A stretch of 64,000 nt of DNA from a virus (IMGVR_UViG_3300024353_000005:17675-81674); one strand, 5' to 3'. Positions 1 through 64,000 are shown, numbered from the stretch's first letter. Notes: a model not told the origin generated them from the sequence alone. Translations and numbers: made by a program.

Positions 1-1025
1 TAATTACCCATATCTGTGTAAGTCCAAGCCATTTCCTTTAATCCGTGGCTATGTCGGGGCGATTCCATATTCAGGGAGTAGTGAGCCAATTGCGTATCAA
101 ACTCTATCGTGCTTTCTATACCGAGATGATATTTGAACCATTGAATATCGTGCTTGCCATTTTGGTATATTTTTTTAAGGTCTTCCCTATCAAAGTATTT
201 GCGAAGTTCATTTAGAATCCAATTATATTGCTGATTGTTCCAAATCCGCTTAAGGTTTCTGTCCAATATGGGCAAGACTATCCCAGTATTCTCCTTCCAG
301 CTAAAAGATATACAAAGCAATTTGCCATTATAAGGTCGCAGGGCGGTAGATTCTGTGTCAATGGAGTTTTCCTTAATCTGCCTTAATCTGTAAAATAACA
401 GTTTAACCTTTTTCATATCATTGCAAACAACATATTTCACAGGGGATGTTTTCCTTTTAATCCGCCCCTTGGTTTTGCTCGCCTCTTTTACAAATTCCAG
501 AGCCTTGATAAACTTATCCCTTATCTCATTATTCTGCGAATTTCTAATAATATAGCTCGGATGAATTAGCGGTATGCAAGTAACCTGAAACTCGTCGCTC
601 CAAAATGGCTGCCCCTGAAATTTGAGGGAGCCAGTTTTGTTCAGCACCTGTTTCATAGCGACATTTCCAAGCAAGCCGATTACATTGGGCTTGATAGTGT
701 TGATTTCGTTGACCAGAAATTCCCTGCAAGCCTTCATCTCTTTAGCCATTGGAGTTCTATTCTGGGGCGGTCGGCAACGGCAACTATTGCTCAAGAATAT
801 ATCTGCTCTGTTTATACCAGCTTCTTTCAAACATTTATCAAGTTCCTTGCCTGCTTTGCCCACAAATGGCTCTTTCTTAAGTAGCTCGTCGTTTCCAGGA
901 GCCTCACCAATGAGCATAATTTTGGCAGATTTAGAACCACAACCAGAAAGGCAGATTACCTTGTGCCTACCATCGTTGGTCGTGCTTGTCAAATGTAAAG
1001 GGCATTTTGTGCAGTATACTGACAT
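1..1025 (-). CDS. Uracil-DNA glycosylase (family 4) fused to family A DNA polymerase exonuclease domain; 3' end beyond window
   Basis: The reading frame is open from ATG 1025 to the window edge (341 codons). Residues 1-170 form a family 4/5 Fe-S uracil-DNA glycosylase: N-terminal CTKC, active-site GEAPGNDE, second cysteine pair in CRPPQNRTP and ACREFL, and HPSY in place of the usual HPA. From about residue 195 comes a 3'-5' exonuclease of the PolA type: DTES (motif I), NGKHD (motif II) and an HGLKE region. The polymerase domain should follow beyond the edge. Such a chain could remove uracil and replicate the phage genome; N-terminal UDG-like domains on phage family A polymerases are known (for example SPO1). 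The gene starts directly after the methyltransferase stop and is the distal gene of the long minus operon. Confidence 0.85.
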   Translation of the reverse strand, partial: MSVYCTKCPLHLTSTTNDGRHKVICLSGCGSKSAKIMLIGEAPGNDELLKKEPFVGKAGKELDKCLKEAGINRADIFLSNSCRCRPPQNRTPMAKEMKACREFLVNEINTIKPNVIGLLGNVAMKQVLNKTGSLKFQGQPFWSDEFQVTCIPLIHPSYIIRNSQNNEIRDKFIKALEFVKEASKTKGRIKRKTSPVKYVVCNDMKKVKLLFYRLRQIKENSIDTESTALRPYNGKLLCISFSWKENTGIVLPILDRNLKRIWNNQQYNWILNELRKYFDREDLKKIYQNGKHDIQWFKYHLGIESTIEFDTQLAHYSLNMESPRHSHGLKEMAWTYTDMGN

Positions 1026-2462
1026 TTAATTTCCCTTTATTCTATGTTTCGCTATTTCAGAATATTCTTTGCTCATCTCAATACCAATAAACTTGCGATT
1101 AAGTAATTTAGCCGATATACCAGTTGTACCTGAACCCACGAAAGGGTCTAAAATAATATCTCCCTCCCTTGAACCCAAAATAATGAGATAGCTCATAAGT
1201 TTAATGGGTTTTACTGTGGGATGATTATTCTTATACTTATAGCCATTTTTCTTTGAAGTAACTTTTTTTTCTGCTGGACAGTGGCATCTCGGCTCTCCAC
1301 CAATAAATTTTAATCCACAATTTCCACATTTATCTGCCCAAACTCGATTTTTGGCATCTTGATCTTGCGTTTTATCTGTTAAATTTTCACACCCTTTATT
1401 CTTCTCACTTTTACTAGCTTTAGGCACTATTAAATAAGGAAATACTTTCTGGACTTCTGGTGGTAATTTTTTAATTCGTTCAGCCCACCACGAATCTAAA
1501 TCGAAATAACGGGAATATGAACCAGAATCATTATGAGTGATTTGTCTTTGTCCTTTTCCTCCTAATTTATGTTCGACAAATCTTCCTTCTTGTCTCCGAA
1601 TACAATTCTGTCCAGATTTGCTAATTTTCCCATTATTTAATACATCATTACTTACTATTAAATTAGCAGGGAAACGACCTTTTTGATTAATATGTGCATC
1701 ACCAGCTTGTTGCTTTGTTTTACTAGGTAGAAGACTTGTGCCACCATATTTTTGAATACCTTCTTTATGTCCAACTTTGCTTTTTTCTTTATCTTTCTCA
1801 CTTTTATAAGGTATTCTACAATTATCTAACCAAGTAATTCCTTTACCATTCTTTAATGCTTGGTCTACGTAGGTTTTTTCAGATAAAGATTTCATCGCTA
1901 TTACTATTATTTCAACTGCGGGCTTCATTTGACATCCACCATAGGAACCTTCTAATGCAGATGTTCCTTCAGTTTCAAATATTTCTCTTCTTTTCAGTTT
2001 ACCATTATGGGCTTGATTTATCGGCATACCTTTTTCTGTTGAGACATAAGAACCTTTACTTTTAATAACTTTTCTTTTTCTTCCTAGTCTCTTATCTATC
2101 TTCTTCCCAATGTTACTTGCCTTCGGAAATCCACTAGCATATGCCCAATAAATACTGCTAAACCCAGTTTCAAATCCAGCTTCTTGTAAATTATAAATCA
2201 TCCTACTTAATACATCTTGTCTTGGTGCAGACATTATAAATGCAAATGCTCCAGGTTTTAATACTCGCAAACATTCTTTCCAATGGGAAACAGGAATAAC
2301 TACTTTATCCCAATTTTTGCCCATAAAAGAATATCCATAAGGTGGGTCAGTTACTATTAAATCCATATAATCATCTGGCAGTTTCCGCATAACATCCAGA
2401 CAGTTACCATTATATAGCCTAATCCCATTTTCCGAATAATATAGATAGTCTTTAAGTTTCAT
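1026..2462 (-). CDS. DNA methyltransferase (adenine-N6 or cytosine-N4, beta class)
   Basis: This 478-residue class I methyltransferase has the beta-class motif order: the catalytic motif VTDPPYGYSF lies near residues 37-46, and the SAM-binding motif DPFVGSGTTG near residue 439. The long middle region carries the target-recognition part and a cysteine cluster (CGNC...CHC, about 383-400) that may bind zinc. It transfers a methyl group to an exocyclic amino group in DNA, most likely to protect phage DNA from host restriction; the base and site cannot be read from sequence. It overlaps the upstream gene by 11 bp. A second, unrelated methylase lies at 7984-8490. Confidence 0.88.
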   Translation of the reverse strand: MKLKDYLYYSENGIRLYNGNCLDVMRKLPDDYMDLIVTDPPYGYSFMGKNWDKVVIPVSHWKECLRVLKPGAFAFIMSAPRQDVLSRMIYNLQEAGFETGFSSIYWAYASGFPKASNIGKKIDKRLGRKRKVIKSKGSYVSTEKGMPINQAHNGKLKRREIFETEGTSALEGSYGGCQMKPAVEIIVIAMKSLSEKTYVDQALKNGKGITWLDNCRIPYKSEKDKEKSKVGHKEGIQKYGGTSLLPSKTKQQAGDAHINQKGRFPANLIVSNDVLNNGKISKSGQNCIRRQEGRFVEHKLGGKGQRQITHNDSGSYSRYFDLDSWWAERIKKLPPEVQKVFPYLIVPKASKSEKNKGCENLTDKTQDQDAKNRVWADKCGNCGLKFIGGEPRCHCPAEKKVTSKKNGYKYKNNHPTVKPIKLMSYLIILGSREGDIILDPFVGSGTTGISAKLLNRKFIGIEMSKEYSEIAKHRIKGN

Positions 2463-2931
2463 TTTTTCTCTTGGTTTGCTTTTTAAATGTGATAACTAAT
2501 ATTCCATTTTTCTCTTCGGTCTCAATAGTATTCAAATCAATCATTCGAGGTAATAATATTTCATCTTTTTCGCCTATTGAAAGAATATCGTCTTTAAGAG
2601 CATATTGATTAGTCCCGCTTACTATTATTTTAAATTTATCTTTCTCATTAAATTTATCAATCATAACATTATTCTTTTCAACTTTTACCCTATGGCTTTT
2701 AATCTTTCTACGGACTGTTCCTGCTTTAGTCCGATACCTTTTTACACTTCTTATTCCAAAATTAAATGCTTCTGGATTACCTAAATTAAATGAGTTCCCT
2801 AAAACACGCCCCCTTATCCCAGTAAGTATTTTTGCTTTTTTAGTTTCTGGTAAAATTTCGGAAAATCTTTTTACTATGTTCACAGGACTTCTCCCTGTGC
2901 TGGTTCTAGGTGGTATACTTCTAAGAGCCAT
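2452..2931 (-). CDS. Hypothetical protein with a possible Hsp20/alpha-crystallin-like C-terminus
   Basis: This is a 159-residue basic protein. The C-terminal half (about 80-155) alternates beta-strand-like segments and ends in NGILVITFKK, which recalls the last strands of small heat-shock (Hsp20) domains; the rest is unfamiliar. The N-terminus is rich in Arg and Lys. The Hsp20 link rests on one short stretch and could be coincidence. It overlaps both neighbours by about 11 bp, so it is translated within the operon. Confidence 0.55.
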   Translation of the reverse strand: MALRSIPPRTSTGRSPVNIVKRFSEILPETKKAKILTGIRGRVLGNSFNLGNPEAFNFGIRSVKRYRTKAGTVRRKIKSHRVKVEKNNVMIDKFNEKDKFKIIVSGTNQYALKDDILSIGEKDEILLPRMIDLNTIETEEKNGILVITFKKQTKRKNET

Positions 2932-3184
2932 TTTTCAAATCCTTCATTATCTGGTTAAATTTTATATCAATCTCATCAGATTTACAATAATCTGGCAATT
3001 TTTCTTTTAAGAAATGAGCAAGCCCCTGATTGGCTCTCGCTAAATTTAATATAAGTTCAGACAGTTCATTTCGTCTTTTTCTATTAGTTTCTTCCTTCAT
3101 AAGCACAGATAAATTTTCTGTGGCTTTAAGGACTATTTTGACACATTCTTTGAGATTGTCAAATCGTTGCAGGCTTTGATTCAT
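2921..3184 (-). CDS. Hypothetical helical protein, 87 aa
   Basis: A small, helix-rich protein of unknown function. ATG 3184 is chosen over GTG 3187 because it makes a TGATG overlap with the stop of the upstream 39-codon gene, the usual arrangement for coupled translation here. Confidence 0.6.
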   Translation of the reverse strand: MNQSLQRFDNLKECVKIVLKATENLSVLMKEETNRKRRNELSELILNLARANQGLAHFLKEKLPDYCKSDEIDIKFNQIMKDLKNGS

Positions 3185-3303
3185 CACAATTTTTTCTCTA
3201 TTCTGCTTAAGTAAGACTTGATTTTGATTAGTTCTTTCAATATTTCCTTTAAGACAGCCTTAAATTCCTTAACCTCTGATATAAACAATCCTAAATTAAA
3301 CAT
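3184..3303 (-). CDS. Small hypothetical protein, 39 aa
   Basis: The peptide begins MFNLGLFISEVKEF and is predicted to be one amphipathic helix rich in Lys and Glu. It overlaps both neighbours (start inside the upstream stop region, TGATG at its end). No function recognised. Confidence 0.5.
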   Translation of the reverse strand: MFNLGLFISEVKEFKAVLKEILKELIKIKSYLSRIEKKL

Positions 3304-3469
3304 TATTCTCTCCAAAACTTTCCAATAAACTATTGATTTTCTCTAAATGATTTTTGGCTTCTTCAACTGCTTTTTTCTGCTTTTCGGTATGTGGAAAATT
3401 TGCTATAATAGTCTCCAGCATCTTTTTCTGCTCTTTTAATTTTTCAACTACATCCTTAAGATTGTTCAT
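3296..3469 (-). CDS. Small coiled-coil protein, 57 aa
   Basis: It starts MNNLKDVVEKLKEQKK; heptad-like Leu/Ile spacing and many Lys/Glu residues suggest a coiled coil. The start lies in a TAATG overlap with the upstream small basic protein gene. Function unknown. Confidence 0.55.
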   Translation of the reverse strand: MNNLKDVVEKLKEQKKMLETIIANFPHTEKQKKAVEEAKNHLEKINSLLESFGENNV

Positions 3470-3759
3470 TATTTCCTACCTGTGGTCTCATTCTTGGACT
3501 TTTTCTGCTTCTTATCCTTTTCAATTCTTTCCTTCGCCAGCTTATGTTGTTCTAAAAGGTCTACTTTACCTAATGTTGTTCCTTCCTCTTCTTCTTTCTT
3601 TTTAATTTTAAACCTTGGAGGATTAAACTTAGGTAAACCATATGCACCCATCTCTTTTAGCCAATTCCGTTCCCTGATGGCCTTTGACAATCTTTCATGT
3701 CTTTTTAATACTGAACGAGCCTTCTGTCTTCTTCGTTTTAAGGATTTATGCAAACTCAT
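3469..3759 (-). CDS. Small basic protein resembling the PVC-bacterial family (TIGR04137-like)
   Basis: The N-terminal 60 residues (MSLHKSLKRRRQKARS, VLKRHERLSK, then YGLPKFNPPRFKIKKK) match from memory the plan of the small basic protein family of Planctomycetes, Verrucomicrobia, Chlamydiae and Omnitrophota: an MSLxxSLK start, an RSVLKRxER block and a GLPK-KIKK block. The tail is Lys/Glu rich. The family has no firm function; strong basic charge suggests RNA or ribosome binding. Its presence in a phage suggests gene capture from such a host. The family match was not computed. Confidence 0.65.
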   Translation of the reverse strand: MSLHKSLKRRRQKARSVLKRHERLSKAIRERNWLKEMGAYGLPKFNPPRFKIKKKEEEEGTTLGKVDLLEQHKLAKERIEKDKKQKKSKNETTGRK

Positions 3760-3780
3760 TTGATATTCTCCATTTAATTT

Positions 3781-4008
3781 TCATCCCCAATATCCGCCAT
3801 ATCTCATGTCAATTGAGAACCATACTATTTCAAGTGCAACCCAAACAAATTCTAATAAAAGAATAAATGCAGTAGTTATCTTAATGTATCTATCAGTAAC
3901 TTTTCCATCTAATAAGAAGTAAAGAAATCTTCCTATAAGACCCTTTTTCTGAAGTTTATATTTATTTCTTCTTCGTTTTTTTATTTTTCTTCTTGTTTTT
4001 CTTGGCAT
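3781..4008 (-). CDS. Small membrane protein with basic N-terminus, 75 aa
   Basis: The first 25 residues are mostly Lys and Arg, followed by one or two hydrophobic segments (about 28-35 and 44-66), suggesting an inner-membrane protein with cytoplasmic N-terminus. A GAGGA ribosome site lies 8 bp before ATG 4008. It overlaps the upstream gene by 47 bp in another frame, so one of the two ends may be wrong. Confidence 0.6.
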   Translation of the reverse strand: MPRKTRRKIKKRRRNKYKLQKKGLIGRFLYFLLDGKVTDRYIKITTAFILLLEFVWVALEIVWFSIDMRYGGYWG

Positions 4009-4168
4009 TGATAATTCCTCGTTTTTTCAAATAACGCATAACATCATCTACAATATACCAACGAATATCTCGCAAGCAATCATCTACAATTTCTGTAAGG
4101 TCTTGTTTAGTTTTACGGATATTTGTTAATCTTACTTTTTTTCTTGTCCGTAATTTGGGATGTTTCAT
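3962..4168 (-). CDS. Hypothetical basic protein, 68 aa
   Basis: The central acidic-aromatic part is DLTEIVDDCLRDIRWYIVDD; the C-terminus is a Lys/Asn-rich tail (KKNKKKNKKTKKK). AAAGG precedes the start. The tail overlaps the next gene by 47 bp. Possibly a nucleic-acid-binding peptide; function unknown. Confidence 0.55.
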   Translation of the reverse strand: MKHPKLRTRKKVRLTNIRKTKQDLTEIVDDCLRDIRWYIVDDVMRYLKKRGIINAKKNKKKNKKTKKK

Positions 4169-4435
4169 TTATTTACCTTTCGCAGTATCATTCTTTTTCC
4201 TTCTTTCCAATTCCTTAAGATTTAATATTTTCAAGCCTTCTTCACGAAGATTACCCGCTACTAAATCCACATCTTTATCGGAAGTCCCTAGATGTTTGAT
4301 TTCGCCTTTCCTCTTTTCTAAAATTTCCTTAAACTCCTCAGTCATCGAATCTCCAGCCTTCTTACCATGCTTCATAGCCAATTCGTATATTTCCATATAG
4401 ATTTCGGGAGTCATAAGCCATACATCATTTGCCAT
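4169..4435 (-). CDS. Hypothetical protein, 88 aa
   Basis: Helical, charged protein starting MANDVWLMTPEIYMEIYELA. ATG 4435 is preferred over the upstream ATG at 4462 because AGGGAG sits 5 bp before it. It overlaps the end of the preceding gene by 11 bp. No family recognised. Confidence 0.6.
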   Translation of the reverse strand: MANDVWLMTPEIYMEIYELAMKHGKKAGDSMTEEFKEILEKRKGEIKHLGTSDKDVDLVAGNLREEGLKILNLKELERRKKNDTAKGK

Positions 4436-4712
4436 TATACTCTCCCTTATTCCATTTGTCATAAATCTTCTTCAATTTGGCTTGCAGATAGGTATTGCCT
4501 ATGTTCTGCATACAGAACTCATCAATTTTATAGAATAGTTTTTGGGCATCTACCAATTGCTTTTTATAGGCTTCTGCTATATCTTTCCAGTAGTCTGGGA
4601 CTTTACTATTATCAACCATATAAATTGGTCTATGGCAATTTGGACATTTTATTTTATATTCCTGCAAAACTGGCTTTGATAAATCTAAAGATTCGCCCTC
4701 AAAAATACTCAT
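4425..4712 (-). CDS. Hypothetical protein with one CxxC pair, 95 aa
   Basis: A CPNC pair near residue 23 sits in a short beta region and is followed by a long helical half. A single cysteine pair could bind zinc with another site or in a dimer. Function unknown. Confidence 0.55.
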   Translation of the reverse strand: MSIFEGESLDLSKPVLQEYKIKCPNCHRPIYMVDNSKVPDYWKDIAEAYKKQLVDAQKLFYKIDEFCMQNIGNTYLQAKLKKIYDKWNKGEYNGK

Positions 4713-4871
4713 CTAATCCTCCTCATAAAATACAATATCGCCAGTTTCTGGGTCATTATATCTTATCGCCTTTGGGTTGTTTATAACATTTTTACCTATG
4801 AGCATCCCTATCAAAGATTTGAAAGGCGAGGTTACTATATCTAATTCACTTATTCTTGCTAATATTTTCAT
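4713..4871 (-). CDS. Small hypothetical protein, 52 aa
   Basis: The protein begins MKILARISELDIVTSPFKSL. Its TAG stop is immediately next to the ATG of the following gene (4712). An acidic C-terminus (VFYEED) ends it, and its GAGGAGG coding bases serve as ribosome site for the next gene. Unrecognised. Confidence 0.55.
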   Translation of the reverse strand: MKILARISELDIVTSPFKSLIGMLIGKNVINNPKAIRYNDPETGDIVFYEED

Positions 4872-4883
4872 TTCGTCCTCTTT

Positions 4884-5258
4884 TTAACTAAATTCGTAAC
4901 TAGCAAATTCAAAACCATCTATATCCATTATCGTATCCTTTAAATACTCAAGGTTATAGGGAAAATTCTTTTTCATATAATTATTGTGGCTTCTATTCTT
5001 CTTATCTCTTTGGAGTTTTTGAACTAATCTTATAAAACTATTTAAATTAATTTCTTCTCCATACTCATCAAATATTTTTCCGCCCCCTTCAATTTTTTCT
5101 TTTAACCATTTTTTCATTTGCTCCCAAGTTGTGTAAAATTTGCCATTATTATATTGCAAGTGAAATACCCAACCAAAACTATGTTTACCTAAATGCAAGG
5201 TATCATATCTTCTACATTCTTTACATATAGCAGTTCTCAAATAATAATTCGTTCCCAT
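4884..5258 (-). CDS. Conserved phage protein with N-terminal MGTNYYLR and CxxC
   Basis: The start (MGTNYYLRTAICKEC) with a following HLGKHSFGW block matches a phage protein family I have seen often without a named function: a glycine-aromatic N-terminus, one zinc-type CxxC, then HxGKxSxGW. The rest is a helical tail. ATG 5258 overlaps the upstream stop as TAATG. Confidence 0.65.
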   Translation of the reverse strand: MGTNYYLRTAICKECRRYDTLHLGKHSFGWVFHLQYNNGKFYTTWEQMKKWLKEKIEGGGKIFDEYGEEINLNSFIRLVQKLQRDKKNRSHNNYMKKNFPYNLEYLKDTIMDIDGFEFASYEFS

Positions 5259-5389
5259 TACATTTCTCCTTTTACCTTATAAGCAAAATATTTTACTAAA
5301 TTTTTGAAGTCTTTTCTAACTCTCCAACATCTTCTCAATCCTAATGCTCTATATCTATACCAAAATTGAAAAAATCTAATAGCCTCCAT
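5258..5389 (-). CDS. Small basic aromatic peptide, 43 aa
   Basis: The peptide begins MEAIRFFQFWYRYRALGLRR and is rich in Arg and aromatic residues. It overlaps neighbours by 1 bp on both sides (ATG next to the upstream stop; TAATG at its end). Unknown function. Confidence 0.5.
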   Translation of the reverse strand: MEAIRFFQFWYRYRALGLRRCWRVRKDFKNLVKYFAYKVKGEM

Positions 5390-5991
5390 TATATCTCCCG
5401 CTTCATTCTATAATTAAAAAACTTGATAAGAATCCTATATGCCAGTTGTTCTGCCAGTTTCGGGTTTCCAGCGAATACAACTTTTATGTTGTGCTTTATC
5501 ATGAGGCTAATTAAAGTGGCTACTATTAGTTTAACACTTACCTCGCCTGGGACTTTTCTCATCTGGGCTAAATCCCTAAACGAGCCTTCTATCAGAAGAA
5601 ACTTATATGGAATTTTTTCCATGCGTTCTATTTCTCGCATAAATCGTTCCCTGTCCCCAGCGAAGTTTCCGAAGAGTTCGTTTATCCTTTTTCGCTCAAT
5701 AATAATCTCGTTTTCAAAACCCTCTAAACTATAATCACCTGTTACCAGTTTTTTCATAACTATTTTTGCTTCTGCCTCTTTACCCTTAAATAAGTAGCCA
5801 CAATTTTCTCTGGTATCAGTAATTATCACAGGGATATGAATCCCTTTCTTGCGTCGCTTTATCCGCTTAAGCCAGTCCTCGCATTTGTAGCTGGTAACTT
5901 TGGTATAAGGGCAGTGCCTCACTCTGTCAAGACCACAGATTTTGCCCTGATTCCAGTATTCGCATAATAGTTTTTCGGTTTTCTTTTTCAT
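5389..5991 (-). CDS. ERCC4/XPF-type nuclease domain protein
   Basis: About 200 residues. The centre holds the XPF nuclease signature: TDTRE, then GDYSLE, then IIIERKRINEL, with ERK as the metal-binding core. The N-terminus has Cys/His residues (CEYW, CGLDRVRHCPY, CEDW) that may bind zinc. Such enzymes cut branched or flap DNA in recombination and repair; here it probably works with the replication genes. ATG 5991 is chosen because it overlaps the upstream stop (TAATG); the longer frame upstream only shadows the zinc-ribbon gene. Confidence 0.8.
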   Translation of the reverse strand: MKKKTEKLLCEYWNQGKICGLDRVRHCPYTKVTSYKCEDWLKRIKRRKKGIHIPVIITDTRENCGYLFKGKEAEAKIVMKKLVTGDYSLEGFENEIIIERKRINELFGNFAGDRERFMREIERMEKIPYKFLLIEGSFRDLAQMRKVPGEVSVKLIVATLISLMIKHNIKVVFAGNPKLAEQLAYRILIKFFNYRMKREI

Positions 5992-6203
5992 TAGAATGGT
6001 GAGGTTATCTGTATTTCCTGTAGTTGCTTCCATCGATAGACTCTTCCACATTGGCACTGTAAAAGTTCTCCTGCTACAATAGGAAAGAGTAATAACTCCC
6101 TTTTATTAGGTTTGTATCTAATATCCAATAATTTCATTTTTCTTGAATGAGTATGACAAATTGGACATCTATAATTAGATATTGAGACCCATTGAGTTTT
6201 CAT
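5991..6203 (-). CDS. Small zinc-ribbon protein, 70 aa
   Basis: Two cysteine pairs, CPIC (13-16) and CQCG (50-53), bracket a basic stretch and form a probable zinc ribbon. It is translationally coupled (TAATG) to the ERCC4 nuclease, so a DNA-related partner role is possible but unproven. Confidence 0.65.
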   Translation of the reverse strand: MKTQWVSISNYRCPICHTHSRKMKLLDIRYKPNKRELLLFPIVAGELLQCQCGRVYRWKQLQEIQITSPF

Positions 6204-6215
6204 TTTTATCCCAAC

Positions 6216-6428
6216 CTATTCTGGTCGTTTATCCAAAGGCAAAGATCGTTTCATCTGTTCGACATATTCATCCAGATAGCCCTTCACATAGGTAATCATA
6301 TCAAAGCCAAGTTGAAAGGTGGCGATTTCTTGATAGTCGTCTTTGACCTTTTCCTCCACTATATACCGCCCATTCTCCTGTGTAATCCTGATGACTTTGC
6401 CTATTGTGATGATGTTTTTTTCAGCCAT
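6216..6428 (-). CDS. Hypothetical protein, 70 aa
   Basis: A beta-rich first half (IITIGKVIRITQENGRYIVE) and a helical second half. The start is set at ATG 6428, with GAGG upstream. No family recognised. Confidence 0.6.
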   Translation of the reverse strand: MAEKNIITIGKVIRITQENGRYIVEEKVKDDYQEIATFQLGFDMITYVKGYLDEYVEQMKRSLPLDKRPE

Positions 6429-6440
6429 TTTCACACCTCT

Positions 6441-6602
6441 TTATATCCCTATACATTTTATTAATTTGTAAAATCGTCGATAAGCAAAAACCGCTTTTTC
6501 TACTTTCTTTATTAAATATTCTCTTTCACGTTTACTTTTACAATTTTTGACACAAAAACTATTTCCTCGACCATTTAATCTTAAAATTTGAATATTACTC
6601 AT
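6441..6602 (-). CDS. Small basic protein, 53 aa
   Basis: Starts MSNIQILRLNGRGNSF; two cysteines (FCVKNCKSKR) and a basic-aromatic helix follow. Start and stop fit tightly between neighbours. Function unknown. Confidence 0.5.
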   Translation of the reverse strand: MSNIQILRLNGRGNSFCVKNCKSKREREYLIKKVEKAVFAYRRFYKLIKCIGI

Positions 6603-6615
6603 TTATTCCTCCTTT

Positions 6616-6780
6616 CTATGGTTTCAAAATAGTTTTCAATAACTCCATAGCCTCTTTTTTCTTGAAGCCTGCTTCTTGATATGCTTTATACATCTCATAA
6701 AGACCTTTAGCCATCTCATCTTTTACTTTAAGTAAATTAGCTACAGCTTCCTGCATTTGTCGAAATTGAACATCTGTCAT
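6616..6780 (-). CDS. Hypothetical helical protein, 54 aa
   Basis: ATG 6780 (MTDVQFRQMQEAV) is preferred because GGAAAGGA lies 8 bp upstream; the longer frame would overlap the previous gene. Entirely helical and charged. Unrecognised. Confidence 0.55.
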   Translation of the reverse strand: MTDVQFRQMQEAVANLLKVKDEMAKGLYEMYKAYQEAGFKKKEAMELLKTILKP

Positions 6781-6799
6781 TTTATTATCCTTTCCAAAA

Positions 6800-7144
6800 T
6801 TATAGAATTTCCCCATATTCATTTAGCCGAGTTGTATCCTTTGGCTCTTCCACAGGAGCTGATGTTGGGATCGTTTCCAAGCCATCTATTTTGCCCTGCA
6901 AAATAACCAGTTCCTGCCTGATTTCCTCATACTTGGCATTGGTCGTTCCGACATCGCCTGCCACCTGCTCAACTTGCTTCTGAACAGAATCATTCAGCCT
7001 TCTCAAGAGCTGATGGACTGGGGTGTTACGCATTTCTTCACGATTTTGGGCTGTGTCGTGTTCGGGACACAGTTTCGCTATCGCCTTGTCTTCCACTGCT
7101 TCAACTAATGTGCCACAAACAAAACATGGTATCTGTTTAGCCAT
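6800..7144 (-). CDS. Hypothetical protein with N-terminal zinc motif and coiled coil, 114 aa
   Basis: An N-terminal CFVC...LCPEH motif (likely one zinc) is followed by a heptad-rich segment (about 45-90) and an acidic, proline-containing tail. AAGGAGGTG lies just before ATG 7144, and the preceding gene ends inside this site. Confidence 0.6.
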   Translation of the reverse strand: MAKQIPCFVCGTLVEAVEDKAIAKLCPEHDTAQNREEMRNTPVHQLLRRLNDSVQKQVEQVAGDVGTTNAKYEEIRQELVILQGKIDGLETIPTSAPVEEPKDTTRLNEYGEIL

Positions 7145-7145
7145 T

Positions 7146-7319
7146 CTACACCTCCTTATCCTCACTTAAATAAATTGTTGAAATGGACCGTGTTCCACAA
7201 ATTTCTTTCTCTTTAAATACTCGAATAACCTCACTACCTGTTCCATTATCGTAAGCTAAATATACAGGTAAGGCACCATCATATTTTTGTAATTCATATA
7301 TAAGTTCAAGAACTGTCAT
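7146..7319 (-). CDS. Small hypothetical protein, 57 aa
   Basis: Begins MTVLELIYELQKYDGALPVY; the pattern recalls small phage proteins that start VxELIxxLQxxp and describe a mixed alpha-beta fold, but no function is known. Its end contains the strong ribosome site of the next gene. Confidence 0.6.
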   Translation of the reverse strand: MTVLELIYELQKYDGALPVYLAYDNGTGSEVIRVFKEKEICGTRSISTIYLSEDKEV

Positions 7320-7503
7320 TCATCCCCCTATCTATAAATAAATTTTTATCTGGTTTTCCCATAGTAGAATAATTATGATAATTGCCACACCTGTTACACC
7401 ATATTTCTAATAAGTATTGTTGCTCATAACCATATCCTAAATCACAACCATCATTATGACAATTTAATCTTTTAGTCAGAAACCATTTTAGTAGATGAAA
7501 CAT
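7306..7503 (-). CDS. Small zinc-binding protein, 65 aa
   Basis: Cysteine/histidine pairs CHNDGC and CNRCGNYH suggest one zinc ribbon. It overlaps the next gene by 14 bp. Function unknown. Confidence 0.55.
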   Translation of the reverse strand: MFHLLKWFLTKRLNCHNDGCDLGYGYEQQYLLEIWCNRCGNYHNYSTMGKPDKNLFIDRGMNDSS

Positions 7504-7511
7504 TCGCTAAC

Positions 7512-7712
7512 CTATTCCTCTTTGTCTTCCAAGAAATTATTACATTTCCTGATATGGCTTGTAATCTTTATGATATATTGATTAGGATCTATATTTTCTA
7601 TCATATCCAAAAGCTTCTTATACTTTGTATAGATTCCACAAGTATTGGCATGCTGGCACTTTTGGCATATACATCTATGAGAATCGATTACCACAGACTT
7701 TTTCAGCGACAT
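7512..7712 (-). CDS. Small cysteine-rich protein, 66 aa
   Basis: N-terminal cysteines in HRCICQKCQHANTC and a lone later HIRKC could form a zinc or Fe-S site. Otherwise helical; unrecognised. Confidence 0.55.
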   Translation of the reverse strand: MSLKKSVVIDSHRCICQKCQHANTCGIYTKYKKLLDMIENIDPNQYIIKITSHIRKCNNFLEDKEE

Positions 7713-7722
7713 GGCTACTACC

Positions 7723-7983
7723 CTATCCTTCTTTATTGACTTTATACTTTCTTCCAGAATCTATCTTGCCTAAACCATGGCATACAGGACAAAGTTTCGT
7801 GCCATACATCTTTCTTCCAGCACCCGAAATGGTAACTGTTATCACTCGGCCTTCTTTACATCTTGAGCATTTTATATATACCCTCATGTCGTCATCTGTT
7901 ATATTAACTTCTTGCTGCTTTTTCGTGCTGTGTATCTGTTCAGCAGGATTTCGTTTCCAGAATTTTCTAAACTTGATGATCAT
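7723..7983 (-). CDS. DnaJ-type zinc-finger-like small protein, 86 aa
   Basis: CSRCKEG and CPVCHGLGKI form a treble of the DnaJ cysteine-rich type (CxxCxGxG-like). No J domain is present, so it is a free-standing zinc module; its partner is unknown. It lies directly after the small methylase. Confidence 0.6.
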   Translation of the reverse strand: MIIKFRKFWKRNPAEQIHSTKKQQEVNITDDDMRVYIKCSRCKEGRVITVTISGAGRKMYGTKLCPVCHGLGKIDSGRKYKVNKEG

Positions 7984-8490
7984 TTACTTTCCTTTACTAA
8001 CTCCACGAACATTAAATCCCTTGGTAAATTTAGCCCGTAGCAAAACCAAGCTGTTTGGAACCATGCTCCACTTCCCTTTCCAGAAGGGAGTTTCAAAATT
8101 GATCCTCTTGTTTGGTATTAGCAGTTGTATTCCATATTTTTTGTATAATTTACCTCTTTTTTTGCCCTCTAAAGCAGTTAGTGGCATAAGCAAAGCAAAA
8201 GGTTTTTCCAACTCATAACACCTAGCTAAAAATTTATCTTTAATTGAGTATGGTGGATTTGTAACTATACAATCACACTCTTTATAACTGTTTAAAAAAT
8301 CAAAATCCTTATCACTCCCTATTACATCAAACCCTTCACTTTTTAAAAAATTAAATAGATTTCCTTTCCCCCACGCACACTCCCATATAATCCACTCCCT
8401 TTTCAAATAAGGTAATAAGAAATCTAATGCTATTTTAGGTGTTTGGAAATTATCGGGTCTTCCATTACTCTGAATTTTTAATTTTTTCAT
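7984..8490 (-). CDS. Small N6-adenine DNA methyltransferase-like protein (NPPY)
   Basis: A compact 168-residue class I methyltransferase: SAM site WECAWGKGNL (about 37-46), acidic IGSDKDFDFL, catalytic VTNPPYS (about 82-88), and an aromatic-rich end. Motif order is alpha/gamma like (SAM site first), unlike the enzyme at 1026-2462. It probably methylates adenine in DNA; lack of a clear target-recognition domain makes substrate uncertain. It overlaps the preceding gene by 26 bp. Confidence 0.78.
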   Translation of the reverse strand: MKKLKIQSNGRPDNFQTPKIALDFLLPYLKREWIIWECAWGKGNLFNFLKSEGFDVIGSDKDFDFLNSYKECDCIVTNPPYSIKDKFLARCYELEKPFALLMPLTALEGKKRGKLYKKYGIQLLIPNKRINFETPFWKGKWSMVPNSLVLLRAKFTKGFNVRGVSKGK

Positions 8491-8815
8491 CTTTATCCTT
8501 ATAAAATTTTAGTAATAGGTAACACCAGACAGCAATTTTAATTATATCCCTTTCTCTCCTATCATTCTTGAATCTAATTAATCTTTTTAGTATATCACAA
8601 ATAATAAAGCTCACATACCCATCTTCTCCCACAACCTGTGGCATAATGTCTATTGTTTCTGCCTTATCTTTTTCTGCTCCAGTATATTTATCTGTCCCTT
8701 GAAGTATAATACTTTTCATATGTCCTATGAACTCATCGAAATAAGATAACTTTCTCGGAATATCCTTCTCTTTAGCTTGAATTTTTCTGCTTTTGTCCCT
8801 GTCATTTTTTAACAT
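8465..8815 (-). CDS. Possible MazG-like/nucleotide-modification-associated protein, 116 aa
   Basis: The body has the helical layout of DUF1599/MazG-like phage proteins: a DKYTGAEKD segment like the usual KxxDYG, then DILKRLIRFKND and DIIKIAVWCYLLLKF, similar to the RxxRI...DxANYAxxAL helices. If so it would bind or cleave nucleotides. The match is weak. ATG 8815 overlaps the end of the preceding interrupted gene. Confidence 0.5.
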   Translation of the reverse strand: MLKNDRDKSRKIQAKEKDIPRKLSYFDEFIGHMKSIILQGTDKYTGAEKDKAETIDIMPQVVGEDGYVSFIICDILKRLIRFKNDRRERDIIKIAVWCYLLLKFYKDKDEKIKNSE

Positions 8816-9066
8816 TCTTCAATCTCCTTTTCCAAAGGTTTCACAATATTATCAAACCTGTCCTTATCAACCTCTTTCGGAATCGCCTTTAATAAGTCTA
8901 TCGAAAATTCTGTGTTTAATCTTTGCTGTCTTACTACATAGTCCATAATCATCTTCTTAAAATCATCTGGCTTATCGTTTTTTATGGTCTCTTATAATTT
9001 GCTCGTGAGGGCTGTGTAAGCCTTCTGGAATTTCTGTATCTGCTGGATTTTCTTAAGCCGTTTCAT
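8809..9066 (-). pseudogene. Hypothetical gene interrupted by an in-frame TAA
   Basis: From ATG 9066 a frame reads MKRLKKIQQIQKFQKAY and on to codon 24, meets TAA at 8994-8992 (codon 25), then stays open for 60 more charged, helical codons (KPDDFKKMIMDYVVRQQ, then DRFDNIVKPLEKEIEEC) to a TAA at 8809. The start is adjacent to the ClpP stop and the end overlaps ATG 8815, so the whole 86-codon unit fits the operon. Nonsense mutation, sequencing error, or readthrough are possible; internal ATGs exist downstream of the stop. Product unknown. Confidence 0.5.
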
Positions 9067-9603
9067 TTACAATTCCTTATCAGCCAACCCATATTTTATG
9101 GCTTCTTTGGCAGTCAACCATTTTTCTTTAGCTTTGGCTTCTTCCAATATCTTTTTAGGCAAATCACTCCTATCCAAAACATAATCATCGTATAATTTCT
9201 CATATTGTTCAGCATTTAATATCCTTGATTTGACAAAACTTACATAGTCATTTGTACCGATAGAAACAGGATGTATCATAACAAAAGCCCGCTTAGAGAT
9301 ATATCGCCTTCCTTGAGTACCAGCCAATAGAATAGGAAGGGCCATCGAACAGATTTCTCCGACACCGATAGTCTTAATAGAACATCTACATTTTTCCATA
9401 ACATCGACAAGTGCCCAGCCATCGCCTGTAAATCCACCTGGACTATTAATATAAATAGTAATGGGTCTTCGCTTCCTATCCCTATCGAGTTCAAGAAGCC
9501 TCATAATAATCTTTTCAACACTCTCGCTGTTGATTTCCTTGAAAAGATGGAGAACACGGGATTTATCTCTTCGCTGTTTCTTATTTTTCCTCTTCTTGGT
9601 CAT
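9067..9603 (-). CDS. ClpP-like serine protease
   Basis: This 178-residue ClpP/crotonase-fold peptidase has INSPGG (oxyanion region, about 52-57), the nucleophile in GEICSMALPILLAG and the histidine in FVMIHPVS. A basic Arg/Lys tail replaces the usual N-terminal axial loop. The family cuts proteins with a Clp ATPase partner; no ClpX/ClpA is in the window, so it may use a host unfoldase or act in head maturation. The separate S78 protease at 50044 is the more obvious prohead protease, so this enzyme may target host proteins. Confidence 0.85.
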   Translation of the reverse strand: MTKKRKNKKQRRDKSRVLHLFKEINSESVEKIIMRLLELDRDRKRRPITIYINSPGGFTGDGWALVDVMEKCRCSIKTIGVGEICSMALPILLAGTQGRRYISKRAFVMIHPVSIGTNDYVSFVKSRILNAEQYEKLYDDYVLDRSDLPKKILEEAKAKEKWLTAKEAIKYGLADKEL

Positions 9604-9619
9604 TTTCTCTGCTTTCTTT

Positions 9620-10054
9620 TCATTTCTTATCTTTTTGTTTAATTATTTTAATTTGAACATATTTTAATTTTAAAGTTAAATAAATTGCTCCTGCACAAAT
9701 TGTAGCCAATAAATATTCACCCATTCCACATAAAATTCCGATACCTACAATCGCCCAAAGTGTACTTGCTGTAGTAATACCCTCAATTTTCTTTTTATTA
9801 GTTATCATTACCCCACCACCGAGAAAGCCAACGCCTGCAATAGTATAAGCAATTATTCTTCCTAAATCATACTTAATCCCCTCAGAAGTAGGAACATCTC
9901 TCAAAATAAGTGAAATAATGGTGAACATAGTAGCACCAAGACAAATTAACATAGCATCTCTTAAACCCGCTGGTTTCTTTTGAGACTCTCGTTCCCACCC
10001 AATTAAGGCACTTAAAAGTAGACTTAAACCTATACCTATTAGATGATTAATCAT
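9620..10054 (-). CDS. mgtC: MgtC/SapB family membrane protein
   Basis: 144 residues with about four membrane helices and the MgtC signature: GWERESQKKPAGLRDAMLIC, then DLGRIIAYTIAGVGFLGGG, then EGITTASTLWAIVGIG. In bacteria MgtC helps growth at low magnesium and inhibits the F1Fo ATP synthase in pathogens. The C-terminal soluble ACT-like domain of long MgtC proteins is absent. Its stop and start overlap neighbours by the ATGA pattern (10054/10051). In a phage it may adjust host membrane energetics or magnesium during infection; this is inference. Confidence 0.85.
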   Translation of the reverse strand: MINHLIGIGLSLLLSALIGWERESQKKPAGLRDAMLICLGATMFTIISLILRDVPTSEGIKYDLGRIIAYTIAGVGFLGGGVMITNKKKIEGITTASTLWAIVGIGILCGMGEYLLATICAGAIYLTLKLKYVQIKIIKQKDKK

Positions 10055-10701
10055 TTTTCACCTTTACCTTCTTTAACAGGCTTGTCTGGTTTTTGCTCGG
10101 ATTTGAACTCTTCTAATGCTTTTTCAGCTTCTTTTTTGAGTGCTTTAAAATCCTTATAATCCTCTTTAATCGCTTCTAATGCTTGAGTAAAATTGGGATA
10201 GATTTTTCTTTGGTCAATAGGTTTGGTTTTGCCTCTACCCATTCTAACTATCCAAGAATTTTTGTCGAAAATAGATTCTTGCACAACTGTATAAATTGGA
10301 ATACGATGCCTATAAGCATATGAGAGTTCGCTAATTGTCCCACCCATTTGGACTTTTTTGCCCTTACTATCGTGGAACTTTAAAAATACTATGATAAAAT
10401 CACTTTTTTCAACACAATCCAAATCCATATCTATTATTCTTTCCATCGCTGGGTCAAATTTATCCCAATGTCCCCCCTGTCTCCATCCCTGTAATACTTC
10501 TTTAACCTTTTCTAATGGAATATTTGGGTCAACATATCCTTTCAACTTCTCATTCTCCATTCGACAGGGATCTTGAATTACAATTTTAGAACCAAAATAT
10601 TCAATCAGTTCTGGAGTAATCTTATCCCTCCACTGGACACCCCCATCTGGAATGTCCTCCATCGCCCCACACAAATAGGTAACCAATTTTTCGTCTATCA
10701 T
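10051..10701 (-). CDS. Nucleoside 2-deoxyribosyltransferase-like protein
   Basis: 216 residues. YLCGAMEDIPDGG at the N-terminus, DLDCVEKSDFIIVFL in the middle and GGTISELSYAYRHRIPIY form the nucleotide-binding core of the deoxyribosyltransferase/DUF4406-type fold (GP/GA turn, substrate Asp, catalytic Glu in TISELxYA). The C-terminus is a Lys/Glu-rich tail. These enzymes move deoxyribose between bases or hydrolyse nucleotides, so it may shape the phage nucleotide pool. Coupled (ATGA) to mgtC and to the dehydrogenase. Confidence 0.7.
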   Translation of the reverse strand: MIDEKLVTYLCGAMEDIPDGGVQWRDKITPELIEYFGSKIVIQDPCRMENEKLKGYVDPNIPLEKVKEVLQGWRQGGHWDKFDPAMERIIDMDLDCVEKSDFIIVFLKFHDSKGKKVQMGGTISELSYAYRHRIPIYTVVQESIFDKNSWIVRMGRGKTKPIDQRKIYPNFTQALEAIKEDYKDFKALKKEAEKALEEFKSEQKPDKPVKEGKGEK

Positions 10702-11501
10702 TTTATATCCTTATTTCTAACTCGCAGATTTAACCGCCAAATTTCTTCCAATAAATATGGGCAATAACCTGCTTCCCTTGACCTGTAAATTAGTGCATTT
10801 AGGTCTTTTGGAAAGCAAACTCCACCAAATCCTAATTTACCATCTAAACCTGGCATTTTAATATTCGTTCCTATTCTTTTATCGTAACTTAAAACTTGCT
10901 CAATTATTTTATATTCTATTCCTAATCGCCTACAAATTTGATATAACTCGTTGGCGAGTGCTATCTGCCCAGCCAGCATTATATTAGAGGCATATTTAAC
11001 TATTTCAGCCTCGGCGAAAGTGACTCTGATAATTGGGATGTCTTTGAATACTTCACGATACATTTTTTCGAGTGTCTGAAAGATTTCATTTTTATCTGTG
11101 CCAATTACTATTCGTTTGGAATTGAGCATATCTTCATAGGCATATTTAGCCCTTAAAAACTCTGGGTTGTGTGCAAAATTAAATTGTGGAAATCTGCTAG
11201 CAAATCGTGTGGTCGTGCCTGGGACTACTGTACTCTTGATAACGATTATCTTATTGGATTTGGTTAATCTTTGTATTTGTATTAGGGAGTCTTTTATATC
11301 TCTTAGGCCAATTCTACCGCTTCTCAACATAGGCGTAGGAACTGCGATGAAAATAATCTGACAGTTATCCACCAATTCTTTGTCGGTAGATACTATTTCA
11401 TCCTTCTTATACTTGTCATAGTAATAGACCCTGTGTGCCTGTTCAAGCACTTTGCCTGTTGCCGAGCCTACTATGCCAGTTCCCCAGATACCTATGTTCA
11501 T
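10698..11501 (-). CDS. UDP-glucose/GDP-mannose dehydrogenase-like protein, C-terminal domain missing
   Basis: 267 residues from ATG 11501 (GGGTGG site upstream). The Rossmann domain starts GIWGTGIVGSATG; VKYASNIMLAGQIALANE and the catalytic cysteine block GFGGVCFPKDLNAL show the central dehydrogenase helices. Full enzymes are about 390-450 residues and end in a UDP-binding domain, absent here. It likely oxidises a nucleotide sugar to the uronate, or has been reshaped for another hydroxy acid. It sits with the giant glycosyltransferase, suggesting a shared role in sugar modification. Confidence 0.82.
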   Translation of the reverse strand: MNIGIWGTGIVGSATGKVLEQAHRVYYYDKYKKDEIVSTDKELVDNCQIIFIAVPTPMLRSGRIGLRDIKDSLIQIQRLTKSNKIIVIKSTVVPGTTTRFASRFPQFNFAHNPEFLRAKYAYEDMLNSKRIVIGTDKNEIFQTLEKMYREVFKDIPIIRVTFAEAEIVKYASNIMLAGQIALANELYQICRRLGIEYKIIEQVLSYDKRIGTNIKMPGLDGKLGFGGVCFPKDLNALIYRSREAGYCPYLLEEIWRLNLRVRNKDIK

Positions 11502-11656
11502 TTTACCACCCTTAAAGAATTTTGTGTAAAACAAATTGGACATATAGTATTACCACTTTCGTTATCTAAAAACCATTCAGTAAAATACTGCACTTTGCAG
11601 GCTAAACATTTAAAGAGTTTTCTATATCCTTTGCCAATTTGGAAAACTTTAATCAT
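11498..11656 (-). CDS. Small zinc-ribbon protein, 52 aa
   Basis: Two pairs, CLAC and CPIC, about 22 residues apart form a classical zinc ribbon. Its TGA overlaps the ATG of the dehydrogenase (ATGA), and its own ATG overlaps the upstream stop. Function unknown. Confidence 0.6.
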   Translation of the reverse strand: MIKVFQIGKGYRKLFKCLACKVQYFTEWFLDNESGNTICPICFTQNSLRVVK

Positions 11657-11778
11657 TTTATTCTCTTTAATGTTAGTTCGTGAATATCCTTAATAAATTT
11701 CTTGATTTGATATACCACATACTTTCGTTCATCCCATAATCTAAGTAAAAACCATTTTAAATAATAAATAAATTTCAT
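11653..11778 (-). CDS. Small basic aromatic peptide, 41 aa
   Basis: Begins MKFIYYLKWFLLRLWDER: an aromatic amphipathic helix, perhaps membrane associated. Placed 2 bp after the giant glycosyltransferase gene and coupled (ATGA) to the zinc-ribbon gene. Confidence 0.5.
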   Translation of the reverse strand: MKFIYYLKWFLLRLWDERKYVVYQIKKFIKDIHELTLKRIK

Positions 11779-11779
11779 T

Positions 11780-14700
11780 TTATCCTCCTAATCTAACCAA
11801 CCAACTTGTGTCCTTAAAAGTTTCTATTCTTTGTTTCCCAAATATCTCATCAACTGCTTTCGTAACATCTGGTAAATACCCGTAATCGTGTCCACCAATC
11901 ATTCCATTCGGCTTTATCTTTGGTAGCCAAGTTTCAATATCTTCTTTCACATTTTCATACTGGTGATTACCATCTATATAAACAAAATTAAAAGCCTTGT
12001 CCCCAGATTTTTTACTCTCTTTTGCACTCTCGCCTTTTATTTTTATTACATTATTAAATTTCTTCATTCTAATATCAAAAGCCTGTTCTATTAATTCCAT
12101 AGGATATTGTTGATAAAACGATTTATCATCCCCATCATAGTAATTCTTCCAAGGGTCAATAGCATAAACTCTTTTACATTTCTTGGCGAATAGTTCGGTA
12201 GACTCCCCTATGTAACTTCCAACCTCTACCATAACACATTCCTTCGGCAATCCGCTAATCAGTTCTTGTAATCCTTCTTTTCCTCCTACAAAGTTCCTCA
12301 CATACATCCCTTTTGGAATATCGCTTTCTTTTATTATTTTACTTTTTTCCACAGTCTTATCAGTAACCTCATAAAAATAAGTCAAATTATATGGGTTAAA
12401 TTGCGCTGTAGATTTATAACCAAAAGATGCTAAATAATTATCTATTCTTTGTTTCAAAATAGCCGATTTCGCTTCTATAAATAAGTATGGATGACATTTC
12501 TGCAAAGTCTTTTTAGCACCCTGTAATACATTATACTCATAATCTTCAACATCTATTTTGATAAGTGATATTTCCTCATCTTTCAATACTTCATCAAGGG
12601 TAATCATTTTTATAGAGTTTCCCTCTTTTATATAAGTCCTTCCATCATATTCTATTCCTGATCCACTTGGGGATTTTTCTAAATCACAAAAACCTGCTTT
12701 CGCTCCCACAGCATAAGGAAAAACTTTAATGTCCCTCAACTTATTCATTTTTATATGATTTTCTAATACTTTTCTAACCTTATCATATGGCTCAAAAGCA
12801 AAAATTTTAGAGTGTGGACAAAATAAACTAAAAAATATAGTATGATTTCCTATATTAGCCCCCACATCTACTATAACTTTATTTTTATCAAGCTTTAATT
12901 TTCTTGAGAACTCCAATAACTCCTCTTCATAGAAATTCCCATTCCACAAAAACCTCTGATTACTAACATCATTATTCGTAATAGATGTATCTATCCAAAT
13001 TACCTTGTTGTAATTCTTTAATAGAACTTCTCTTTTTTCAGCTAAGATTGCTTTCCATTTTCCATATTGCTCATTTTTAGTCAATATATTCGGCTTTGTT
13101 ATATGTCCACCATTTTCGTGTGCCTCTAAAATCTCTCGCATAAATTTATCTTTATCATCTGTCAATAAATCGCTGTTTACGGCCTCTCTCAAAGCACCAT
13201 AGCCTTTCGTGCAAAGTATATGAGTTCGGCAACCCAATATTTCCGCCAAATAAGGGGATACCCCAAATGTTTCTGGGAAATCGTTGACATAAAACATTCC
13301 TACCGAACTTGCTATCTCCCTTATTACATCTTCTAATGTAGAGAGACTCCCTAAAAATACTATCCCAGCTTCCTTTAATTTTTGCTCGTTCACCTTATCA
13401 TACCCAGGTGTGCAAACATATAACTTTGCACCTATAAATCGACCATCCTTTTTTAGTTCCGACCATAGTTTAATCGTGCTATCTAATCCTTTCACATTAG
13501 CACTTGCATAGATATATTTATTCTTATCTTTCTCTGCTTTGTAATTATAAATCCAATCTGGAAGCCACAATTTTATCGTTTCAATATTCTTAACATATTT
13601 TTCGAAGAGAGATTTCTGCCAATCTGATACTGTAATAAGAGTAGCGTTATCCTTATTTAAAGCCTCGAATAAATGCTTATGAGCAAGCGGTGGTGCATCG
13701 TGTGCCCATACAATAAGTCTTTTATATTTAATTGGAGGCAAACTGCTATATCTAAAAACTATCAGGGTATCGCACTCGTAATTATAACAGTTATTATAGT
13801 TTTTCCACAATATTCTATCATGCACCTTTGGTTTATCAGTTCTAGAGAAAGCCAGCACTTTCTTTTCTTTAGCAAGCTCGGTTAGTAAAAGTGATGCTTC
13901 TAATATTGAAGCCCCGACCCCTCTCTCTTTCCAAGTTCTTGAGGTAAATGGTGTCGTAACATCATCGTAAAAGATAATATCATATTTTATAGGTTTCTTC
14001 TCTTTATAGTTAATCACAGCAAACTTTTTATTTGTAGTATTGTATTCAACATATTTCTTTCTTAATTTCTTTGATACATTTTCGAGTAATTGCTTTTCCA
14101 TTCCACGATTTGTATCATCGATTAGTATAGGAACTTTGGTATTAAATAATTTGAGATTTTCATAAAAACCCTTTCTTCCTATATACCCAGGTGGGCCATC
14201 TACTAATATTATGTCATACTTGGTCGGAAGTTCCTTTTTTAATATATCCACATCATACCAGCCATTTTTTATAGATGCATAAATATATTTAGCCCTATTT
14301 GTAAGATTAAGCCACTCTTTATCATGCTCCACAGAATATACTTTGTAGTCCTTCGCCAAATCTATTGTGCTTTTCCCACTTCCAAGTTCTAGTATGGTGC
14401 TTCCTCTTGGGATATTCCTTCTTATCCAATTATACATTTCCTTATCCATAGACCACTCTGAAATTTTGTTCAGTGAAAATTCTCGATTCTTTATATTCTG
14501 CTCTTTAATAGATTTAGGAATTCCTGTCATAGAATCTATCCTATTACATACCCTAATCGACTCCGCATATTTTCCTACATAATAAAGAGCAATTGAATAC
14601 TCAAACAACATCAAATAACTGTAGATATTCTGCTCAACGAATAACACATCTAATTTGGGATATTTTATTCCGATTCCTATTCTGGAGAACTCGTATGCCA

Positions 14701-15541
14701 GTTGCCTCTGTCCAAGATTGCGATATAAAAGTGTCAGTTTAAAAATGGCTTCTGCTCTCGTTGGTCTGTAGTTATATGCCTTTAGATAACTGGTAATAGC
14801 TTTATTGTTATCTTTGAGTAATAAATAACAGTTGCCTATCTGATATAAACTGCGATAAACTTCCTCTTGCCAACCTCCGAAATTTACTCGTTTCCGATAA
14901 TATCTGATAGCCTGCTGGTATCTACCATCTTCCCGCAAAGATTGAGCCAAATAAAATGTATATCTCACCTTATTTTCTGGGTCTGTCTTTATAGCATTTT
15001 TCAAAATCTCAATATCCCTCTTTATCTTTGTGGAATAATTCATAGCTCGCTTCCCGTCGTGCAAATCCATAAATCTGATATTATTTAATTGTCCAACAGT
15101 TGCTTTATTAGTGGATAAGAAGTTGTGTATAATTCCCTTATACTTACATCCACAATCAGGCTTAAAAATCTTGGGGAAATGGTGCTGCAATGTTGGATAT
15201 TTTACGATACAGTTATAAATGTCTTTATCCAGTTTATCCTTATCAAAATCCTTATCAACTTCTAAAACTTGGTCGGCATCCATTACCAAGATATAATCTG
15301 CTTTGCCCTTTGCTTCCTCGATATAATAGTTTCTGGTTTCGCCAAATCCAGCCCAATCCTTTATGATTATTTCCCCTGGAATATCCTTGAGAACATCACG
15401 AATAATCTCCACAGTATTATCAGTAGATTTGGTATCCTCTATTATCACATAGGAGTCAATGATGCCCTTGACGGAATCGAGGCAACGTTTTATCACCCTC
15501 GATTCGTTTTTGACTATCATTGCTAATGCTAAAGTTTTCAT
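11780..15541 (-). CDS. Giant multidomain glycosyltransferase/methyltransferase, 1253 aa
   Basis: Domains in order: GT2 glycosyltransferase (1-140, AMIVKNES and metal site MDADQ at 87-91); TPR-like helices (about 190-345); class I methyltransferase-like fold (370-515, ILELGSGKST and VDGPPG); GT4-like glycosyltransferase region (520-835, FYDDVTTPF, NDFPETFGVSPYLAEILG); FkbM-type methyltransferase (885-1060, VDVGANIGNH, KIDVEDYEYNVLQGA); and a Methyltransf_24-type domain (1095-1250, VEVGSYIGES, YIDGNHQYENV). It could build and O-methylate a glycan on DNA, virion or host surface. Fusion of five catalytic-type domains in one chain is unusual. Acceptor unknown; the first methyltransferase-like fold may be inactive. 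Confidence 0.85.
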   Translation of the reverse strand: MKTLALAMIVKNESRVIKRCLDSVKGIIDSYVIIEDTKSTDNTVEIIRDVLKDIPGEIIIKDWAGFGETRNYYIEEAKGKADYILVMDADQVLEVDKDFDKDKLDKDIYNCIVKYPTLQHHFPKIFKPDCGCKYKGIIHNFLSTNKATVGQLNNIRFMDLHDGKRAMNYSTKIKRDIEILKNAIKTDPENKVRYTFYLAQSLREDGRYQQAIRYYRKRVNFGGWQEEVYRSLYQIGNCYLLLKDNNKAITSYLKAYNYRPTRAEAIFKLTLLYRNLGQRQLAYEFSRIGIGIKYPKLDVLFVEQNIYSYLMLFEYSIALYYVGKYAESIRVCNRIDSMTGIPKSIKEQNIKNREFSLNKISEWSMDKEMYNWIRRNIPRGSTILELGSGKSTIDLAKDYKVYSVEHDKEWLNLTNRAKYIYASIKNGWYDVDILKKELPTKYDIILVDGPPGYIGRKGFYENLKLFNTKVPILIDDTNRGMEKQLLENVSKKLRKKYVEYNTTNKKFAVINYKEKKPIKYDIIFYDDVTTPFTSRTWKERGVGASILEASLLLTELAKEKKVLAFSRTDKPKVHDRILWKNYNNCYNYECDTLIVFRYSSLPPIKYKRLIVWAHDAPPLAHKHLFEALNKDNATLITVSDWQKSLFEKYVKNIETIKLWLPDWIYNYKAEKDKNKYIYASANVKGLDSTIKLWSELKKDGRFIGAKLYVCTPGYDKVNEQKLKEAGIVFLGSLSTLEDVIREIASSVGMFYVNDFPETFGVSPYLAEILGCRTHILCTKGYGALREAVNSDLLTDDKDKFMREILEAHENGGHITKPNILTKNEQYGKWKAILAEKREVLLKNYNKVIWIDTSITNNDVSNQRFLWNGNFYEEELLEFSRKLKLDKNKVIVDVGANIGNHTIFFSLFCPHSKIFAFEPYDKVRKVLENHIKMNKLRDIKVFPYAVGAKAGFCDLEKSPSGSGIEYDGRTYIKEGNSIKMITLDEVLKDEEISLIKIDVEDYEYNVLQGAKKTLQKCHPYLFIEAKSAILKQRIDNYLASFGYKSTAQFNPYNLTYFYEVTDKTVEKSKIIKESDIPKGMYVRNFVGGKEGLQELISGLPKECVMVEVGSYIGESTELFAKKCKRVYAIDPWKNYYDGDDKSFYQQYPMELIEQAFDIRMKKFNNVIKIKGESAKESKKSGDKAFNFVYIDGNHQYENVKEDIETWLPKIKPNGMIGGHDYGYLPDVTKAVDEIFGKQRIETFKDTSWLVRLGG

Positions 15542-15560
15542 TATCTTTCTTTCCTAAATA

Positions 15561-15713
15561 TTATTTCTTCTTGCCTTCTACAAATCTGCCAGTACTGGCC
15601 GAGTAAGCACTAATTGTGATTCTCTGTTTCCATTTAGGCCATCTTTGGACTATATCATAATCGTCAGAAACAGTTTTCCAAAAGGAACTATTATCCTTAT
15701 CTCGTCTTTTCAT
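15561..15713 (-). CDS. Small hypothetical protein, 50 aa
   Basis: Begins MKRRDKDNSSFWKTVSDDYD and ends in a short segment ISAYSASTGRFVEGKKK that resembles the common pattern of small phage proteins with a conserved (T/S)GRF(V/T). ATG 15713 overlaps the preceding TGA. Unrecognised. Confidence 0.55.
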   Translation of the reverse strand: MKRRDKDNSSFWKTVSDDYDIVQRWPKWKQRITISAYSASTGRFVEGKKK

Positions 15714-15961
15714 TTCACATCTCCCGATTCTTTTATTTTTTGGTCTTCATATCCCGCTAAAATTCTTCTTTCAATTTCTGTGGCACATTGTCTTAGTTCC
15801 CCACAATAATTTTTGTAATTATTATAGGAAGGTTTAACATACCTCTTACAAAAAGCATAAAGGATATAATTCAAATCTCCGTTGGCACAGACTCCCATTT
15901 CTCTCATTTTATTTATTACATTGTCCATCCGTTTTCTATTTTCTTGATGTATATAAGGCAT
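15710..15961 (-). CDS. Conserved small protein of the MPYIxQE...NGDV family (DUF6899-like)
   Basis: The start MPYIHQENRKRMDNVI, the middle GDLNYILYAFC and the end YEDQKIKESGDVK match, from memory, a widespread family in phages and metagenomes in which a short two-helix core ends in PYExxKIxENGDV. Function is unknown. Confidence 0.7.
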   Translation of the reverse strand: MPYIHQENRKRMDNVINKMREMGVCANGDLNYILYAFCKRYVKPSYNNYKNYCGELRQCATEIERRILAGYEDQKIKESGDVK

Positions 15962-15962
15962 C

Positions 15963-16196
15963 TTAATCCTCCAATTTATTTCTATGTATTAATTTCATAG
16001 TTCTTTCTGCATTTCCTATTCCTGCAAATTCTCCATCACAAAAATAAAACTCGATACCCTTTATCCCAGTTTCATGTTCCATCATTTTTTCTAATTCAGC
16101 TAATCTCCTATGATATTCTCCTTCAATTCTGCTATGTAATTTAGTGTATACTTTGAGTATTCGTAGTAATTTTCTGGTTATTTTAATTTTTTGCAT
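15963..16196 (-). CDS. Hypothetical protein, 77 aa
   Basis: An N-terminal basic helix and coiled segment (IEGEYHRRLAELEKMMEHET) are followed by a short mixed region. Nothing recognised. Confidence 0.55.
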   Translation of the reverse strand: MQKIKITRKLLRILKVYTKLHSRIEGEYHRRLAELEKMMEHETGIKGIEFYFCDGEFAGIGNAERTMKLIHRNKLED

Positions 16197-16206
16197 CTAT
16201 TCCTCC

Positions 16207-17415
16207 TTAAATATCGGCTAAATCAACTGCATAACTAAAGGTTAAAATCCTCTCCTTTGAAACGCCCCAGACTAACTGAACTGGGTCTGCCCTCTTAGCC
16301 AGCGATTCGGCAAACTCGTCTGCACCGATAGGCGAACCGCCCCTGAACACTCTCGTTCCATTTGCATCGAAAATGCCAAAGTGGTGAAAGTGGCCATAGA
16401 CGATTGCATCGGCCTCGTGCATGCTCGCCCACCCACCAAATTTTGCTCTGCTAGCAGATGTATCAGATTGCTCTGGTGCAATGTGCCTGATATGGTATTT
16501 CCAACCCTGTATCTCAAAGTTAAGATAGTCAAGCGTGGAAAAATGAATCTCTACCTTTTTATTATTGGCATATGCTTGATATTTAAGGACAAGGTATATC
16601 ATTATATCCCAGTTGGAATTTGGGTCTTTATCCTTGCCAAGACGACCATGATTTCCCTTTACTCCGTAAAACTTGACATTTAGCTTCCTATCAAGAAGAG
16701 CCTGAATCAGCTTGGTAAATACTTCCACAACCAGCATTACTTGATAAGGTGGAGCGAGTTCCTGTTCATATGCCTGTGTTGCATATATATCTTCGCCATT
16801 AGCATTATCGCCAGTTGAGATAAGAACCACATCATTGATTTTAGTCCCTTTCTTAATATGGTTATCCAACAGCTTTAATATCTGGGCACAGAATTTGTCC
16901 ATTCTCCGCTTAAACACAGCCTCATTATAGACTATATTGCCCTGCTGGTCTTTAACTACCTTGCCAGCGTGCCAGTCAGATAAGTGGATTACTAATGTTT
17001 CCCCAGTAATATGAGAGTGAGTTTTGGCAGCCTGATATGGTTTAATATCCTTTGTAAGTTCCTGCAAGGACTCTACCAAAAGTTTAGAACGAGTTGTTGA
17101 GTCAATTATATTGTATTGCTTACATAAGCTCCTCACTTTATCCTCACTTATACCGAGTTTCTTAGCGACTACCGATTTAGTTTCATAAAGAGCAAGTAAT
17201 TTCAACAATTCTTTCTGTGTTACAGAAGAGTCTTCCTTAATGACCTCTGATTTGGTGATATATTTTTTATAGTTAAGCTCACCTTTTGCTCTTTGTTTGG
17301 CTGCAATCCTCTCAACAGTCCTTTCGCTGATACCGTATTTAATGGACAGTTGGGTAGTAGTCAGCCCTTTATTGTAATCCTTATTAAACTGAACTAAATT
17401 AGTTTTATTTTTCAT
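16207..17415 (-). CDS. Metallophosphoesterase with N-terminal helix-turn-helix repeats
   Basis: The catalytic half carries calcineurin-type metal motifs: HLSDWHAGK (D-x-H), STGDNANGEDI (GDxx), GVKGNHGRLG (GNH), and YGHFHHFG (GHxH). Two HTH-like segments precede it: TTTQLSIKYGISERTVERI and SVVAKKLGISEDKVRSL. This architecture is common in phages as a putative Mre11/SbcD-like nuclease or DNA-directed phosphoesterase. ATG 17415 is preferred over 17424 because AGGAG is then 9 bp away. The substrate is not visible. Confidence 0.82.
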   Translation of the reverse strand: MKNKTNLVQFNKDYNKGLTTTQLSIKYGISERTVERIAAKQRAKGELNYKKYITKSEVIKEDSSVTQKELLKLLALYETKSVVAKKLGISEDKVRSLCKQYNIIDSTTRSKLLVESLQELTKDIKPYQAAKTHSHITGETLVIHLSDWHAGKVVKDQQGNIVYNEAVFKRRMDKFCAQILKLLDNHIKKGTKINDVVLISTGDNANGEDIYATQAYEQELAPPYQVMLVVEVFTKLIQALLDRKLNVKFYGVKGNHGRLGKDKDPNSNWDIMIYLVLKYQAYANNKKVEIHFSTLDYLNFEIQGWKYHIRHIAPEQSDTSASRAKFGGWASMHEADAIVYGHFHHFGIFDANGTRVFRGGSPIGADEFAESLAKRADPVQLVWGVSKERILTFSYAVDLADI

Positions 17416-17443
17416 TTTAATCATCTCCTATTTTTAATAGTTT

Positions 17444-18307
17444 CTATTTCTCTATTTCAAAAATATACACTGGAACTTTGCTGCAAATACCAATAATTTC
17501 TCCTCGATTATTAAAAACCGCTCCTCCAGAATTACCAAAGGTAGTAAGAGCATCGATTCCAAAATAAGTAGAATCAATATCTGTGTTACTGACTATGCCT
17601 TTTGAGAGATTATATTTTCTTCCCAATGGATGCCCCAGAACATAAACTTCATCTCCCACTTTAGGATAAGTTTCAGCCAATTCTAATATCTCAAGTTCCA
17701 CTCCTTCATTTTTGTATATTCTCAATAATGCAAGATCTAAATCAGGATTGACAAATAAAAATTCGCCAGCCACCATAATAGAATTCTTTATTTGCACAGT
17801 TGTATTTACAACATCTTTTTGAGGAGCAAGCAGTTGTAGTGCTTCTTCCTCCAAAAATTGCTGCATCATTTCCAATTTAACAGCCAACCCCATATTCGAT
17901 TCAGGAACTAGACCTATGTGCTTTGAGGTTTTGTTCTTTTTATCACCAAGTAGATGTTGGACTGTCAAGATATAATAAAAATCCTCATCCTCTTTTATAC
18001 ATACTCCAGCAGCTACATATTTTTCATTATAAATGGTAACCGTTCCATTCATCATTCTTTCAAAATCTGGTTTTACCCACTTTTCAGAAAGAATACTAGC
18101 TCTTTTATATAAATCGGTAATAGCTCTGGCTTGGACATCCAAAATATCGGCAATCATTCGAATGGAAAGGTGCAATACAGTTTCATTTCTCTCTACTCTA
18201 TCTTCTGTTATCACAGATTTCTTAACTTCCACTATATGGATAAAAGCATTAGACAAAACAGCGATTACCAAGATTGTGTATAATATTCGTCTTAATGTCT
18301 TTCTCAT
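17444..18307 (-). CDS. Membrane-anchored trypsin-like serine protease
   Basis: From ATG 18307: an N-terminal signal-anchor (about 7-24), a spacer, then a chymotrypsin-fold domain with the triad histidine in TVQHLLG, aspartate in DLDLALLRI and serine in TFGNSGGAVF. It resembles the protease part of DegP/HtrA but has no PDZ domain. It would face the periplasm or outside. It lies directly after peptide deformylase. A phage-encoded periplasmic protease might aid lysis, exclusion or receptor change; no direct evidence. Confidence 0.82.
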   Translation of the reverse strand: MRKTLRRILYTILVIAVLSNAFIHIVEVKKSVITEDRVERNETVLHLSIRMIADILDVQARAITDLYKRASILSEKWVKPDFERMMNGTVTIYNEKYVAAGVCIKEDEDFYYILTVQHLLGDKKNKTSKHIGLVPESNMGLAVKLEMMQQFLEEEALQLLAPQKDVVNTTVQIKNSIMVAGEFLFVNPDLDLALLRIYKNEGVELEILELAETYPKVGDEVYVLGHPLGRKYNLSKGIVSNTDIDSTYFGIDALTTFGNSGGAVFNNRGEIIGICSKVPVYIFEIEK

Positions 18308-18308
18308 T

Positions 18309-18851
18309 TTAATCAATCTCCCCTTTTGGAACAAATCCATGATTGGAATTTGTATGCTTTTTGTATTTCATACTGCAAACTTTGCATTTCTCGTTCCTGC
18401 CTATCTTTCTTTCTGGTCTTTGATAAGGTTGTGCTTTTTCATCCAACATCAATCGCCCTTCCAAATGTCCGATTTCGTGCTGTGCCACTATCGCTTCCAT
18501 CCCACATAAAACATATTTCGCCCTGTCAAACCCATTCTCAATGGTTATCTGCTCGTATCTCTGGGTCGTTATCTCTTTTTTCTGGTCAGGCAAACTTAAA
18601 CATCCCTCTTTGTAGAATACTATTTCTCCATTATGCTCAACAATTTTGGGATTTACTAGGTCAAGCTTTTCCTTATTAGGAATACGAATGATAGCAACTT
18701 TAGCATCAATGCCGATTTGATTTGCTGATAAACCTATTCCATTTTTGTGCTGGGTTAATTCGGCTTCAAGTTTTGAAATGATTTCCTTTACCTGTTCCTG
18801 ACTAACATCTTTGCAAGGAACTCGTAATTGTTTAACATTAGTGACTATCAT
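18309..18851 (-). CDS. def: Peptide deformylase with a C-terminal SEC-C-like zinc motif
   Basis: The three deformylase motifs are present: GIGLSANQIG, EGCLSLP and QHEIGHLEG (HExxH). The enzyme removes N-formyl groups from new proteins with Fe/Zn. About 30 extra C-terminal residues hold IGRNEKCKVCSMKYKKH, close to the SEC-C motif (normally CxC...CC/CH) that links proteins to ribosomes or SecB. Phage deformylases are known, usually short; this extension is unusual. Coupled (ATGA) to the Ntn-hydrolase gene. Confidence 0.88.
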   Translation of the reverse strand: MIVTNVKQLRVPCKDVSQEQVKEIISKLEAELTQHKNGIGLSANQIGIDAKVAIIRIPNKEKLDLVNPKIVEHNGEIVFYKEGCLSLPDQKKEITTQRYEQITIENGFDRAKYVLCGMEAIVAQHEIGHLEGRLMLDEKAQPYQRPERKIGRNEKCKVCSMKYKKHTNSNHGFVPKGEID

Positions 18852-19420
18852 TTATTTTCCTTATAAGCTAATGATACGATTTTGAAAGGCTCAGAAACCC
18901 CACCACTAAAATAAGAAGCACATTTTAATGCCCTTTGAACTTTAACTTTAGCACAAATTTTCCAACCTTGTAACGCATATATGACTCCGAGAGCGTAGTC
19001 CTCTCCACAACCTGTTGCAATATAATCTGTTTCATCACATGCTACCTGAAAATCATTCTCAACAGTATATAAATTATCTTTATAGCCAATTATAAATGTT
19101 CCCCCTGTTTCCTGATTATTTTCAACTTTGGTATAGCCATTTTTCTTTAGGCACTTTTTAACAGCATCGATAAAATCTGTTACTAAATATTCGTAATCGC
19201 TTTTAGATGATTTTTGCTTCGGAATCTTTAACTTATATCTTAATAGTTGCCCCATTCTAAAAGAGGAAGTGAAACCAAATATCATATTCCCATTCTGAAA
19301 TACTTTTTCATCTTTCCTAATTCTGACATCTAAACCAGATACTCCAGCCGAGTCTCCACCGATGTAAAGTATTCCAGCCTCTCTATCATTATATCCGACT
19401 ATACAAGTGGTAGTTTTCAT
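18848..19420 (-). CDS. Proteasome/HslV-like Ntn-hydrolase family protein
   Basis: 190 residues beginning MKTTTCIVGYNDREAG, then GILYIGGDSAGVSG, FGFTSSFRMGQLLRY and ATGCGEDYALG. This matches the layout of 20S proteasome beta/HslV proteins (a threonine run after Met, the GGDSxxS turn, then GxGxxxxxA) and a phage family I know as proteasome-like. Autocatalytic exposure of Thr or Cys would be needed; protease activity is unproven. It lies in a protein-processing cluster with deformylase, trypsin-like protease and ClpP. Confidence 0.75.
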   Translation of the reverse strand: MKTTTCIVGYNDREAGILYIGGDSAGVSGLDVRIRKDEKVFQNGNMIFGFTSSFRMGQLLRYKLKIPKQKSSKSDYEYLVTDFIDAVKKCLKKNGYTKVENNQETGGTFIIGYKDNLYTVENDFQVACDETDYIATGCGEDYALGVIYALQGWKICAKVKVQRALKCASYFSGGVSEPFKIVSLAYKENK

Positions 19421-19557
19421 TTTATTCTTTTCCTAATGTTCTTATAAGGAGTTGGTTTATGACCAAGTATCCCACCAGTTTCTGTGTCTATCTTAATCCA
19501 ATATTTGGCTCTCGGATTAAAAACTTGAACTCTATTTTTAATATTCCTATTTCTCAT
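19417..19557 (-). CDS. Small conserved basic protein, 46 aa
   Basis: From ATG 19557 (AAGGATG upstream): MRNRNIKNRVQVFNPRAKYW, then KIDTETGGILGHKPTPYKNI. The pattern YxKIDTxTGxIxGHKxTPYKN recalls a small family in phages and candidate-phylum genomes, of unknown role. Confidence 0.6.
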   Translation of the reverse strand: MRNRNIKNRVQVFNPRAKYWIKIDTETGGILGHKPTPYKNIRKRIK

Positions 19558-19750
19558 TTTTATCATCCTTAATCTCTTTCGCCTCGAATAGAACCAAGTG
19601 CGCAATCTTATCTAATTTTTCAACTGCTTCAAGTATAATCTGTTTAAAGTGCTTATGAGATTCGTGCCTTAGTTCTATCTCCAAAAGCTCGACTTCCAGT
19701 TCTTTGAGTTCGAGATAGATTTTTCCGAGTCTGCGACAATCCGAGTTCAT
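19547..19750 (-). CDS. Small coiled-coil protein, 67 aa
   Basis: ATG 19750 is chosen because GGGAG precedes it. Leu/Glu heptads (YLELKELEVELLEIELRHE) imply a coiled coil. Unknown function. Confidence 0.55.
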   Translation of the reverse strand: MNSDCRRLGKIYLELKELEVELLEIELRHESHKHFKQIILEAVEKLDKIAHLVLFEAKEIKDDKNEK

Positions 19751-20127
19751 TTTATTTTCTCCCAATCTTTTCCATTCCAAATTTTATTATACTTCTCCTT
19801 CATCACAAACGCTAGCCAGAGTTGTTCAAATGATTTGAATTGTAACCAAGGTTTATCTTTTTCATTAAACAATGCTCCTACTCTATTATAAAAATGTAAC
19901 AGTAAATGCTGAACATCTTCTTTTGGTGCTACCATCTCCTGCAACTGGTCTTGGCGAGGGAGCCAGATTTCTTTATACTTATCATTCAAAAAGTATACAC
20001 AACTCTCGTCAAAATAAGTTACAGAAGTTTGAGAATAAGCAGTCATTGTTCTACATCTAAAAGGACATAAATTCTGTATCTCCTCCGCCTTCTCGCACAT
20101 CTTTATGTATTCTTTGGAAGTGTCCAT
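19747..20127 (-). CDS. Conserved phage hypothetical protein, 126 aa
   Basis: The second half, PWLQFKSFEQLWLAFVMKEK followed by WNGKDWEKI, is typical of a phage family often found beside replicative helicases. The first half is cysteine containing (NLCPFRCRTMTAYS). It lies directly after the primase-helicase gene; function unknown. Confidence 0.65.
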   Translation of the reverse strand: MDTSKEYIKMCEKAEEIQNLCPFRCRTMTAYSQTSVTYFDESCVYFLNDKYKEIWLPRQDQLQEMVAPKEDVQHLLLHFYNRVGALFNEKDKPWLQFKSFEQLWLAFVMKEKYNKIWNGKDWEKIK

Positions 20128-20128
20128 T

Positions 20129-22423
20129 TTACCTCCCGATAAAATCCTGAAAGTAAGTTTCCATTTCCTCTCTCGAAGCCTCTACTATCTTAGAAAAATT
20201 CTTATAAAACTTGTAATATAATTTTCCCTTAAAACCGCCTGTTTTATTCTTGATAACGCTTATCTCGATAACAGGCTGTGATTTCCCATTCTCATCCACA
20301 AAATATAAAGTGCTGTCATCCCGCAAATCAAAATCATTATAGAGCAGTGCCGTAAAATCGGAATCGAACTGCAAGTCAACGCACTCCTTTATATCGTCGC
20401 CCAGTGGCCTTCGTAGCGAGTTTATTTTCTTGAGTTCGGCTGTAGCCACGACTGGAATGTCATAATCGGTTTTCCACCTTTTCAACGTATCCGATACATA
20501 CATATATGTTTCCCTTACCGAGCCGAATCTTAATTCGCTTTTTATCCTGTGCAGATTATCAACGATTACAATCAACTGTTTCTTGCCTGCAATTTCCTTA
20601 TAAATCCTGATGTATTTTTCCATTTCCTCTATGCTACGAATATCGTTTTCCTCTTTTACAGCAAACGAACTCGACAAGGATTTCAAGTTGGTCATCGCTT
20701 TTTCACGGACTTTGAGCAATTCTTCGGCTCTTTCGGGTTCGAGTTCCTTATTATATTTAATCTTGAATTTTGGATTTGACACAGTATTTATTTCCAAGTT
20801 GGTATCGGCAGCAATTATTCTAGGAAGTATCTGCCTGATATTATCGTCAATAGAAAAGAACAATACAAAAACATCATTATATTTCGTAAGATTTAGGGCT
20901 AAATTTAATAAGACTGCCGACTTTCCTATGTTTGTTTGTCCAGCAAGCAAATAGAAAGCATTTTGTAATCCATCTAATTTTTTTGTGAGTATTGGATAAC
21001 CAGTTTTCAGACCCAAAAGTCCACTGCCCCTTGACCAAGCCCAAGACTCGAATTGGTTTACCTCAGTTTCAAGAGACGATTTTTCTTTCAGTATATCCCG
21101 TGAGGTTAATAAATACCTTCCCTGTCCCAACTTCTTATTCCGTTCTACTTCCTTTTTAAGTGCCTCAAAAGTAACATCCAAAACCTCGGCTAAATCCCTT
21201 ATCATCTGCTCAGTAGTTACATAATCTTCCTCGCTGACTACTAATTGTATCAGGTCATTTTTAAGAAATTCGTTCCCCTTATTATTTTTTAAGTCCTTGA
21301 GTTTCCACTCAAAAATGGTAAACTCTGGCAGATTAAGAAAATCCTCTGTGCTATGGCTTTGCAAATATTCATCTGGGTCTTTGTTCCCATTTGGCTCCTT
21401 GATAAAAACCTCTATATCCCTTTTCGCTTTTAATTTCTCCTCGATAATTCGGGTGGTCGCCTCTTTTCCCGCCTCATCATTGTCAAGGCAGAGTGTTAAT
21501 TGTTTAATTCGGTTATATACCAAGAGGTCATATTGTTTGTCGCTAAATCCCAAGCCACCCAAAGCGATAACATTATCTACTCCTCGCAAAGCCAAAGACC
21601 ACACATCAGCATAGCCTTCAACAAGATAGACTTTGGGATGATTTTTCGCCTCTTTTAAATTATATAATATCTCGGCTTTCTTATACAAATTAGTCGCCCT
21701 AAAGTTAATATATTTCTGTTCCCCATTTTTATCGCTTAATCTCCTGCTGGCGAACCCAGTTATCCTGCCATAGCCATCTCTGATAGGAAATACTAATCTG
21801 TTATTTAAAACGCCTTTGGCACTATTCTGGTTTTTCTCATTTGCTTTATCTGTTAAACCAGCCATTTCAAGTTGCTCTCTGGTATATCCCCGCTTTAAAA
21901 GATTAGCGATTAACTTGTCATAAAGACAGTAGCCAAACTCAAACTTGTCTATGATTTTATCCCATCGCCTTTTTCTGATATAATCCTTGACTTTTTTCAA
22001 CGATGAGTGTTCTTGTTTTATTACTGCTTTCATCATCTTGTTAGCCACTTCCAAAATTTCCCTTAACTGGCTTGCTTGCTTTTCTCTATCGCTTATATCC
22101 TCTACCTCATAAGAGATACCAAATTTTTTTGCCAAGTATAAAACATTGTCGGTAATAAACTCGTTTCCTGTAAGTGGCTTGCCTTCCAAAAAATAAGCAC
22201 AAGCAAATATATCAGCATTGGATACATCATCGCACACGAAACATTTGATATGCTCATCATCAGGAAAAAATGTTGCTGATGGAGAGTTATCATCATTTCT
22301 GTGATTAGAACGACAGGGACAAGTCAGGTGATTTCCCTCAAAATTTGTATCATGTTCTTCTAAATAATCCCGCAGATATGGTCTTATTTTATTTTTAAGT
22401 TCTTCTAAATTTTTTATTCGCAT
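20129..22423 (-). CDS. Bifunctional DNA primase-helicase (T7 gp4-like)
   Basis: 764 residues. N-terminal CHC2-type zinc finger (CPCRSNH near 35-41, CFVC near 61-64); TOPRIM domain at about 265-350 (VYLVEGYADVW, LCLDNDEAG); DnaB/RecA-type helicase with Walker A AGQTNIGKSA near 490, SIDDN, Walker B VIVDNLHRIK and AELKK. The primase lays primers and the helicase unwinds the fork, for the family A polymerase at the left edge. It is the core replication gene of the riboswitch-led operon. Confidence 0.9.
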   Translation of the reverse strand: MRIKNLEELKNKIRPYLRDYLEEHDTNFEGNHLTCPCRSNHRNDDNSPSATFFPDDEHIKCFVCDDVSNADIFACAYFLEGKPLTGNEFITDNVLYLAKKFGISYEVEDISDREKQASQLREILEVANKMMKAVIKQEHSSLKKVKDYIRKRRWDKIIDKFEFGYCLYDKLIANLLKRGYTREQLEMAGLTDKANEKNQNSAKGVLNNRLVFPIRDGYGRITGFASRRLSDKNGEQKYINFRATNLYKKAEILYNLKEAKNHPKVYLVEGYADVWSLALRGVDNVIALGGLGFSDKQYDLLVYNRIKQLTLCLDNDEAGKEATTRIIEEKLKAKRDIEVFIKEPNGNKDPDEYLQSHSTEDFLNLPEFTIFEWKLKDLKNNKGNEFLKNDLIQLVVSEEDYVTTEQMIRDLAEVLDVTFEALKKEVERNKKLGQGRYLLTSRDILKEKSSLETEVNQFESWAWSRGSGLLGLKTGYPILTKKLDGLQNAFYLLAGQTNIGKSAVLLNLALNLTKYNDVFVLFFSIDDNIRQILPRIIAADTNLEINTVSNPKFKIKYNKELEPERAEELLKVREKAMTNLKSLSSSFAVKEENDIRSIEEMEKYIRIYKEIAGKKQLIVIVDNLHRIKSELRFGSVRETYMYVSDTLKRWKTDYDIPVVATAELKKINSLRRPLGDDIKECVDLQFDSDFTALLYNDFDLRDDSTLYFVDENGKSQPVIEISVIKNKTGGFKGKLYYKFYKNFSKIVEASREEMETYFQDFIGR

Positions 22424-22432
22424 AGATTATAA

Positions 22433-22549
22433 TTATCCTCTCCAAAATATCTGCCACAAACCTTTAATAACTGTAGCAACTAAAAATCCCACCAGTCCAA
22501 TAAGACAGAGCATAAGAAATCCTGCTATTATTTGATAAAGTATTGTCAT
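22433..22549 (-). CDS. Single-span membrane peptide, 38 aa
   Basis: Begins MTILYQIIAGFLMLCLIGLV: one transmembrane helix then a basic WQIFWRG tail. Placed between replication genes. Unknown. Confidence 0.5.
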   Translation of the reverse strand: MTILYQIIAGFLMLCLIGLVGFLVATVIKGLWQIFWRG

Positions 22550-22779
22550 TTATTTTCTTTCTGGGTAGTTAAATACCCTTCTGTTCCATATAATTCCATA
22601 CTTATTGTCTTTAAATCATTTAGTTTTGCATAAATAGCAGGAAATGTGGAATGTTCTGATTTATCTGCCGACCAAAAATATAAATCTTTAAATATATTTG
22701 ACTTTAACCAAGTATTGTGTTTTGCCTTATAACAATGAGGCATCATATTTCTTAGTTCTTCTTTAGACAATACTTTCAT
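22546..22779 (-). CDS. Hypothetical protein, 77 aa
   Basis: Compact mixed protein (MKVLSKEELRNMMPHCYKAK). Coupled at both ends by 4-bp overlaps. Unrecognised. Confidence 0.55.
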   Translation of the reverse strand: MKVLSKEELRNMMPHCYKAKHNTWLKSNIFKDLYFWSADKSEHSTFPAIYAKLNDLKTISMELYGTEGYLTTQKENK

Positions 22780-22922
22780 TTCTCCACCTTTATATGCAAT
22801 CGTTCCAAGATAGTGTCCACGACAAAATACTCCCTCGCAACATCGTATTCCTCTCCCGAAGAAAGTATTTTCTCCACAAGGTTAATCAGTTTCCTGTATT
22901 TTCGCTTGCTAATATATCTCAT
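22776..22922 (-). CDS. Small hypothetical protein, 48 aa
   Basis: Begins MRYISKRKYRKLINLVEKIL: helical and basic. Starts in an ATGA overlap with the KOW-like gene and ends in one with the next. Unknown. Confidence 0.55.
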   Translation of the reverse strand: MRYISKRKYRKLINLVEKILSSGEEYDVAREYFVVDTILERLHIKVEK

Positions 22923-23146
22923 ACTTTTTTTAAAGTTCTCTTCTTTATTGTCCACTCACTTACCCAAACAAGTGCTCTATCATTTTTAAGTCGGATTTGA
23001 TATCTAGTCACAGAATTATGTGAACCCATTGGTACTCTCATTCTATCCATAAGTATTCCTGTTTGACCACTATAAAATCCTGCAATAATTTCAACCCTAT
23101 CTTTATAATGAAACTTTACGATTTTCTTTTTCTTTCGCCCAAACAT
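22919..23146 (-). CDS. Small KOW-like domain protein, 75 aa
   Basis: After a Lys-rich start, DRVEIIAGFYSGQTGILMD matches the KOW motif of NusG/ribosomal proteins (x-V-x-I-x-G-x-x-x-G-x-x-G). It may bind RNA or RNA polymerase; no NusG N-terminal domain is present. Lies just after the gene at 23149. Confidence 0.6.
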   Translation of the reverse strand: MFGRKKKKIVKFHYKDRVEIIAGFYSGQTGILMDRMRVPMGSHNSVTRYQIRLKNDRALVWVSEWTIKKRTLKKV

Positions 23147-23148
23147 TC

Positions 23149-24027
23149 TTATCTGCTCCTTTCATTATTTTTAATAAATTTATCACCATCTATCGTTTCC
23201 CGAAACTTGCGATTTCGCTTTATCCGATGAATATCCTTTATCACATACTCGTTTGCAAAAGTCCGCAATAATCCTGTGTGCATAGATAGCCGTCTTTCCT
23301 CAGCTTTCTTGAAAGACCAGTCCAGAAAATCTGGGACATCGTTTGCGGTCATATTGTTTTTCTCGAACTGCCTGATGAGGTTATTCATCTTAATACTGTC
23401 CATCGCCCAGTTCGGTGTGTATTTCTTCCCATAGGCATTGTTAAATTTGGACAGGAACACTCTCACCAGATAAGGTGCGTTTATCCTTCCCTCTTTGTCG
23501 GTAACTTTCTTCCTTGTATTCTTGGAATTTTTTTCAAGTGTGGTTGACAGATTTTTCAGAAACTCGTTTGCTGGAAATCTTCCACCCAAAATTTTAAGTG
23601 CTTTTCTCAACTTATACCAGCTCGGATATTTCCAACTGTCCAAAACTGGATTAAAGACATAAATCTTCGTTCCCTCTTTGATAAAAAATCCCACCCTATC
23701 AATGGCCTGCTTGACCAGATTTTTCTTTCCCTTCAAGGTCTGCAAGAAATCCTGCTGAAAATGCTGTGCGATTTCCTTCTTGACTATAAACTCTTTCAAG
23801 ACAACAGAACCCACAATATTATAATCTATCAGGCTATCCAGAGTAAGCGAGCCAACTGTGCTGTCTAATCCGATTTGGAGGCTAAGGTCTTTTAGGCTGA
23901 CTTTTTCGAAATTTCCCTTATCTGAATAAAAATAATATGTAAATAGCAGAAGCAAAACATTAATCTGCCTCTTGTTCAGTGGTAACAGATTTAGTGCGAT
24001 GAGTAAATCTTGGAAATCGGTTTTCAT
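23149..24027 (-). CDS. Possible replication-initiation/organiser-like protein, 292 aa
   Basis: The N-terminus (LNKRQINVLLLLFTYYF, then VSLKDLSLQIGLDSTVGSLT) looks like a winged helix. The C-terminal half has basic helices (DVPDFLDWSFKKAEERR). Position next to the primase-helicase suggests an origin-binding or helicase-loading role, but no family was recognised. Confidence 0.6.
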   Translation of the reverse strand: MKTDFQDLLIALNLLPLNKRQINVLLLLFTYYFYSDKGNFEKVSLKDLSLQIGLDSTVGSLTLDSLIDYNIVGSVVLKEFIVKKEIAQHFQQDFLQTLKGKKNLVKQAIDRVGFFIKEGTKIYVFNPVLDSWKYPSWYKLRKALKILGGRFPANEFLKNLSTTLEKNSKNTRKKVTDKEGRINAPYLVRVFLSKFNNAYGKKYTPNWAMDSIKMNNLIRQFEKNNMTANDVPDFLDWSFKKAEERRLSMHTGLLRTFANEYVIKDIHRIKRNRKFRETIDGDKFIKNNERSR

Positions 24028-24042
24028 TTACTCTCCTCTATG

Positions 24043-24180
24043 TTATTTAGGGTTTTTTTTACACCAAATTATAAAATGAATAGCTATAGCTATAAAAATT
24101 ATAACCAGAGCCCAAAAACAGTTCCTTGCTATTCCCTTACATATTGTATAAATTATCTCATAGCCTTCTATCTGTGTCAT
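24043..24180 (-). CDS. Small membrane protein, 45 aa
   Basis: A short N-terminus then one hydrophobic segment (FWALVIIFIAIAIHFIIW) and a basic end. Its start overlaps the previous stop (ATGA). Function unknown. Confidence 0.5.
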   Translation of the reverse strand: MTQIEGYEIIYTICKGIARNCFWALVIIFIAIAIHFIIWCKKNPK

Positions 24181-24497
24181 TTAATCTCCACATCTTTTAT
24201 TTGGTTGCACCCTGTATAATTAACAAAATCAATATACTTCATAAGTTCATATTCTTGTCTATATTTTATTACCTTCCAAATTTCTATAAACAAACCATAA
24301 TCTGTTTCCTGTACCAAATTGATTTTATTTGGATTAATCAGAGTTCCATTAGTATCGTTCTCAGCTAAACATTCATGATATATTTGCCTATTTTTTTCTG
24401 TGTAAATTCTAACCCTAAAATGTAGAGAAAATAGCCCAATGATAAATACTAAACTAAAAAGTAATAGTATTCCTCTATATAAAAATATTTTTTTCAT
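24177..24497 (-). CDS. Signal-anchored hypothetical protein, 106 aa
   Basis: N-terminal membrane segment (residues 8-25), then a soluble domain with two cysteines that would sit outside the cytoplasm. A GGAGG site created at the end of the upstream gene precedes ATG 24497. No family. Confidence 0.6.
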   Translation of the reverse strand: MKKIFLYRGILLLFSLVFIIGLFSLHFRVRIYTEKNRQIYHECLAENDTNGTLINPNKINLVQETDYGLFIEIWKVIKYRQEYELMKYIDFVNYTGCNQIKDVEIK

Positions 24498-24506
24498 TTT
24501 TTCCTC

Positions 24507-24680
24507 CTATCTGCCTAAAATTTTAGCCCCGTAAAAAATAAAGAAATTGATAGCCCCAAGCAAATAGTTAATAATACCTGTAGTCAACTGTATCGGTCTG
24601 ATTAACAAGCAGCAAGTTCCTGATATTATAAAGGCGATTACTGTTATAGGTTGGGCTATTCTTAAAATTATCTCTAACAT
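24507..24680 (-). CDS. Two-span small membrane protein, 57 aa
   Basis: Two hydrophobic segments (about 10-27 and 33-50) with a short basic turn (LIRPIQ) between them, as in small holins or antiholins. Three small membrane proteins lie together (24.0-24.7 kb), but no endolysin is adjacent, so a holin role is only a guess. Confidence 0.5.
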   Translation of the reverse strand: MLEIILRIAQPITVIAFIISGTCCLLIRPIQLTTGIINYLLGAINFFIFYGAKILGR

Positions 24681-24683
24681 TTT

Positions 24684-25397
24684 TTATTCTCCCCGATTAA
24701 ATTTTAGAATTTTTTGTTTCGCTTTATGTAAATCTTTTAGTTCATGTTCCCAAAAGATTAAAGTCTGATAACCGTAGGCTCCATAAACTATTGATCTTCG
24801 CTTATCTCTTTTTTTAGTATCTTTTCTATTGTGCCAATAATCGCCATAGAGTTCTATTATTTTCTTCTGACCATTATAATTTATGAAATCTGGATTTAAT
24901 CCTCCCAATATAACTTTTCCATTTCCGACATATTTATATTCATTTGGCAAGATTTTCTGAAGAAATTTATCTAATAGTTTCTCTGGTTTATTAGGCTTTA
25001 TCCTTAAAGATTTCATCCATTTTTTAATTACTCTATTTTTATACTCTTTATTCTGCCATCTCTTTAACATATTTCTTTTAAATTTTCTTTTCGTTTCTAA
25101 ACTATGTTTATAACCTTCCAACGATTTACTAATTCGATCTTTAATATTTTTGGAGATAATATGACCTTTTAGGGCTTCGCTTTTAGTTCTTATTTTTATA
25201 CTGTATTTTTTCAAATATTGTCTAATGGTTACATCGCTACAATTAAATATTTTAGCAATTTTCATTGATGATTTTCTATTCTCGATATATTCTTTAATCA
25301 AATATTGTTTAGTTATGGGGTATTTTTTGGGCCTTTTTAAAGCCGCTAATCTCATTTTCTGTTTAGTCTCTTTTGTATGTTTTGAGTTCAGCTTCAT
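24684..25397 (-). CDS. Homing endonuclease, NUMOD3-like plus Vsr-like nuclease
   Basis: 237 residues. N-terminal HTKETKQKMRLAALKRPK is a NUMOD3-type DNA-binding motif, followed by an HTH and a second SLETKRKFKR motif. The C-terminus (PNKPEKLLDKFL, GLNPDF, KKIIELYGDYWH, YQTLIFWEHEL) matches the Vsr-like EDxHD homing-endonuclease fold. It is a paralogue of 59321-60205 on the other strand. It is free-standing; no intron is seen nearby. Confidence 0.8.
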   Translation of the reverse strand: MKLNSKHTKETKQKMRLAALKRPKKYPITKQYLIKEYIENRKSSMKIAKIFNCSDVTIRQYLKKYSIKIRTKSEALKGHIISKNIKDRISKSLEGYKHSLETKRKFKRNMLKRWQNKEYKNRVIKKWMKSLRIKPNKPEKLLDKFLQKILPNEYKYVGNGKVILGGLNPDFINYNGQKKIIELYGDYWHNRKDTKKRDKRRSIVYGAYGYQTLIFWEHELKDLHKAKQKILKFNRGE

Positions 25398-25561
25398 TTC
25401 AAAGTGTCCGCAGAATAGGCATAGCCATCTACGATAAAGAAATAAGTCTTGTCCTTATAAATGCCAGTTCCACCACAAGCCCTACAGTTCTTATCCTTGC
25501 CTTTGCAGATATAGCACTTTGCCTTGTTTATTCTGGTTATGACCTCTAATTTCTTTTTCAT
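25394..25561 (-). CDS. Small DnaJ-like zinc protein, 55 aa
   Basis: CYICKGKDKNCRACGGTG holds two CxxC-type pairs with the G-x-G spacing of DnaJ zinc centres. Coupled to its neighbours by 4-bp overlaps. Unknown partner. Confidence 0.55.
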   Translation of the reverse strand: MKKKLEVITRINKAKCYICKGKDKNCRACGGTGIYKDKTYFFIVDGYAYSADTLK

Positions 25562-25920
25562 TTTATCTCCTCTATAACTTTATGTATTTTTATCATTTCA
25601 TTTGCAAAATTTTCTGCTTCGGTTTTTTCATCTAAATTAATTGTTAAACATTGATTAGGTTCTTCTGTAGGAATATAAGTTACTGTTTTAGTAATTTTAG
25701 TTTCAGAATTAGTAGCATAAATCTTAAAAGTATATTTCTTATTTGGTTCAAGTATCATTATAAAGGAATTTTCACCAGATAATCGCATATCATTAGAGAA
25801 TACTGCATCTATATTATAAGTAAGGCTTGGTTCTATATTTATCTTTACATACACTACATCCAAAGAAGAACAACCCATAACAAATAAACTAATTAAAAAT
25901 AAGCAAATTAATTTCTTCAT
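25558..25920 (-). CDS. Putative lipoprotein, 120 aa
   Basis: The start MKKLICLFLISLFVMGCSS is a lipoprotein signal with lipobox VMGC. The mature part is beta-rich, like small surface or exclusion lipoproteins. It would be attached to a membrane outside the cytoplasm, which supports a Gram-negative-like host. It is an early gene after the riboswitches, so surface change or superinfection exclusion is possible. Confidence 0.7.
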   Translation of the reverse strand: MKKLICLFLISLFVMGCSSLDVVYVKINIEPSLTYNIDAVFSNDMRLSGENSFIMILEPNKKYTFKIYATNSETKITKTVTYIPTEEPNQCLTINLDEKTEAENFANEMIKIHKVIEEIK

Positions 25921-25921
25921 T

Positions 25922-26188
25922 TCATATCTCCTTTCTATCCAGTTTCTCCCTAATCGCTAAAGCCCTATCTATAAGCCTATCCCAGTTCTTTCGCAAATTT
26001 CTGGCTGTATCAAAACGAAAGCCCTCTTCCTTCAATTGGTCAAGGGCCATTTTGAATATACTTGGTGGGTTCTGGCGTTCAAAAGCATTGTAGATAAATT
26101 CTTCAACCTCTCTGTCTGTAACAGGATAGGTCATTTTTCTATCTTTTCTCAACTTTTTACCCCTCACTATATAGTGTTTTTCAGACAT
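25922..26188 (-). CDS. Hypothetical protein, 88 aa
   Basis: Charged helical protein with basic and acidic blocks (GKKLRKDRKMTY, REVEEFIYNAFERQ, LIDRALAIREKLDRKE). Lies 1 bp from the sigma-like regulator. Unrecognised. Confidence 0.6.
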   Translation of the reverse strand: MSEKHYIVRGKKLRKDRKMTYPVTDREVEEFIYNAFERQNPPSIFKMALDQLKEEGFRFDTARNLRKNWDRLIDRALAIREKLDRKEI

Positions 26189-26189
26189 T

Positions 26190-26531
26190 TTACAAGTACC
26201 CCTTAAGAGATTTTTTCAAATTATTTTTAGCACAATTGAGATACTCACTAACAGCTTGTTGACTAATTCCCAAAATTTTCCCTATTTCCTTCTGCTTCTT
26301 ATTCTTTATGAAGTATAATTTAATACATTGTCTTTGTTTTGGTGTCAAACTTTTTAGGGCCTTTCTAACTACTTTAGCAAGGTGCTCATGCTTCTTCTGA
26401 GTAACATCAAACTCGTTTTCCTCCTCCTCAATGAGAATTTCCAAAGGAGTCTTGGGTTCTTGTTCCTCTCTTAACAGTTCCAAAGTTCGAGCAGTCTTAC
26501 CTCGAAATATTTCCTTGTATTGTTTGGGCAT
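26190..26531 (-). CDS. Sigma-70 region 4-like transcription regulator
   Basis: 113 residues. The C-terminal segment SLTPKQRQCIKLYFIKN, then QKEIGKILGISQQAVSEYL, is a clear sigma region 4 helix-turn-helix. No region 2 or 3 is present. Such proteins can act as small sigma-like activators, for example of late transcription. Position near the front of the riboswitch-led operon makes it a good candidate for relaying the c-di-GMP decision to late genes (inference). Confidence 0.78.
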   Translation of the reverse strand: MPKQYKEIFRGKTARTLELLREEQEPKTPLEILIEEEENEFDVTQKKHEHLAKVVRKALKSLTPKQRQCIKLYFIKNKKQKEIGKILGISQQAVSEYLNCAKNNLKKSLKGYL

Positions 26532-26540
26532 AATTTTCTC

Positions 26541-27101
26541 CTATCTCACAGTTACATTAACATCAGTCTCTACATCTGTTTCATTAGTATTCTCATTGGT
26601 GTTAGTATTATTATTTGTTGTTGTAGCAGTTCCAGACCCACCTGTTGCAGAATTAGTTATAGTTCCTGTATAAGCTGTAGAAGTTATATTGCCCACAGAA
26701 GAACTACTTTGAGAAGCAATAGTACCCATATTTACACTTTGATTAAATCTTATTCTTTTAATAGCGTCTGTTACTTCTCGTAATGGCATACCTTGAGCAA
26801 TTAAGTACTCTCTCATTGCTTGAGCTTTAATAATTTCTATCTTAATTTCGTGTTCTCTTTGTATCTCAGTCTCGACTTGTCTTGTCCTCTCAATCATCCG
26901 TTGTTTATAATGCTCCTGCTCGGATAATCTTTCTTTCTCAGTTAAATTTCCCTGCAAATAGATACACCCATCTTTTTCGTAGTACTCACCTTTTAAATCT
27001 AATTCATTAGCTTTTGCTCCCCTTCCAAAAATTAGCAGAAAACCTACTATCACCAAAATTGTCACCACCATCCTAATTAAGCCTACTACTTCTTTTCTCA
27101 T
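26541..27101 (-). CDS. Exported coiled-coil protein with Ser/Thr/Asn-rich tail
   Basis: A signal peptide ends near AKA (residues 29-31). A Glu/Gln/Arg-rich coiled coil (about 55-105) follows, then a long low-complexity tail of Ser, Thr, Gly and Asn. It is the first clearly ordered gene after the riboswitches (AGAGGA before ATG 27101). Such tails are typical of surface or envelope-spanning proteins; function unknown. Confidence 0.65.
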   Translation of the reverse strand: MRKEVVGLIRMVVTILVIVGFLLIFGRGAKANELDLKGEYYEKDGCIYLQGNLTEKERLSEQEHYKQRMIERTRQVETEIQREHEIKIEIIKAQAMREYLIAQGMPLREVTDAIKRIRFNQSVNMGTIASQSSSSVGNITSTAYTGTITNSATGGSGTATTTNNNTNTNENTNETDVETDVNVTVR

Positions 27102-27122
27102 TCTATCCTCTTTCTGCTTGTA

Positions 27123-27338
27123 TTATAGCCAAATTTTTCTCTGGCCTCTATGAGCTATTTCTGAAGTTGCTACTTTACTATTCCATTTACAGTTTTTATT
27201 TTGACAATCTTTACAACCATTAAGCCTATCGAGTTCCTTTTTATAAAATTTATCCTTCTTTTCTCCCCTTTTCCAAGCCTCCTTTTCCAGAAAATAAAAA
27301 AGCCGAACCACCACAATATTCGGTAGCTCGGCTATCAT
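27123..27338 (-). CDS. Small cysteine-rich protein overlapping the second riboswitch; start uncertain
   Basis: The C-terminal part holds CKDCQNKNCKW, like other small zinc proteins of this phage. The first possible start (ATG 27338) lies inside aptamer 2, and codons 1-17 overlap the intrinsic terminator. No downstream ATG exists in frame, so the true start may be ATG 27338 or a GTG/CTG within the terminator region. If 27338 is used, aptamer folding would also affect translation. Confidence 0.5.
   Translation of the reverse strand: MIAELPNIVVVRLFYFLEKEAWKRGEKKDKFYKKELDRLNGCKDCQNKNCKWNSKVATSEIAHRGQRKIWL
27292..27332 (-). terminator. Intrinsic terminator of riboswitch 2 (expression platform)
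   Basis: Arms GCCGAGCTACC (27332-27322) and GGTGGTTCGGC (27312-27302) form 11 consecutive pairs, two of them G-U, followed by TTTTTATTTT. The 5' arm is part of the aptamer, so ligand-bound folding should prevent termination (an ON switch). Confidence 0.85.
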
Positions 27339-27392
27339 TTCTGACCCGTAGCTTTGCGCTTCGCTATTTCAGCGAATTGCCTTTATCGTAAT
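27316..27392 (-). promoter_or_regulatory. Cyclic-di-GMP-I (GEMM) riboswitch, second of a tandem pair
   Basis: On the minus strand: AAAGGCAATTCGCT, loop GAAAT, AGCGAA, then the diagnostic GCGCAAAGCTACGGGTC, a short loop and GATAGCCGAGCTACCGAA. This matches the conserved c-di-GMP-I aptamer (AAAGGCAAACC, GAAA-capped P2, GACGCAAAGCCACGGGTCT, AGACAGCCGGGTTGCCGAA). The 3' strand of the aptamer is also the 5' arm of an intrinsic terminator. Confidence 0.88.
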
Positions 27393-27445
27393 CTAAATTG
27401 TATATTAAAGTTACACTACTTTAGAGATCCTCCAATTTCTCTCCT

Positions 27446-27485
27446 AAAATAAAAAGCCGAATTGCCTATCCTTCGGCAACTCGGC
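27446..27485 (-). terminator. Intrinsic terminator of riboswitch 1 (expression platform)
   Basis: Arms GCCGAGTTGCC (27485-27475) and GGCAATTCGGC (27466-27456) pair over 11 bp with one G-U, loop of 8, followed by TTTTTATTTT. The 5' arm is the aptamer's 3' strand, again predicting an ON switch. Confidence 0.87.
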
Positions 27486-27549
27486 TTCGCTTAAAGCGAC
27501 CTTGAGTTTTGCGCCCCACTAATTCAGTGGGTAGCCCTTTCGGAGATAG
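27466..27549 (-). promoter_or_regulatory. Cyclic-di-GMP-I (GEMM) riboswitch, first of a tandem pair
   Basis: On the minus strand: closing stem CTATCTCC with GGATAG, then GAAAGGGCTACC, P2 CCCACT-GAATT-AGTGGG, the diagnostic GCGCAAAACTCAAGGTC, a short stem-loop, and GAAGCCGAGTTGCCGAAG. The order and conserved blocks fit the c-di-GMP-I class. It begins about 20 bp after the predicted start of transcription. Confidence 0.88.
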
Positions 27550-27574
27550 TATTAAATTTCAACCTGTAATATTA

Positions 27575-27603
27575 AGTATACACTATAAAATCTAATTTGT
27601 CAA
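27575..27603 (-). promoter_or_regulatory. Strong sigma70-like promoter of the riboswitch-led operon
   Basis: On the minus strand, TTGACA (27603-27598), 17 bp, TATACT (27580-27575). The -35 box lies 5 bp past the end of the GGDEF gene. Transcription would start near 27568, just before riboswitch 1, and read through to the left edge. Confidence 0.85.
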
Positions 27604-27607
27604 GTCC

Positions 27608-29113
27608 CTAATTTTTATTTTTTTCAAATCTACTTTTTTCTCGTAATACCTGCAAAAATATATCTACTAATTCTGGATCAAATTGTTTTCCCTTCTCTCG
27701 TTCCAATTCTTCTATTGCTTGTTCCTTAGTTTTAGGATTTCCATTATAGGGTCTTTTGTGTATCATTGTATCATAACTATCTAAAATAGCAGTAATACGA
27801 GAAAGTAAAGGGATATTCTGACCTCTCAATCCATCAGGATAACCAGTTCCATCCCATCTTTCGTGGTGGCGTAATATGTAATCCGCTATATGAGAAAATT
27901 GCCTTACCCCTTTTAAAATGTTATAGCCTAAAATTGGATGAGTTTTCAGCTTTTTCCATTCTTTTTCAGTTAAAGGTTCTTTTTTATGAAGTATTCTGTC
28001 TGGAATGCCTATCTTACCTATATCGTGAAATTTAATAGTATAATGTAAATCTCTTATTTCTTGAAGTGATAAATGAAGTCTTTTAGCGAATTTAGCTCCC
28101 AATTTTATTAATCTATTATGATGTATTTGAGTTCCCATATCTTTTTGTTTCATAACTTCAATTAAACTATTAATAAATTCTTTCTGAGCAGTGCCTTCTT
28201 TATCCATTTTATCTTTATACATTTCTTCATCTGCTTTAGATATATATCTATTTAAATCTTCTTTTTTAAATTCAGTTATTGTAATAGATCCAATAGCATA
28301 GTTAATATTAATTTTTTTAACTTCTAAAGAATAAGATTTACATTTTCTATTTAATTTCTTAATAATTTCTTCTGCACGACTTCGGTCTGTTTGTTTAAGA
28401 AGGATTGAAAATTCGTCCCCCCCAATTCGTGCTACTACATCGTCTTGTCTTACGCAATTTCTCATAGACTTTCCAAAATATCGAAGTATCTTATCCCCTG
28501 CTGGATGTCCCCAAGTATCATTAATAATTTTTAAATGATTTACATCTATTGAGATTATAGAAATGGGATAGTTTCTTTTAGTATTTATTCTTCTCAATTC
28601 TTCTTCAAAATAAGTTCTGTTATATAACTCTGTCAACGAGTCGTGATAGGCATTATATTTTATCTGCTCTTGTAATTTTCTGTGCTCAATTCTACTTTTT
28701 TGTAATTGCAATTTTATTTGTCGCTTTGTTTGTCTTGCCATATACTCTTGAAAACTTGTTTTTATAACCTCCAGAAAAGTTAATGTGTCATAGGGTTTTA
28801 TCAAAAGCTTTTTAATTCCTATTTCTAACAATTGTTGTGTTTGTTTTAATGTTAAAATTAAACCAGTTATTACTATAATACAAGTGTCAGGATAATTTAA
28901 TTTTATATAATAAGCTAAATCTACCCCATTTCCATCAGGTAATTCAATATCAATTATTACTACTCCAATATTATTTTCTTTGAAGATTTTCAACCCTTCC
29001 TGAAAAGAATTAGCAATTAAAGTTTTATAACCCTGAGCTTGAAGATTTATAGAAATAGCTTTTGCTAATTCTTTGTCATCTTCTATAATAGCTATTTTAG
29101 GAATATTATTCAT
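27608..29113 (-). CDS. REC-GGDEF-HD-GYP c-di-GMP synthase/hydrolase
   Basis: 501 residues from ATG 29113 (GAGAGAG upstream, ATGA overlap). Receiver domain 5-120 with EDD, phospho-acceptor D55 in VIIDIELPDG and KP at 106-107. GGDEF domain about 150-310 with intact GGDEF (231-235) and an inhibitory RxxD site exactly five residues before it (R222-D225). HD-GYP domain about 325-495 with HDIGKIG (HD at 363-364), HPILGY and HERWDGTGYPDG (GYP at 424-426). Both activities, making and degrading c-di-GMP, look intact and could be switched by phosphorylation. No cognate kinase is in the window. It is the last gene of the operon starting near 33.35 kb. Confidence 0.92.
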   Translation of the reverse strand: MNNIPKIAIIEDDKELAKAISINLQAQGYKTLIANSFQEGLKIFKENNIGVVIIDIELPDGNGVDLAYYIKLNYPDTCIIVITGLILTLKQTQQLLEIGIKKLLIKPYDTLTFLEVIKTSFQEYMARQTKRQIKLQLQKSRIEHRKLQEQIKYNAYHDSLTELYNRTYFEEELRRINTKRNYPISIISIDVNHLKIINDTWGHPAGDKILRYFGKSMRNCVRQDDVVARIGGDEFSILLKQTDRSRAEEIIKKLNRKCKSYSLEVKKININYAIGSITITEFKKEDLNRYISKADEEMYKDKMDKEGTAQKEFINSLIEVMKQKDMGTQIHHNRLIKLGAKFAKRLHLSLQEIRDLHYTIKFHDIGKIGIPDRILHKKEPLTEKEWKKLKTHPILGYNILKGVRQFSHIADYILRHHERWDGTGYPDGLRGQNIPLLSRITAILDSYDTMIHKRPYNGNPKTKEQAIEELEREKGKQFDPELVDIFLQVLREKSRFEKNKN

Positions 29114-29355
29114 TTTTTCTCTCTCAAATAAACCATTCGTCTTACACATCCCGCAGGAATTAGTATAGGCTCATCTTCAGGATGACCATTTATTCTCTTC
29201 AGAACAACTTTCTCTTTATCCTTATGCCATAAATAACCAACGATTTTTATTTCAGGCAATACTAAATCTTCTATTTTCCATACTCCTTTACCATAAGAAA
29301 TCATATCTACGAGGGTAATCTCTACTCGCTTGTATTCTCTTTTCCTTTTACCCAT
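29110..29355 (-). CDS. Small basic beta-rich protein, 81 aa
   Basis: Begins MGKRKREYKRVEITLVDMI; hydrophobic strands with a late Cys (IPAGCVRRMV). It is translated just before, and coupled (ATGA) to, the REC-GGDEF-HD-GYP gene, so it may act in the same pathway. No family recognised. Confidence 0.6.
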   Translation of the reverse strand: MGKRKREYKRVEITLVDMISYGKGVWKIEDLVLPEIKIVGYLWHKDKEKVVLKRINGHPEDEPILIPAGCVRRMVYLREKK

Positions 29356-29367
29356 CTTTATTCTCCT

Positions 29368-29436
29368 TTATATTTCCATAATTTTGATAATCAGCCAACA
29401 AATTAAAAGAATTAATAATACTGCTAATAACAGCAT
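29368..29436 (-). CDS. Tiny hydrophobic membrane peptide, 22 aa
   Basis: MLLLAVLLILLICWLIIKIM is almost one membrane helix. GGGGAA precedes the start and AGGAG for the next gene follows the stop. Real but minimal; role unknown. Confidence 0.4.
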   Translation of the reverse strand: MLLLAVLLILLICWLIIKIMEI

Positions 29437-29437
29437 C

Positions 29438-29620
29438 TCATTTCCCCTTCTTTCGATACTCATTAAATAATCTATTTCTTTCCAGCGGACAATCCTTACA
29501 ACTCTTTCTCTTACAAATCCAACAAAGAGGCTCTGTGTTCTTTAAGATATAATCAACATTTTCCTCTAAATGTTTAATTGCCATTGCTTTTTGTAAAAAT
29601 ACTCTTGGATTAATTTTCAT
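29438..29620 (-). CDS. Small zinc-binding protein, 60 aa
   Basis: CWICKRKSCKDCPLERN contains four cysteines in a short span, suggesting one zinc; a helix precedes it. Unknown. Confidence 0.55.
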   Translation of the reverse strand: MKINPRVFLQKAMAIKHLEENVDYILKNTEPLCWICKRKSCKDCPLERNRLFNEYRKKGK

Positions 29621-29757
29621 TTATGTCCCTTTTTTATACTAAAAATCTTCTTACAACTCATACAAAGACTTACTCGTTGTTCCTGACTATTTGAAAATTT
29701 AATGACTACCTTCTGTGTATTCTCACTTTTACAATATGGACAACAATTATTTTTCAT
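29617..29757 (-). CDS. Small zinc-ribbon protein, 46 aa
   Basis: CPYCKSENTQKVVIKF and CMSCKKIF make a typical zinc ribbon like those of TFIIS or ribosomal proteins. ATGA overlap with the next gene. Confidence 0.55.
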   Translation of the reverse strand: MKNNCCPYCKSENTQKVVIKFSNSQEQRVSLCMSCKKIFSIKKGHK

Positions 29758-29767
29758 TATATCTCCT

Positions 29768-29866
29768 TTATCTATCTGGTTTATATTCCTCTTTTTCCCG
29801 ATAAATTAAGTAAGAAACTAGAAACAAGAAAACGATTAATCCTATTCCTATCTTAAGTAAAAACAT
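29768..29866 (-). CDS. Small membrane peptide, 32 aa
   Basis: One transmembrane helix (FLLKIGIGLIVFLFLVSYLI) with a charged tail. Unknown. Confidence 0.45.
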   Translation of the reverse strand: MFLLKIGIGLIVFLFLVSYLIYREKEEYKPDR

Positions 29867-29887
29867 TTTATAGTCCCCCTTGCTATT

Positions 29888-30013
29888 TTATATTAAAGAT
29901 GAAAGAAGACAAGATAAAATCTCTGTTAAGATATAGCCAATCCGTAAAATCAACAAGCCAAAAACTATTGCAAGACTAACAACTGCTACAGTAAATATGT
30001 TTTTATAAGTCAT
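29888..30013 (-). CDS. Small membrane protein, 41 aa
   Basis: ATG 30013 with AAGGAGG upstream is chosen over ATG 30076. Mostly hydrophobic (VAVVSLAIVFGLLILRIGYI). Unknown. Confidence 0.5.
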   Translation of the reverse strand: MTYKNIFTVAVVSLAIVFGLLILRIGYILTEILSCLLSSLI

Positions 30014-30027
30014 TTTATCCTCCTTAT

Positions 30028-30183
30028 TTATAGTTCTACTATTTTGTAATCTTGGGCACAATTCACTCTCGCCCATTGTTCGGCACTATGCCCACTTCCA
30101 AAAAAGATAACATCCCCCTCTTCATTTCTATCTATACTACAATTGTCATAAGTATCTTTAACATACTCGATTACGATGTACAT
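30028..30183 (-). CDS. Small hypothetical protein, 51 aa
   Basis: Begins MYIVIEYVKDTYDNCSIDRN and continues VIFFGSGHSAEQWARVN. Acidic-aromatic, probably cytoplasmic; unknown function. Confidence 0.55.
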   Translation of the reverse strand: MYIVIEYVKDTYDNCSIDRNEEGDVIFFGSGHSAEQWARVNCAQDYKIVEL

Positions 30184-30198
30184 TATTTTATTCTCCTA

Positions 30199-30357
30199 TT
30201 AAAATTCTTTTTTTACTCCGAGATACTTTGCTATCTTCTCTGCAATTTCTGCTTTCTTCTTAAGGTCAGTCAAATCAATATGAAAATAGTTAGCATACTC
30301 TCTTAATTGTTTTGTGGTTAATTCACATCTTAGCATTTGCCAATCGGTTTTTCTCAT
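30199..30357 (-). CDS. Small SAP/Rho-N-like protein, 52 aa
   Basis: TTKQLREYANYFHIDLTDLK followed by KAEIAEKIAKYLG resembles the helix-extended-helix of SAP or Rho N-terminal domains that bind nucleic acid. The match is only by pattern. Confidence 0.5.
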   Translation of the reverse strand: MRKTDWQMLRCELTTKQLREYANYFHIDLTDLKKKAEIAEKIAKYLGVKKEF

Positions 30358-30361
30358 TCCT

Positions 30362-30595
30362 TTATGCCTCCATTCCAATATGTTTACAACAAGTTTTACA
30401 CATTAAAACTACTGCTTCTTCATTATTTTTTTCCAGAACCAAATTAGCTTTTTCATATTTTATCATTAAATCTATTCCGATATCTTTAATAGTAAAAGCA
30501 AAGGGTGATTGTTCATTGCCACAAGTCTTACAATTAGGATATAATACATTTTCATCTCTACTATATACTTTTGTGCCTAAGATTAATTTACTCAT
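30362..30595 (-). CDS. Small zinc-ribbon protein, 77 aa
   Basis: CKTCGNEQSP and CKTCCKHIG lie at both ends of a helical insert, forming a probable zinc ribbon. Unknown role. Confidence 0.55.
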   Translation of the reverse strand: MSKLILGTKVYSRDENVLYPNCKTCGNEQSPFAFTIKDIGIDLMIKYEKANLVLEKNNEEAVVLMCKTCCKHIGMEA

Positions 30596-30634
30596 TTTTT
30601 CTTTCCCTTTATTATCTCTACTAATTTAGAACAT

Positions 30635-30853
30635 TCATCCAATATTTGACTTTCGTTTACTTATCCTAGCCCTTCTAAATACAAAGTCTGTATTAACATA
30701 ATAATAATCATAATATAAATCTGAAGATATAACTAAATTATTATGTCTTCCCTTATCTTTTCCAAGAACTTCTAATAATTTTTGGGTTTCTTCAGGAGAT
30801 AACCAATCTACCAATGTAAAAGCCTTATCATTCATAGTCCACTTAGCATCCAT
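30635..30853 (-). CDS. Hypothetical protein, 72 aa
   Basis: Starts MDAKWTMNDKAFTLVDWLSP; ends basic (RRARISKRKS). It is the first gene downstream of the structured region at 30905-31009. No family. Confidence 0.55.
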   Translation of the reverse strand: MDAKWTMNDKAFTLVDWLSPEETQKLLEVLGKDKGRHNNLVISSDLYYDYYYVNTDFVFRRARISKRKSNIG

Positions 30854-30904
30854 TATCTTTCTCCAACTTTTGTTAATCTCTATTTTTCTTTACTCCCTTT
30901 AATT

Positions 30905-31009
30905 GCTTTCGACCCGCCATTGATTTAACCTATATCAGGCTGTCCCGTTCTTTCGGTAGCCTACCACTTTTAATCTATATGGTTTCTTGACAGGCAAACA
31001 AGACAGCCT
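30905..31009 (-). other. Structured intergenic RNA element A
   Basis: On the minus strand AGGCTGTC (31009-31002) pairs perfectly with GACAGCCT (30944-30937). Inside is palindromic GGTAGGCTACC (30965-30955); after it a hairpin TGAT-ATAGGTTAA-ATCA (30937-30921). There is no T-run, so it is not an intrinsic terminator. The loop sequence recurs in element B (36638-36700). Class unknown. Confidence 0.45.
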
Positions 31010-31012
31010 ATT

Positions 31013-31174
31013 TTATTCCTTTTCAATATCTAATTCTAATAGTATATCATCTAAAATATCCGAAGCGGAAGGCAACTGTATTTCCTCATTTTCAACATAG
31101 ATGCCGCTTAAATATTTGTCAATGAGTTTTTCTACTGTTGCATAATCCTGTCTATCAATTTTAATTTTAGGCAT
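31013..31174 (-). CDS. Small acidic protein, 53 aa
   Basis: Begins MPKIKIDRQDYATVEKLIDK and has an acidic C-terminus (ILDDILLELDIEKE). Overlaps the preceding gene by 8 bp. Unknown. Confidence 0.55.
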   Translation of the reverse strand: MPKIKIDRQDYATVEKLIDKYLSGIYVENEEIQLPSASDILDDILLELDIEKE

Positions 31175-31694
31175 TACCTTCCTCCTTTGGTTCTATTGGA
31201 GAATTACTACTCCCTCCCTGTGATTGACTATAACAATATATTGTTTGTTTTAATTTATTTGCTATTGGTTGAGCTAATTTTTCGCCCCTGTCAAATTCTC
31301 CAATCGTTGGTTTTTCATCTTGATATAATACTTCTATTATTTTGTCAACCCAACCCTGTCTTGTTCTATAAGTTTTTCTTCCCTTGCCTACCACCACAAA
31401 AGTTAAATGCTTATCTCTTAAATCAACTCCTGTATTACTATATAAATCATCAGAATTAGTGTGCCAGGGTGCTTTTAATTCTTCTATTGTTCCATCTTCC
31501 AAAGTAAAAGATAGTGTTCTTCCACCAAAACCATCGGAATTTTTGCCACCAGATACATAGATATTATCAGCAGGATTATCCTGAATAGCGTATAACCAAA
31601 TTCTGCCTGACTTTCCAATTACCTTTTTGTATCGTCTTTCCTCTGCTTCAGAATGACCGCATAGCATCGGTTGTCTATCAATTATATAATCCAT
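31167..31694 (-). CDS. Hypothetical protein, 175 aa
   Basis: ATG 31694 is chosen since AAGGGAGA lies upstream. The middle (YVSGGKNSDGFGGRTLSFTL, DLYSNTGVDLRDKHLTFVVV) suggests an alpha-beta fold; no catalytic motif is evident. Unrecognised. Confidence 0.6.
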   Translation of the reverse strand: MDYIIDRQPMLCGHSEAEERRYKKVIGKSGRIWLYAIQDNPADNIYVSGGKNSDGFGGRTLSFTLEDGTIEELKAPWHTNSDDLYSNTGVDLRDKHLTFVVVGKGRKTYRTRQGWVDKIIEVLYQDEKPTIGEFDRGEKLAQPIANKLKQTIYCYSQSQGGSSNSPIEPKEEGNA

Positions 31695-31707
31695 TTTTCC
31701 ATCTCCC

Positions 31708-31941
31708 TTATTCTTGAAAATCAACTTTAGTCCCATTCTCATAATAAGCCTCGTCTGGATGATTTTGGCAGTATCCAAACTCTATCCCAAAGTCATTGTA
31801 AGCCCAGAAAGACTTGAGGCACTTCGGGCACCTGCCCCTTGATACCCAGAATTTTGTCCCTAAGTGTTTAATCAAAGCATAACAAATATCTAAAAACCAA
31901 ATTATTACAAATATAATATATATTAACAAAAATTTATTCAT
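31708..31941 (-). CDS. Membrane protein with cytoplasmic zinc motif, 77 aa
   Basis: ATG 31941 (TAGGAGA upstream). One membrane helix (residues 4-23), then CPKCLKSFW and a later CQNHPDE, a probable zinc finger. Unknown. Confidence 0.55.
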   Translation of the reverse strand: MNKFLLIYIIFVIIWFLDICYALIKHLGTKFWVSRGRCPKCLKSFWAYNDFGIEFGYCQNHPDEAYYENGTKVDFQE

Positions 31942-31951
31942 TTTTATTCTC

Positions 31952-32206
31952 CTAATCCTCATCGTAAATAAATCCGCACTCGCTACAAACAACCTCATAA
32001 CTGCCCCTACTGCTTCGCATAACTATATCCCCACCGCAGACTATACAAGGTCTTTTCCTGTTGGTATATTCCAGCCTTTCTTCAGAAGATAAATTTCTAA
32101 ATCTCGCCTCACCATCCAAAAACTGTAACCCTCTGAGGGCATTTTTTATGTTGGCAAGCTCAGTTTCTAAAGTCCGCAATTCTTGGTCTGTTAGGTAGTA
32201 ATACAT
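31952..32206 (-). CDS. Zinc-ribbon protein, 84 aa
   Basis: Helical first half (TDQELRTLETELANIKNALR), then CIVCGGDIV and CSECGFIYDED, a zinc ribbon with acidic end. Unknown role; reminiscent of small transcription-factor-like ribbons. Confidence 0.6.
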   Translation of the reverse strand: MYYYLTDQELRTLETELANIKNALRGLQFLDGEARFRNLSSEERLEYTNRKRPCIVCGGDIVMRSSRGSYEVVCSECGFIYDED

Positions 32207-32207
32207 T

Positions 32208-32360
32208 TTATTTCTCTTGCCCCTTTAACTTCTTACTAAAACATTCTTCCGAACAGATAGTATGACAACAGTTCTCTATAAACCATTTTTTGCGATAAGG
32301 ATTATCAAAATCTTCTTCTTTGCCACATATATCACAAATAATAATTCTTTTTATCCCCAT
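32208..32360 (-). CDS. Small zinc protein, 50 aa
   Basis: CDICGKEEDF and CCHTICSEEC provide several cysteines, as in MYM/FCS-type fingers. Unknown. Confidence 0.5.
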   Translation of the reverse strand: MGIKRIIICDICGKEEDFDNPYRKKWFIENCCHTICSEECFSKKLKGQEK

Positions 32361-32361
32361 T

Positions 32362-32538
32362 TTATTTCTCCCAATTTTCTCTCGGTCTCAATTCCTCGAC
32401 CTTATACTGCCTGCAAGCTGGGCAATAGCAGTCATCATTCAAATCGCATTCACAGTCGATACATCTGCCCGTCTTTATCATTTCCTCTGCTCTCTGTTCC
32501 TGATTTATAAAGTAAAGTAAATCGCCTAATTCTCCCAT
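32362..32538 (-). CDS. Small zinc protein, 58 aa
   Basis: CIDCECDLNDDCYCPACRQY is a dense cysteine cluster similar to the DksA/TraR zinc finger, but the coiled-coil half of DksA is absent apart from a short N-terminal helix. DksA-like role is a guess. Confidence 0.55.
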   Translation of the reverse strand: MGELGDLLYFINQEQRAEEMIKTGRCIDCECDLNDDCYCPACRQYKVEELRPRENWEK

Positions 32539-32539
32539 C

Positions 32540-32896
32540 TTACTCTCCTTTTAATAATTCTGGGCTTTCATATATGTTGCCTATAATCTCTATCATTTTA
32601 GTTTGTTTTAATATATTGCTATAACCGCTTTCCTCGAACTTCACAATAAAACTTCTATCTATTATTATATCTTTGCCCTCTTCTGTTTTGACTTTAGGAA
32701 CAAAAAGTCTAACTATATTTTTTTCATATATTTCTTTACCATTCTTATCCTTAAGGCCAGTATATTGTTGAATATCTATCGCTGTAATAAATCTTAATTC
32801 GCATTTAGTAAAAAATCTACTTAAAGTCAGGAACTTATCAGAATAGATAAATCTATTTGCTCTTTTATCCCAAGCCCTAAACTTTATCTCTCTCAT
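32540..32896 (-). CDS. YopX family phage protein
   Basis: From ATG 32896: MREIKFRAWDKRANRFIYSD, then QQYTGLKDKNGKEIYEKNIV, then GNIYESPELL. This is the diagnostic pattern of the YopX (TIGR01671) family of phage proteins, of unknown function. The longer start would only overlap the upstream gene. Confidence 0.85.
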   Translation of the reverse strand: MREIKFRAWDKRANRFIYSDKFLTLSRFFTKCELRFITAIDIQQYTGLKDKNGKEIYEKNIVRLFVPKVKTEEGKDIIIDRSFIVKFEESGYSNILKQTKMIEIIGNIYESPELLKGE

Positions 32897-32897
32897 C

Positions 32898-33155
32898 TCA
32901 ATACTCCTTCCCAGCAACCTTAACTCGTTCTATGGTTTGCAAATTGACAGTTCGGAAAGCATTTTTATTCATATCAAAAACAGTAAGCAATCCCTTGAGA
33001 ATAGGATAGTATCTCATACCCTTACCAGTAACCCCTTTCTTCACTCCGAGCCGACAATTCATACTTCGCCGAGTCCCGTCCTTCTTGGTAAAGACGATGT
33101 TCATTATCCTGCCATTGGAGTCTTGGATTTTCTTCAGCATTTCGGATTGGGTCAT
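32898..33155 (-). CDS. SH3-barrel-like phage protein (DUF2693/WYL_2-like)
   Basis: FTKKDGTRRSMNCRLGVKKG, LTVFDMNKNAFRTVNLQTIE and VAGKEY fit the small phage SH3-beta-barrel family. Function unknown, perhaps nucleic-acid related. ATGA overlap with its neighbour. Confidence 0.72.
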   Translation of the reverse strand: MTQSEMLKKIQDSNGRIMNIVFTKKDGTRRSMNCRLGVKKGVTGKGMRYYPILKGLLTVFDMNKNAFRTVNLQTIERVKVAGKEY

Positions 33156-33325
33156 TTTAGTTTCCTTTCTTTAGCATACTTATCTATTTTTATATAACTT
33201 CCTTTTGCCACCATTCTTTTTGTATAACATTGAGGACATAATTTCATAGCCACTACTTCTGGAGTATATGCTTTTACTCTAAATTTCTTTTTACAATCTT
33301 GGCAAGTAAATATTTTATCTTTCAT
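33152..33325 (-). CDS. Small zinc-ribbon protein, 57 aa
   Basis: CQDCKKKFRV and CPQCYTKRMV form a zinc ribbon. It is the first gene after the promoter at 33355-33383, with a short leader and AAGGAGA. Unknown. Confidence 0.6.
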   Translation of the reverse strand: MKDKIFTCQDCKKKFRVKAYTPEVVAMKLCPQCYTKRMVAKGSYIKIDKYAKERKLK

Positions 33326-33354
33326 TTAAAATCTCCTTTCCAAGTCTCACTATA

Positions 33355-33383
33355 AGTATACCATATTTTAGGGTGTTTGTCAA
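33355..33383 (-). promoter_or_regulatory. Sigma70-like promoter of the c-di-GMP enzyme operon
   Basis: Minus strand: TTGACA (33383-33378), 17 bp, TATACT (33360-33355). The -35 box overlaps the stop codon of the upstream gene (33380). It would drive the genes from 33325 down to the REC-GGDEF-HD-GYP gene. Confidence 0.82.
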
Positions 33384-33796
33384 GTTTTATTTTTATATTC
33401 TTTTAGCAGAATGCTCGCTATTCTGGATGCGTTTCTTTCTAACTTCTGCCTAACATGGCTATTTATATCCACGACATTCGTTCTCCATTCCTCAAAATAT
33501 TTTCCAAACCATCTGGGGTATCTATATTTCTGCAAGTAATGAGCGGTTTCGTGTGCTACTATAAAATATAGTCTATCAAAAAACTTCATTGGTGGGACTG
33601 CTTCTGCGTATCTATTTATATCCTTAAATTCCTTTAAAAACTTTAATCCATACAATAAAAAATTTTCGTTTTGTTTATAAGTACAATTTGGATATAAAAA
33701 GTTAAATTCTATTTCAATAAGAGGCAGTTCAAGCCTCTTCATAATTTCCCAACTCCACTGCCTAATCACATTTTTTAATTGCTCATTCTCATCCAT
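33380..33796 (-). CDS. Zinc-metalloprotease-like (HExxH) protein
   Basis: FIVAHETAHYLQ is a zinc-protease HExxH helix; the surrounding helices (DRLYF before; KYFEEWRTNVVDINSHV after) resemble SprT-like small proteases. ATG 33796 has GAGG at a good distance; an alternative ATG at 33838 adds 14 residues but has a poorly spaced ribosome site. Substrate unknown. Confidence 0.65.
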   Translation of the reverse strand: MDENEQLKNVIRQWSWEIMKRLELPLIEIEFNFLYPNCTYKQNENFLLYGLKFLKEFKDINRYAEAVPPMKFFDRLYFIVAHETAHYLQKYRYPRWFGKYFEEWRTNVVDINSHVRQKLERNASRIASILLKEYKNKT

Positions 33797-33838
33797 TTTA
33801 ACATCCTCGATTTTGGGGTTTACTTTTCTAAGTTGCAT

Positions 33839-34129
33839 TTCCCTACTTTTTCACTTTTCGCAATATCAGTTAAGCAACTCATTATTTTTGCTATCATAAC
33901 CTCGTTCGCATTAAGAAGTTATATCCATTTACTACACAATGTAGTATTACTATAAGATATAGATTTATTATAATCTGAAGCAAGTCTAGTTCTCAAAATC
34001 GCCAATTTTTCGCCTATATCCTCCTATCATAAAAAGAGTTATGCCAATCTTCAACAAAATATAGTAGAAATCGTACTATTGTTATATATTATATATGCTC
34101 TATATAGTAACTGATAATATAGGATCGGT
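33839..34129. promoter_or_regulatory. AT-rich intergenic region with TACTA/TAGTA palindromes
   Basis: No gene is seen in this 291-bp gap. It holds TACTACACAATGTAGTA (33930-33946, 7-bp arms), a TTACTATAAGATATAG half-match beside it, ATAGTAGAAATCGTACTAT (34061-34079, 6-bp arms) and TATATTATATATGC runs. The arms resemble those in the 43.0-43.2 kb region, suggesting one regulator for both. Confidence 0.55.
33967..33996 (-). promoter_or_regulatory. Promoter candidate with operators near its start
   Basis: Minus strand: TTGAGA (33996-33991), 18 bp, TATAAT (33972-33967). Palindromes lie just downstream at about 33930-33960, at and after the predicted start site, so a regulator could block it. Confidence 0.55.
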
Positions 34130-34288
34130 TTAGGGATTTAGTTTATCATTTACTTGAAATTTCTTATATGCCTTTTCTGCCCGTTCAGCATAAGCAAACC
34201 AGTAATCCTTTTTCTTGGTATTGCCAGCTTTTTCAAACTGTTCGGCTTTCTTAAGTGCCTCGTTTACCAGAGTCATATTGTAAGACAT
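34130..34288 (-). CDS. Small helical protein, 52 aa
   Basis: MSYNMTLVNEALKKAEQFEK, then KKKDYWFAYAERAEKAYKKF: a TPR-like or MIT-like helix pair. Unknown function. Confidence 0.55.
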   Translation of the reverse strand: MSYNMTLVNEALKKAEQFEKAGNTKKKDYWFAYAERAEKAYKKFQVNDKLNP

Positions 34289-34352
34289 TTTAGTTCTCCT
34301 TTTTTATATTTCTCATAAACGCAATTAAATCTACAATTCTTTTCTGTAGCTA

Positions 34353-34526
34353 TTAAATTAGTCCATTGTCTCCATTTTTTAACAAATCTATATATTTTAC
34401 AATAGAAAAACCTAAGACTAAACCACCTAAAGGCTCTCCAATTAATAATGCGATTAATCCTATAACAGAGAAAACAGTAAACCCTACAGTATGAAATATT
34501 TTTTTTCGCAATGTAAGTTTAATCAT
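34353..34526 (-). CDS. Small membrane protein, 57 aa
   Basis: Two hydrophobic stretches (about 12-29 and 33-46), a basic N-terminus and polar end. Unknown. Confidence 0.5.
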   Translation of the reverse strand: MIKLTLRKKIFHTVGFTVFSVIGLIALLIGEPLGGLVLGFSIVKYIDLLKNGDNGLI

Positions 34527-34543
34527 TTTATTCTTCCTTTCAA

Positions 34544-34672
34544 TTATATATACTCGTTATGATAACTTAATTCTCTAACACAATTTTCATAAGTTCCAGT
34601 ATAAACACAATGGCTAAAGATATAAGCTGAATAAGTCCCATCATTATTTTTAATAATTCTAACTGCTCGCAC
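34544..34672 (-). CDS. Small hypothetical protein with GTG start, 42 aa
   Basis: Starts with GTG 34672, supported by AAGGAG 8 bp upstream; reads VRAVRIIKNNDGTYSAYIFS to TAA. Short beta-hairpin-like peptide. Unknown. Confidence 0.5.
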   Translation of the reverse strand: MRAVRIIKNNDGTYSAYIFSHCVYTGTYENCVRELSYHNEYI

Positions 34673-34677
34673 TTTAT

Positions 34678-34914
34678 TTACTCCTTATATTCTGCATTTG
34701 TAGATTTTCTTATAGTAACATTATTTACATTTAATTCTGCATCAATAGCTACTGCTAATCTTTCAGCGTATTTAAAAGCACATTCATATGGTTGTCCTAG
34801 TCCTAATTCTAATTTCATTGTTACAGTATAAATTTCTACAACTTCTAAGTCATATCCTCCAGCGTCTCCTAATTTCCATACATTAATTTTTAAACCATTA
34901 TACATTTTAGCCAT
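34678..34914 (-). CDS. Hypothetical protein, 78 aa
   Basis: Alpha-beta protein (YNGLKINVWKLGDAGGYDLE, then CAFKYAERLAVAIDAEL). Overlaps the upstream gene by 8 bp. Unrecognised. Confidence 0.55.
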   Translation of the reverse strand: MAKMYNGLKINVWKLGDAGGYDLEVVEIYTVTMKLELGLGQPYECAFKYAERLAVAIDAELNVNNVTIRKSTNAEYKE

Positions 34915-35152
34915 TATTTTTTCTCTTTCTCTTTAGTTTCTTTTTCCGTCTTGTTCTTTTCTTAGGCTGTTTCTCAAAGTATTCCCTCTCCTTTTGTTTA
35001 TGTATCTCAAGCCACCTTAAGTATTTTTGAGCTTGGTTAAGAGCCTTCCTCTGCCTCTCATTCCCTCTTTCTTCAAACTGTCGGCTCAATTCTAAATCTT
35101 CGGCTATTACGAGCCAGAAAGTCAAATTTTTTGGCATCTTAGGCTTTTTCAT
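34907..35152 (-). CDS. Basic-tailed helical protein, 81 aa
   Basis: Long charged helix and a C-terminal run of Lys/Arg (KKRTRRKKKLKRKRKNNG), which suggests nucleic-acid binding. Unknown. Confidence 0.55.
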   Translation of the reverse strand: MKKPKMPKNLTFWLVIAEDLELSRQFEERGNERQRKALNQAQKYLRWLEIHKQKEREYFEKQPKKRTRRKKKLKRKRKNNG

Positions 35153-35403
35153 TTTATCTCCTTTAAATATTTTTTAAGACATCTATTACAAGGAACATAT
35201 CCAAAATGCCTCATATAAAATCTATCTAAAGAAAACTTTTCTTTCCGAGTTTTCCACGAAAGTAAACCATTATACCTTTCCCAGACAAACTGTAAGACAC
35301 AACATAGAGGGTATCTATATCTAAACACTCCCCCCACAAAATCAGCTAATAAACCTTTGAAAGTTGTTTTTTTATAGCAACAAGCATAATCAATATCTTT
35401 CAT
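35149..35403 (-). CDS. Conserved small phage protein with PLCCVLQFV and CxxC, 84 aa
   Basis: YRYPLCCVLQFVWERYNG and GYVPCNRCLKKYL match a pattern seen in many phage and metagenomic proteins (RYPxCCVLxFV...VPCxxC). Likely metal binding through these cysteines; function unknown. Confidence 0.65.
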   Translation of the reverse strand: MKDIDYACCYKKTTFKGLLADFVGGVFRYRYPLCCVLQFVWERYNGLLSWKTRKEKFSLDRFYMRHFGYVPCNRCLKKYLKEIK

Positions 35404-35404
35404 T

Positions 35405-35659
35405 TTATTTACCCCATATAAAATACAATATTTTAAGCATTTTTTCCATCAATTTCGGCACAGTATTGTAAGTTTCCTTAATTATATCTTCTGTTCGTTC
35501 AAGTCCATTTTTCTTTATAGACTCCCTCACACAGTCATATATTCTAGCCCTGGCCAAAATTTTAATCGCTTCTTCTGGAGTATATCCCTCTTTATTTTTA
35601 TCAATAAAAGGATAATTCTCTCCCATCTCATCATATTGTCTATCGCTATCGAATATCAT
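35405..35659 (-). CDS. Hypothetical helical protein, 84 aa
   Basis: Acidic start (MIFDSDRQYDEMGENYPFID) then amphipathic helices. No family. Confidence 0.55.
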   Translation of the reverse strand: MIFDSDRQYDEMGENYPFIDKNKEGYTPEEAIKILARARIYDCVRESIKKNGLERTEDIIKETYNTVPKLMEKMLKILYFIWGK

Positions 35660-35872
35660 TTAATCCTCCTCTAATAGTTCTTCTACCTCACAAAAATTAT
35701 CTCCAAATTCTTCTTTGAGAAGTTTTACATCTTCTTCGTCATTCAAATCCATACCAGCACTTTGTAAAATATCTTCAGCAATAGTATCTTGCCCATACAT
35801 TAATACTGTTCTTACTGCTATAAGTATTCCTCTTGTTAAATACTCTTTTTGTATCTTTGTTAAATTACTCAT
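35660..35872 (-). CDS. Acidic small protein, 70 aa
   Basis: Helical first half and strongly acidic second half (DLNDEEDVKLLKEEFGDNFC, EVEELLEED). Possible DNA mimic by charge, but no evidence beyond composition. Confidence 0.55.
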   Translation of the reverse strand: MSNLTKIQKEYLTRGILIAVRTVLMYGQDTIAEDILQSAGMDLNDEEDVKLLKEEFGDNFCEVEELLEED

Positions 35873-35979
35873 TTTATTCTCCTTTTATAATTAGATTTTC
35901 TAACAATAATACTTGCTATCAAAAGAGGGATTAGCAAAACCAATAAAGTGCCGAGTAATATGTTTACAAATTCATTCAT
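35869..35979 (-). CDS. Small membrane peptide, 36 aa
   Basis: One membrane helix (LLGTLLVLLIPLLIASIIV) with basic tail; TGA overlaps the next ATG. Unknown. Confidence 0.5.
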   Translation of the reverse strand: MNEFVNILLGTLLVLLIPLLIASIIVRKSNYKRRIK

Positions 35980-35980
35980 T

Positions 35981-36151
35981 TTATCCTCCTGTATATTTAT
36001 CCTTTATGCTTTGCTCGTCTCCGATACTTCTTGTTTCTATAGTTCTATTGCAAGTTTTACAAAGGCCAGCATAAACTCTTTTAGTTTCATCATATTGCAA
36101 TTCTATAATCTCTCTACATTTTGAGCATTTAAAGACTTTGTAGATAATCAT
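35981..36151 (-). CDS. Small zinc-ribbon protein, 56 aa
   Basis: CSKCREIIEL and CKTCNRTIET are two zinc knuckles; its end supplies CAGGAGG for the following membrane peptide. Unknown. Confidence 0.55.
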   Translation of the reverse strand: MIIYKVFKCSKCREIIELQYDETKRVYAGLCKTCNRTIETRSIGDEQSIKDKYTGG

Positions 36152-36609
36152 TTTAAATCCTTTCCCTCGATTTGGTATTGTAGTGCTTCTGCTATATGCT
36201 GGCCTTTGAGTTCTTTGGAGTCGTCTAATTCTGCGATAGTCTTTCCTACCCTAATAGTAGAAGATAACTCTTTACAATTAAGGTTAAGTTCTTTCATAGC
36301 AGTTTTCAAAAGTTCTTTTGCTTCCCCATCTATCTTTTCTTCAAAAGTGATATCTTCAAATCTAATATCTGGAGCTTTAACTGTAATATCTGTATAAGGT
36401 AAAGCCTTTTGATATTCTTCTATTTCTTTTAGTTCGCAAGAACATTCCCTATTTTTACTCAAATAATTTCCACAGGGGCAAGGTTTGAAGGCAGGAAGAG
36501 TAGCCCCCTCGTAAATTTCAGGATTGTTCGTAATAATTTTATAGGTGTGTTTACCTGCTTTTGCTACCTCAATAGCTCTTTCAACTAAAGGGCTAATTTT
36601 TACTTTCAT
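36148..36609 (-). CDS. ComM/YifB C-terminal-like protein lacking the AAA+ core
   Basis: KPCPCGNYLSKNRECSCELK followed by EIEEYQKAL matches the zinc loop of ComM (NPCPCGYxGDxxRECRCxxxQIxxY). LNLNCKELSSTIRVGKTIAE and GQHIAEALQYQ match the Mg_chelatase_C domain at the ComM end. Walker A and B motifs of the helicase are absent. ComM drives branch migration in transformation. This phage form could bind DNA or the host helicase; inference only. Confidence 0.72.
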   Translation of the reverse strand: MKVKISPLVERAIEVAKAGKHTYKIITNNPEIYEGATLPAFKPCPCGNYLSKNRECSCELKEIEEYQKALPYTDITVKAPDIRFEDITFEEKIDGEAKELLKTAMKELNLNCKELSSTIRVGKTIAELDDSKELKGQHIAEALQYQIEGKDLK

Positions 36610-36637
36610 TTGATTTTCCTTTCTTTTAAAGTAAGTA

Positions 36638-36700
36638 GCGGTTTAACCCTATATCCACCGCAAAGGTTTCGGGAAGCAGGAGGCGACCTGCAATATCCTT
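36638..36700 (-). other. Structured intergenic RNA element B
   Basis: Minus strand: GCAGG-TCGCCT-CCTGC (36691-36676), TTCCCGAAACC, then GCGGT-GGATATAGGGTTAA-ACCGC (36661-36638). No T-run. The loop GATATAGGGTTAAA is nearly the same as in element A (GATATAGGTTAAA). It lies just before the ComM-like gene. Confidence 0.45.
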
Positions 36701-36703
36701 ATT

Positions 36704-36892
36704 TTATCCTTCAAGTTTTCCAAGTATTAACAAACTTAATATGATTATTGATGTTGTCAAAACAATCCTTAATGTGCTTCTATATATTTTTATTCTCTTA
36801 TTATCTCTTTCATTTTTTCCTCCCATATATTCTATTATTTCAGCGGTCTTTCCAAATAAATCATACATAAAAGGATGATTTAACAATTTCAT
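36704..36892 (-). CDS. Small C-terminal membrane-anchored protein, 62 aa
   Basis: ATG 36892 (GGGGTG upstream). Basic middle (KNERDNKRIKIYR) and one C-terminal helix (VLTTSIIILSLLIL). First gene after the promoter at 36938-36966. Unknown. Confidence 0.5.
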   Translation of the reverse strand: MKLLNHPFMYDLFGKTAEIIEYMGGKNERDNKRIKIYRSTLRIVLTTSIIILSLLILGKLEG

Positions 36893-36937
36893 TTTACACC
36901 CCATTCTTAAAAAGTCAATAAGTATAATCCTATCTTA

Positions 36938-36966
36938 AGTATACCACATAAAATCCATTTTGTCAA
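36938..36966 (-). promoter_or_regulatory. Strong sigma70-like promoter
   Basis: Minus strand: TTGACA (36966-36961), 17 bp, TATACT (36943-36938), preceded by TGTGG as in the other promoters. Reads into the gene at 36892. The rest of the 36893-37163 gap shows only a short CGCTTTTAAGCG hairpin. Confidence 0.85.
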
Positions 36967-37163
36967 GTGTCTATTTTAAAATTCTTTTTTAACCCTCAAG
37001 TATTTCAAGTTTAATTGTTAAGTAAAAAAGTCCCCATATTTCGCTTTTAAGCGATTATTTTATTTTGGCATAGCAAACCACTAAAAAAGTTAGTTCGTTA
37101 AAAATTCAAGGGCAAATCTGTCCAGAATAAGAAGACAAAGCAAGTATGGCAACCTTAACCCAG

Positions 37164-37364
37164 TCATTTCTTTTGGCTCTCTTGTAAGTTCTTTTTCAAG
37201 TAATGATTAGCAAATACTCTGGCTGTTTCATTTAACATCATAAAATTGTCAACCTTTTGCCAAAGTTCTAAAGTTTCCTTAATCAAGCCTACCGCATAAA
37301 AGTATTTAAAATCTCTGCAATCCTCATTTATAACTTCTGCTAATTCTCTGACTGTCATCATTTT
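37164..37364 (-). CDS. Hypothetical protein, 66 aa
   Basis: Start ATGATG at 37364 with AAGGTGGAG upstream. Helical: MMTVRELAEVINEDCRDFKY. Unrecognised. Confidence 0.55.
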   Translation of the reverse strand, partial: KMMTVRELAEVINEDCRDFKYFYAVGLIKETLELWQKVDNFMMLNETARVFANHYLKKNLQESQKK

Positions 37365-37383
37365 ATATCTCCACCTTTTGTTT

Positions 37384-37542
37384 TTATAGTTCTTCTTTAT
37401 ATAAACAATCAAAATTTTTACAATCATTAGCTTTCTTACATCTAGAACACTTTAATTGCCTTATTTGTTTTTCTTGTCTTTGTATTTGCTTTTTCAAACT
37501 TTCATTTTCTTCCTTATACATTTCAAAAATAGTCTTTGGCAT
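37384..37542 (-). CDS. Coiled-coil protein with C-terminal cysteines, 52 aa
   Basis: Begins MPKTIFEMYKEENESLKKQI; a coiled coil then CSRCKKANDCKNFDC, likely zinc binding. Unknown. Confidence 0.55.
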   Translation of the reverse strand: MPKTIFEMYKEENESLKKQIQRQEKQIRQLKCSRCKKANDCKNFDCLYKEEL

Positions 37543-37560
37543 TCTATATCACCACCCTTT

Positions 37561-37752
37561 TTATTCTGGTAAGTTCTTTATAAGCTCTGTCTTTTTAGGA
37601 TCATCCCTAAGTATAGCCAAAATAGTAATAATATCTCTTAAGTGTTGTCCTTCGTGTAAAGAGTAACCTAAGTCCTTTTGGCCTGTCAAGGCTTTTAATC
37701 TCGCCTCAAAGCCTTTTATTGCTCTGCTTCTTAACTGCTGATTAAGTGCCAT
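37561..37752 (-). CDS. Hypothetical helical protein, 63 aa
   Basis: MALNQQLRSRAIKGFEARLK, then HLRDIITILAILRDDPKKTE. Two helices; no family. Confidence 0.55.
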   Translation of the reverse strand: MALNQQLRSRAIKGFEARLKALTGQKDLGYSLHEGQHLRDIITILAILRDDPKKTELIKNLPE

Positions 37753-37775
37753 TTTACTGCCTCCTTCTTTGTTTT

Positions 37776-38039
37776 TTATTTAGGCTCAAAATAATATGGA
37801 GTCCCACCTCTATAAGGATATATTGTAAATGTCCCATCTCCCCATACTCTTAAACAATGTTTACAACGATTGTCTTTCTTTACTTTTAAAACTAAATCGT
37901 CTATCCCCTTAAAAAACGGCTCTCTAATACATTTTAAGTAAAGAGACTTTTTAGTATCGGTTGTTATTTTCCAATCCCCTCCATCGTATTCTGTACCACC
38001 TCCAGAAACATATACACACTTCAAAAAATCGTTTTTCAT
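37776..38039 (-). CDS. Hypothetical beta-rich protein, 87 aa
   Basis: Contains CVYVSGGGTEYDGG and CKHCLRVWGDGTFTIYPYRG; probable zinc pair in a small beta fold. Unknown. Confidence 0.55.
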   Translation of the reverse strand: MKNDFLKCVYVSGGGTEYDGGDWKITTDTKKSLYLKCIREPFFKGIDDLVLKVKKDNRCKHCLRVWGDGTFTIYPYRGGTPYYFEPK

Positions 38040-38206
38040 TTTATCTTACCAGTTCCTTTACAGTTAGGGCATTTTTTAACTATATTTTTATTGCCTTTTA
38101 TTCCCAAAAATAAATATCCCCAACCTTTACAGCCTTTACAATATCCTTTAGGATAATTTTTATATTTAGCAATTAACTCTTTATCTGTTAGTCTTTCTGT
38201 TTTCAT
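38036..38206 (-). CDS. Small DnaJ-like zinc protein, 56 aa
   Basis: CKGCKGWGYLFLG and CPNCKGTGKIK are the paired CxxCxGxG knuckles of DnaJ zinc domains. One of at least three such proteins in the window. ATGA overlap. Confidence 0.58.
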   Translation of the reverse strand: MKTERLTDKELIAKYKNYPKGYCKGCKGWGYLFLGIKGNKNIVKKCPNCKGTGKIK

Positions 38207-38225
38207 TTTTTAATCCTCCTCTATC

Positions 38226-38456
38226 TTATAAGTAAAAATAGTGTACATCTTTTGTAATATCATACAATATCAATAAGTTTTTATTCTGGCTATATTCTGC
38301 CCGCTTTATTTGTCGATGTAAAGGTATAACATCGGATATATTATAAAAGTCTTTCTTTGATACTCTGCTCGCATTTTCTACAGCTTGAGCCATTTCTGTA
38401 GCATCGTTAAAAATCTCTGTGTAATTTATACAATTACAGGTATATTGAGCTTTCAT
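38226..38456 (-). CDS. Hypothetical protein, 76 aa
   Basis: MKAQYTCNCINYTEIFNDAT at the start; mixed fold. First gene after the promoter at 38501-38529 (TTGGAGGAG before ATG). Unrecognised. Confidence 0.55.
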   Translation of the reverse strand: MKAQYTCNCINYTEIFNDATEMAQAVENASRVSKKDFYNISDVIPLHRQIKRAEYSQNKNLLILYDITKDVHYFYL

Positions 38457-38500
38457 TGTAAAGTCTCCTCCAAAAAAGTTAAGTAAATCTAATCTCTATA

Positions 38501-38529
38501 AGTATACCATAAAAATCCCGAAAAGTCAA
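38501..38529 (-). promoter_or_regulatory. Sigma70-like promoter
   Basis: Minus strand: TTGACT (38529-38524), 17 bp, TATACT (38506-38501). Shares the spacer end TTTTTATGG with other promoters of the set. Confidence 0.8.
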
Positions 38530-38822
38530 GAGCAAATCTTAAAATAAGCAATCGAGCTACGAGAAGCCAAAGTTAGAAATAATCAAAAAAAGCCACTCAA
38601 ACAATCTAAACCAATCAAAAAAATTAACAAAGCCAACCTATGCCCCAAATTCCCATAAGTGCCAAACGAGCCTAAAGTATCCAAAACAAACTTTCCGCAA
38701 CCTTTAACAGTTAATAAAGTTAAGTAAGATACACAAGCCCAAAGTGTAGTAAGTGTATATAAGTGACAAGAGGGCCTGCCCAGCGACTCCACTCATACAC
38801 TATCATAAAGAGCCATCGTCGG

Positions 38823-38850
38823 AGAAAGTGCAATCCCACTTTTTTATTTT
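38823..38850 (+). terminator. Plus-strand intrinsic terminator in a gap without a clear gene
   Basis: AAAGTG-CAATCC-CACTTT followed by TTTATTTT. The surrounding 38530-38866 gap has no convincing gene on either strand, so this could end a short plus-strand RNA or block antisense transcription. Confidence 0.5.
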
Positions 38851-38866
38851 CTAGCTCATTATAAAT

Positions 38867-39004
38867 TTAGTCTCCATATCCTACGCCCGAATTGTACCCA
38901 TCTCCAAAGCCATCGTCGTAAATTTTATTTAGTATATCCCGCTTTTCCTCATTAGTCTTGGCCTTGTTTATAGCCTTTAAGTATTTTGTAATGTATTTGT
39001 CCAT
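38867..39004 (-). CDS. Small Gly/Asp-rich-tailed protein, 45 aa
   Basis: MDKYITKYLKAINKAKTNEE then an end DDGFGDGYNSGVGYGD. GGGGAGGTG precedes the start. Unknown. Confidence 0.5.
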   Translation of the reverse strand: MDKYITKYLKAINKAKTNEEKRDILNKIYDDGFGDGYNSGVGYGD

Positions 39005-39059
39005 CTTTTCTCACCTCCCCTAAGTTTAAATCCTCGTCGAGCAAATAAGTATTCTCCTT

Positions 39060-39143
39060 TTATCCTAAGTTAATCATCACAAGAATAAAGCAGATCAAAG
39101 CAAGTACAGCATACCCCAGCAATATAATTAGTAGTGGTCTCAT
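39060..39143 (-). CDS. Tiny membrane peptide, 27 aa
   Basis: MRPLLIILLGYAVLALICFI: one helix. No good ribosome site, so low confidence. Confidence 0.35.
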   Translation of the reverse strand: MRPLLIILLGYAVLALICFILVMINLG

Positions 39144-39209
39144 TTTTTTATATCCCCAAAGTGTAACAGTTATTTTTAAGTGTTAAGATTATCTACGCCT
39201 TTTTTAAGT

Positions 39210-39401
39210 TTACTCTGCCGATCCATAAGTGTCAAATTCCCCAGTCTCAAGATATCTTTTAAGCTGGGCCTGCGTTTCCTTTTTCGTCTTGTATAGTGCT
39301 GATATAAGGTTAGGATACTTTCGCTTGTCCCAGTAAACAGCGAAGTTCCAGCCTTTTTTATCGCCCAGAGTTCCCCTGGCTACTTCTGTTTTGGTAATCA
39401 T
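39210..39401 (-). CDS. Hypothetical protein, 63 aa
   Basis: GAGGAGGTG before ATG. Reads MITKTEVARGTLGDKKGWNF, AVYWDKRKYPNLISAL. Possibly a small alpha-beta protein; unrecognised. Confidence 0.55.
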   Translation of the reverse strand: MITKTEVARGTLGDKKGWNFAVYWDKRKYPNLISALYKTKKETQAQLKRYLETGEFDTYGSAE

Positions 39402-39442
39402 TTTAACACCTCCTCAAAATTTTTTGTAAGTGTAAAGAGTAT

Positions 39443-39592
39443 TTAAGTTCTTTTTGCTGGGATTATAAGTGAATATAAATTATTTCCTAAGTGTAGCTGA
39501 AAGTTATGCCAGCCTATTAAGCGATAATAAGCAAAGACTGTTTTATCTCGTCTATTGCTGTAATACCTTTTAGTAAGTTTAGGCCATCTCAT
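39443..39592 (-). CDS. Small basic protein, 49 aa
   Basis: Starts MRWPKLTKRYYSNRRDKTVF with TGGAGG upstream. Basic and aromatic. Unknown. Confidence 0.5.
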   Translation of the reverse strand: MRWPKLTKRYYSNRRDKTVFAYYRLIGWHNFQLHLGNNLYSLIIPAKRT

Positions 39593-39633
39593 TTTTAGTA
39601 CCTCCATCGAGTTTTATAAAGTGTAAAGTCTAT

Positions 39634-39939
39634 TTAAGCGTTCCCAAGTTCTCTATCTAAGTTTTTAACAAGTTTTCCCTCGCCCTCGAATGTAAAGCCC
39701 AGGCGTGCATATTTTTTGCAAAAGGCTTTATCGCTTGCTCTTATAAAGTTCCTAAGCTGTTTTAGCAAGTCCGAATTGTCGAAGGGTAAGCCATACCAGC
39801 CATTTAAACCGCCATTGTGTAAGATCGTTTCTCCTTCTTCTGTAAGTATATCGGGGCAGTCTGAGTTTACCCATTCCGCAGAAGCTCTTTTTAAGGTTAT
39901 GGTATTTTTGCCTCGCCAGTCCTCAAAGTAGTATCTCAT
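39634..39939 (-). CDS. Hypothetical protein, 101 aa
   Basis: MRYYFEDWRGKNTITLKRAS, ETILHNGGLNGWYGLPFDNS. GAGGAGGTG precedes it. No family recognised. Confidence 0.58.
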   Translation of the reverse strand: MRYYFEDWRGKNTITLKRASAEWVNSDCPDILTEEGETILHNGGLNGWYGLPFDNSDLLKQLRNFIRASDKAFCKKYARLGFTFEGEGKLVKNLDRELGNA

Positions 39940-40036
39940 TATTTATCACCTCCTCGCCTTTAAAGTTTACCTCAATTTATAGAGTTACTATATTTTATAG
40001 CAAGTTTATCAAGTTAAGTTAAAAGTCCGCACTCTG

Positions 40037-40195
40037 TCAAGTTTTCGCCTTAGCAAGCCTCAATAAGTCCTCGTCTTTAACCCTCTGCACTTGCCCCGTC
40101 TTTTTGCAAGTGATAAGTGGCAAGCCATCCCTAAAGCCTGTCAAGGTCCAGTTTCGCTTGTTAAGTTTAAATTTTAGACCGATTTTTATAGTCAT
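40037..40195 (-). CDS. Small hypothetical protein, 52 aa
   Basis: MTIKIGLKFKLNKRNWTLTG: beta-rich start then basic helix (RVKDEDLLRLAKAKT). Unknown. Confidence 0.5.
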   Translation of the reverse strand: MTIKIGLKFKLNKRNWTLTGFRDGLPLITCKKTGQVQRVKDEDLLRLAKAKT

Positions 40196-40212
40196 TTTTT
40201 AAGTCCTCAAGT

Positions 40213-40368
40213 TTACTTCCTATCTTTTAAAAGAGTCTTTACCGCCTCAAGTCTTTTGTTATCTTCTGGCGTGTTAAGTAGCTGTAATATAGAAAGTGCC
40301 TTCCTCATGTTTTTAAGTTCCCAAGTCGCTCGATCTCCGAGGATATTTTTTGCCTCTTGTAAAGTCAT
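40213..40368 (-). CDS. Conserved small phage protein (GDRATWELKNM), 51 aa
   Basis: MTLQEAKNILGDRATWELKN, then ALSILQLLNTPEDNKRLEAV. I recall this pattern as recurring in phage genomes; two helices, no function known. Confidence 0.6.
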   Translation of the reverse strand: MTLQEAKNILGDRATWELKNMRKALSILQLLNTPEDNKRLEAVKTLLKDRK

Positions 40369-40382
40369 CTCAAGTCACCTCC

Positions 40383-40541
40383 TCAAGTTTTAAGCTCCTG
40401 GCAAGTCCTGCAAATTCCCTTCTCCGCCTCCTTGTCATCCAAAGCATAACCGCACTGCTTGCAAGTCCCGAAGCCCTTATAAACCCGAATCTTGCTCGCC
40501 AGCTTAGTCTTTCGCCCTGTAAGGTATATTCTGCCCTTCAT
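40383..40541 (-). CDS. Small zinc-ribbon protein, 52 aa
   Basis: CKQCGYALDD and CRTCQELKT flank a short loop: a zinc ribbon with basic N-terminus. Unknown. Confidence 0.55.
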   Translation of the reverse strand: MKGRIYLTGRKTKLASKIRVYKGFGTCKQCGYALDDKEAEKGICRTCQELKT

Positions 40542-40585
40542 TTTAGCGTCACCGCCTTTGTGATAGGTTATTTTAGCTAATTATA

Positions 40586-40912
40586 TCAATCTGTCTTTTC
40601 TTCTTCTTTGTCTTGCAAATACCTTGCTACCTCTTCAAGTGCGAACCAAGCTAGAGCATTTTTAAAGGTCTCATCATCAACAATACTATCTACACAACCA
40701 AAAGAAGATATAACCTCAGTGGGTCTCTGCCCTAATTGCTCTGATACTTCGTTTAGCTGCTCCCATATTTCTGGAGCATATTCATCGTAAAACTCGACAG
40801 TATCTTTGTAATAAGTAAATCCCGCATAGCCATCGTTTGCATTTCTAACACCAAGTAAATCCTCTTCTGTCATTCCAGAGTGATTTTTTACTGCTTTGAT
40901 AAGTTCTGTCAT
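40586..40912 (-). CDS. Conserved phage hypothetical protein, 108 aa (DUF7222-like)
   Basis: GVRNANDGYAGFTYYKDTVE and FKNALAWFALEEVARYLQD recall a phage family with a GFxxFTYYxDTxxF block and an ALAWFALEE end. Acidic overall; function unknown. Confidence 0.62.
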   Translation of the reverse strand: MTELIKAVKNHSGMTEEDLLGVRNANDGYAGFTYYKDTVEFYDEYAPEIWEQLNEVSEQLGQRPTEVISSFGCVDSIVDDETFKNALAWFALEEVARYLQDKEEEKTD

Positions 40913-40952
40913 TTTAAAGCACCTCCTATCGCTTTTAGATTTTTAAAGTCCT

Positions 40953-41192
40953 TTAGTCCTTAACAATAACAAGCTCGCTTTTTATTTTAGCAAGTGCCAA
41001 GTTATCACTTTTGCAGTCTGGGCAAGTCAAAACCTTGTCAAGTGGGAGCATAAATAAATCGCCTCTTGTCCCTCCACTCTCCCAGTCGCAATCTTGACAA
41101 ACTATAAACTCGCCTTGTCTTTTCTTATAGTCTTTGTCTGCAATGTCTACTAAGTCCTTACGCCTTAACATTTTTAGCGCCTCCTTTATCAT
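40953..41192 (-). CDS. Zinc-ribbon protein, 79 aa
   Basis: CQDCDWESGG and CPDCKSDNLA form a zinc ribbon in the middle; a helical start. Unknown. Confidence 0.58.
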   Translation of the reverse strand: MIKEALKMLRRKDLVDIADKDYKKRQGEFIVCQDCDWESGGTRGDLFMLPLDKVLTCPDCKSDNLALAKIKSELVIVKD

Positions 41193-41314
41193 TTAATTTT
41201 GTTAAGCAATCTAATCTTTAATCGCTCCGCTATCGCATAAGATAAAATATGCCAGCCCCGTTCCCCGTCTATCTTTTCAAGTATGCGATATAAGCAAATG
41301 TAAAGTAAAATCAT
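41189..41314 (-). CDS. Small hypothetical protein, 41 aa
   Basis: MILLYICLYRILEKIDGERG: hydrophobic start and basic end. ATGA overlap with the zinc-ribbon gene. Unknown. Confidence 0.45.
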   Translation of the reverse strand: MILLYICLYRILEKIDGERGWHILSYAIAERLKIRLLNKIK

Positions 41315-41326
41315 TTTAAATATCTC

Positions 41327-41749
41327 CTAGAGTAGCTTTTTTAGTAACCTATAGCCTATATTCCCATATTGCTTTTTAACAAAACTGTAAGTCGAGACTC
41401 CAGATGGGGTCTCTATTAGCTTATCGAATCTTACGGGGTCTATAGTCTTTGTCCCCAGCATCAGCCCGACTCGACAGACTGGGATATCAAAACCGAAGAT
41501 CTTTTTAAATAGTGGCCTGACCTTGTCAAAAAATATAGTCTGTCTTTGTCTTTTTAGACAGTTATTATATGCTTGAGTAATTTCCTTAGCAGTTTTTGTA
41601 CTCAAAAACTCTTGAGCCTCCTGGTATACTCCTTTGTATGTTCTAGCCGTTGCTCGGAATAGTGTTATATTTTCCAGTCCCTCAACATAGACTTTTTTAC
41701 TATTCGCAATATAGAATGTAATCCCAGCTTTTTTAAATTCTCTTTTCAT
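41327..41749 (-). CDS. Hypothetical protein, 140 aa
   Basis: Basic mixed protein (AGITFYIANSKKVYVEGLEN; FDKVRPLFKKIFGFDIPVC; SYSFVKKQYGNIGYRLLKKL). No motif recognised. Confidence 0.55.
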   Translation of the reverse strand: MKREFKKAGITFYIANSKKVYVEGLENITLFRATARTYKGVYQEAQEFLSTKTAKEITQAYNNCLKRQRQTIFFDKVRPLFKKIFGFDIPVCRVGLMLGTKTIDPVRFDKLIETPSGVSTYSFVKKQYGNIGYRLLKKLL

Positions 41750-41763
41750 TTTAAAAACCTCCT

Positions 41764-41970
41764 TTAGTATGTAACATGAGGATATATCTTCCTAAGCTGT
41801 AAGGTTACAATATAGAGTCGTCCCTCTTTTCTTATGGTATGCTTAAAATTTTTCTGCAATAATCTGGCCTGGTATCTATCCGAAGTAATAACGCAAGGGT
41901 ATCCCTGGCTGTAAGCACTAAAATATCTGGGCCTGACTGTCTTAGCATATTCTCTATTATAGTGTAACAT
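41764..41970 (-). CDS. Hypothetical basic protein, 68 aa
   Basis: MLHYNREYAKTVRPRYFSAY, then DRYQARLLQKNFKHTIRKEG. Basic beta-alpha protein; unknown. Confidence 0.55.
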   Translation of the reverse strand: MLHYNREYAKTVRPRYFSAYSQGYPCVITSDRYQARLLQKNFKHTIRKEGRLYIVTLQLRKIYPHVTY

Positions 41971-41983
41971 TTTAAATCGCCTC

Positions 41984-42412
41984 CTATTCGTTCCAGTCTG
42001 CTCGCCTTGAACGCTTTAGTTTACTCAAAGCATAACTGTCAGCCTGATATTCTCTTCTCCTCTCAGGCCATCTATTATAGTCCTTATTATTAGAGCGGTC
42101 TATGCTATGCTTTAGCTCATGATATATTAAGAAGCGGATCTCATTGTGCAAGTTATGCAAGGTATATTTAGCTAATAATTCTTTACGTCCTTGATAGTAA
42201 CAGTCTGTATATCCTTCTTTTATGCGAATTTTAGCCCCAGCTATGGAGAGAGTTATTTTATAGCTCCCATCAAAGTAGGAGTAGCAATGGGAGAAGGAAG
42301 TGCGGTTATCTATACTTACAGATAGTCCTTGTCTGTCTATCTTTTCATTCTTGACTATATTCCAGAATAACTGCTTGACTAATTTCTTTTCTACTTCCTG
42401 TCTCTTCATTTT
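41984..42412 (-). CDS. Zinc-metalloprotease-like (HELKH) protein, 142 aa
   Basis: ATG 42412 (GGGAGGCGG upstream). RFLIYHELKHSIDRSNN is an HExxH helix; a later EYQADSYAL may supply a third ligand. SprT-like size. It may cut proteins on DNA or be structural; unknown. Confidence 0.62.
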   Translation of the reverse strand, partial: KMKRQEVEKKLVKQLFWNIVKNEKIDRQGLSVSIDNRTSFSHCYSYFDGSYKITLSIAGAKIRIKEGYTDCYYQGRKELLAKYTLHNLHNEIRFLIYHELKHSIDRSNNKDYNRWPERRREYQADSYALSKLKRSRRADWNE

Positions 42413-42423
42413 AACCGCCTCCC

Positions 42424-42543
42424 TTAAAATATACAGAGTACCACTATCACCATCAAACCTAAATAAACTAAACCTACTAAACCTAACAGATTGACTTCGC
42501 CTTTGCTTCTCCTTGCCCTTGTATCTTGTTTTATCGTTCTCAT
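42424..42543 (-). CDS. Small membrane peptide, 39 aa
   Basis: Basic start (MRTIKQDTRARRSKGEVNLL) and one membrane helix; GGAGGAAAAG before ATG 42543. First gene of the minus operons. Confidence 0.5.
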   Translation of the reverse strand: MRTIKQDTRARRSKGEVNLLGLVGLVYLGLMVIVVLCIF

Positions 42544-42567
42544 CGTCTTTTCCTCCTTCCACTCTAT

Positions 42568-42595
42568 AGCTTACCACAAAATCCCGAAATGTCAA
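42568..42595 (-). promoter_or_regulatory. Probable promoter at the head of the minus strand operons
   Basis: Minus strand: TTGACA (42595-42590), 16 bp, TAAGCT (42573-42568). The -35 box and spacer (TTTCGGGATTTTGTGG) resemble the promoter at 38501, but the -10 is poor. Confidence 0.55.
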
Positions 42596-42637
42596 GGGTC
42601 TTTTTTAAAATAAATTTTTTGCCTTAACTAATAATAT

Positions 42638-42708
42638 ACTATTGTAATATATGTATAGAGAAAAACTGGGATACTCCAGCCCGTAGCATACAATTATAAT
42701 ACAATAGT
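42638..42708. repeat. Inverted repeat at the divergence region
   Basis: ACTATTGTAATATA (42638-42651) and TATAATACAATAGT (42695-42708) are inverted copies with one mismatch, 43 bp apart. Between them CTGG-GATACT-CCAG can form a small hairpin. Could be a regulator or replication site. Confidence 0.5.
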
Positions 42709-42746
42709 GAGCGAATAAAATACTGGTATAAATACAAAATAATATA

Positions 42747-42863
42747 ATGAGCAGTAACAGGGAGATAGAGGGAGAGAACCGCTCCGACGCTGGCCGACGA
42801 CGATGGGCGACAAACGTGCTTGAGCTGGCGGAGGCGATAAAATGTCATAACTGTAATGGCTAA
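42747..42863 (+). CDS. Possible 38-aa peptide in a GC-rich island
   Basis: ATG 42747 opens MSSNREIEGENRSDAGRRRW, then ATNVLELAEAIKCHNCNG to TAA. Its G+C is much higher than the surrounding DNA. There is no ribosome site, so it may be a fragment of a lost gene or non-coding. Confidence 0.3.
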   Translation: MSSNREIEGENRSDAGRRRWATNVLELAEAIKCHNCNG

Positions 42864-43044
42864 CGAAACTTATGAGCGATTTCCGAAAATTAGAGTGAAA
42901 ATGGTGGTGGGTGGGTATCTATATATGCACATTCATATACTTTTTATGGTGATTGTATTTAACTCTTTTTATTCATTAGAGTTAGGACATTTATTACCTT
43001 AGCTCGCTTTGCAGTATTATTCAAAGGTTTGATTTAGCCCAGAT

Positions 43045-43217
43045 TTACTATATCCTGTAGTAAGATTTATGCTTGGTAGAGTCTTACTATATTCTATAGC
43101 AACTTTTATCTCTTGTTCTACTGCATAGAACAGTTGTTCTATCTTATAGAACATTTTGATGGTACTGTTCACTTTTCTATATTGTTCACTTAATATTGAA
43201 CATTAGATATATCTTAT
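43045..43217. promoter_or_regulatory. Cluster of five to six operator-like palindromes before the structural genes
   Basis: Two types alternate: TTACTATATCCTGTAGTAA (43045-43063) and TTACTATATTCTATAGCAA (43084-43102); then GTTCTACTGCATAGAAC (43115-43131), GTTCTATCTTATAGAAC (43136-43152) and GTTCACTTAATATTGAAC (43184-43201), with a partial ATCTTATAGTAAC after it. All are 17-19 bp with 5-7 bp arms, as for dimeric repressors or activators. Confidence 0.7.
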
Positions 43218-43619
43218 AGTAACTCGTTACCTAACAGTATAGCCTCAATGTAATATTTCGTTTGGCAATCATTTTTAGTGACTTAAAGAAATAAGATTAT
43301 CTAGTTTTATACAGCTCCCTATAGGTTTTCATACAACTTATAAGTAGTAATTGATAGTTCCAGATTTCTGTAGTGCCTGGGATCACATCTTAACTTTCTG
43401 CGGAAAAATCAGAAAAGTTCCAAAATTCACAGGTAGAGGTTATAGTATCTCGGCTTTTTGCGAGAGATTCAAAGAAAGCAGCCTCCATAACTGGTTCAAA
43501 ATACTTGAATTAAATTATTTTAAAATTTTACTTATAATTTTCCGACTTTTTACGTATAATAGTAGTGAGGGGTATTGAACCCCAATATCTTTTTTTGGTC
43601 TTAATTTGACAATTTAGGA
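43202..43619. other. Leader region before the portal gene
   Basis: No convincing gene. A TATAAT box lies at 43555-43560 without a good -35 box. GGGGT-ATTGA-ACCCC (43569-43583) followed by a run of seven T after ATATC may be a weak terminator or attenuator just before the portal gene. Confidence 0.4.
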
Positions 43620-43625
43620 GTGAAT

Positions 43626-44978
43626 TTGACCTTTCCTTTCTTTAATAGGCATAAGCGAGAAAAAGACAAGCTTATTGCCGAGATACAAGATTTACAGAAA
43701 AAAGCAGTTCAAGAACCCAAAATAGACCCAGCATCCTATATTCACGATTATAGTGAAAGTGATGAAACTAAGGGTAGGGATACTCGTGTTAGCTACTCGA
43801 TGCTGGAGCAGATATACAAGAAAGAATCTTGGGTGAGAGCATGCGTAGATGTTATAGTTAGAACCGCCACCTCAAATGGGTGGCGTTTACTTTCTATAGA
43901 GAGTAAAATTGACTTAAAAGGAGCTGAGTTAAGCAAAGCTTTATCCTCAAATTTAAAAATAATGGCTTTAAAGGACTTGCTAGAAGAACCCAATGCGGAT
44001 GACACATTTTCAGATATAGTCGCTGAAATTATCACAGATTTGCATATTTATGGCGATGCTTATGTTGAGGTTGTAAGAGATAAGGCTACTGATTTGCCAG
44101 TAGCCCTTTATAATGTATATTGTCCATCAATGAGAATCAAAGTTGACGAGCATGGTCGGGTGTTGGGTTATGTTCAGGTTTTTGATTGGCAGATAGTTGC
44201 CGAGTTTAAACTTAACCAGATTATCCATTTTAGACTAATTAATCCTGGTTCAGAAGTTTATGGCTTATCACCTCTGGAAAGTTTAATCATACCCATTGAA
44301 ACCGATCTTTATGCTCAAGCATATAACAAAAACTTTTTCAAAAATGATGCGACACCAAGATTGCATGTTGATTTAGGTAATTGTACGCTACCTCAGTTAA
44401 AGAGAATGAGGGAATATTGGCGAACTGTTTATAAGGGTAGTGGTAAATCCCATAAAACAATTATAACTGAGGGTGGGGCAAAAATAACTCCCATCGGAAC
44501 TCCTCCAAAGGATATGGAGTTCTTGAATCAGAGGAAATTTAACCGAGATGAGATTTTGGCTGTTCTCGGTGTGCCTCCGATTATGGTTGGAATAGTTGAA
44601 AGTTCAAACAGGGCAAACTCAAAAGAACAAGCAAATGCTTTTAAAACAGAGAAAATTATTCCACTTCAAAAAATGGTAGCAGCCAAATTAAATAAGCTAT
44701 TGATTTCTGAGTTCACAAATAAATACACTTTCAAATTCGCTGAATTAGATTTGCGAGATGCTTTGGATGCAGCAAGGATAGACCAGATGGATTTGAAAGC
44801 TGGAATTCGTGATATTGAGGAAGTTCGCAGAGACAGGGGATTACCTCCCAAGAAGAAACATTCGATTGAGCAAGAAGAAATTGAAGAGCCACAGGAAAAG
44901 CCAAAAAAGAAGACCAAAAGAGATAAGAAGTCGAAGAAGATTATCAGATTTTTGAAAGAAGACAAGGAAAGGGAATAG
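43626..44978 (+). CDS. Phage portal protein (HK97-like family)
   Basis: About 450 residues. Characteristic portal segments: YSMLEQIYKKESWVRACVDV, IITDLHIYGDAYVEV, IIHFRLINPGSEVYGLSPLE, FFKNDATPRLHVDL, and the ILAVLGVPPIMVGI clip region; the C-terminus is a Lys/Glu tail. Portals form the 12-fold ring through which DNA is packaged. The start is set at TTG 43626 because AGGAG (43615-43619) is then 6 bp away; the GTG at 43620 would touch the ribosome site. No terminase gene precedes it in this window. Confidence 0.9.
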   Translation: MTFPFFNRHKREKDKLIAEIQDLQKKAVQEPKIDPASYIHDYSESDETKGRDTRVSYSMLEQIYKKESWVRACVDVIVRTATSNGWRLLSIESKIDLKGAELSKALSSNLKIMALKDLLEEPNADDTFSDIVAEIITDLHIYGDAYVEVVRDKATDLPVALYNVYCPSMRIKVDEHGRVLGYVQVFDWQIVAEFKLNQIIHFRLINPGSEVYGLSPLESLIIPIETDLYAQAYNKNFFKNDATPRLHVDLGNCTLPQLKRMREYWRTVYKGSGKSHKTIITEGGAKITPIGTPPKDMEFLNQRKFNRDEILAVLGVPPIMVGIVESSNRANSKEQANAFKTEKIIPLQKMVAAKLNKLLISEFTNKYTFKFAELDLRDALDAARIDQMDLKAGIRDIEEVRRDRGLPPKKKHSIEQEEIEEPQEKPKKKTKRDKKSKKIIRFLKEDKERE

Positions 44979-45054
44979 GCGGGTAAATTGAGTTTACTCA
45001 GCGAAAAAAAAGATAACTCAATTTAGGGCTGGCACGAAATAAGGTTTGCCCGCC
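44978..45054 (+). other. Structured RNA between portal and ligase genes
   Basis: GGCGGGTAAA (44978-44987) pairs with TTTGCCCGCC (45045-45054) and, inside, AAATTGAGTT (44985-44994) pairs perfectly with AACTCAATTT (45015-45024); the three A bases are shared, so the helices compete or stack. It begins at the last base of the portal TAG stop. It may control translation of the next gene, which lacks a ribosome site. Confidence 0.6.
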
Positions 45055-45074
45055 CTCCTAATATTTTAAAAAAT

Positions 45075-48000
45075 ATGAAAGAAAATACCAAAAAAGATTT
45101 AATAGTTCATCCCAGAAAGATAACTCCTGATATGAAAGCAGTTAAATTATCGGAGGTTGTTTCAGTTGTAGATTCATTTGTAATAAAAAATCCATTTCTA
45201 TTTTTGACAGGTGGGATAGTTAATCGGAATAAAACGAAGGGCGACTTTGATATTTTGTATCGGGCTGAGTATTTACCAGATAGGATGCTCCAAGAAATTA
45301 AAGAAAGACTAATGAATAGACTCAATGACGATTTGAGAAGTCGGAGTCACCTGATGACAGATGCCTACCATGGCCCTTTTACCTCAAATATCCCATTGGG
45401 AAAGTTACAAGTAACTAAAGTAGAAGAAAAGGCAGAGAAAAAATCTTATATCCCAGTCGGTTCTTCTGGTGTTGAAATGGGAGAAGATATTCACTTAAAT
45501 GATATTCTGAAAGGTCTTTCCTCTTTTGTATTTGAAGAAAAGTTTCTATGGTTAGTTGGCGAACTACCAGCAAATGGCGAAACCAAAAAATATATTGATT
45601 TTGTTTTTTGCTATCCAAAACTTCCATTATCTATTTCGGTTGCCCTTAAGTTTAGAATATGGAGAGCACTCCCCAAAGAATACTGGCATCGAATTAGGTA
45701 TCGGTTCGACACGAACTTCGAGCCATCCGATACAGATATTTGTCTTGGGAAATTAGAATTTATTTTAAATCCAGAATTTAATATAGTTGAGATGAGCTTG
45801 AAAAATTTAACTGCTAAACAAAGAGCTGCATCACCAGAAATAAGAGCTCAAGCAAAAGCCTCGTCGGAAGAAGACAAAGTTAAACTGTTTAGATTTTATT
45901 TACCGCTTAAACCAATTAGAGGATATTTCCCAAGGGAAAGACAGACTATCGGTTTATTTGTATCAATTGTAACAGATGAAAGTAAAGGGCCTTGGTATTC
46001 GACAAAGAAGTATGATGGATTAAATCTGGAGTTTCATTACGATAAAGGCAAAGCAACAATTATTAGCGAAGATGGAGAAGACAATACTGGTAGGTTTCCA
46101 AAGTTAATTGAAGAATTGAAGGAACTCGGTGCAGATAATTTTTCTTTTATAGCAGAAATAGAGTTATGGAAAACGGTGGATGGAGAATTGAAACATCAAC
46201 CGAGAGAAGCTGTTATAGGGAGAGTTCACAGGAAAGGCGAACCAGACGAAACTGGTTTGGTCGCAAATGTTTACGATATAACCTATCTGAATGGTAAAGA
46301 TATTCATAATGAGCCATTTGAAAAACGATTGCAAGCTTTGAAGTCTTTAAAATTTTTACAGGCAACTTGGAGAAAACCAAATTTAAAATATAAACTAAAT
46401 AGAGCACCAGCAGTCTTGAGCAAGTCAGCAGAAGATATTAGAAAGCATACACAATTTTTAAGAAAACTTGATGGTTCAGAAGGAAATGTAATTAAACTCT
46501 CATCTGCCAAATATAGATTGGATGGGAAAAGAAGTAATCAATGGAAATTCCATAACTCTGGAACTGCTAATGTAATTGTTATAGAAGCCATAGAAACAAA
46601 AGTGAAAAACATATGGAATTATCTTTTTGGACTTGACCCGCAGGATAAGAAAGTCCCAGAAAAACTTTTGGTTGAAATTGGTGGAAAGAAATATCTCAAG
46701 GTGGGAAAAACATTTTCTTCTGCTCGACCAATGAAAAAGGGCGATGTATTTTTGCTAGAATATGAAACTCTTAATTTGGAACGAAATGAAAAAACCGATG
46801 AAATAAAGGTAACGGCTTGGGCACCGAGGGAATTGGGAAAAGTTGAAGAAAAAGTTGATACAATAGATAATGCTGTGAGGAAAGCGAAAGCTGGATTAGT
46901 ATTTCAAGAAAAAATAATTCCAGTGGAAGGAGAAATTATTTACAAGATTGGATTAACTCCAGATTTGGAAAAACAAGTCTTGCTTTATAAGGAAGTTCCA
47001 GCCGAGGATAAAGGCCCTTATAAATATATCTGTCATCATCATTGGAGAGGCAAGAGCTGTCATACTGATTTACGTATTGTAGCAAAGCGTGGCGAATATG
47101 CAATTGGTTGGACGATAGATGATTTGATAAAGGGTGCTATTAAAGAGCCAGTAGTAACTATGAAGGAAGCGAAAAGAATTGAGAAAGAAGGCAAAGCATT
47201 TAAGATAGATTGGAAAACTGGAAAATTCGCTATGCGGAGAACTGCTGCTGGACAAGTAAAACCGACTGAATTACGAGCACACGAAAAAGCCAGAATACCA
47301 ATTGAATGGATGGAAGTTCAAGGAGTCGCTCCTGCTGGAACAGTTGGGGCAACAAAGGAGTATCCAGCTGTATTTTTAATTATAGATAAGGGTAAGGCAC
47401 AATACTTGACACAAAAGCCAGCTTTTCACGAATATTGGATGGATGGCACGCTAAAAGGCAGATTGGTTTTTCGCAGATTAGAGCAGAAAGCTTTTAAAAG
47501 TTTAGTGGAGAGGGGAATTTTACCAGAGTATATCTTGAATAGTTTTAATGCTTCATTGGCTTATGTAAATAAGGAACTCAATCCAACTGAAATTAATTGG
47601 GTTCCATTGACTAAGAATGGTTGTATAGTATTTAGGAAATCTGATTTAAGAAAAATTATTTTGCCACCGTCGGAAATTCCAGAAGGGAAACCTCGTGTAG
47701 GAGTTTTCTGGGTTGCGATTCAACCTATTGTGCAAGTTCCTTATGTTATTTCAAGACGAGCAGTAAATAAGAAGTGGGTTCCACCAAAAGGCTTTTCAGC
47801 ATTACCGTTAAATTTGAAAAAGAAAGTTCCAGAAGAGTTTAAATACTGGACAAAAACAAAAATAGGCGAAAGACGAAAAATTAGGGATGCTTATTTTGAA
47901 TATTTGAAAAAGCAACCGAAAAAGAAAAAAGTAGTAGAGAAGAAAGTGGGAACATTTCCATTTGCATTACATTGGCATTGGTTTCGTGGTCCAGTAGTTG

Positions 48001-48569
48001 TTAGGCGAGGACCATCTTCGCAACATTGGGATGTTAGAATAGATAATGGCGAAATGCCTTTCCCACATTTTCAATGCACCGAAAATCCAGCAGTAATTGA
48101 TAAAACAACCTGTGTGTATAAGCCTTGCAAAGTTAGAGAGGCACTTGAATGGAACGGTTCAATAGCCCCTGCTGGAGTTACTAAAGAACTGATTGAGGTA
48201 ACTGTAGTAGAAAAAGTCGATGAAACTGCTGAAGGAGAAATTTACACTGTTAAAGATAAAAAAGGCGAAATACATACTTCCAAGCCAGTTCGGTTTCCAC
48301 GATTGAAAAAGGATGACAAGGTTTGGATGGATCATTTGGAAAGATTATGGACTATTATTAATACCGACGCTAATCCGACAAAGAATACTCCAGCTTATTC
48401 AGTTTTGATAGATGATGGGAAAGCGGAAGTATTGGAAGATTCAGATTTATTTAAGAAAGTTAGATTTAGAGGGAAAAGTCTTAAAGGATTATATACATTT
48501 ACAAGAGAAGATCCGAAAACAGATATATGGGTAATGGAAAAAAGTGGTTTACCAGGAGAGGAAAGATAA
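45075..48569 (+). CDS. Giant ATP-dependent DNA-ligase-like protein with duplicated NTase-like and LigD-PE-like parts, 1164 aa
   Basis: Two related N-terminal segments (about 33-115 and 150-232: FLFLTGGIVNR...GDFDIL and FLWLVGELP...YIDFVF, each ending LGKL) look like tandem nucleotidyltransferase-type domains. Residues 285-500 are a covalent nucleotidyltransferase ligase: lysine in KYDGLN (K312), FIAEIELW (358-365), EGNVIKLS (469-476), NQWKFH (488-493). Two later regions resemble the LigD 3'-phosphoesterase: YICHHHWRGKSCHTDLRI (651-668) and FALHWHWF...SSQHWDVRI (963-989). It may seal and process DNA ends of the packaged genome. No ribosome site precedes ATG 45075. Confidence 0.8.
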   Translation: MKENTKKDLIVHPRKITPDMKAVKLSEVVSVVDSFVIKNPFLFLTGGIVNRNKTKGDFDILYRAEYLPDRMLQEIKERLMNRLNDDLRSRSHLMTDAYHGPFTSNIPLGKLQVTKVEEKAEKKSYIPVGSSGVEMGEDIHLNDILKGLSSFVFEEKFLWLVGELPANGETKKYIDFVFCYPKLPLSISVALKFRIWRALPKEYWHRIRYRFDTNFEPSDTDICLGKLEFILNPEFNIVEMSLKNLTAKQRAASPEIRAQAKASSEEDKVKLFRFYLPLKPIRGYFPRERQTIGLFVSIVTDESKGPWYSTKKYDGLNLEFHYDKGKATIISEDGEDNTGRFPKLIEELKELGADNFSFIAEIELWKTVDGELKHQPREAVIGRVHRKGEPDETGLVANVYDITYLNGKDIHNEPFEKRLQALKSLKFLQATWRKPNLKYKLNRAPAVLSKSAEDIRKHTQFLRKLDGSEGNVIKLSSAKYRLDGKRSNQWKFHNSGTANVIVIEAIETKVKNIWNYLFGLDPQDKKVPEKLLVEIGGKKYLKVGKTFSSARPMKKGDVFLLEYETLNLERNEKTDEIKVTAWAPRELGKVEEKVDTIDNAVRKAKAGLVFQEKIIPVEGEIIYKIGLTPDLEKQVLLYKEVPAEDKGPYKYICHHHWRGKSCHTDLRIVAKRGEYAIGWTIDDLIKGAIKEPVVTMKEAKRIEKEGKAFKIDWKTGKFAMRRTAAGQVKPTELRAHEKARIPIEWMEVQGVAPAGTVGATKEYPAVFLIIDKGKAQYLTQKPAFHEYWMDGTLKGRLVFRRLEQKAFKSLVERGILPEYILNSFNASLAYVNKELNPTEINWVPLTKNGCIVFRKSDLRKIILPPSEIPEGKPRVGVFWVAIQPIVQVPYVISRRAVNKKWVPPKGFSALPLNLKKKVPEEFKYWTKTKIGERRKIRDAYFEYLKKQPKKKKVVEKKVGTFPFALHWHWFRGPVVVRRGPSSQHWDVRIDNGEMPFPHFQCTENPAVIDKTTCVYKPCKVREALEWNGSIAPAGVTKELIEVTVVEKVDETAEGEIYTVKDKKGEIHTSKPVRFPRLKKDDKVWMDHLERLWTIINTDANPTKNTPAYSVLIDDGKAEVLEDSDLFKKVRFRGKSLKGLYTFTREDPKTDIWVMEKSGLPGEER

Positions 48570-50047
48570 TGAATAAAATGTTTGATGAACCAACAAAAGA
48601 CGAAGCTATTGATTTAACGGAATTTGAGCCATCCAAAGCTGGTATCATAGATAAATTTTTAGGAACAAAACCACATAAGAGACGAACATTACATAAGAGT
48701 TTTCCAGGGTTTAAGGCAGCATTATTTTTTAAGGCGGTTACAGAAATTTTAAATGGGTATAAGATTTATGCTACTATTAGTATTTCTCGTGGTGAATTAG
48801 CTGCTCCAGAATATTCTTATTTGGCGGTTGGCAGAGATAAAAGAGAAGAACTTCTTATTGATGGTTACAGATTAGTTGAGAAAGATGGTAATAGAGTAGT
48901 TATTCTTGTAGAGCCAGGGATGAGAAGTATGTATTTAGATATTTATTATCCTGAAGAGAAGTCCGATTTAGCTTTGAATTTTTTAAAATCTGTTGAAAAA
49001 TATATGTCAGAAAATAATTTTTATAAAGGAGAAAAGATAACTCCTGCTGGTGAGTTTTTGCCTATTCCAAATTTAACATTTGATGATGTGAAATTACCAA
49101 TGGATAAAAAAGAGGCAATTAGAGTAGGAGCATTGGAGTTTTTTAAGAAAAAAGAAATATATGATAAGAATAATATTCCTTACAAAAGAGGTTTAATTCT
49201 TACTGGTCTTCCAGGAACTGGTAAAACTCTAACAGGTAAAATTTTACTGGCTCAAAGTGATTGCACATTTATATGGGTTACACAGGATATGGTTTGTTAT
49301 AGTGAAGATATCAAATATATGTATGATATGGCAAAGGAATTGGCTCCTTGTATTCTTTTTATGGAAGATTTAGACGACTATTTAGAAAAAAGTTCTGCTG
49401 TTGGTGTAGTAAAAACCCAAATGGATGGACTCACTTCTGTAGATGGTATTTGCACAATTCTTTGCACAAATTATCCTGATAGATTGCCAAAAGCTCTTCT
49501 TGATAGGCCGAGTCGTTTTGACGAAGTTGTTATATTCAGTTTGCCAGATGAACAACTTAGATATGAAATTTTAAATAAACTTGCACAACCTATGAACATC
49601 ACTAATAAAGATAAATGCTTAAGAGATATTGCATCGAAGTCCGATGGTCTAACTGGAGCCCATCTAAAGGAAGTTTTAGTTTATGCACTATTACTTTCTG
49701 CCGATGATGGTAGAGATATTGTGGAACTTAATGATTTAGAAAAATCACTTAAGAAGGTTTTAAAAACCAGAGAGTTAGTTAATGGTAAAATTGGTTTGAA
49801 GTCAATGGAAGAAATTGTTGATATGATTAAGAAAGAACTTGCAAAAGAAGACACAGAGGAAGCTCGGAAAGTTAAAGTTATTATAGTAAATGTTCCAAAG
49901 GAAATTTGGGAGTGTCCTTATTGTCACAAAGAAATTGGTGAGAAGGGAATATATTATGATGATGAAGTAGGAAAGCATTATCATAGACCATGCAAAAATC
50001 GTGGGAGCATAATTTTACCAGGTGAAGAAGGAGAGGAAACAAAATGA
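48569..50047 (+). CDS. AAA+ ATPase with C-terminal zinc domain, 492 aa
   Basis: ATG 48569 overlaps the ligase stop (TAATG) with AGGAGAGG upstream. An N-terminal domain (1-190) precedes Walker A GLPGTGKT (213-220), Walker B CILFMEDLDD (261-270), sensor CTNYPDR and arginine finger RPSRFDEV. The end carries CPYCHKEIGEKGI...HYHRPC, a LIM-like zinc knuckle. A Cdc48/FtsH-type AAA core between portal and protease is unusual. It could remodel capsid or ligase proteins. Confidence 0.85.
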   Translation: MNKMFDEPTKDEAIDLTEFEPSKAGIIDKFLGTKPHKRRTLHKSFPGFKAALFFKAVTEILNGYKIYATISISRGELAAPEYSYLAVGRDKREELLIDGYRLVEKDGNRVVILVEPGMRSMYLDIYYPEEKSDLALNFLKSVEKYMSENNFYKGEKITPAGEFLPIPNLTFDDVKLPMDKKEAIRVGALEFFKKKEIYDKNNIPYKRGLILTGLPGTGKTLTGKILLAQSDCTFIWVTQDMVCYSEDIKYMYDMAKELAPCILFMEDLDDYLEKSSAVGVVKTQMDGLTSVDGICTILCTNYPDRLPKALLDRPSRFDEVVIFSLPDEQLRYEILNKLAQPMNITNKDKCLRDIASKSDGLTGAHLKEVLVYALLLSADDGRDIVELNDLEKSLKKVLKTRELVNGKIGLKSMEEIVDMIKKELAKEDTEEARKVKVIIVNVPKEIWECPYCHKEIGEKGIYYDDEVGKHYHRPCKNRGSIILPGEEGEETK

Positions 50048-51660
50048 ACAATTTATTTGATAATTTGCAGTTTAAAGTCTATACAGATATTCTGAAGAAA
50101 TCTAAAAAGGATGGTAAGCGTCTTATCAGTGGATATGCTTCTACTGCTGCCCTCGATAGGCAGAACGAAGTTATTACTATAGAAGCATTGCGACAGGCTG
50201 CGAATCATCTGCTTGAAAACCATACTGTTTTCTACGAACATGAGCATCAAAAATTTCCCGTCGGAAAAGTTGTTGAAACAGGAATTGATGATAAAGGTTT
50301 GAGAGTTATTGTGGAGATTTCACAAACAGCCGACCAACTGTGGACATTAATAGAGGAAGATATTCTTGATAGTTTTAGTATCGGTGGCAGAGTAACATCA
50401 TCAGAGGAAAAAGTGGGAAAAGATGGTAAATCTTATAATGAGGTTACAGGCATAGAATTATTTGAGGTAAGTGTTGTTGGATTACCAGCTAATCCTGAAG
50501 CGAAATTTGCATTAGTAAATAAATCTTTTAACACAGCGATTACAGACGAAATCAAAAAGAGAAAGGAGGGGAAAGAAATGGCAGAAGAAAAGAAAATCGA
50601 AACTACTGATTCTGATACTACTAACATTACTGTTTCTGATGGAACTTCTGATGTTGTTGAGACTACAGAACCCAAAGCCGAAGAAAAGAAGGTTGAGGAG
50701 ATTGTGAAGGAAACAGCAGAGAAAAAAGAAACTACAAAAGTAGAAAAGAAAGAGGATAGTAAAATAGTAGAGAAGGAAGATACTCAGAAAGAGGATTTGG
50801 AGAAATATGAAAAAGAGGATAAAGAAGCCTCTGAAAAAATAGAGAAAGAAAAAGTTGAGGGTACAAAGACTGAATCTGCTTCTATAGCCTTAGACGATAC
50901 TTCTACTATTCAAATTAATCTCTTACCAGATAAAACTGATGATACAGTTTCAGAAGAAAAAGAGGAAAAATCTGAACCAGTGGAAGAAAAGAAGGAAGAA
51001 CCGAAAGTAGAGGAAAAAAAGGAAGAAGAGGTAGAAGACGATAGTGAAGCAACTTGGGAACTTTTAGTTGATGAAGTTGAAAATGCTAAACAATATCCCT
51101 ATCCTTATTATCCATATCCTTATGCAAAACTAGGTGAAGAGGTAAAGGAGATTATTTTCTTATTGGATAAACTTATCGCAAAAGAAACCAATGAGGATGT
51201 AAAAGCTATATTGCAGGAGATAAAGGCGAAGGTCTCAAAATTGGTTGGTCAGGCATATCCTTATCCTGAGAAATATCCTTATCCGAAAAAGGAAGAAGAA
51301 GCTGGGAAGCAATATCCAGCTCCTGAAGCTCCTCTAAAAGAAGTTTTGGCGAGTCTTAAGGATTTAGGTAAGAAGATTGATGAGGTTCTTGCAAGACTTC
51401 CTGAAAAAGATGTTGAAGTAAAAGAGCCAGAGAAGAAAAAGGAAGAACCTAAAGTTGAGGAAAAAATTTTAGAGGCTGAAAAGAAAGAAGAGCCAAAAGT
51501 TGAAAAGAAAGTTGAGAAAGCGGAAGAAGAAAAACCACAAAGAAAAAGTTTTATAGCAGATGCTCCTTATGCCGATAAGAAAAAGGATGAGGAGAAGAAA
51601 GATGTTAAAAAGACAACTGATAAAGGTTGGAACCGAATAGTATTTGGAGAACAAAAATAA
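50044..51660 (+). CDS. Prohead protease (S78 type) fused to scaffold region, 538 aa
   Basis: Residues 1-165 are an HK97-like prohead protease: GYASTAALDRQNEVI, catalytic histidine in FYEHEHQKFPVGK, serine in DSFSIGGRV, and VSVVGLPANPEA. The rest is a Lys/Glu-rich, coiled-coil, scaffold-like region with YPYPYYPYPY repeats. The protease digests the scaffold after assembly, allowing capsid expansion. Start overlaps the ATPase stop (ATGA). Confidence 0.85.
   Translation: MNNLFDNLQFKVYTDILKKSKKDGKRLISGYASTAALDRQNEVITIEALRQAANHLLENHTVFYEHEHQKFPVGKVVETGIDDKGLRVIVEISQTADQLWTLIEEDILDSFSIGGRVTSSEEKVGKDGKSYNEVTGIELFEVSVVGLPANPEAKFALVNKSFNTAITDEIKKRKEGKEMAEEKKIETTDSDTTNITVSDGTSDVVETTEPKAEEKKVEEIVKETAEKKETTKVEKKEDSKIVEKEDTQKEDLEKYEKEDKEASEKIEKEKVEGTKTESASIALDDTSTIQINLLPDKTDDTVSEEKEEKSEPVEEKKEEPKVEEKKEEEVEDDSEATWELLVDEVENAKQYPYPYYPYPYAKLGEEVKEIIFLLDKLIAKETNEDVKAILQEIKAKVSKLVGQAYPYPEKYPYPKKEEEAGKQYPAPEAPLKEVLASLKDLGKKIDEVLARLPEKDVEVKEPEKKKEEPKVEEKILEAEKKEEPKVEKKVEKAEEEKPQRKSFIADAPYADKKKDEEKKDVKKTTDKGWNRIVFGEQK
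50578..51660 (+). CDS. Nested scaffolding protein from an internal start, 360 aa
   Basis: An in-frame ATG at 50578 has AGGAGGGG 7 bp upstream, within the protease gene. It would yield the C-terminal scaffold alone (MAEEKKIETTDSDTTNITVS onward), as with lambda Nu3 inside the protease gene. Tyr/Pro repeats at about 51095-51125 and 51255-51290. Confidence 0.7.
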   Translation: MAEEKKIETTDSDTTNITVSDGTSDVVETTEPKAEEKKVEEIVKETAEKKETTKVEKKEDSKIVEKEDTQKEDLEKYEKEDKEASEKIEKEKVEGTKTESASIALDDTSTIQINLLPDKTDDTVSEEKEEKSEPVEEKKEEPKVEEKKEEEVEDDSEATWELLVDEVENAKQYPYPYYPYPYAKLGEEVKEIIFLLDKLIAKETNEDVKAILQEIKAKVSKLVGQAYPYPEKYPYPKKEEEAGKQYPAPEAPLKEVLASLKDLGKKIDEVLARLPEKDVEVKEPEKKKEEPKVEEKILEAEKKEEPKVEKKVEKAEEEKPQRKSFIADAPYADKKKDEEKKDVKKTTDKGWNRIVFGEQK

Positions 51661-51716
51661 TATCCTAGAAAAATTGTGCTAGGTTGAATCTGTAAAGACA
51701 GGAGGTGTTTTAAAAT

Positions 51717-52718
51717 ATGTTAGACGATGCAATTAAAAAAGCTGTTGGAATAGGATTACAGAAAGCTGATGCTGAGGACTTGTTATCATCTGAAATCGGA
51801 AACTTCTTACCTACCGAGTATGCTACAGAGTTTGTAGCCTTGGTGAGGGAGAAGAATTATGCCCGTGAACTTTTCAGAACGATAACTATGCCTACAGCTA
51901 CTTTTGAGATTCCTAGAATCGATGCAGATGCTACGGTGTACTATGTCTCTGGTGAGGCTACTGCCCCTACTGCAAAATCAAGTCTTGATACTGCTTTTGC
52001 TGGTAAGGTTACTTTAGTGGCTAAGAAATTGATGGCGTATACTGATATTTCTACCGAAGTGGAAGAGGATTCTAAAGTTGCAATGCTTCCTCTTATAAAG
52101 GATGCTTTTGCAGAAGGAGTCGCTACTGCTGAAGAGAAAGCTATGATTCAGGGCGATCCAGCACTTAGTTGGAGCAATGCTCAAGATGTTAGAGAAGCTC
52201 TTGAAGGAGTTCTTAAATTGGGTGCTGCTAAAGTTGTGGCTTATGCTACTTCTTTGTTAGCTACTATTGAAGTTGCTAGAGTTGCGATGGGCAAGTATGG
52301 TCGTGGTGTTGATAAGCTGATACTTTTAGTTAGTCCTTACACTGCTTCTAAATTACGCCAAGAACAATCTGTTCTGACTGTTGAAAAATATGGTCCGAAC
52401 GCAACGATTCTTAAAGGTGAATTAGGGCAATATATGGGTATTAAACTCATAGAATCTCCCTATATCCCTGAAGAATTGACAGTTAGCGTAATGGAAGGCG
52501 GAGCACTTACAGGAGCTGATTTAGGTGTTGCTATTCTAATGAGAAAGGATGCGGTTATTATCGGTGACAGACGGAAAGTAAAGTTTGAATCTGATAAGAT
52601 TATCGAAGCAGATGCTCTTAGAGTGGTAATCTCTGAAAGAATTGATTTTAAACAGACCCTTGGAGTTGGGTCAATCGTGAGAATCAGTGGTTTGGAGAAT
52701 AGCTATGTGGCACCATAA
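51717..52718 (+). CDS. Major capsid protein (HK97 fold)
   Basis: 333 residues with AGGAGGTG before ATG 51717. Recognisable HK97-type blocks: NYARELFRTITMPTATFEIP near the N-arm, VTLVAKKLMAYTDISTEVEE (P domain helix), GVATAEEKAMIQGD, and the C-terminal AVIIGDRRKVKFESDK, followed by VVISERIDF. It forms the icosahedral shell. Position after protease-scaffold supports the call. Confidence 0.87.
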   Translation: MLDDAIKKAVGIGLQKADAEDLLSSEIGNFLPTEYATEFVALVREKNYARELFRTITMPTATFEIPRIDADATVYYVSGEATAPTAKSSLDTAFAGKVTLVAKKLMAYTDISTEVEEDSKVAMLPLIKDAFAEGVATAEEKAMIQGDPALSWSNAQDVREALEGVLKLGAAKVVAYATSLLATIEVARVAMGKYGRGVDKLILLVSPYTASKLRQEQSVLTVEKYGPNATILKGELGQYMGIKLIESPYIPEELTVSVMEGGALTGADLGVAILMRKDAVIIGDRRKVKFESDKIIEADALRVVISERIDFKQTLGVGSIVRISGLENSYVAP

Positions 52719-52739
52719 TAGGTGATAATTAATCTGGTG

Positions 52740-52766
52740 GGTTTGGGGCTTATGTAGCCCCAGACC
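52740..52766 (+). other. Hairpin after the major capsid gene
   Basis: GGTTTGGGGCT-TATGT-AGCCCCAGACC, 11 pairs with one T-G. No T-run follows, so it is more likely an mRNA-stabilising or processing hairpin than an intrinsic terminator; it could raise capsid mRNA relative to distal genes. Confidence 0.6.
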
Positions 52767-52797
52767 TACTGGTTCTGAAAATTCTGGAGACAAAATA

Positions 52798-53100
52798 ATG
52801 AGATATGAAGCCACAATCAAAAGCATAAAGAATATAAATACCTTTGATGCTGAAATCTCATTAGGATTTGGAGTTAGAGTTAGGTCAACCCTTAGACTGA
52901 AAGATATCTCATCTCTTAAGGATAAGAATAGCAAGTTTTATGGAGCGATTGAATACCTTAACGCTACTTTAGTAAATAAAAAGGTTTTGATTGATATTAA
53001 GTTAGCAAAAGAATATTCACTTGCAATAGTTTATTTTGACAGCAGAAACATAAATCAAGAACTCATAGATAAAGGGTTGGCGAAAGTTTTTAAGAAATAA
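52798..53100 (+). CDS. Staphylococcal-nuclease-like small protein, 100 aa
   Basis: FYGAIEYLNATLVNKKVLID, then YSLAIVYFDSRNINQELIDK, then GLAKVFKK follow the SNase fold end (YxRxLAxVxxxGxxVNxxLVxxGLA). The catalytic Arg/Glu residues are not clear, so it may be an inactive OB-fold relative. Confidence 0.65.
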   Translation: MRYEATIKSIKNINTFDAEISLGFGVRVRSTLRLKDISSLKDKNSKFYGAIEYLNATLVNKKVLIDIKLAKEYSLAIVYFDSRNINQELIDKGLAKVFKK

Positions 53101-53108
53101 GGAATAAA

Positions 53109-53297
53109 ATGGCAAAACAGAATCATACAAATATATTGGTTGAACTAAGTAACAAAGTAGGACAGCTTGAGCAGGGGATGAAGGAGTTAAGAATTCATTT
53201 TACAAATCACCTTAGCGACCATAAACTTGATAGAATATTTATGTTAGTACAGACATTAATAGTGGTGGGGCTTTTCTGCTTTCTGAAGTGGCATTAA
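53109..53297 (+). CDS. XhlA-like coiled-coil membrane protein, 62 aa
   Basis: A helix-forming N-terminus (LVELSNKVGQLEQGMKELRI) and a C-terminal membrane helix (FMLVQTLIVVGLFCFL) recall haemolysin XhlA/holin-like phage proteins. Membrane binding is likely; lysis role is a guess. Confidence 0.58.
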   Translation: MAKQNHTNILVELSNKVGQLEQGMKELRIHFTNHLSDHKLDRIFMLVQTLIVVGLFCFLKWH

Positions 53298-53393
53298 AAT
53301 TTTTAGTTCAAAGTAGCAAGAACTTTTTTCCGACGAGAAAAATAAAAAATAAAATTGCTGAGTAACAAAAATTAAAAACAAAGGAGTAAAACG

Positions 53394-53843
53394 ATGGCTC
53401 GATTATACGCTTCGGTCAAGGATGGAAATCAAGTAAAATTTATCCCTCTTGCAGCAACAATAGATGCCGATGGACTTGGTGTTTTAAAAGTTGATACTGA
53501 ATTATCTGTAGATTCTTTATCTCTTAATATAGATAATTTAAAAATTGCTTCTACCGATGGAACTGTGGGCAATGCTAAATATCTTAAGGTAGATGCAGAT
53601 GGAACAATTTATGCAAATGTAACTTTTCCAGATATTTTAGATGTTGATGAAAATCCGTTGAAAAAAGCCAATATTACAGCCGAATACACTTATGTAGTTG
53701 CTGGAAACGGAGTTGGCAAGGTTGAGACTATTAAGGAATATGCAACAGGAGCAGGTGCTGGAGATCCAGCGAAATTATCTGTGTACTCCTACAATGCCCA
53801 AGATAAAGTATCATTGATTGTCGTCAGTGACACAACTGTTTAA
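53394..53843 (+). CDS. Putative virion/decoration protein, 149 aa
   Basis: Beta-rich, few charged helices (VLKVDTELSVDSLSLNIDNL; KYLKVDADGTIYANVTF). AAGGAG before ATG. Position after capsid suggests a head decoration or head-tail protein; no family seen. Confidence 0.58.
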   Translation: MARLYASVKDGNQVKFIPLAATIDADGLGVLKVDTELSVDSLSLNIDNLKIASTDGTVGNAKYLKVDADGTIYANVTFPDILDVDENPLKKANITAEYTYVVAGNGVGKVETIKEYATGAGAGDPAKLSVYSYNAQDKVSLIVVSDTTV

Positions 53844-53851
53844 GGAAATAA

Positions 53852-54601
53852 ATGAGTGCAAAAAAAAGATACTATTGTATAGATTGTGGTAAAGAAATCA
53901 GTATTTTTTCTGGGTTTTATGGTCAAGGAAGATGTGGTTCTTGTGCTATGAAAAGAAGATTTAAGAATCCAGAGAATCATCCGAGGTTTGGGAAGCACAA
54001 CACAGCAGAATCTAAAAAGAAAGTAAGTTGCTTGTTAAAAGGAATAAAACGGTCTAGGGAAACAAAGGCAAAGATAAGTAAAGCAAATAGTGGCAAAAAG
54101 CCAAGTTTAGAAGCTCGAAAGAAAATGAGCAAAGCCCATAAAGGTCAAAAATCTTGGAACGAAGGGAAGTTGGGTGTTTATTCTGCTAAAACTTTAAAAT
54201 TAATGTCAAAGAGACAATTGGAAAATCCTATCAGATATTGGCTTGGTAAGAAGCGACCTTCCATAACAGGCAAGAAGAATTATCATTTTGGAAAACCTCT
54301 CAGACCTCATTGGGGTATGTATAAAGGAATAAATATGAGAAGTAACTGGGAAATATGGTTTGCCCAATTTTTAGATCTGAGTGGGTGTAAATGGAGATAT
54401 GAATCTAAAACTTTTGATTTGGGTAAAACTACATACACACCCGATTTTTATATTCCAGAGTGGAATCAGTTTATTGAAATAAAGGGATATTTTTCTCAAA
54501 AAGCTATAGATAAAATAGATTTATTTAAAGAACAATACCCTAAAGAGAATTTAAGAATTTTTAAGAGAGAAGATTTGAAAAAAATTGGTGTAATCGTATA
54601 A
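53852..54601 (+). CDS. Homing endonuclease, NUMOD3 repeats plus PD-(D/E)XK nuclease
   Basis: 249 residues. Zinc ribbon start (CIDCGKEIS, CGSCAMK), then NUMOD3 repeats (HNTAESKKKVS, SRETKAKISKANSGKKPS, LEARKKMSKAHKG). The C-terminus NWEIWFAQFLD, YTPDFYIPE, QFIEIKGY is a PD-(D/E)XK nuclease (D...EIKG). It is free-standing and placed inside the virion gene run. Confidence 0.82.
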   Translation: MSAKKRYYCIDCGKEISIFSGFYGQGRCGSCAMKRRFKNPENHPRFGKHNTAESKKKVSCLLKGIKRSRETKAKISKANSGKKPSLEARKKMSKAHKGQKSWNEGKLGVYSAKTLKLMSKRQLENPIRYWLGKKRPSITGKKNYHFGKPLRPHWGMYKGINMRSNWEIWFAQFLDLSGCKWRYESKTFDLGKTTYTPDFYIPEWNQFIEIKGYFSQKAIDKIDLFKEQYPKENLRIFKREDLKKIGVIV

Positions 54602-54668
54602 CTAATATAAGGGGAAGTCAGTTTAGCCTCTATCTCTTATTATAATAAAAAATTAGGAGGCAATAATA

Positions 54669-55358
54669 ATGGACAGATTTAAACCAACTAAATATGACAA
54701 AATTCAGGATGATGAAACAGCTAAAGCAGTAGAACAGACACATATCCAGAACACAGATATCAAATTAGATGAGGGCGGAGCTAGTGAAGTAGCAGTCGCA
54801 GACATTAAAGACGCTGTAGATAAGAAACACATTCAAAATACCGACCAAAAATTGGACGAAGGTGGAGCTAATGAAGTCGCTGTGGCAGATGTTAGCGATG
54901 CAGTTACTCATAAAGATTTAACCGATAATCCTCATACAGTTACTTCTGCTCAAGTAGGAGCATATACTCAAGCTGAAGTAAATACTTTAGTTAATGGTGC
55001 TAAATGTATAGAGATTACTTTGAGTGGTAACGCTAATAATTATTTACTCGCCAAAAATACTACTTATGCAGTTCTTACCAGATTTATTTTTAAAGGAACT
55101 ACTAAATTAGGTAGCCCTACTAATATCAAAGCAATAGTACATGTTAAAACCGCAGCAAAACCTGGAGATGTTAGAATATATGATTTAACTAATGCTAATG
55201 TTATTTGCGAAGTAACAGGAATAAGTAGTTTAGTACCTATTTTAGTAGATTTAGGAACACTATCAAACTTACCTTCTGGAGAAGCTATGTTTGAAGTTCA
55301 AGCAAAAGACCCTTTAGCAGATGAAGTATATGTTTCAGGGCTAATATTGGAATTTTAA
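54669..55358 (+). CDS. Virion/tail-associated protein with tandem HIQNTDxKLDEGGA repeats, 229 aa
   Basis: Two near-identical repeats (THIQNTDIKLDEGGASEVAV and KHIQNTDQKLDEGGANEVAV), then HKDLTDNPHTVTSAQVGAYT and a beta-sandwich C-terminus. Related repeats start the next gene, so these are probably fibre or baseplate-attached proteins. Strong AGGAGG upstream. Confidence 0.65.
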   Translation: MDRFKPTKYDKIQDDETAKAVEQTHIQNTDIKLDEGGASEVAVADIKDAVDKKHIQNTDQKLDEGGANEVAVADVSDAVTHKDLTDNPHTVTSAQVGAYTQAEVNTLVNGAKCIEITLSGNANNYLLAKNTTYAVLTRFIFKGTTKLGSPTNIKAIVHVKTAAKPGDVRIYDLTNANVICEVTGISSLVPILVDLGTLSNLPSGEAMFEVQAKDPLADEVYVSGLILEF

Positions 55359-55372
55359 AAGGAGAATAAATC

Positions 55373-56482
55373 ATGTATAAAGTTAGATTTTATTGTATAG
55401 ATGGTGCTCATTATGAGTATTTAGAACAGGAAACTATTGATGAGAATGTAACTTGCTCTACTCATCCTGAGTCTGAGATCAAGGATTTTGTAATCATAGA
55501 GGATGTAAATGATTTAACAGATGCGATTGATAAAAAGCACATTCAAAATACTGATACAGCATTAAGAACTGATAAATTTATAGTAGACGCAGATGGAAGA
55601 GTGCATATAGATACCTCTTTACCAGAAGCACTTAGAATAGGAAATGGTGCGACTGGTGTAGATTATAAAATTAAATTTTCTGGCAATAATGGCGATGGAG
55701 AAATTATTTGGCAGGAAACCAAAGACAAGTTTAAATTTGATTGTGGGCTTGATGTAACAGGTTGTGGATTTATAGATTCAATAAATGAATACACACTTGA
55801 TGCAGGAGTAATAGTTGAAGGTGTAGTAATTAAAGATGGTGAAATAGATACAGACCTTATAGCTAAAAAACACGACCACGATAATAAAACCGAACTCGAT
55901 TTAGTAACAGATGGCGACCACGATACTCGTACTGACAATCCTCATGGAGTTACTGGCATAACTGGCAAGACAGGTCCTACTGGACCAACAGGAGTAGGAA
56001 TAACAGGTCCTACTGGTCCACAAGGAACTACTGGTCAGACTGGTTTACAAGGTAGTGTAGGGACTACTGGACCCACAGGTCCGCAAGGTATTCGAGGTGT
56101 TACTGGACCAACTGGGCCTATAGTAGCCACTACCTATGCAGAAGACGAAACAGTATCAGGTACTACAGATATCGCTTGGCAACAAAAATTTAGAATGAAT
56201 TTTACACCTCCCTCTACTGGAAATTATTTATTAGAGTGGTCACTAGAAATTACCAACAGTAAAGCTGGTTCAAGCACTTATGTTCAGATTGAATTAGATG
56301 ATATAACTAAAATCAATCATATAATTAAAGAACCTGCTATAGTGGGTATATATACAAATTGTTCTGGATTTAAAAAATTAAACTTTGTTGATACTAATTT
56401 ACACACAATAGATGTAGATTTTAAAGCTGAGGCGGATACTGCATCAATTCGTAGAGTTAGATTATTTATTAGAAAAATATAA
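55373..56482 (+). CDS. Collagen-like virion/tail-fibre protein, 369 aa
   Basis: An N-terminal beta region with [12 protein letters not shown] (shared with the previous gene), [20 protein letters not shown], then Gly-x-y collagen-like repeats (about 197-247) and a jelly-roll-like C-terminal domain. Such fibres form trimers and bind host surfaces. Confidence 0.75.
55963..56118 (+). repeat. Collagen-like (Gly-x-y) coding repeat
   Basis: In-frame repeats such as ACTGGACCAACAGG and GGTCCACAAGG encode GPTGPQG units. Prone to slippage and length change. Confidence 0.8.
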
Positions 56483-56496
56483 TCGGAGGTAAATAA

Positions 56497-57180
56497 ATGT
56501 TATATGAATATGTAAGAGCGATATGTCCGCATATACCATACATACATGAGGAAGTATCTTCTTCTGTGATGACAGATAAAAGTATAGAATGGTGTAGGTG
56601 GGATGATTTGGATGATAGTTTGAAGGTAAATTTTACAAATATATTGTCGGGTGATGACAAAACTATTTTAGATGGTATAGTAGCAACTTGTCCAGAGTAT
56701 TCAGATGAAGTTTCTGAGACCTGTCTCTGTCTGAGAATTTCAGATTTTATCGAAAGTCTAGATGGGGTGAATAATAATATAGATGTTGATAAACTTATTA
56801 ATGTTGAAAATAGTAAAATTGGTAAAAAGGTAACTGGTAATGCAGATAATCAGGATTGTGATTTTGATGCTTTATTGCTACTTCCAAGTAACTTGACTGG
56901 TTTTGCTACAAATGCTATTGAACTTGATATCAGAGCCTCAGATATTACTGGAAATAATAATATGACTATGAGAGTTTATGGGACAAATAATGTTGAAGTT
57001 GGAAGTGGTTTTGATATGACACCAACATCTGCAAACACTTGGCAAACTAAAGTAATAACTGCTTCTCAACTATTAGCAGGAACTTTTACAGCAGGGCAAA
57101 TGTTTAGAATTAGAATTCATATCATAGTAGATAATGCTGATATGATTGATATAAGTGATGGAAAGGTGAAATTTAGTTAA
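56497..57180 (+). CDS. Virion-associated hypothetical protein, 227 aa
   Basis: N-terminus MLYEYVRAICPHIPYIHEEV with several cysteines; the second half looks like a beta-sandwich carbohydrate-binding domain (ELDIRASDITGNNNMTMRVY; TWQTKVITASQLLAGTF). CGGAGG before ATG. Likely tail or fibre component. Confidence 0.6.
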   Translation: MLYEYVRAICPHIPYIHEEVSSSVMTDKSIEWCRWDDLDDSLKVNFTNILSGDDKTILDGIVATCPEYSDEVSETCLCLRISDFIESLDGVNNNIDVDKLINVENSKIGKKVTGNADNQDCDFDALLLLPSNLTGFATNAIELDIRASDITGNNNMTMRVYGTNNVEVGSGFDMTPTSANTWQTKVITASQLLAGTFTAGQMFRIRIHIIVDNADMIDISDGKVKFS

Positions 57181-57182
57181 TT

Positions 57183-58340
57183 ATGCCAGTTACTCTTGGA
57201 ACAAGCACAAATGTTAATGCAACAACATATCCGTTTCAGCGGAAATGCTTCTATACTCAGGGAAAGTTTTGGGTATTTTACTCTGATGGCACGAATTTAG
57301 TTTATTGCACTTCAGCAAATGGAACAACTTGGAACAGTCCTACAACTGTCAGAGCAGGTTTTTATGGGCATTTCTTTTCAATATGGTTTGATGGAACTTA
57401 TGTTCATTATGTTCACTCCCAGACCTCTGTTATTCATTACCGCAGAGGAACTCCAAATGCAGATGGAACAATAACTTGGAGTGCTTCTGAACAGACAGTT
57501 TCTACGGACTCGGATAGTGCCTATGTTCCGCATCTCTCTGTAGATACAAATGGATATGCTTGGATAGGGTACCTTGATTCTGGCTTAAAGGACCAACCTT
57601 GGGTTATTAAGTCTGGAAACAATGATGGAACTTGGGGAACAACACCAGCGGGATTTCCATATAAACTTAATAGTACAGATAATCCATCTTGGAAAGTGTC
57701 TATAGTACCTTTGACTGCTGGCAAGATGCTTGCTGTTTTTAGTTATGATGGAGAAACAGTTCATGCTGAGAGTTGGGATGGTGCAGCATGGAGAGCAGAA
57801 GTAGAAACAACTATAGAGAGTACATACGCTTTTCGCCACTCGGTGTGTGTTCAAGGAGATGATGTGCATGGTGTCTTTTTAGAACACATTTCACATAATA
57901 TATTTTATGCAAGATACGACTATTTGTCTAACGCATGGGTTGGGGAAACAAATGTCCAACCAGCAGCAACAGATGCGTCACCTGCTTTGTGTATTGAACA
58001 AGCCACAAATGATTTGTACTGTTTTTGGATTGACCCACCAGCAAACAATATCTATTATAAGAAGCGTGTTAGTGGAGCATGGGATGCTTCCCCAACAAAT
58101 TGGGTTACTGACCTGACTCTGACAGGCAGCGATAAAATTACTTGTTTCCGTAAAGATTATGGTGGTCATATTGGAGTAGTTTGGATGATTGGGACTGGGA
58201 GTCCTTATGATATAAGATTTGCTATGGATCCCTGGATATCACCCGAAGCAGCAATGGATTTAAGAATAACCATTAAAGATGGAATAGTAACTAAATTAGT
58301 GGATGATGGAGTTTTGACAAAATTGATGGAAGGAAGTTAA
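57183..58340 (+). CDS. Sialidase-like beta-propeller protein, 385 aa
   Basis: Repeated blades with D/N-x-T/Y-W patterns (FYSDGTNLVYCTSANGTTW; VDTNGYAWIGYLDSG; ATNDLYCFWIDPPANNIYYK) suggest a six-blade BNR/sialidase-type propeller. Catalytic residues are not certain, so it may only bind glycans. The C-terminus MDLRITIKDGIVTKL joins the next small fibre proteins. Confidence 0.65.
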   Translation: MPVTLGTSTNVNATTYPFQRKCFYTQGKFWVFYSDGTNLVYCTSANGTTWNSPTTVRAGFYGHFFSIWFDGTYVHYVHSQTSVIHYRRGTPNADGTITWSASEQTVSTDSDSAYVPHLSVDTNGYAWIGYLDSGLKDQPWVIKSGNNDGTWGTTPAGFPYKLNSTDNPSWKVSIVPLTAGKMLAVFSYDGETVHAESWDGAAWRAEVETTIESTYAFRHSVCVQGDDVHGVFLEHISHNIFYARYDYLSNAWVGETNVQPAATDASPALCIEQATNDLYCFWIDPPANNIYYKKRVSGAWDASPTNWVTDLTLTGSDKITCFRKDYGGHIGVVWMIGTGSPYDIRFAMDPWISPEAAMDLRITIKDGIVTKLVDDGVLTKLMEGS

Positions 58341-58357
58341 AAATTTATAATTCATTT

Positions 58358-58528
58358 ATGTATAACAAGCAGGTTTACAATATTTTTCTTATTGTAGTAA
58401 AAAGATATATAGCTATTGCTGTTAGATTTGTAAAAGGATTAATTGACACAATGTTTTATAAAAAGCACGATATTGATGTAAAATTTAGCAAGGCAGATAT
58501 AGAAGTTAAATTTGAAGGGACTAGATAA
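58358..58528 (+). CDS. Small hypothetical protein, 56 aa
   Basis: MYNKQVYNIFLIVVKRYIAI then a basic helix and beta end (DIDVKFSKADIEVKFEGT). Ends in TAATG with the next gene. May be membrane associated; unknown. Confidence 0.5.
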   Translation: MYNKQVYNIFLIVVKRYIAIAVRFVKGLIDTMFYKKHDIDVKFSKADIEVKFEGTR

Positions 58529-58857
58529 TGATAGAGCTTATCCAAAATGACACTAAACCTATTTTGCGTTTTACTTGCAGAGAAAATGGTTGTGGCGAAA
58601 TTGGAGATGTCATTAATTTAACAAGTTGCACTGTCAAATTTATTTTCAGAAAAGCCTTTGGTGTTGATACATATAAATTTAAACGATTATGTGATATTAC
58701 AGATGCAATAAATGGAGTCTGCGAATACAGCTGGGAAGCGACTGATTTGAATACTATTGGTAATTTTCTTGGGGAGATAGAGATTACTTTTCCTGATGGT
58801 AAAATCCAGAGCAATTATAATACAATAAATTTTAAAATAAAGAAAGAGTTAGGCTGA
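58528..58857 (+). CDS. Baseplate upper protein-like (BppU N-domain-like), 109 aa
   Basis: Ig-like strands: MIELIQNDTKPILRFTCREN, VINLTSCTVKFIFRKAFG, GVCEYSWEATDLNTIGNFLG, EIEITFPDGKIQSNYNTINF. This is the pattern of the BppU/DUF2479 N-terminal domain of baseplate proteins that attach receptor-binding parts. Confidence 0.68.
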   Translation: MIELIQNDTKPILRFTCRENGCGEIGDVINLTSCTVKFIFRKAFGVDTYKFKRLCDITDAINGVCEYSWEATDLNTIGNFLGEIEITFPDGKIQSNYNTINFKIKKELG

Positions 58858-59312
58858 TGGGCGAGGCTGTTCCTAAATATCCTGATAACATCGATAATAA
58901 TTCTTCTCTAATAGAAGCCAAAGATAATAAATTTACAACATTAATTACAAGTGTTGATGCAGTTGCTACTATTTTTGAAGTTGATAGCACTGATGGTTTT
59001 CCAGATACTGGTTATATTAGTATAAATGGGGAAATTGTTCGCTATCTGGAAAAGGATGCTGCACACTTTGGTACAGTTGCTAATCTATTAGAGAGAGGTA
59101 TGCAAGAAACTGCGGCATCACCTCACGAAGCTGGGGATAGAGTTTATCTTAATGTATTGGCTATCCATCATAATGTTTTAAAGGATGCAGTAATAAAAGT
59201 TGAAGAAGAACTTGGGACTAATCCAAAAGGTTCATTTACGAATGTAAAAGAGAGAATTGATAAATTGCTCAAATATGACCCAGATTACAGGGCGTTTAAT
59301 GTTGAGCAATAG
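58857..59312 (+). CDS. Virion-associated hypothetical protein, 151 aa
   Basis: VPKYPDNIDNNSSLIEAKDN then FPDTGYISINGEIVRYLEKD, ERGMQETAASPHEAGDRVYL. The FPxxGyixIdxEixxY pattern occurs in phage structural (fibre/baseplate) proteins. Coupled to the previous gene (TGATGG). Confidence 0.65.
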   Translation: MGEAVPKYPDNIDNNSSLIEAKDNKFTTLITSVDAVATIFEVDSTDGFPDTGYISINGEIVRYLEKDAAHFGTVANLLERGMQETAASPHEAGDRVYLNVLAIHHNVLKDAVIKVEEELGTNPKGSFTNVKERIDKLLKYDPDYRAFNVEQ

Positions 59313-59320
59313 GAAATATA

Positions 59321-60205
59321 ATGCCAACTGGAATTTATAAAAGAAAATATGATTTTGTAACTAAAGAATTTTTAATTAGAGAGTATGTTAAAAATAGAAA
59401 ATCTAGATCGCAGATAGGAAGGGAATTGGGTTGCAGTAAGCATGTTATAAGAAACAAATTGGTGAAATTTAATATTTTAATGAGAACTTTAAGCGAAGCA
59501 TTGAAAGGCATAAAAAAGAAACCATTTACTAAGGCACACAGAGAAAATATAGCTAAAGCATTTAGGGGTAGAAAAAGAAAACCTTTTACAGAAGTAACCA
59601 GAAGAAAAATGAGTCAAAGAATGACAGAAATATTAAAAGAATTTCCTCGAACTGGTAAAAAAGCAGGCAATTATATTGATAATAGGACTAAAACTAAGCA
59701 TTATTGTATAGAAACTAATTGCAATAATAAGATAAGTCTTAGTAATTGGTACACTGGAAGTAAAAGATGCAACTCTTGTTCTCATCGTTTAGCTGGATTA
59801 AGGTGTTGGAAAGATCCAATTTATCGAGAAAAACAAATAAAAGCTAGCTTTAAAGGATTAGATGTAAAGCCAAATAAATCTGAAAAACAGTTGAATAGAT
59901 TGCTCCAAGAATCATTGCCCAAGGAATATAAATTTGTTGGTGATGGTCAAATATTTATTAATGGTTTCGTTCCAGATTTTATAAACATCAATGGGCAGAA
60001 AAAACTCATTGAATTTTTTGGGAGTTTTTGGCACTCAAAGAAATGGATAGGTAGAACTAAAAAGCAGGAAGAACAGAGAAGAATTAAACACTTTGCTAAA
60101 TACGGTTATCAAACTTTAATAGTATGGGAACATGAATTAAATGATTTAGATAAGATAAGAGAAAAAGTGCTTATCTTTAACAAAAGGGAGGTAAGCTGTG
60201 GATAA
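59321..60205 (+). CDS. Homing endonuclease, NUMOD-like plus Vsr-like nuclease, 294 aa
   Basis: HTH start (KSRSQIGRELGCSKHVIRNK), NUMOD3-type repeats (PFTKAHRENIAKAFRGRKRK; PFTEVTRRKMSQRM), a zinc ribbon (CIETNCNN...CNSCSHR), then a Vsr-like domain (PNKSEKQLNRLL, GFVPDFIN, KKLIEFFGSFWHSKKW, YQTLIVWEHELNDLDKIRE). Paralogue of 24684-25397 in both the HTH and nuclease parts. Sits in the fibre gene run. Confidence 0.82.
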   Translation: MPTGIYKRKYDFVTKEFLIREYVKNRKSRSQIGRELGCSKHVIRNKLVKFNILMRTLSEALKGIKKKPFTKAHRENIAKAFRGRKRKPFTEVTRRKMSQRMTEILKEFPRTGKKAGNYIDNRTKTKHYCIETNCNNKISLSNWYTGSKRCNSCSHRLAGLRCWKDPIYREKQIKASFKGLDVKPNKSEKQLNRLLQESLPKEYKFVGDGQIFINGFVPDFININGQKKLIEFFGSFWHSKKWIGRTKKQEEQRRIKHFAKYGYQTLIVWEHELNDLDKIREKVLIFNKREVSCG

Positions 60206-60410
60206 GACGAGAGCAAAGATAGAGAAAGTTGGTGTTTGTTGGAAAAGACTTTTTAAGAATAAAAAATCAGGACTTAAATTGTCAATTCGAAAAGAGATAC
60301 TTGTAGCTTTTGAAAATTCTCGTAAGAAGAAAGATACGGATCCCGATTATGTGATTTGCAAATTTATCGATGAACCAGACGAGAAAAAGGTAGAAGCGAA
60401 AAAGGAATAA
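60198..60410 (+). CDS. Small basic protein with GTG start, 70 aa
   Basis: GTG 60198 has GGGAGG 7 bp before it, inside the end of the homing endonuclease. Basic helices (KTRAKIEKVGVCWKRLFKNK) and charged tail. Unknown. Confidence 0.55.
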   Translation: MDKTRAKIEKVGVCWKRLFKNKKSGLKLSIRKEILVAFENSRKKKDTDPDYVICKFIDEPDEKKVEAKKE

Positions 60411-60470
60411 CTATGAAAAATTTTATTAATATAGTAACAAAAAATCAATTGAGCAGGAGGTGAAAATATT

Positions 60471-61325
60471 ATGGCAACTAATTATAGGGTAAATGTAAGA
60501 GATATATTCTCGTTTCAGGAAACTGTAAAAGATAAAGACCTAACCACATCTCCCATAGCAGTTAAGGGTGATCGTTATATTATCGCTGGCACTGGTGGGC
60601 AGTGGTCAGCTTTTGCGGTTAATGATATAGTTTATTGTTCTACTGCAGGCGATGCTGGAACAGCAGTTTGGCAGAAAATAACGCCAACAGAAGGCTATAT
60701 ATGTTGGGTAGATGATGAGAACGAGTATTACAAATTTGATGGAGCCAACTGGTCAGAATATTTAGGGCAAACTGGTCCGACAGGTCCACAGGGAACTCAA
60801 GGCCCTACAGGTTTACAGGGTGTACAGGGTGAAACTGGCCCACAAGGTCCTCAAGGTGTAACTGGTCCTCAAGGAGTGCAGGGTATAACTGGTTCGCAGG
60901 GAGTTCAAGGAACTACAGGTCCTACTGGTCTTCAAGGAACTCAGGGTAAGACGGGTCCGACTGGACTTCAAGGTGTCCAAGGTACAACTGGAGCTACAGG
61001 TGCAACAGGTTTACAGGGAGTTCAAGGTACCACTGGCCCTACTGGATTACAAGGTTCACAGGGTGAAACAGGACCAACTGGTTTACAAGGTAAAACTGGA
61101 CTCACAGGTCCTCAAGGAGTTCAAGGTATTACAGGACCCACTGGTCCGCAGGGAACTCAAGGTACTCAGGGAGAAACTGGAGCAACTGGACCTCAGGGAA
61201 AAACTGGACCAACAGGTCTCCAAGGTGTACAAGGTGAGACAGGTGTTACAGGTCCGCAAGGTCCCTCAGGCCCCGATGCTACTTATGATGCAGACTACAA
61301 ATGCCTCATAATTTCAGCTAGTTAA
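60471..61325 (+). CDS. Collagen-like fibre protein with DUF2793-like N-terminus, 284 aa
   Basis: GAGGTG before ATG. N-terminus [47 protein letters not shown] is DUF2793-like (attachment part of phage fibres). Residues 100-270 are Gly-x-y repeats with Q-G at every third turn; the end is [19 protein letters not shown]. Confidence 0.78.
60771..61278 (+). repeat. Long collagen-like (Gly-x-y) coding repeat
   Basis: More than 50 in-frame triplets [15 protein letters not shown]. Codon choice varies between copies, so it is an old repeat under protein-level selection. Confidence 0.82.
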
Positions 61326-61397
61326 TATATTGAGAGGGGAGAAAATGCTTCCCTCTCTTCCAACCAGTAAAACTGGTAAAAATATAAGGGTATAGAA

Positions 61398-62996
<1,599 letters not shown>

Positions 62997-63006
62997 GGTA
63001 AAATAA

Positions 63007-64000
63007 TGTGTGCTAAAATTTTATATACAGATTTATTTGAATATGCAAATGATGCAGCAGCCCAAGCTGCTTGGGTTACAGATGCTGCTGGTTTGGAAAT
63101 AGATTATATGGAATATGCTACCGATGGAGCAGCTCAGGCTGCTTATGTAAGTAGTGATACAGATGTTGGTTATGGGCTTAATGTTCTCACTGGTGGGACA
63201 GCAAGTGCCGAAAGTTCACATGCCTCTTTTCCTCCCGCTAATGCTTTTGATGAAAATACTGCAACTGATTGGGTTACCGCAGATAGCGTGCTAACCTCGT
63301 GGCTTAAATACGACCTCGGTGTGGGTCAGTCCCATACACTTGCGAAATATGTAATTACATTTAGAAACCATCCCGACACTTCACAATCTCCGAGAGACTG
63401 GACATTTCAAGGTTCAAACAACGATTCTGATTGGGATACTTTAGATACGCAAGTTGACCAGACTTTTACACAAGCTGAAGAAAAATCTTATACTTTTGCT
63501 AATTCAACAGCTTATAGATATTATCGGTTAGACATAACAGAAAATAATGGAAGCGTCAGCTATTTAGGTCTTGCTGAATTAGAAGGAATGGAAATAGGCA
63601 CAGTGCAAAACCTCCAATGTTATTCCGAAGACACCATAAAAGAGCAAGGTGATTATTCTCTAAAAGCAATAGCAGTACAAACAGATTCTTTGAATGATAC
63701 TTTAACAAAATCAGGATTATCAATAGACTTAACCGATATAGACGAATTAAAACTAGATGTGTATGCCTCTCGAACAGGGACTAATTTACAATTACAAATA
63801 CATGACTCTGGTGGAACTACTTCCACTAAAGACATAGTAATATCTCAAGTTGATACTTGGACTGAAATTACTTGGGATATAAGTGGAATAGCTAATGCAG
63901 ACAAAGACAATATAGACCAAATAATTATAAAAATAATAAATGCCGATAGTGCAAATACTTTTTATGTAGATAATTTTAGAGTGGAAGTGGATTTACAATG
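63007..64000 (+). CDS. Discoidin (F5/8 type C)-like carbohydrate-binding virion protein; runs to window edge
   Basis: Open for 331 codons to the edge. It starts MCAKILYTDLFEYANDAAAQ with a tandem NDAAAQAAWV/TDGAAQAAYV repeat. ASFPPANAFDENTATDWVTA, then WLKYDLGVGQSHTLAKYVIT, YRYYRLDITENNGSVSYLGL is an F5/8C (CBM32-like) domain; a second jelly-roll (LKAIAVQTDSLNDTL; WTEITWDISGIANADKDNI) follows. Probably part of the host-recognition apparatus. Confidence 0.8.

Follow-up and report, generated by a model that had tools for sequence, protein, structure and literature searches.

The question raised by this locus is why a giant ligase-like protein is encoded among the head genes of a tailed virus. 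The window, by which is meant the whole stretch of 64,000 nucleotides that was analysed, belongs to an 81,674-base record of an uncultured tailed virus, and at 45075-48569 (plus strand) it contains an ORF that starts with ATG and has 1164 codons. This ORF is real; a frameshift or assembly artefact was considered and rejected, as the identical ORF (100% identity) is present in contig L001, which may come from the same sample. The genes for the portal protein, the ligase-phosphoesterase (PE) protein, an AAA+ ATPase, the S78 protease and the capsid protein follow each other on one strand:

43620-44978, plus strand: portal protein, directly upstream of the ligase-PE gene (PF04860, 2.9e-59; phrog_12, 3.5e-77)
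45075-48569, plus strand: NTase-NTase-ligase-OB-PE-linker-PE protein of 1164 residues, as assigned from the ORF call, Pfam, our own profiles and an AlphaFold2 model
48527-50047, plus strand: AAA+ ATPase, overlapping the stop of the ligase-PE gene (PF00004, 3e-18)
50044-51660, plus strand: prohead protease of type S78 (PF04586, 2.3e-14)
51717-52718, plus strand: HK97-type major capsid protein (PF05065, 1.2e-16)

The AAA+ ORF overlaps the 3' end of the ligase-PE gene, and the overlap between the AAA+ and protease ORFs is 4 bases. No clear ribosome-binding site is seen before the ATG of the ligase-PE gene, and a PHROGs search with the 1164-residue protein gives no match. The portal/ligase intergenic region contains a strong hairpin (44978-45057, z -3.4) that has no Rfam match.

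The AlphaFold2 model of the protein, calculated with 36 alignment rows, has a mean pLDDT of 75.6, and the following segments are distinguished:

45108-45473, plus strand: NTase unit 1, residues 12-133, probable Pol-beta-like palm with GG...D57-x-D59 intact (own profile, 8e-40; model pLDDT about 65-86)
45450-45818, plus strand: NTase unit 2, residues 126-248, degenerate (own profile, 2e-12, and alignment; low model confidence)
45870-46934, plus strand: ATP-dependent DNA ligase adenylation domain and OB fold, residues 266-620, with the predicted catalytic Lys312 at 46008-46010 (PF01068, solved-ligase profile, model, Foldseek)
47007-47489, plus strand: LigD-PE-like unit 1, residues 645-805, with H656, H663, D665 and R667, and with W745 at the place of LigD Tyr88 (profile, model, fold match, alignment)
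47706-47912, plus strand: conserved helical linker, residues 878-946, PYVISRRAV..W..P..SALP..YW (pLDDT >90; common to most relatives)
47946-48545, plus strand: LigD-PE-like unit 2, residues 958-1157, with H966/H968 and H984-W-D986-V-R988 (profile, model, fold match)

The ATP-dependent DNA ligase core is intact, as judged from the sequence and the model, and K312 is its predicted adenylation site. Residues 299-490 match PF01068 (E 2.9e-17; 63.4 bits, compared with a curated Pfam cut-off of 26.2), which together with the ORF and its neighbours confirms the giant ligase-like protein that the initial annotation had placed between the portal and the AAA+ ATPase. Profile comparison with solved ligases gives an E-value of 2e-25, and Foldseek matches the ligase part to human DNA ligase 1 (Lig1) and archaeal ligases in the PDB at about 1e-17. 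The AlphaFold2 confidence of the ligase and OB regions is mostly 90-98; the C-terminal OB fold is strand-rich up to residue 620 (pLDDT >90), and the alignment with Lig1 extends over some 400 columns. The ligase motifs are all present: motif I (K312-Y-D-G), motif III (E361), motif IV (E469-G470...K474) and motif V (K491). When 25 relatives are aligned, K312 is Lys in all 23 that reach this site, E361 is kept in 24/24, the EG of motif IV and K474 in 25/25 each, and K491 in 23/25, so that the claim of a full motif set stands. There are exceptions among the relatives: L012 does not have the ligase Lys and L027 does not have most of the ligase, the PE and protease parts remaining in both, and from these losses it follows that some members of the family may be structural only. 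In six contigs (L054, L055, L056, L057, L058 and L063) the ligase domain is split at a similar point over two adjacent ORFs, which suggests a two-chain ligase.

The C-terminal units are of the LigD-3'-phosphoesterase-like fold, according to the predicted structure and profile comparison. The C-terminal half is modelled as two barrels, with a confidence of about 90 or more for the first unit and mostly 80-95 for the barrel strands of the second. The linker between them (residues 880-945) is modelled at about 90 or more, and its Y890 and W925 are kept in 28/29 relatives. When the PE half is modelled alone and compared with the PDB by Foldseek, ranks 1-7 are all LigD phosphoesterase domains (3p43, 3p4h, 3n9d, 3n9b twice, 5dmp and 2lj6), with a best E-value of 3.4e-5 and probabilities of 0.99-1.00, and rank 8 is unrelated. 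In hhalign comparisons with genuine LigD PE domains (from plasmid records, mostly annotated as ligD), copies 1 and 2 each score 94% and the third copy found in the family scores 90%; control profiles of portal, capsid, NTase and protease reach at most 0.13%. Other searches give nothing of this kind in the window: Pfam LigD_N (PF13298) has no match there and matches the relatives L035, L037 and L018 below its curated cut-off. With the PE half as query, hmmsearch on PDB sequences finds a single unrelated match (E 0.29), hence the need for a comparison of folds, and a Foldseek comparison with viral models stays empty at E <= 0.001. That the motifs are alike by chance can be dismissed in view of the Pfam match, the solved-ligase profile match and the Foldseek matches of the ligase and PE half.

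The counterparts of the metal-site residues His42, His48, Asp50 and Arg52 of LigD are H656, H663, D665 and R667 in the first PE unit, and these are kept in 26-29/29 relatives. The roles of the PE residues in LigD have been described, and His84/Tyr88 mutation abolishes the PE activity of Pseudomonas aeruginosa LigD (PMC8656161). By sequence alignment, with no atomic superposition, both viral units are without residues matching His84 and Tyr88. The place of His84 is taken by I741 in the window protein and mostly by Gln in the family (His in 2/29), and the place of Tyr88 by W745, which is invariant (29/29). A near-invariant H785-E786-Y787 on a late strand of the first unit is new with respect to LigD. 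Because the counterparts of His84 and Tyr88 are replaced, the chemistry may have changed, and because they are missing, phosphoesterase activity is doubtful. The two LigD phosphoesterase-like units proposed initially thus hold as regards fold and metal-site residues, but not as regards this second pair of residues.

The N-terminal unit is probably a Pol-beta-like NTase, and this assignment is statistically weak. The first copy keeps G46-G47...D57-x-D59, and among 27 relatives G46 and D59 are kept in 27/27 and D57 in 23/27. The best PDB matches of the family profile, weak ones (E 0.17) in which GG...D-x-D is aligned, are TdT (terminal transferase) and pol mu; single members also give weak matches to PF01909 (NTP_transf_2; three relatives, best 0.0096) and to the pol beta palm (0.038). 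Fingers, a thumb and a clear third carboxylate are not seen in the unit, the third carboxylate being unclear in most members. The second copy is degenerate, because its first catalytic Asp is replaced by Tyr (YID), and its fold assignment comes entirely from homology, because model confidence is low there. Both copies match our own NTase profile (8e-40 and 2e-12), which was trained without the second copy, but only the first looks intact, and in this respect the initial description of two NTase-like units is qualified. Structure prediction, by which that annotation proposed to check its reading, finds the ligase and PE folds and models the second NTase unit at low confidence; the domain reading as such is borne out.

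The protein may be compared with bacterial LigD, in which POL, PE and LIG domains are present in one polypeptide. The viral protein likewise unites an ATP-dependent ligase and its OB fold with a PE fold and a putative nucleotide-transferring domain, and it has the H42/H48/D50/R52 counterparts. The differences are that the viral NTase is probably Pol-beta-like whereas the POL of LigD is an AEP primase (no AEP-type POL domain is matched by Pfam in the 1164-residue protein), that the viral PE is duplicated, with three copies in some relatives, and that the domain order is another one, in a viral head locus. The 81.7-kb record, possibly an incomplete one, has no match to Ku (PF02735). From its sequence, the protein would work like LigD in its set of activities, and it is not a member of the LigD family. 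The earlier comparison with a viral NHEJ machine is apt in this functional sense, but goes beyond the evidence, given that no Ku, no AEP domain and no His84/Tyr88 matches are found. The closest solved folds to the C-terminal half are the archaeal stand-alone LigD-type phosphoesterases (3p43, 3p4h and the Methanocella protein 5dmp), which differ in being single-domain and cellular, the viral protein having two units fused to a ligase.

A tblastn search of 50,697 phage records finds one good relative, in ANMV-1, a virus of methane-seep archaea. This protein (AJP62006.1), annotated only as 'ATP-dependent DNA ligase', is homologous over nearly its whole length (27-38% by segment) and differs in having 866 residues and one NTase unit. 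Its gene starts 7 bases after the portal gene (L006 1913-3193; PF06381, 3.2e-22), which is mis-annotated as 'MutT-like phage hydrolase', and the text of the ANMV-1 paper mentions neither the ligase nor the portal. Scanning viral contigs with the ANMV-1 protein alone gives nothing, as does scanning genome contigs with a two-sequence alignment; a profile made from divergent PE halves is needed to detect the wider family. With single and profile queries of IMG/VR and a scan of GTDB genomes, 54 loci are obtained, near-duplicates being mostly removed, and ANMV-1 is the sole GenBank phage record among these approximately 54. Since a conserved PE stretch served as search motif, this number is a minimum and possibly a biased one. 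All four GTDB matches lie on MAG contigs assigned to archaea (Methanosarcinales, Euryarchaeota, Archaeoglobales and Thermoprotei), although viral contigs can end up in the wrong bin.

The single 1164-residue chain described initially is found in the window, but near relatives carry the ligase half and the PE half as separate ORFs (L002; L003 with L004), and the window gene is therefore seen as a fusion. In L003, the position occupied by the PE gene in near relatives, just behind the ligase ORF, is taken by a LAGLIDADG endonuclease ORF (11758-12234). The AAA+ neighbour is optional, since it is found in L004 and missing in L002. Among distant relatives the parts may be separate genes or be joined in one protein, of up to 1880 residues and with extra domains. 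These are a PNK3P 3'-phosphatase (3.7e-5) and a 2H phosphoesterase (2_5_RNA_ligase2, 6.1e-7), both found in L009 only, and metallo-beta-lactamase folds (L008, L010, L016, L021, L023, L028, L033 and L035). The prohead protease is the C-terminus of the unit in L012, L017, L018, L027 and L059/L060, in five distinct architectures, and PHROG 14859 (via L012), annotated 'RNA ligase', has a C-terminal part that matches the XkdF protease, which hints at ligase-protease fusions in reference phages. An apparent PE and Mu-F-like fusion in L008 is not relied on, the reading frame being broken there. In L010 (8914-9029) the ligase and PE ORFs overlap in different frames over the PE catalytic motif, by a programmed frameshift or an assembly error. 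Inteins are located at or near the ligase and PE catalytic motifs of several relatives; those with a LAGLIDADG endonuclease are found in L035 (2119-6687 and 6831-9842), L025, L021 and L029, possibly also in L080 and L081, where they occupy the ligase or NTase region, and in L035 also a place next to the PE catalytic motif.

In 48 of the 54 loci the unit has a head gene (portal, protease or capsid) as its neighbour. Profiles show this for 46, and PHROGs together with profiles for L008 and L020; the remaining loci are mostly short or have no recognizable neighbours. Some weak protease calls may be wrong, because the protease profile was grown on the same loci; it is on the portal and capsid calls that the link to the head mainly rests. 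The pairwise distances of the ligase and PE parts track those of portal and capsid (r 0.64-0.85, n=10-14), values reached in at most 1/2000 permutations, and portal against capsid gives 0.82; the median portal identity among the viruses of the family is 16%. When the window is compared with L002, the ligase has a dN/dS of 0.064 and PE1 one of 0.051, both below the values of the portal (0.079) and the capsid (0.121). Co-divergence and low dN/dS together indicate that the protein has been in the head module for very long and is strongly constrained. A recent cargo gene (moron) is rejected by the co-divergence with capsid and portal. The positions of the roughly 54 loci, the protease fusions and the co-divergence strengthen the earlier view that the protein belongs with the capsid proteins. 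That about 50 related virus sequences keep the unit within the head-building genes suggests a DNA-repair kit that is made together with the particles.

With about an even chance of being right, the preferred reading is that tailed viruses use the protein, in association with the head, to heal and seal DNA ends of their own genome, either while it is being packaged or once it has been ejected, the second being rated slightly likelier. It is directly supported by the domains, the ligase catalytic residues, the purifying selection, the position and the co-inheritance. Late expression, virion residence or packaging, the substrate and all the enzyme activities are what we infer. The enzyme would be made late, with portal, protease and capsid, and would probably be held at the portal or inside the procapsid, where the fusion may place it in the protease-fused members. 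The PE-like domains would clean 3' ends that carry a 3'-phosphate or a 3'-ribonucleotide, the Pol-beta-like NTase may add or fill in a nucleotide, and the ligase would self-adenylate on K312 and seal nicks or ends. In this way the viral genome would be packaged intact, or repaired or circularized on entry.

In T4, packaging depends on DNA ligase and the portal-bound endonuclease VII (PMC10893049), which are separate proteins, unlike the fused enzyme encoded next to the portal here. Packaging and injection are also assumed for enzymes whose genes adjoin, or are fused to, those of portal, MuF or prohead peptidase (PMC9503650). These precedents make it likeliest that the enzyme heals and seals viral DNA, at the portal or following ejection. 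The head-packaged polyvalent effectors (Alt; MuF- or protease-fused Nudix, ART and 2H enzymes) are host-directed, and in the passages of PMC9503650 consulted no kit of ligase and LigD PE is found; the genomic arrangement by which they are recognized, fusion to or an operon with portal or protease, is also that of the present family. The PNK-phosphatase, 2H and metallo-beta-lactamase domains of relatives, putatively further end-cleaning domains, count for end healing. Mycobacteriophage Corndog circularizes its incoming genome by end joining with a phage Ku and host NHEJ (PMC4351075), circularization being only proposed for the window virus; Corndog encodes only Ku, outside the head cluster, whereas the window virus encodes ligase and PE and no Ku is found. 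The Corndog portal-protease interval also holds methyl- and glycosyltransferase genes, not known as cargo (PMC4351075), and these unrelated enzymes call for caution against over-reading gene position.

If gene position has no meaning, the protein could be a plain cytoplasmic replication or repair DNA ligase enlarged by end-processing domains. The 81.7-kb record yields no other ligase (a single PF01068 match and none for an NAD-dependent ligase), and the core of the protein resembles the replicative Lig1 and archaeal ligases. This is rather unlikely, as the place beside portal, protease and capsid is kept across very divergent viruses, the unit diverges with the head genes and is fused to prohead proteases, and some members keep PE and protease without the ligase. 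The latter members, L012 without its lysine and L027 mostly without its ligase, speak for another reading, in which former enzyme folds have become structural or scaffolding parts of head morphogenesis near the portal; the degenerate second NTase unit and the PE units without two LigD catalytic residues also count for it. The ligase motifs are, however, near invariant in all other members, dN/dS is 0.064, and inteins are at or near catalytic motifs in several relatives, so that a purely structural component is very improbable.

RNA could also be the substrate, the protein being a (tRNA) repair kit against host anticodon nucleases, possibly injected, like the RNA repair of jumbo phages, in which NTases work with RNA ligases (PMC7824862). 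The PNK3P and 2_5_RNA_ligase2 domains of L009 and secondary RNA_ligase Pfam matches in L011, L023, L026 and L037 point in this direction. DNA_ligase_A_M is, however, always the far better match (for example 8e-25 versus 3.6e-7), the OB fold and the solved-structure matches are those of DNA ligases, and PNK and 2H domains are confined to L009; RNA repair is accordingly improbable.

A wider form of the end-healing reading is put forward tentatively, as a doubtful but possible extension: a widespread, Ku-independent, virion-borne break-repair system, largely of archaeal and deep-sediment tailed viruses, in which a Pol-beta-like NTase, a Lig1-like ligase and duplicated LigD-PE units would be loaded at the portal, delivered with the genome, and heal or circularize it on entry. 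No description of a portal-linked ligase was found among the open-access papers searched; the components are known, and their assembly and place are new within the sources searched. If the reading is right, a conserved DNA-repair enzyme is built into the tailed-virus head module, including that of archaea-linked viruses (ANMV-1 and the four archaeal MAG contigs), the set of activities known from LigD evolved twice, out of different components, and there is a testable answer to how aged or nicked virion DNA becomes replicable. Giant proteins of sediment viromes that are so far called 'hypothetical' can thereby also be named.

Some other features of the window are recorded here. A c-di-GMP-I riboswitch (RF01051, 57.1 bits) at 27319-27391 (minus strand) is upstream of a 186-residue ORF and downstream of a response-regulator/GGDEF/HD gene at 27608-29149 (minus strand). 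The riboswitch and this gene suggest a bacterial host and a virus-borne c-di-GMP circuit, which is in tension with the archaeal links of the relatives. Among the structural genes, the ORF at 53852-54601 has NUMOD3 repeats and a phage endonuclease I-like domain, and is probably a free-standing homing endonuclease. At 11780-15541 (minus strand), a protein of 1253 residues combines a glycosyltransferase 2 domain, TPR, an FkbM methyltransferase and a second methyltransferase.
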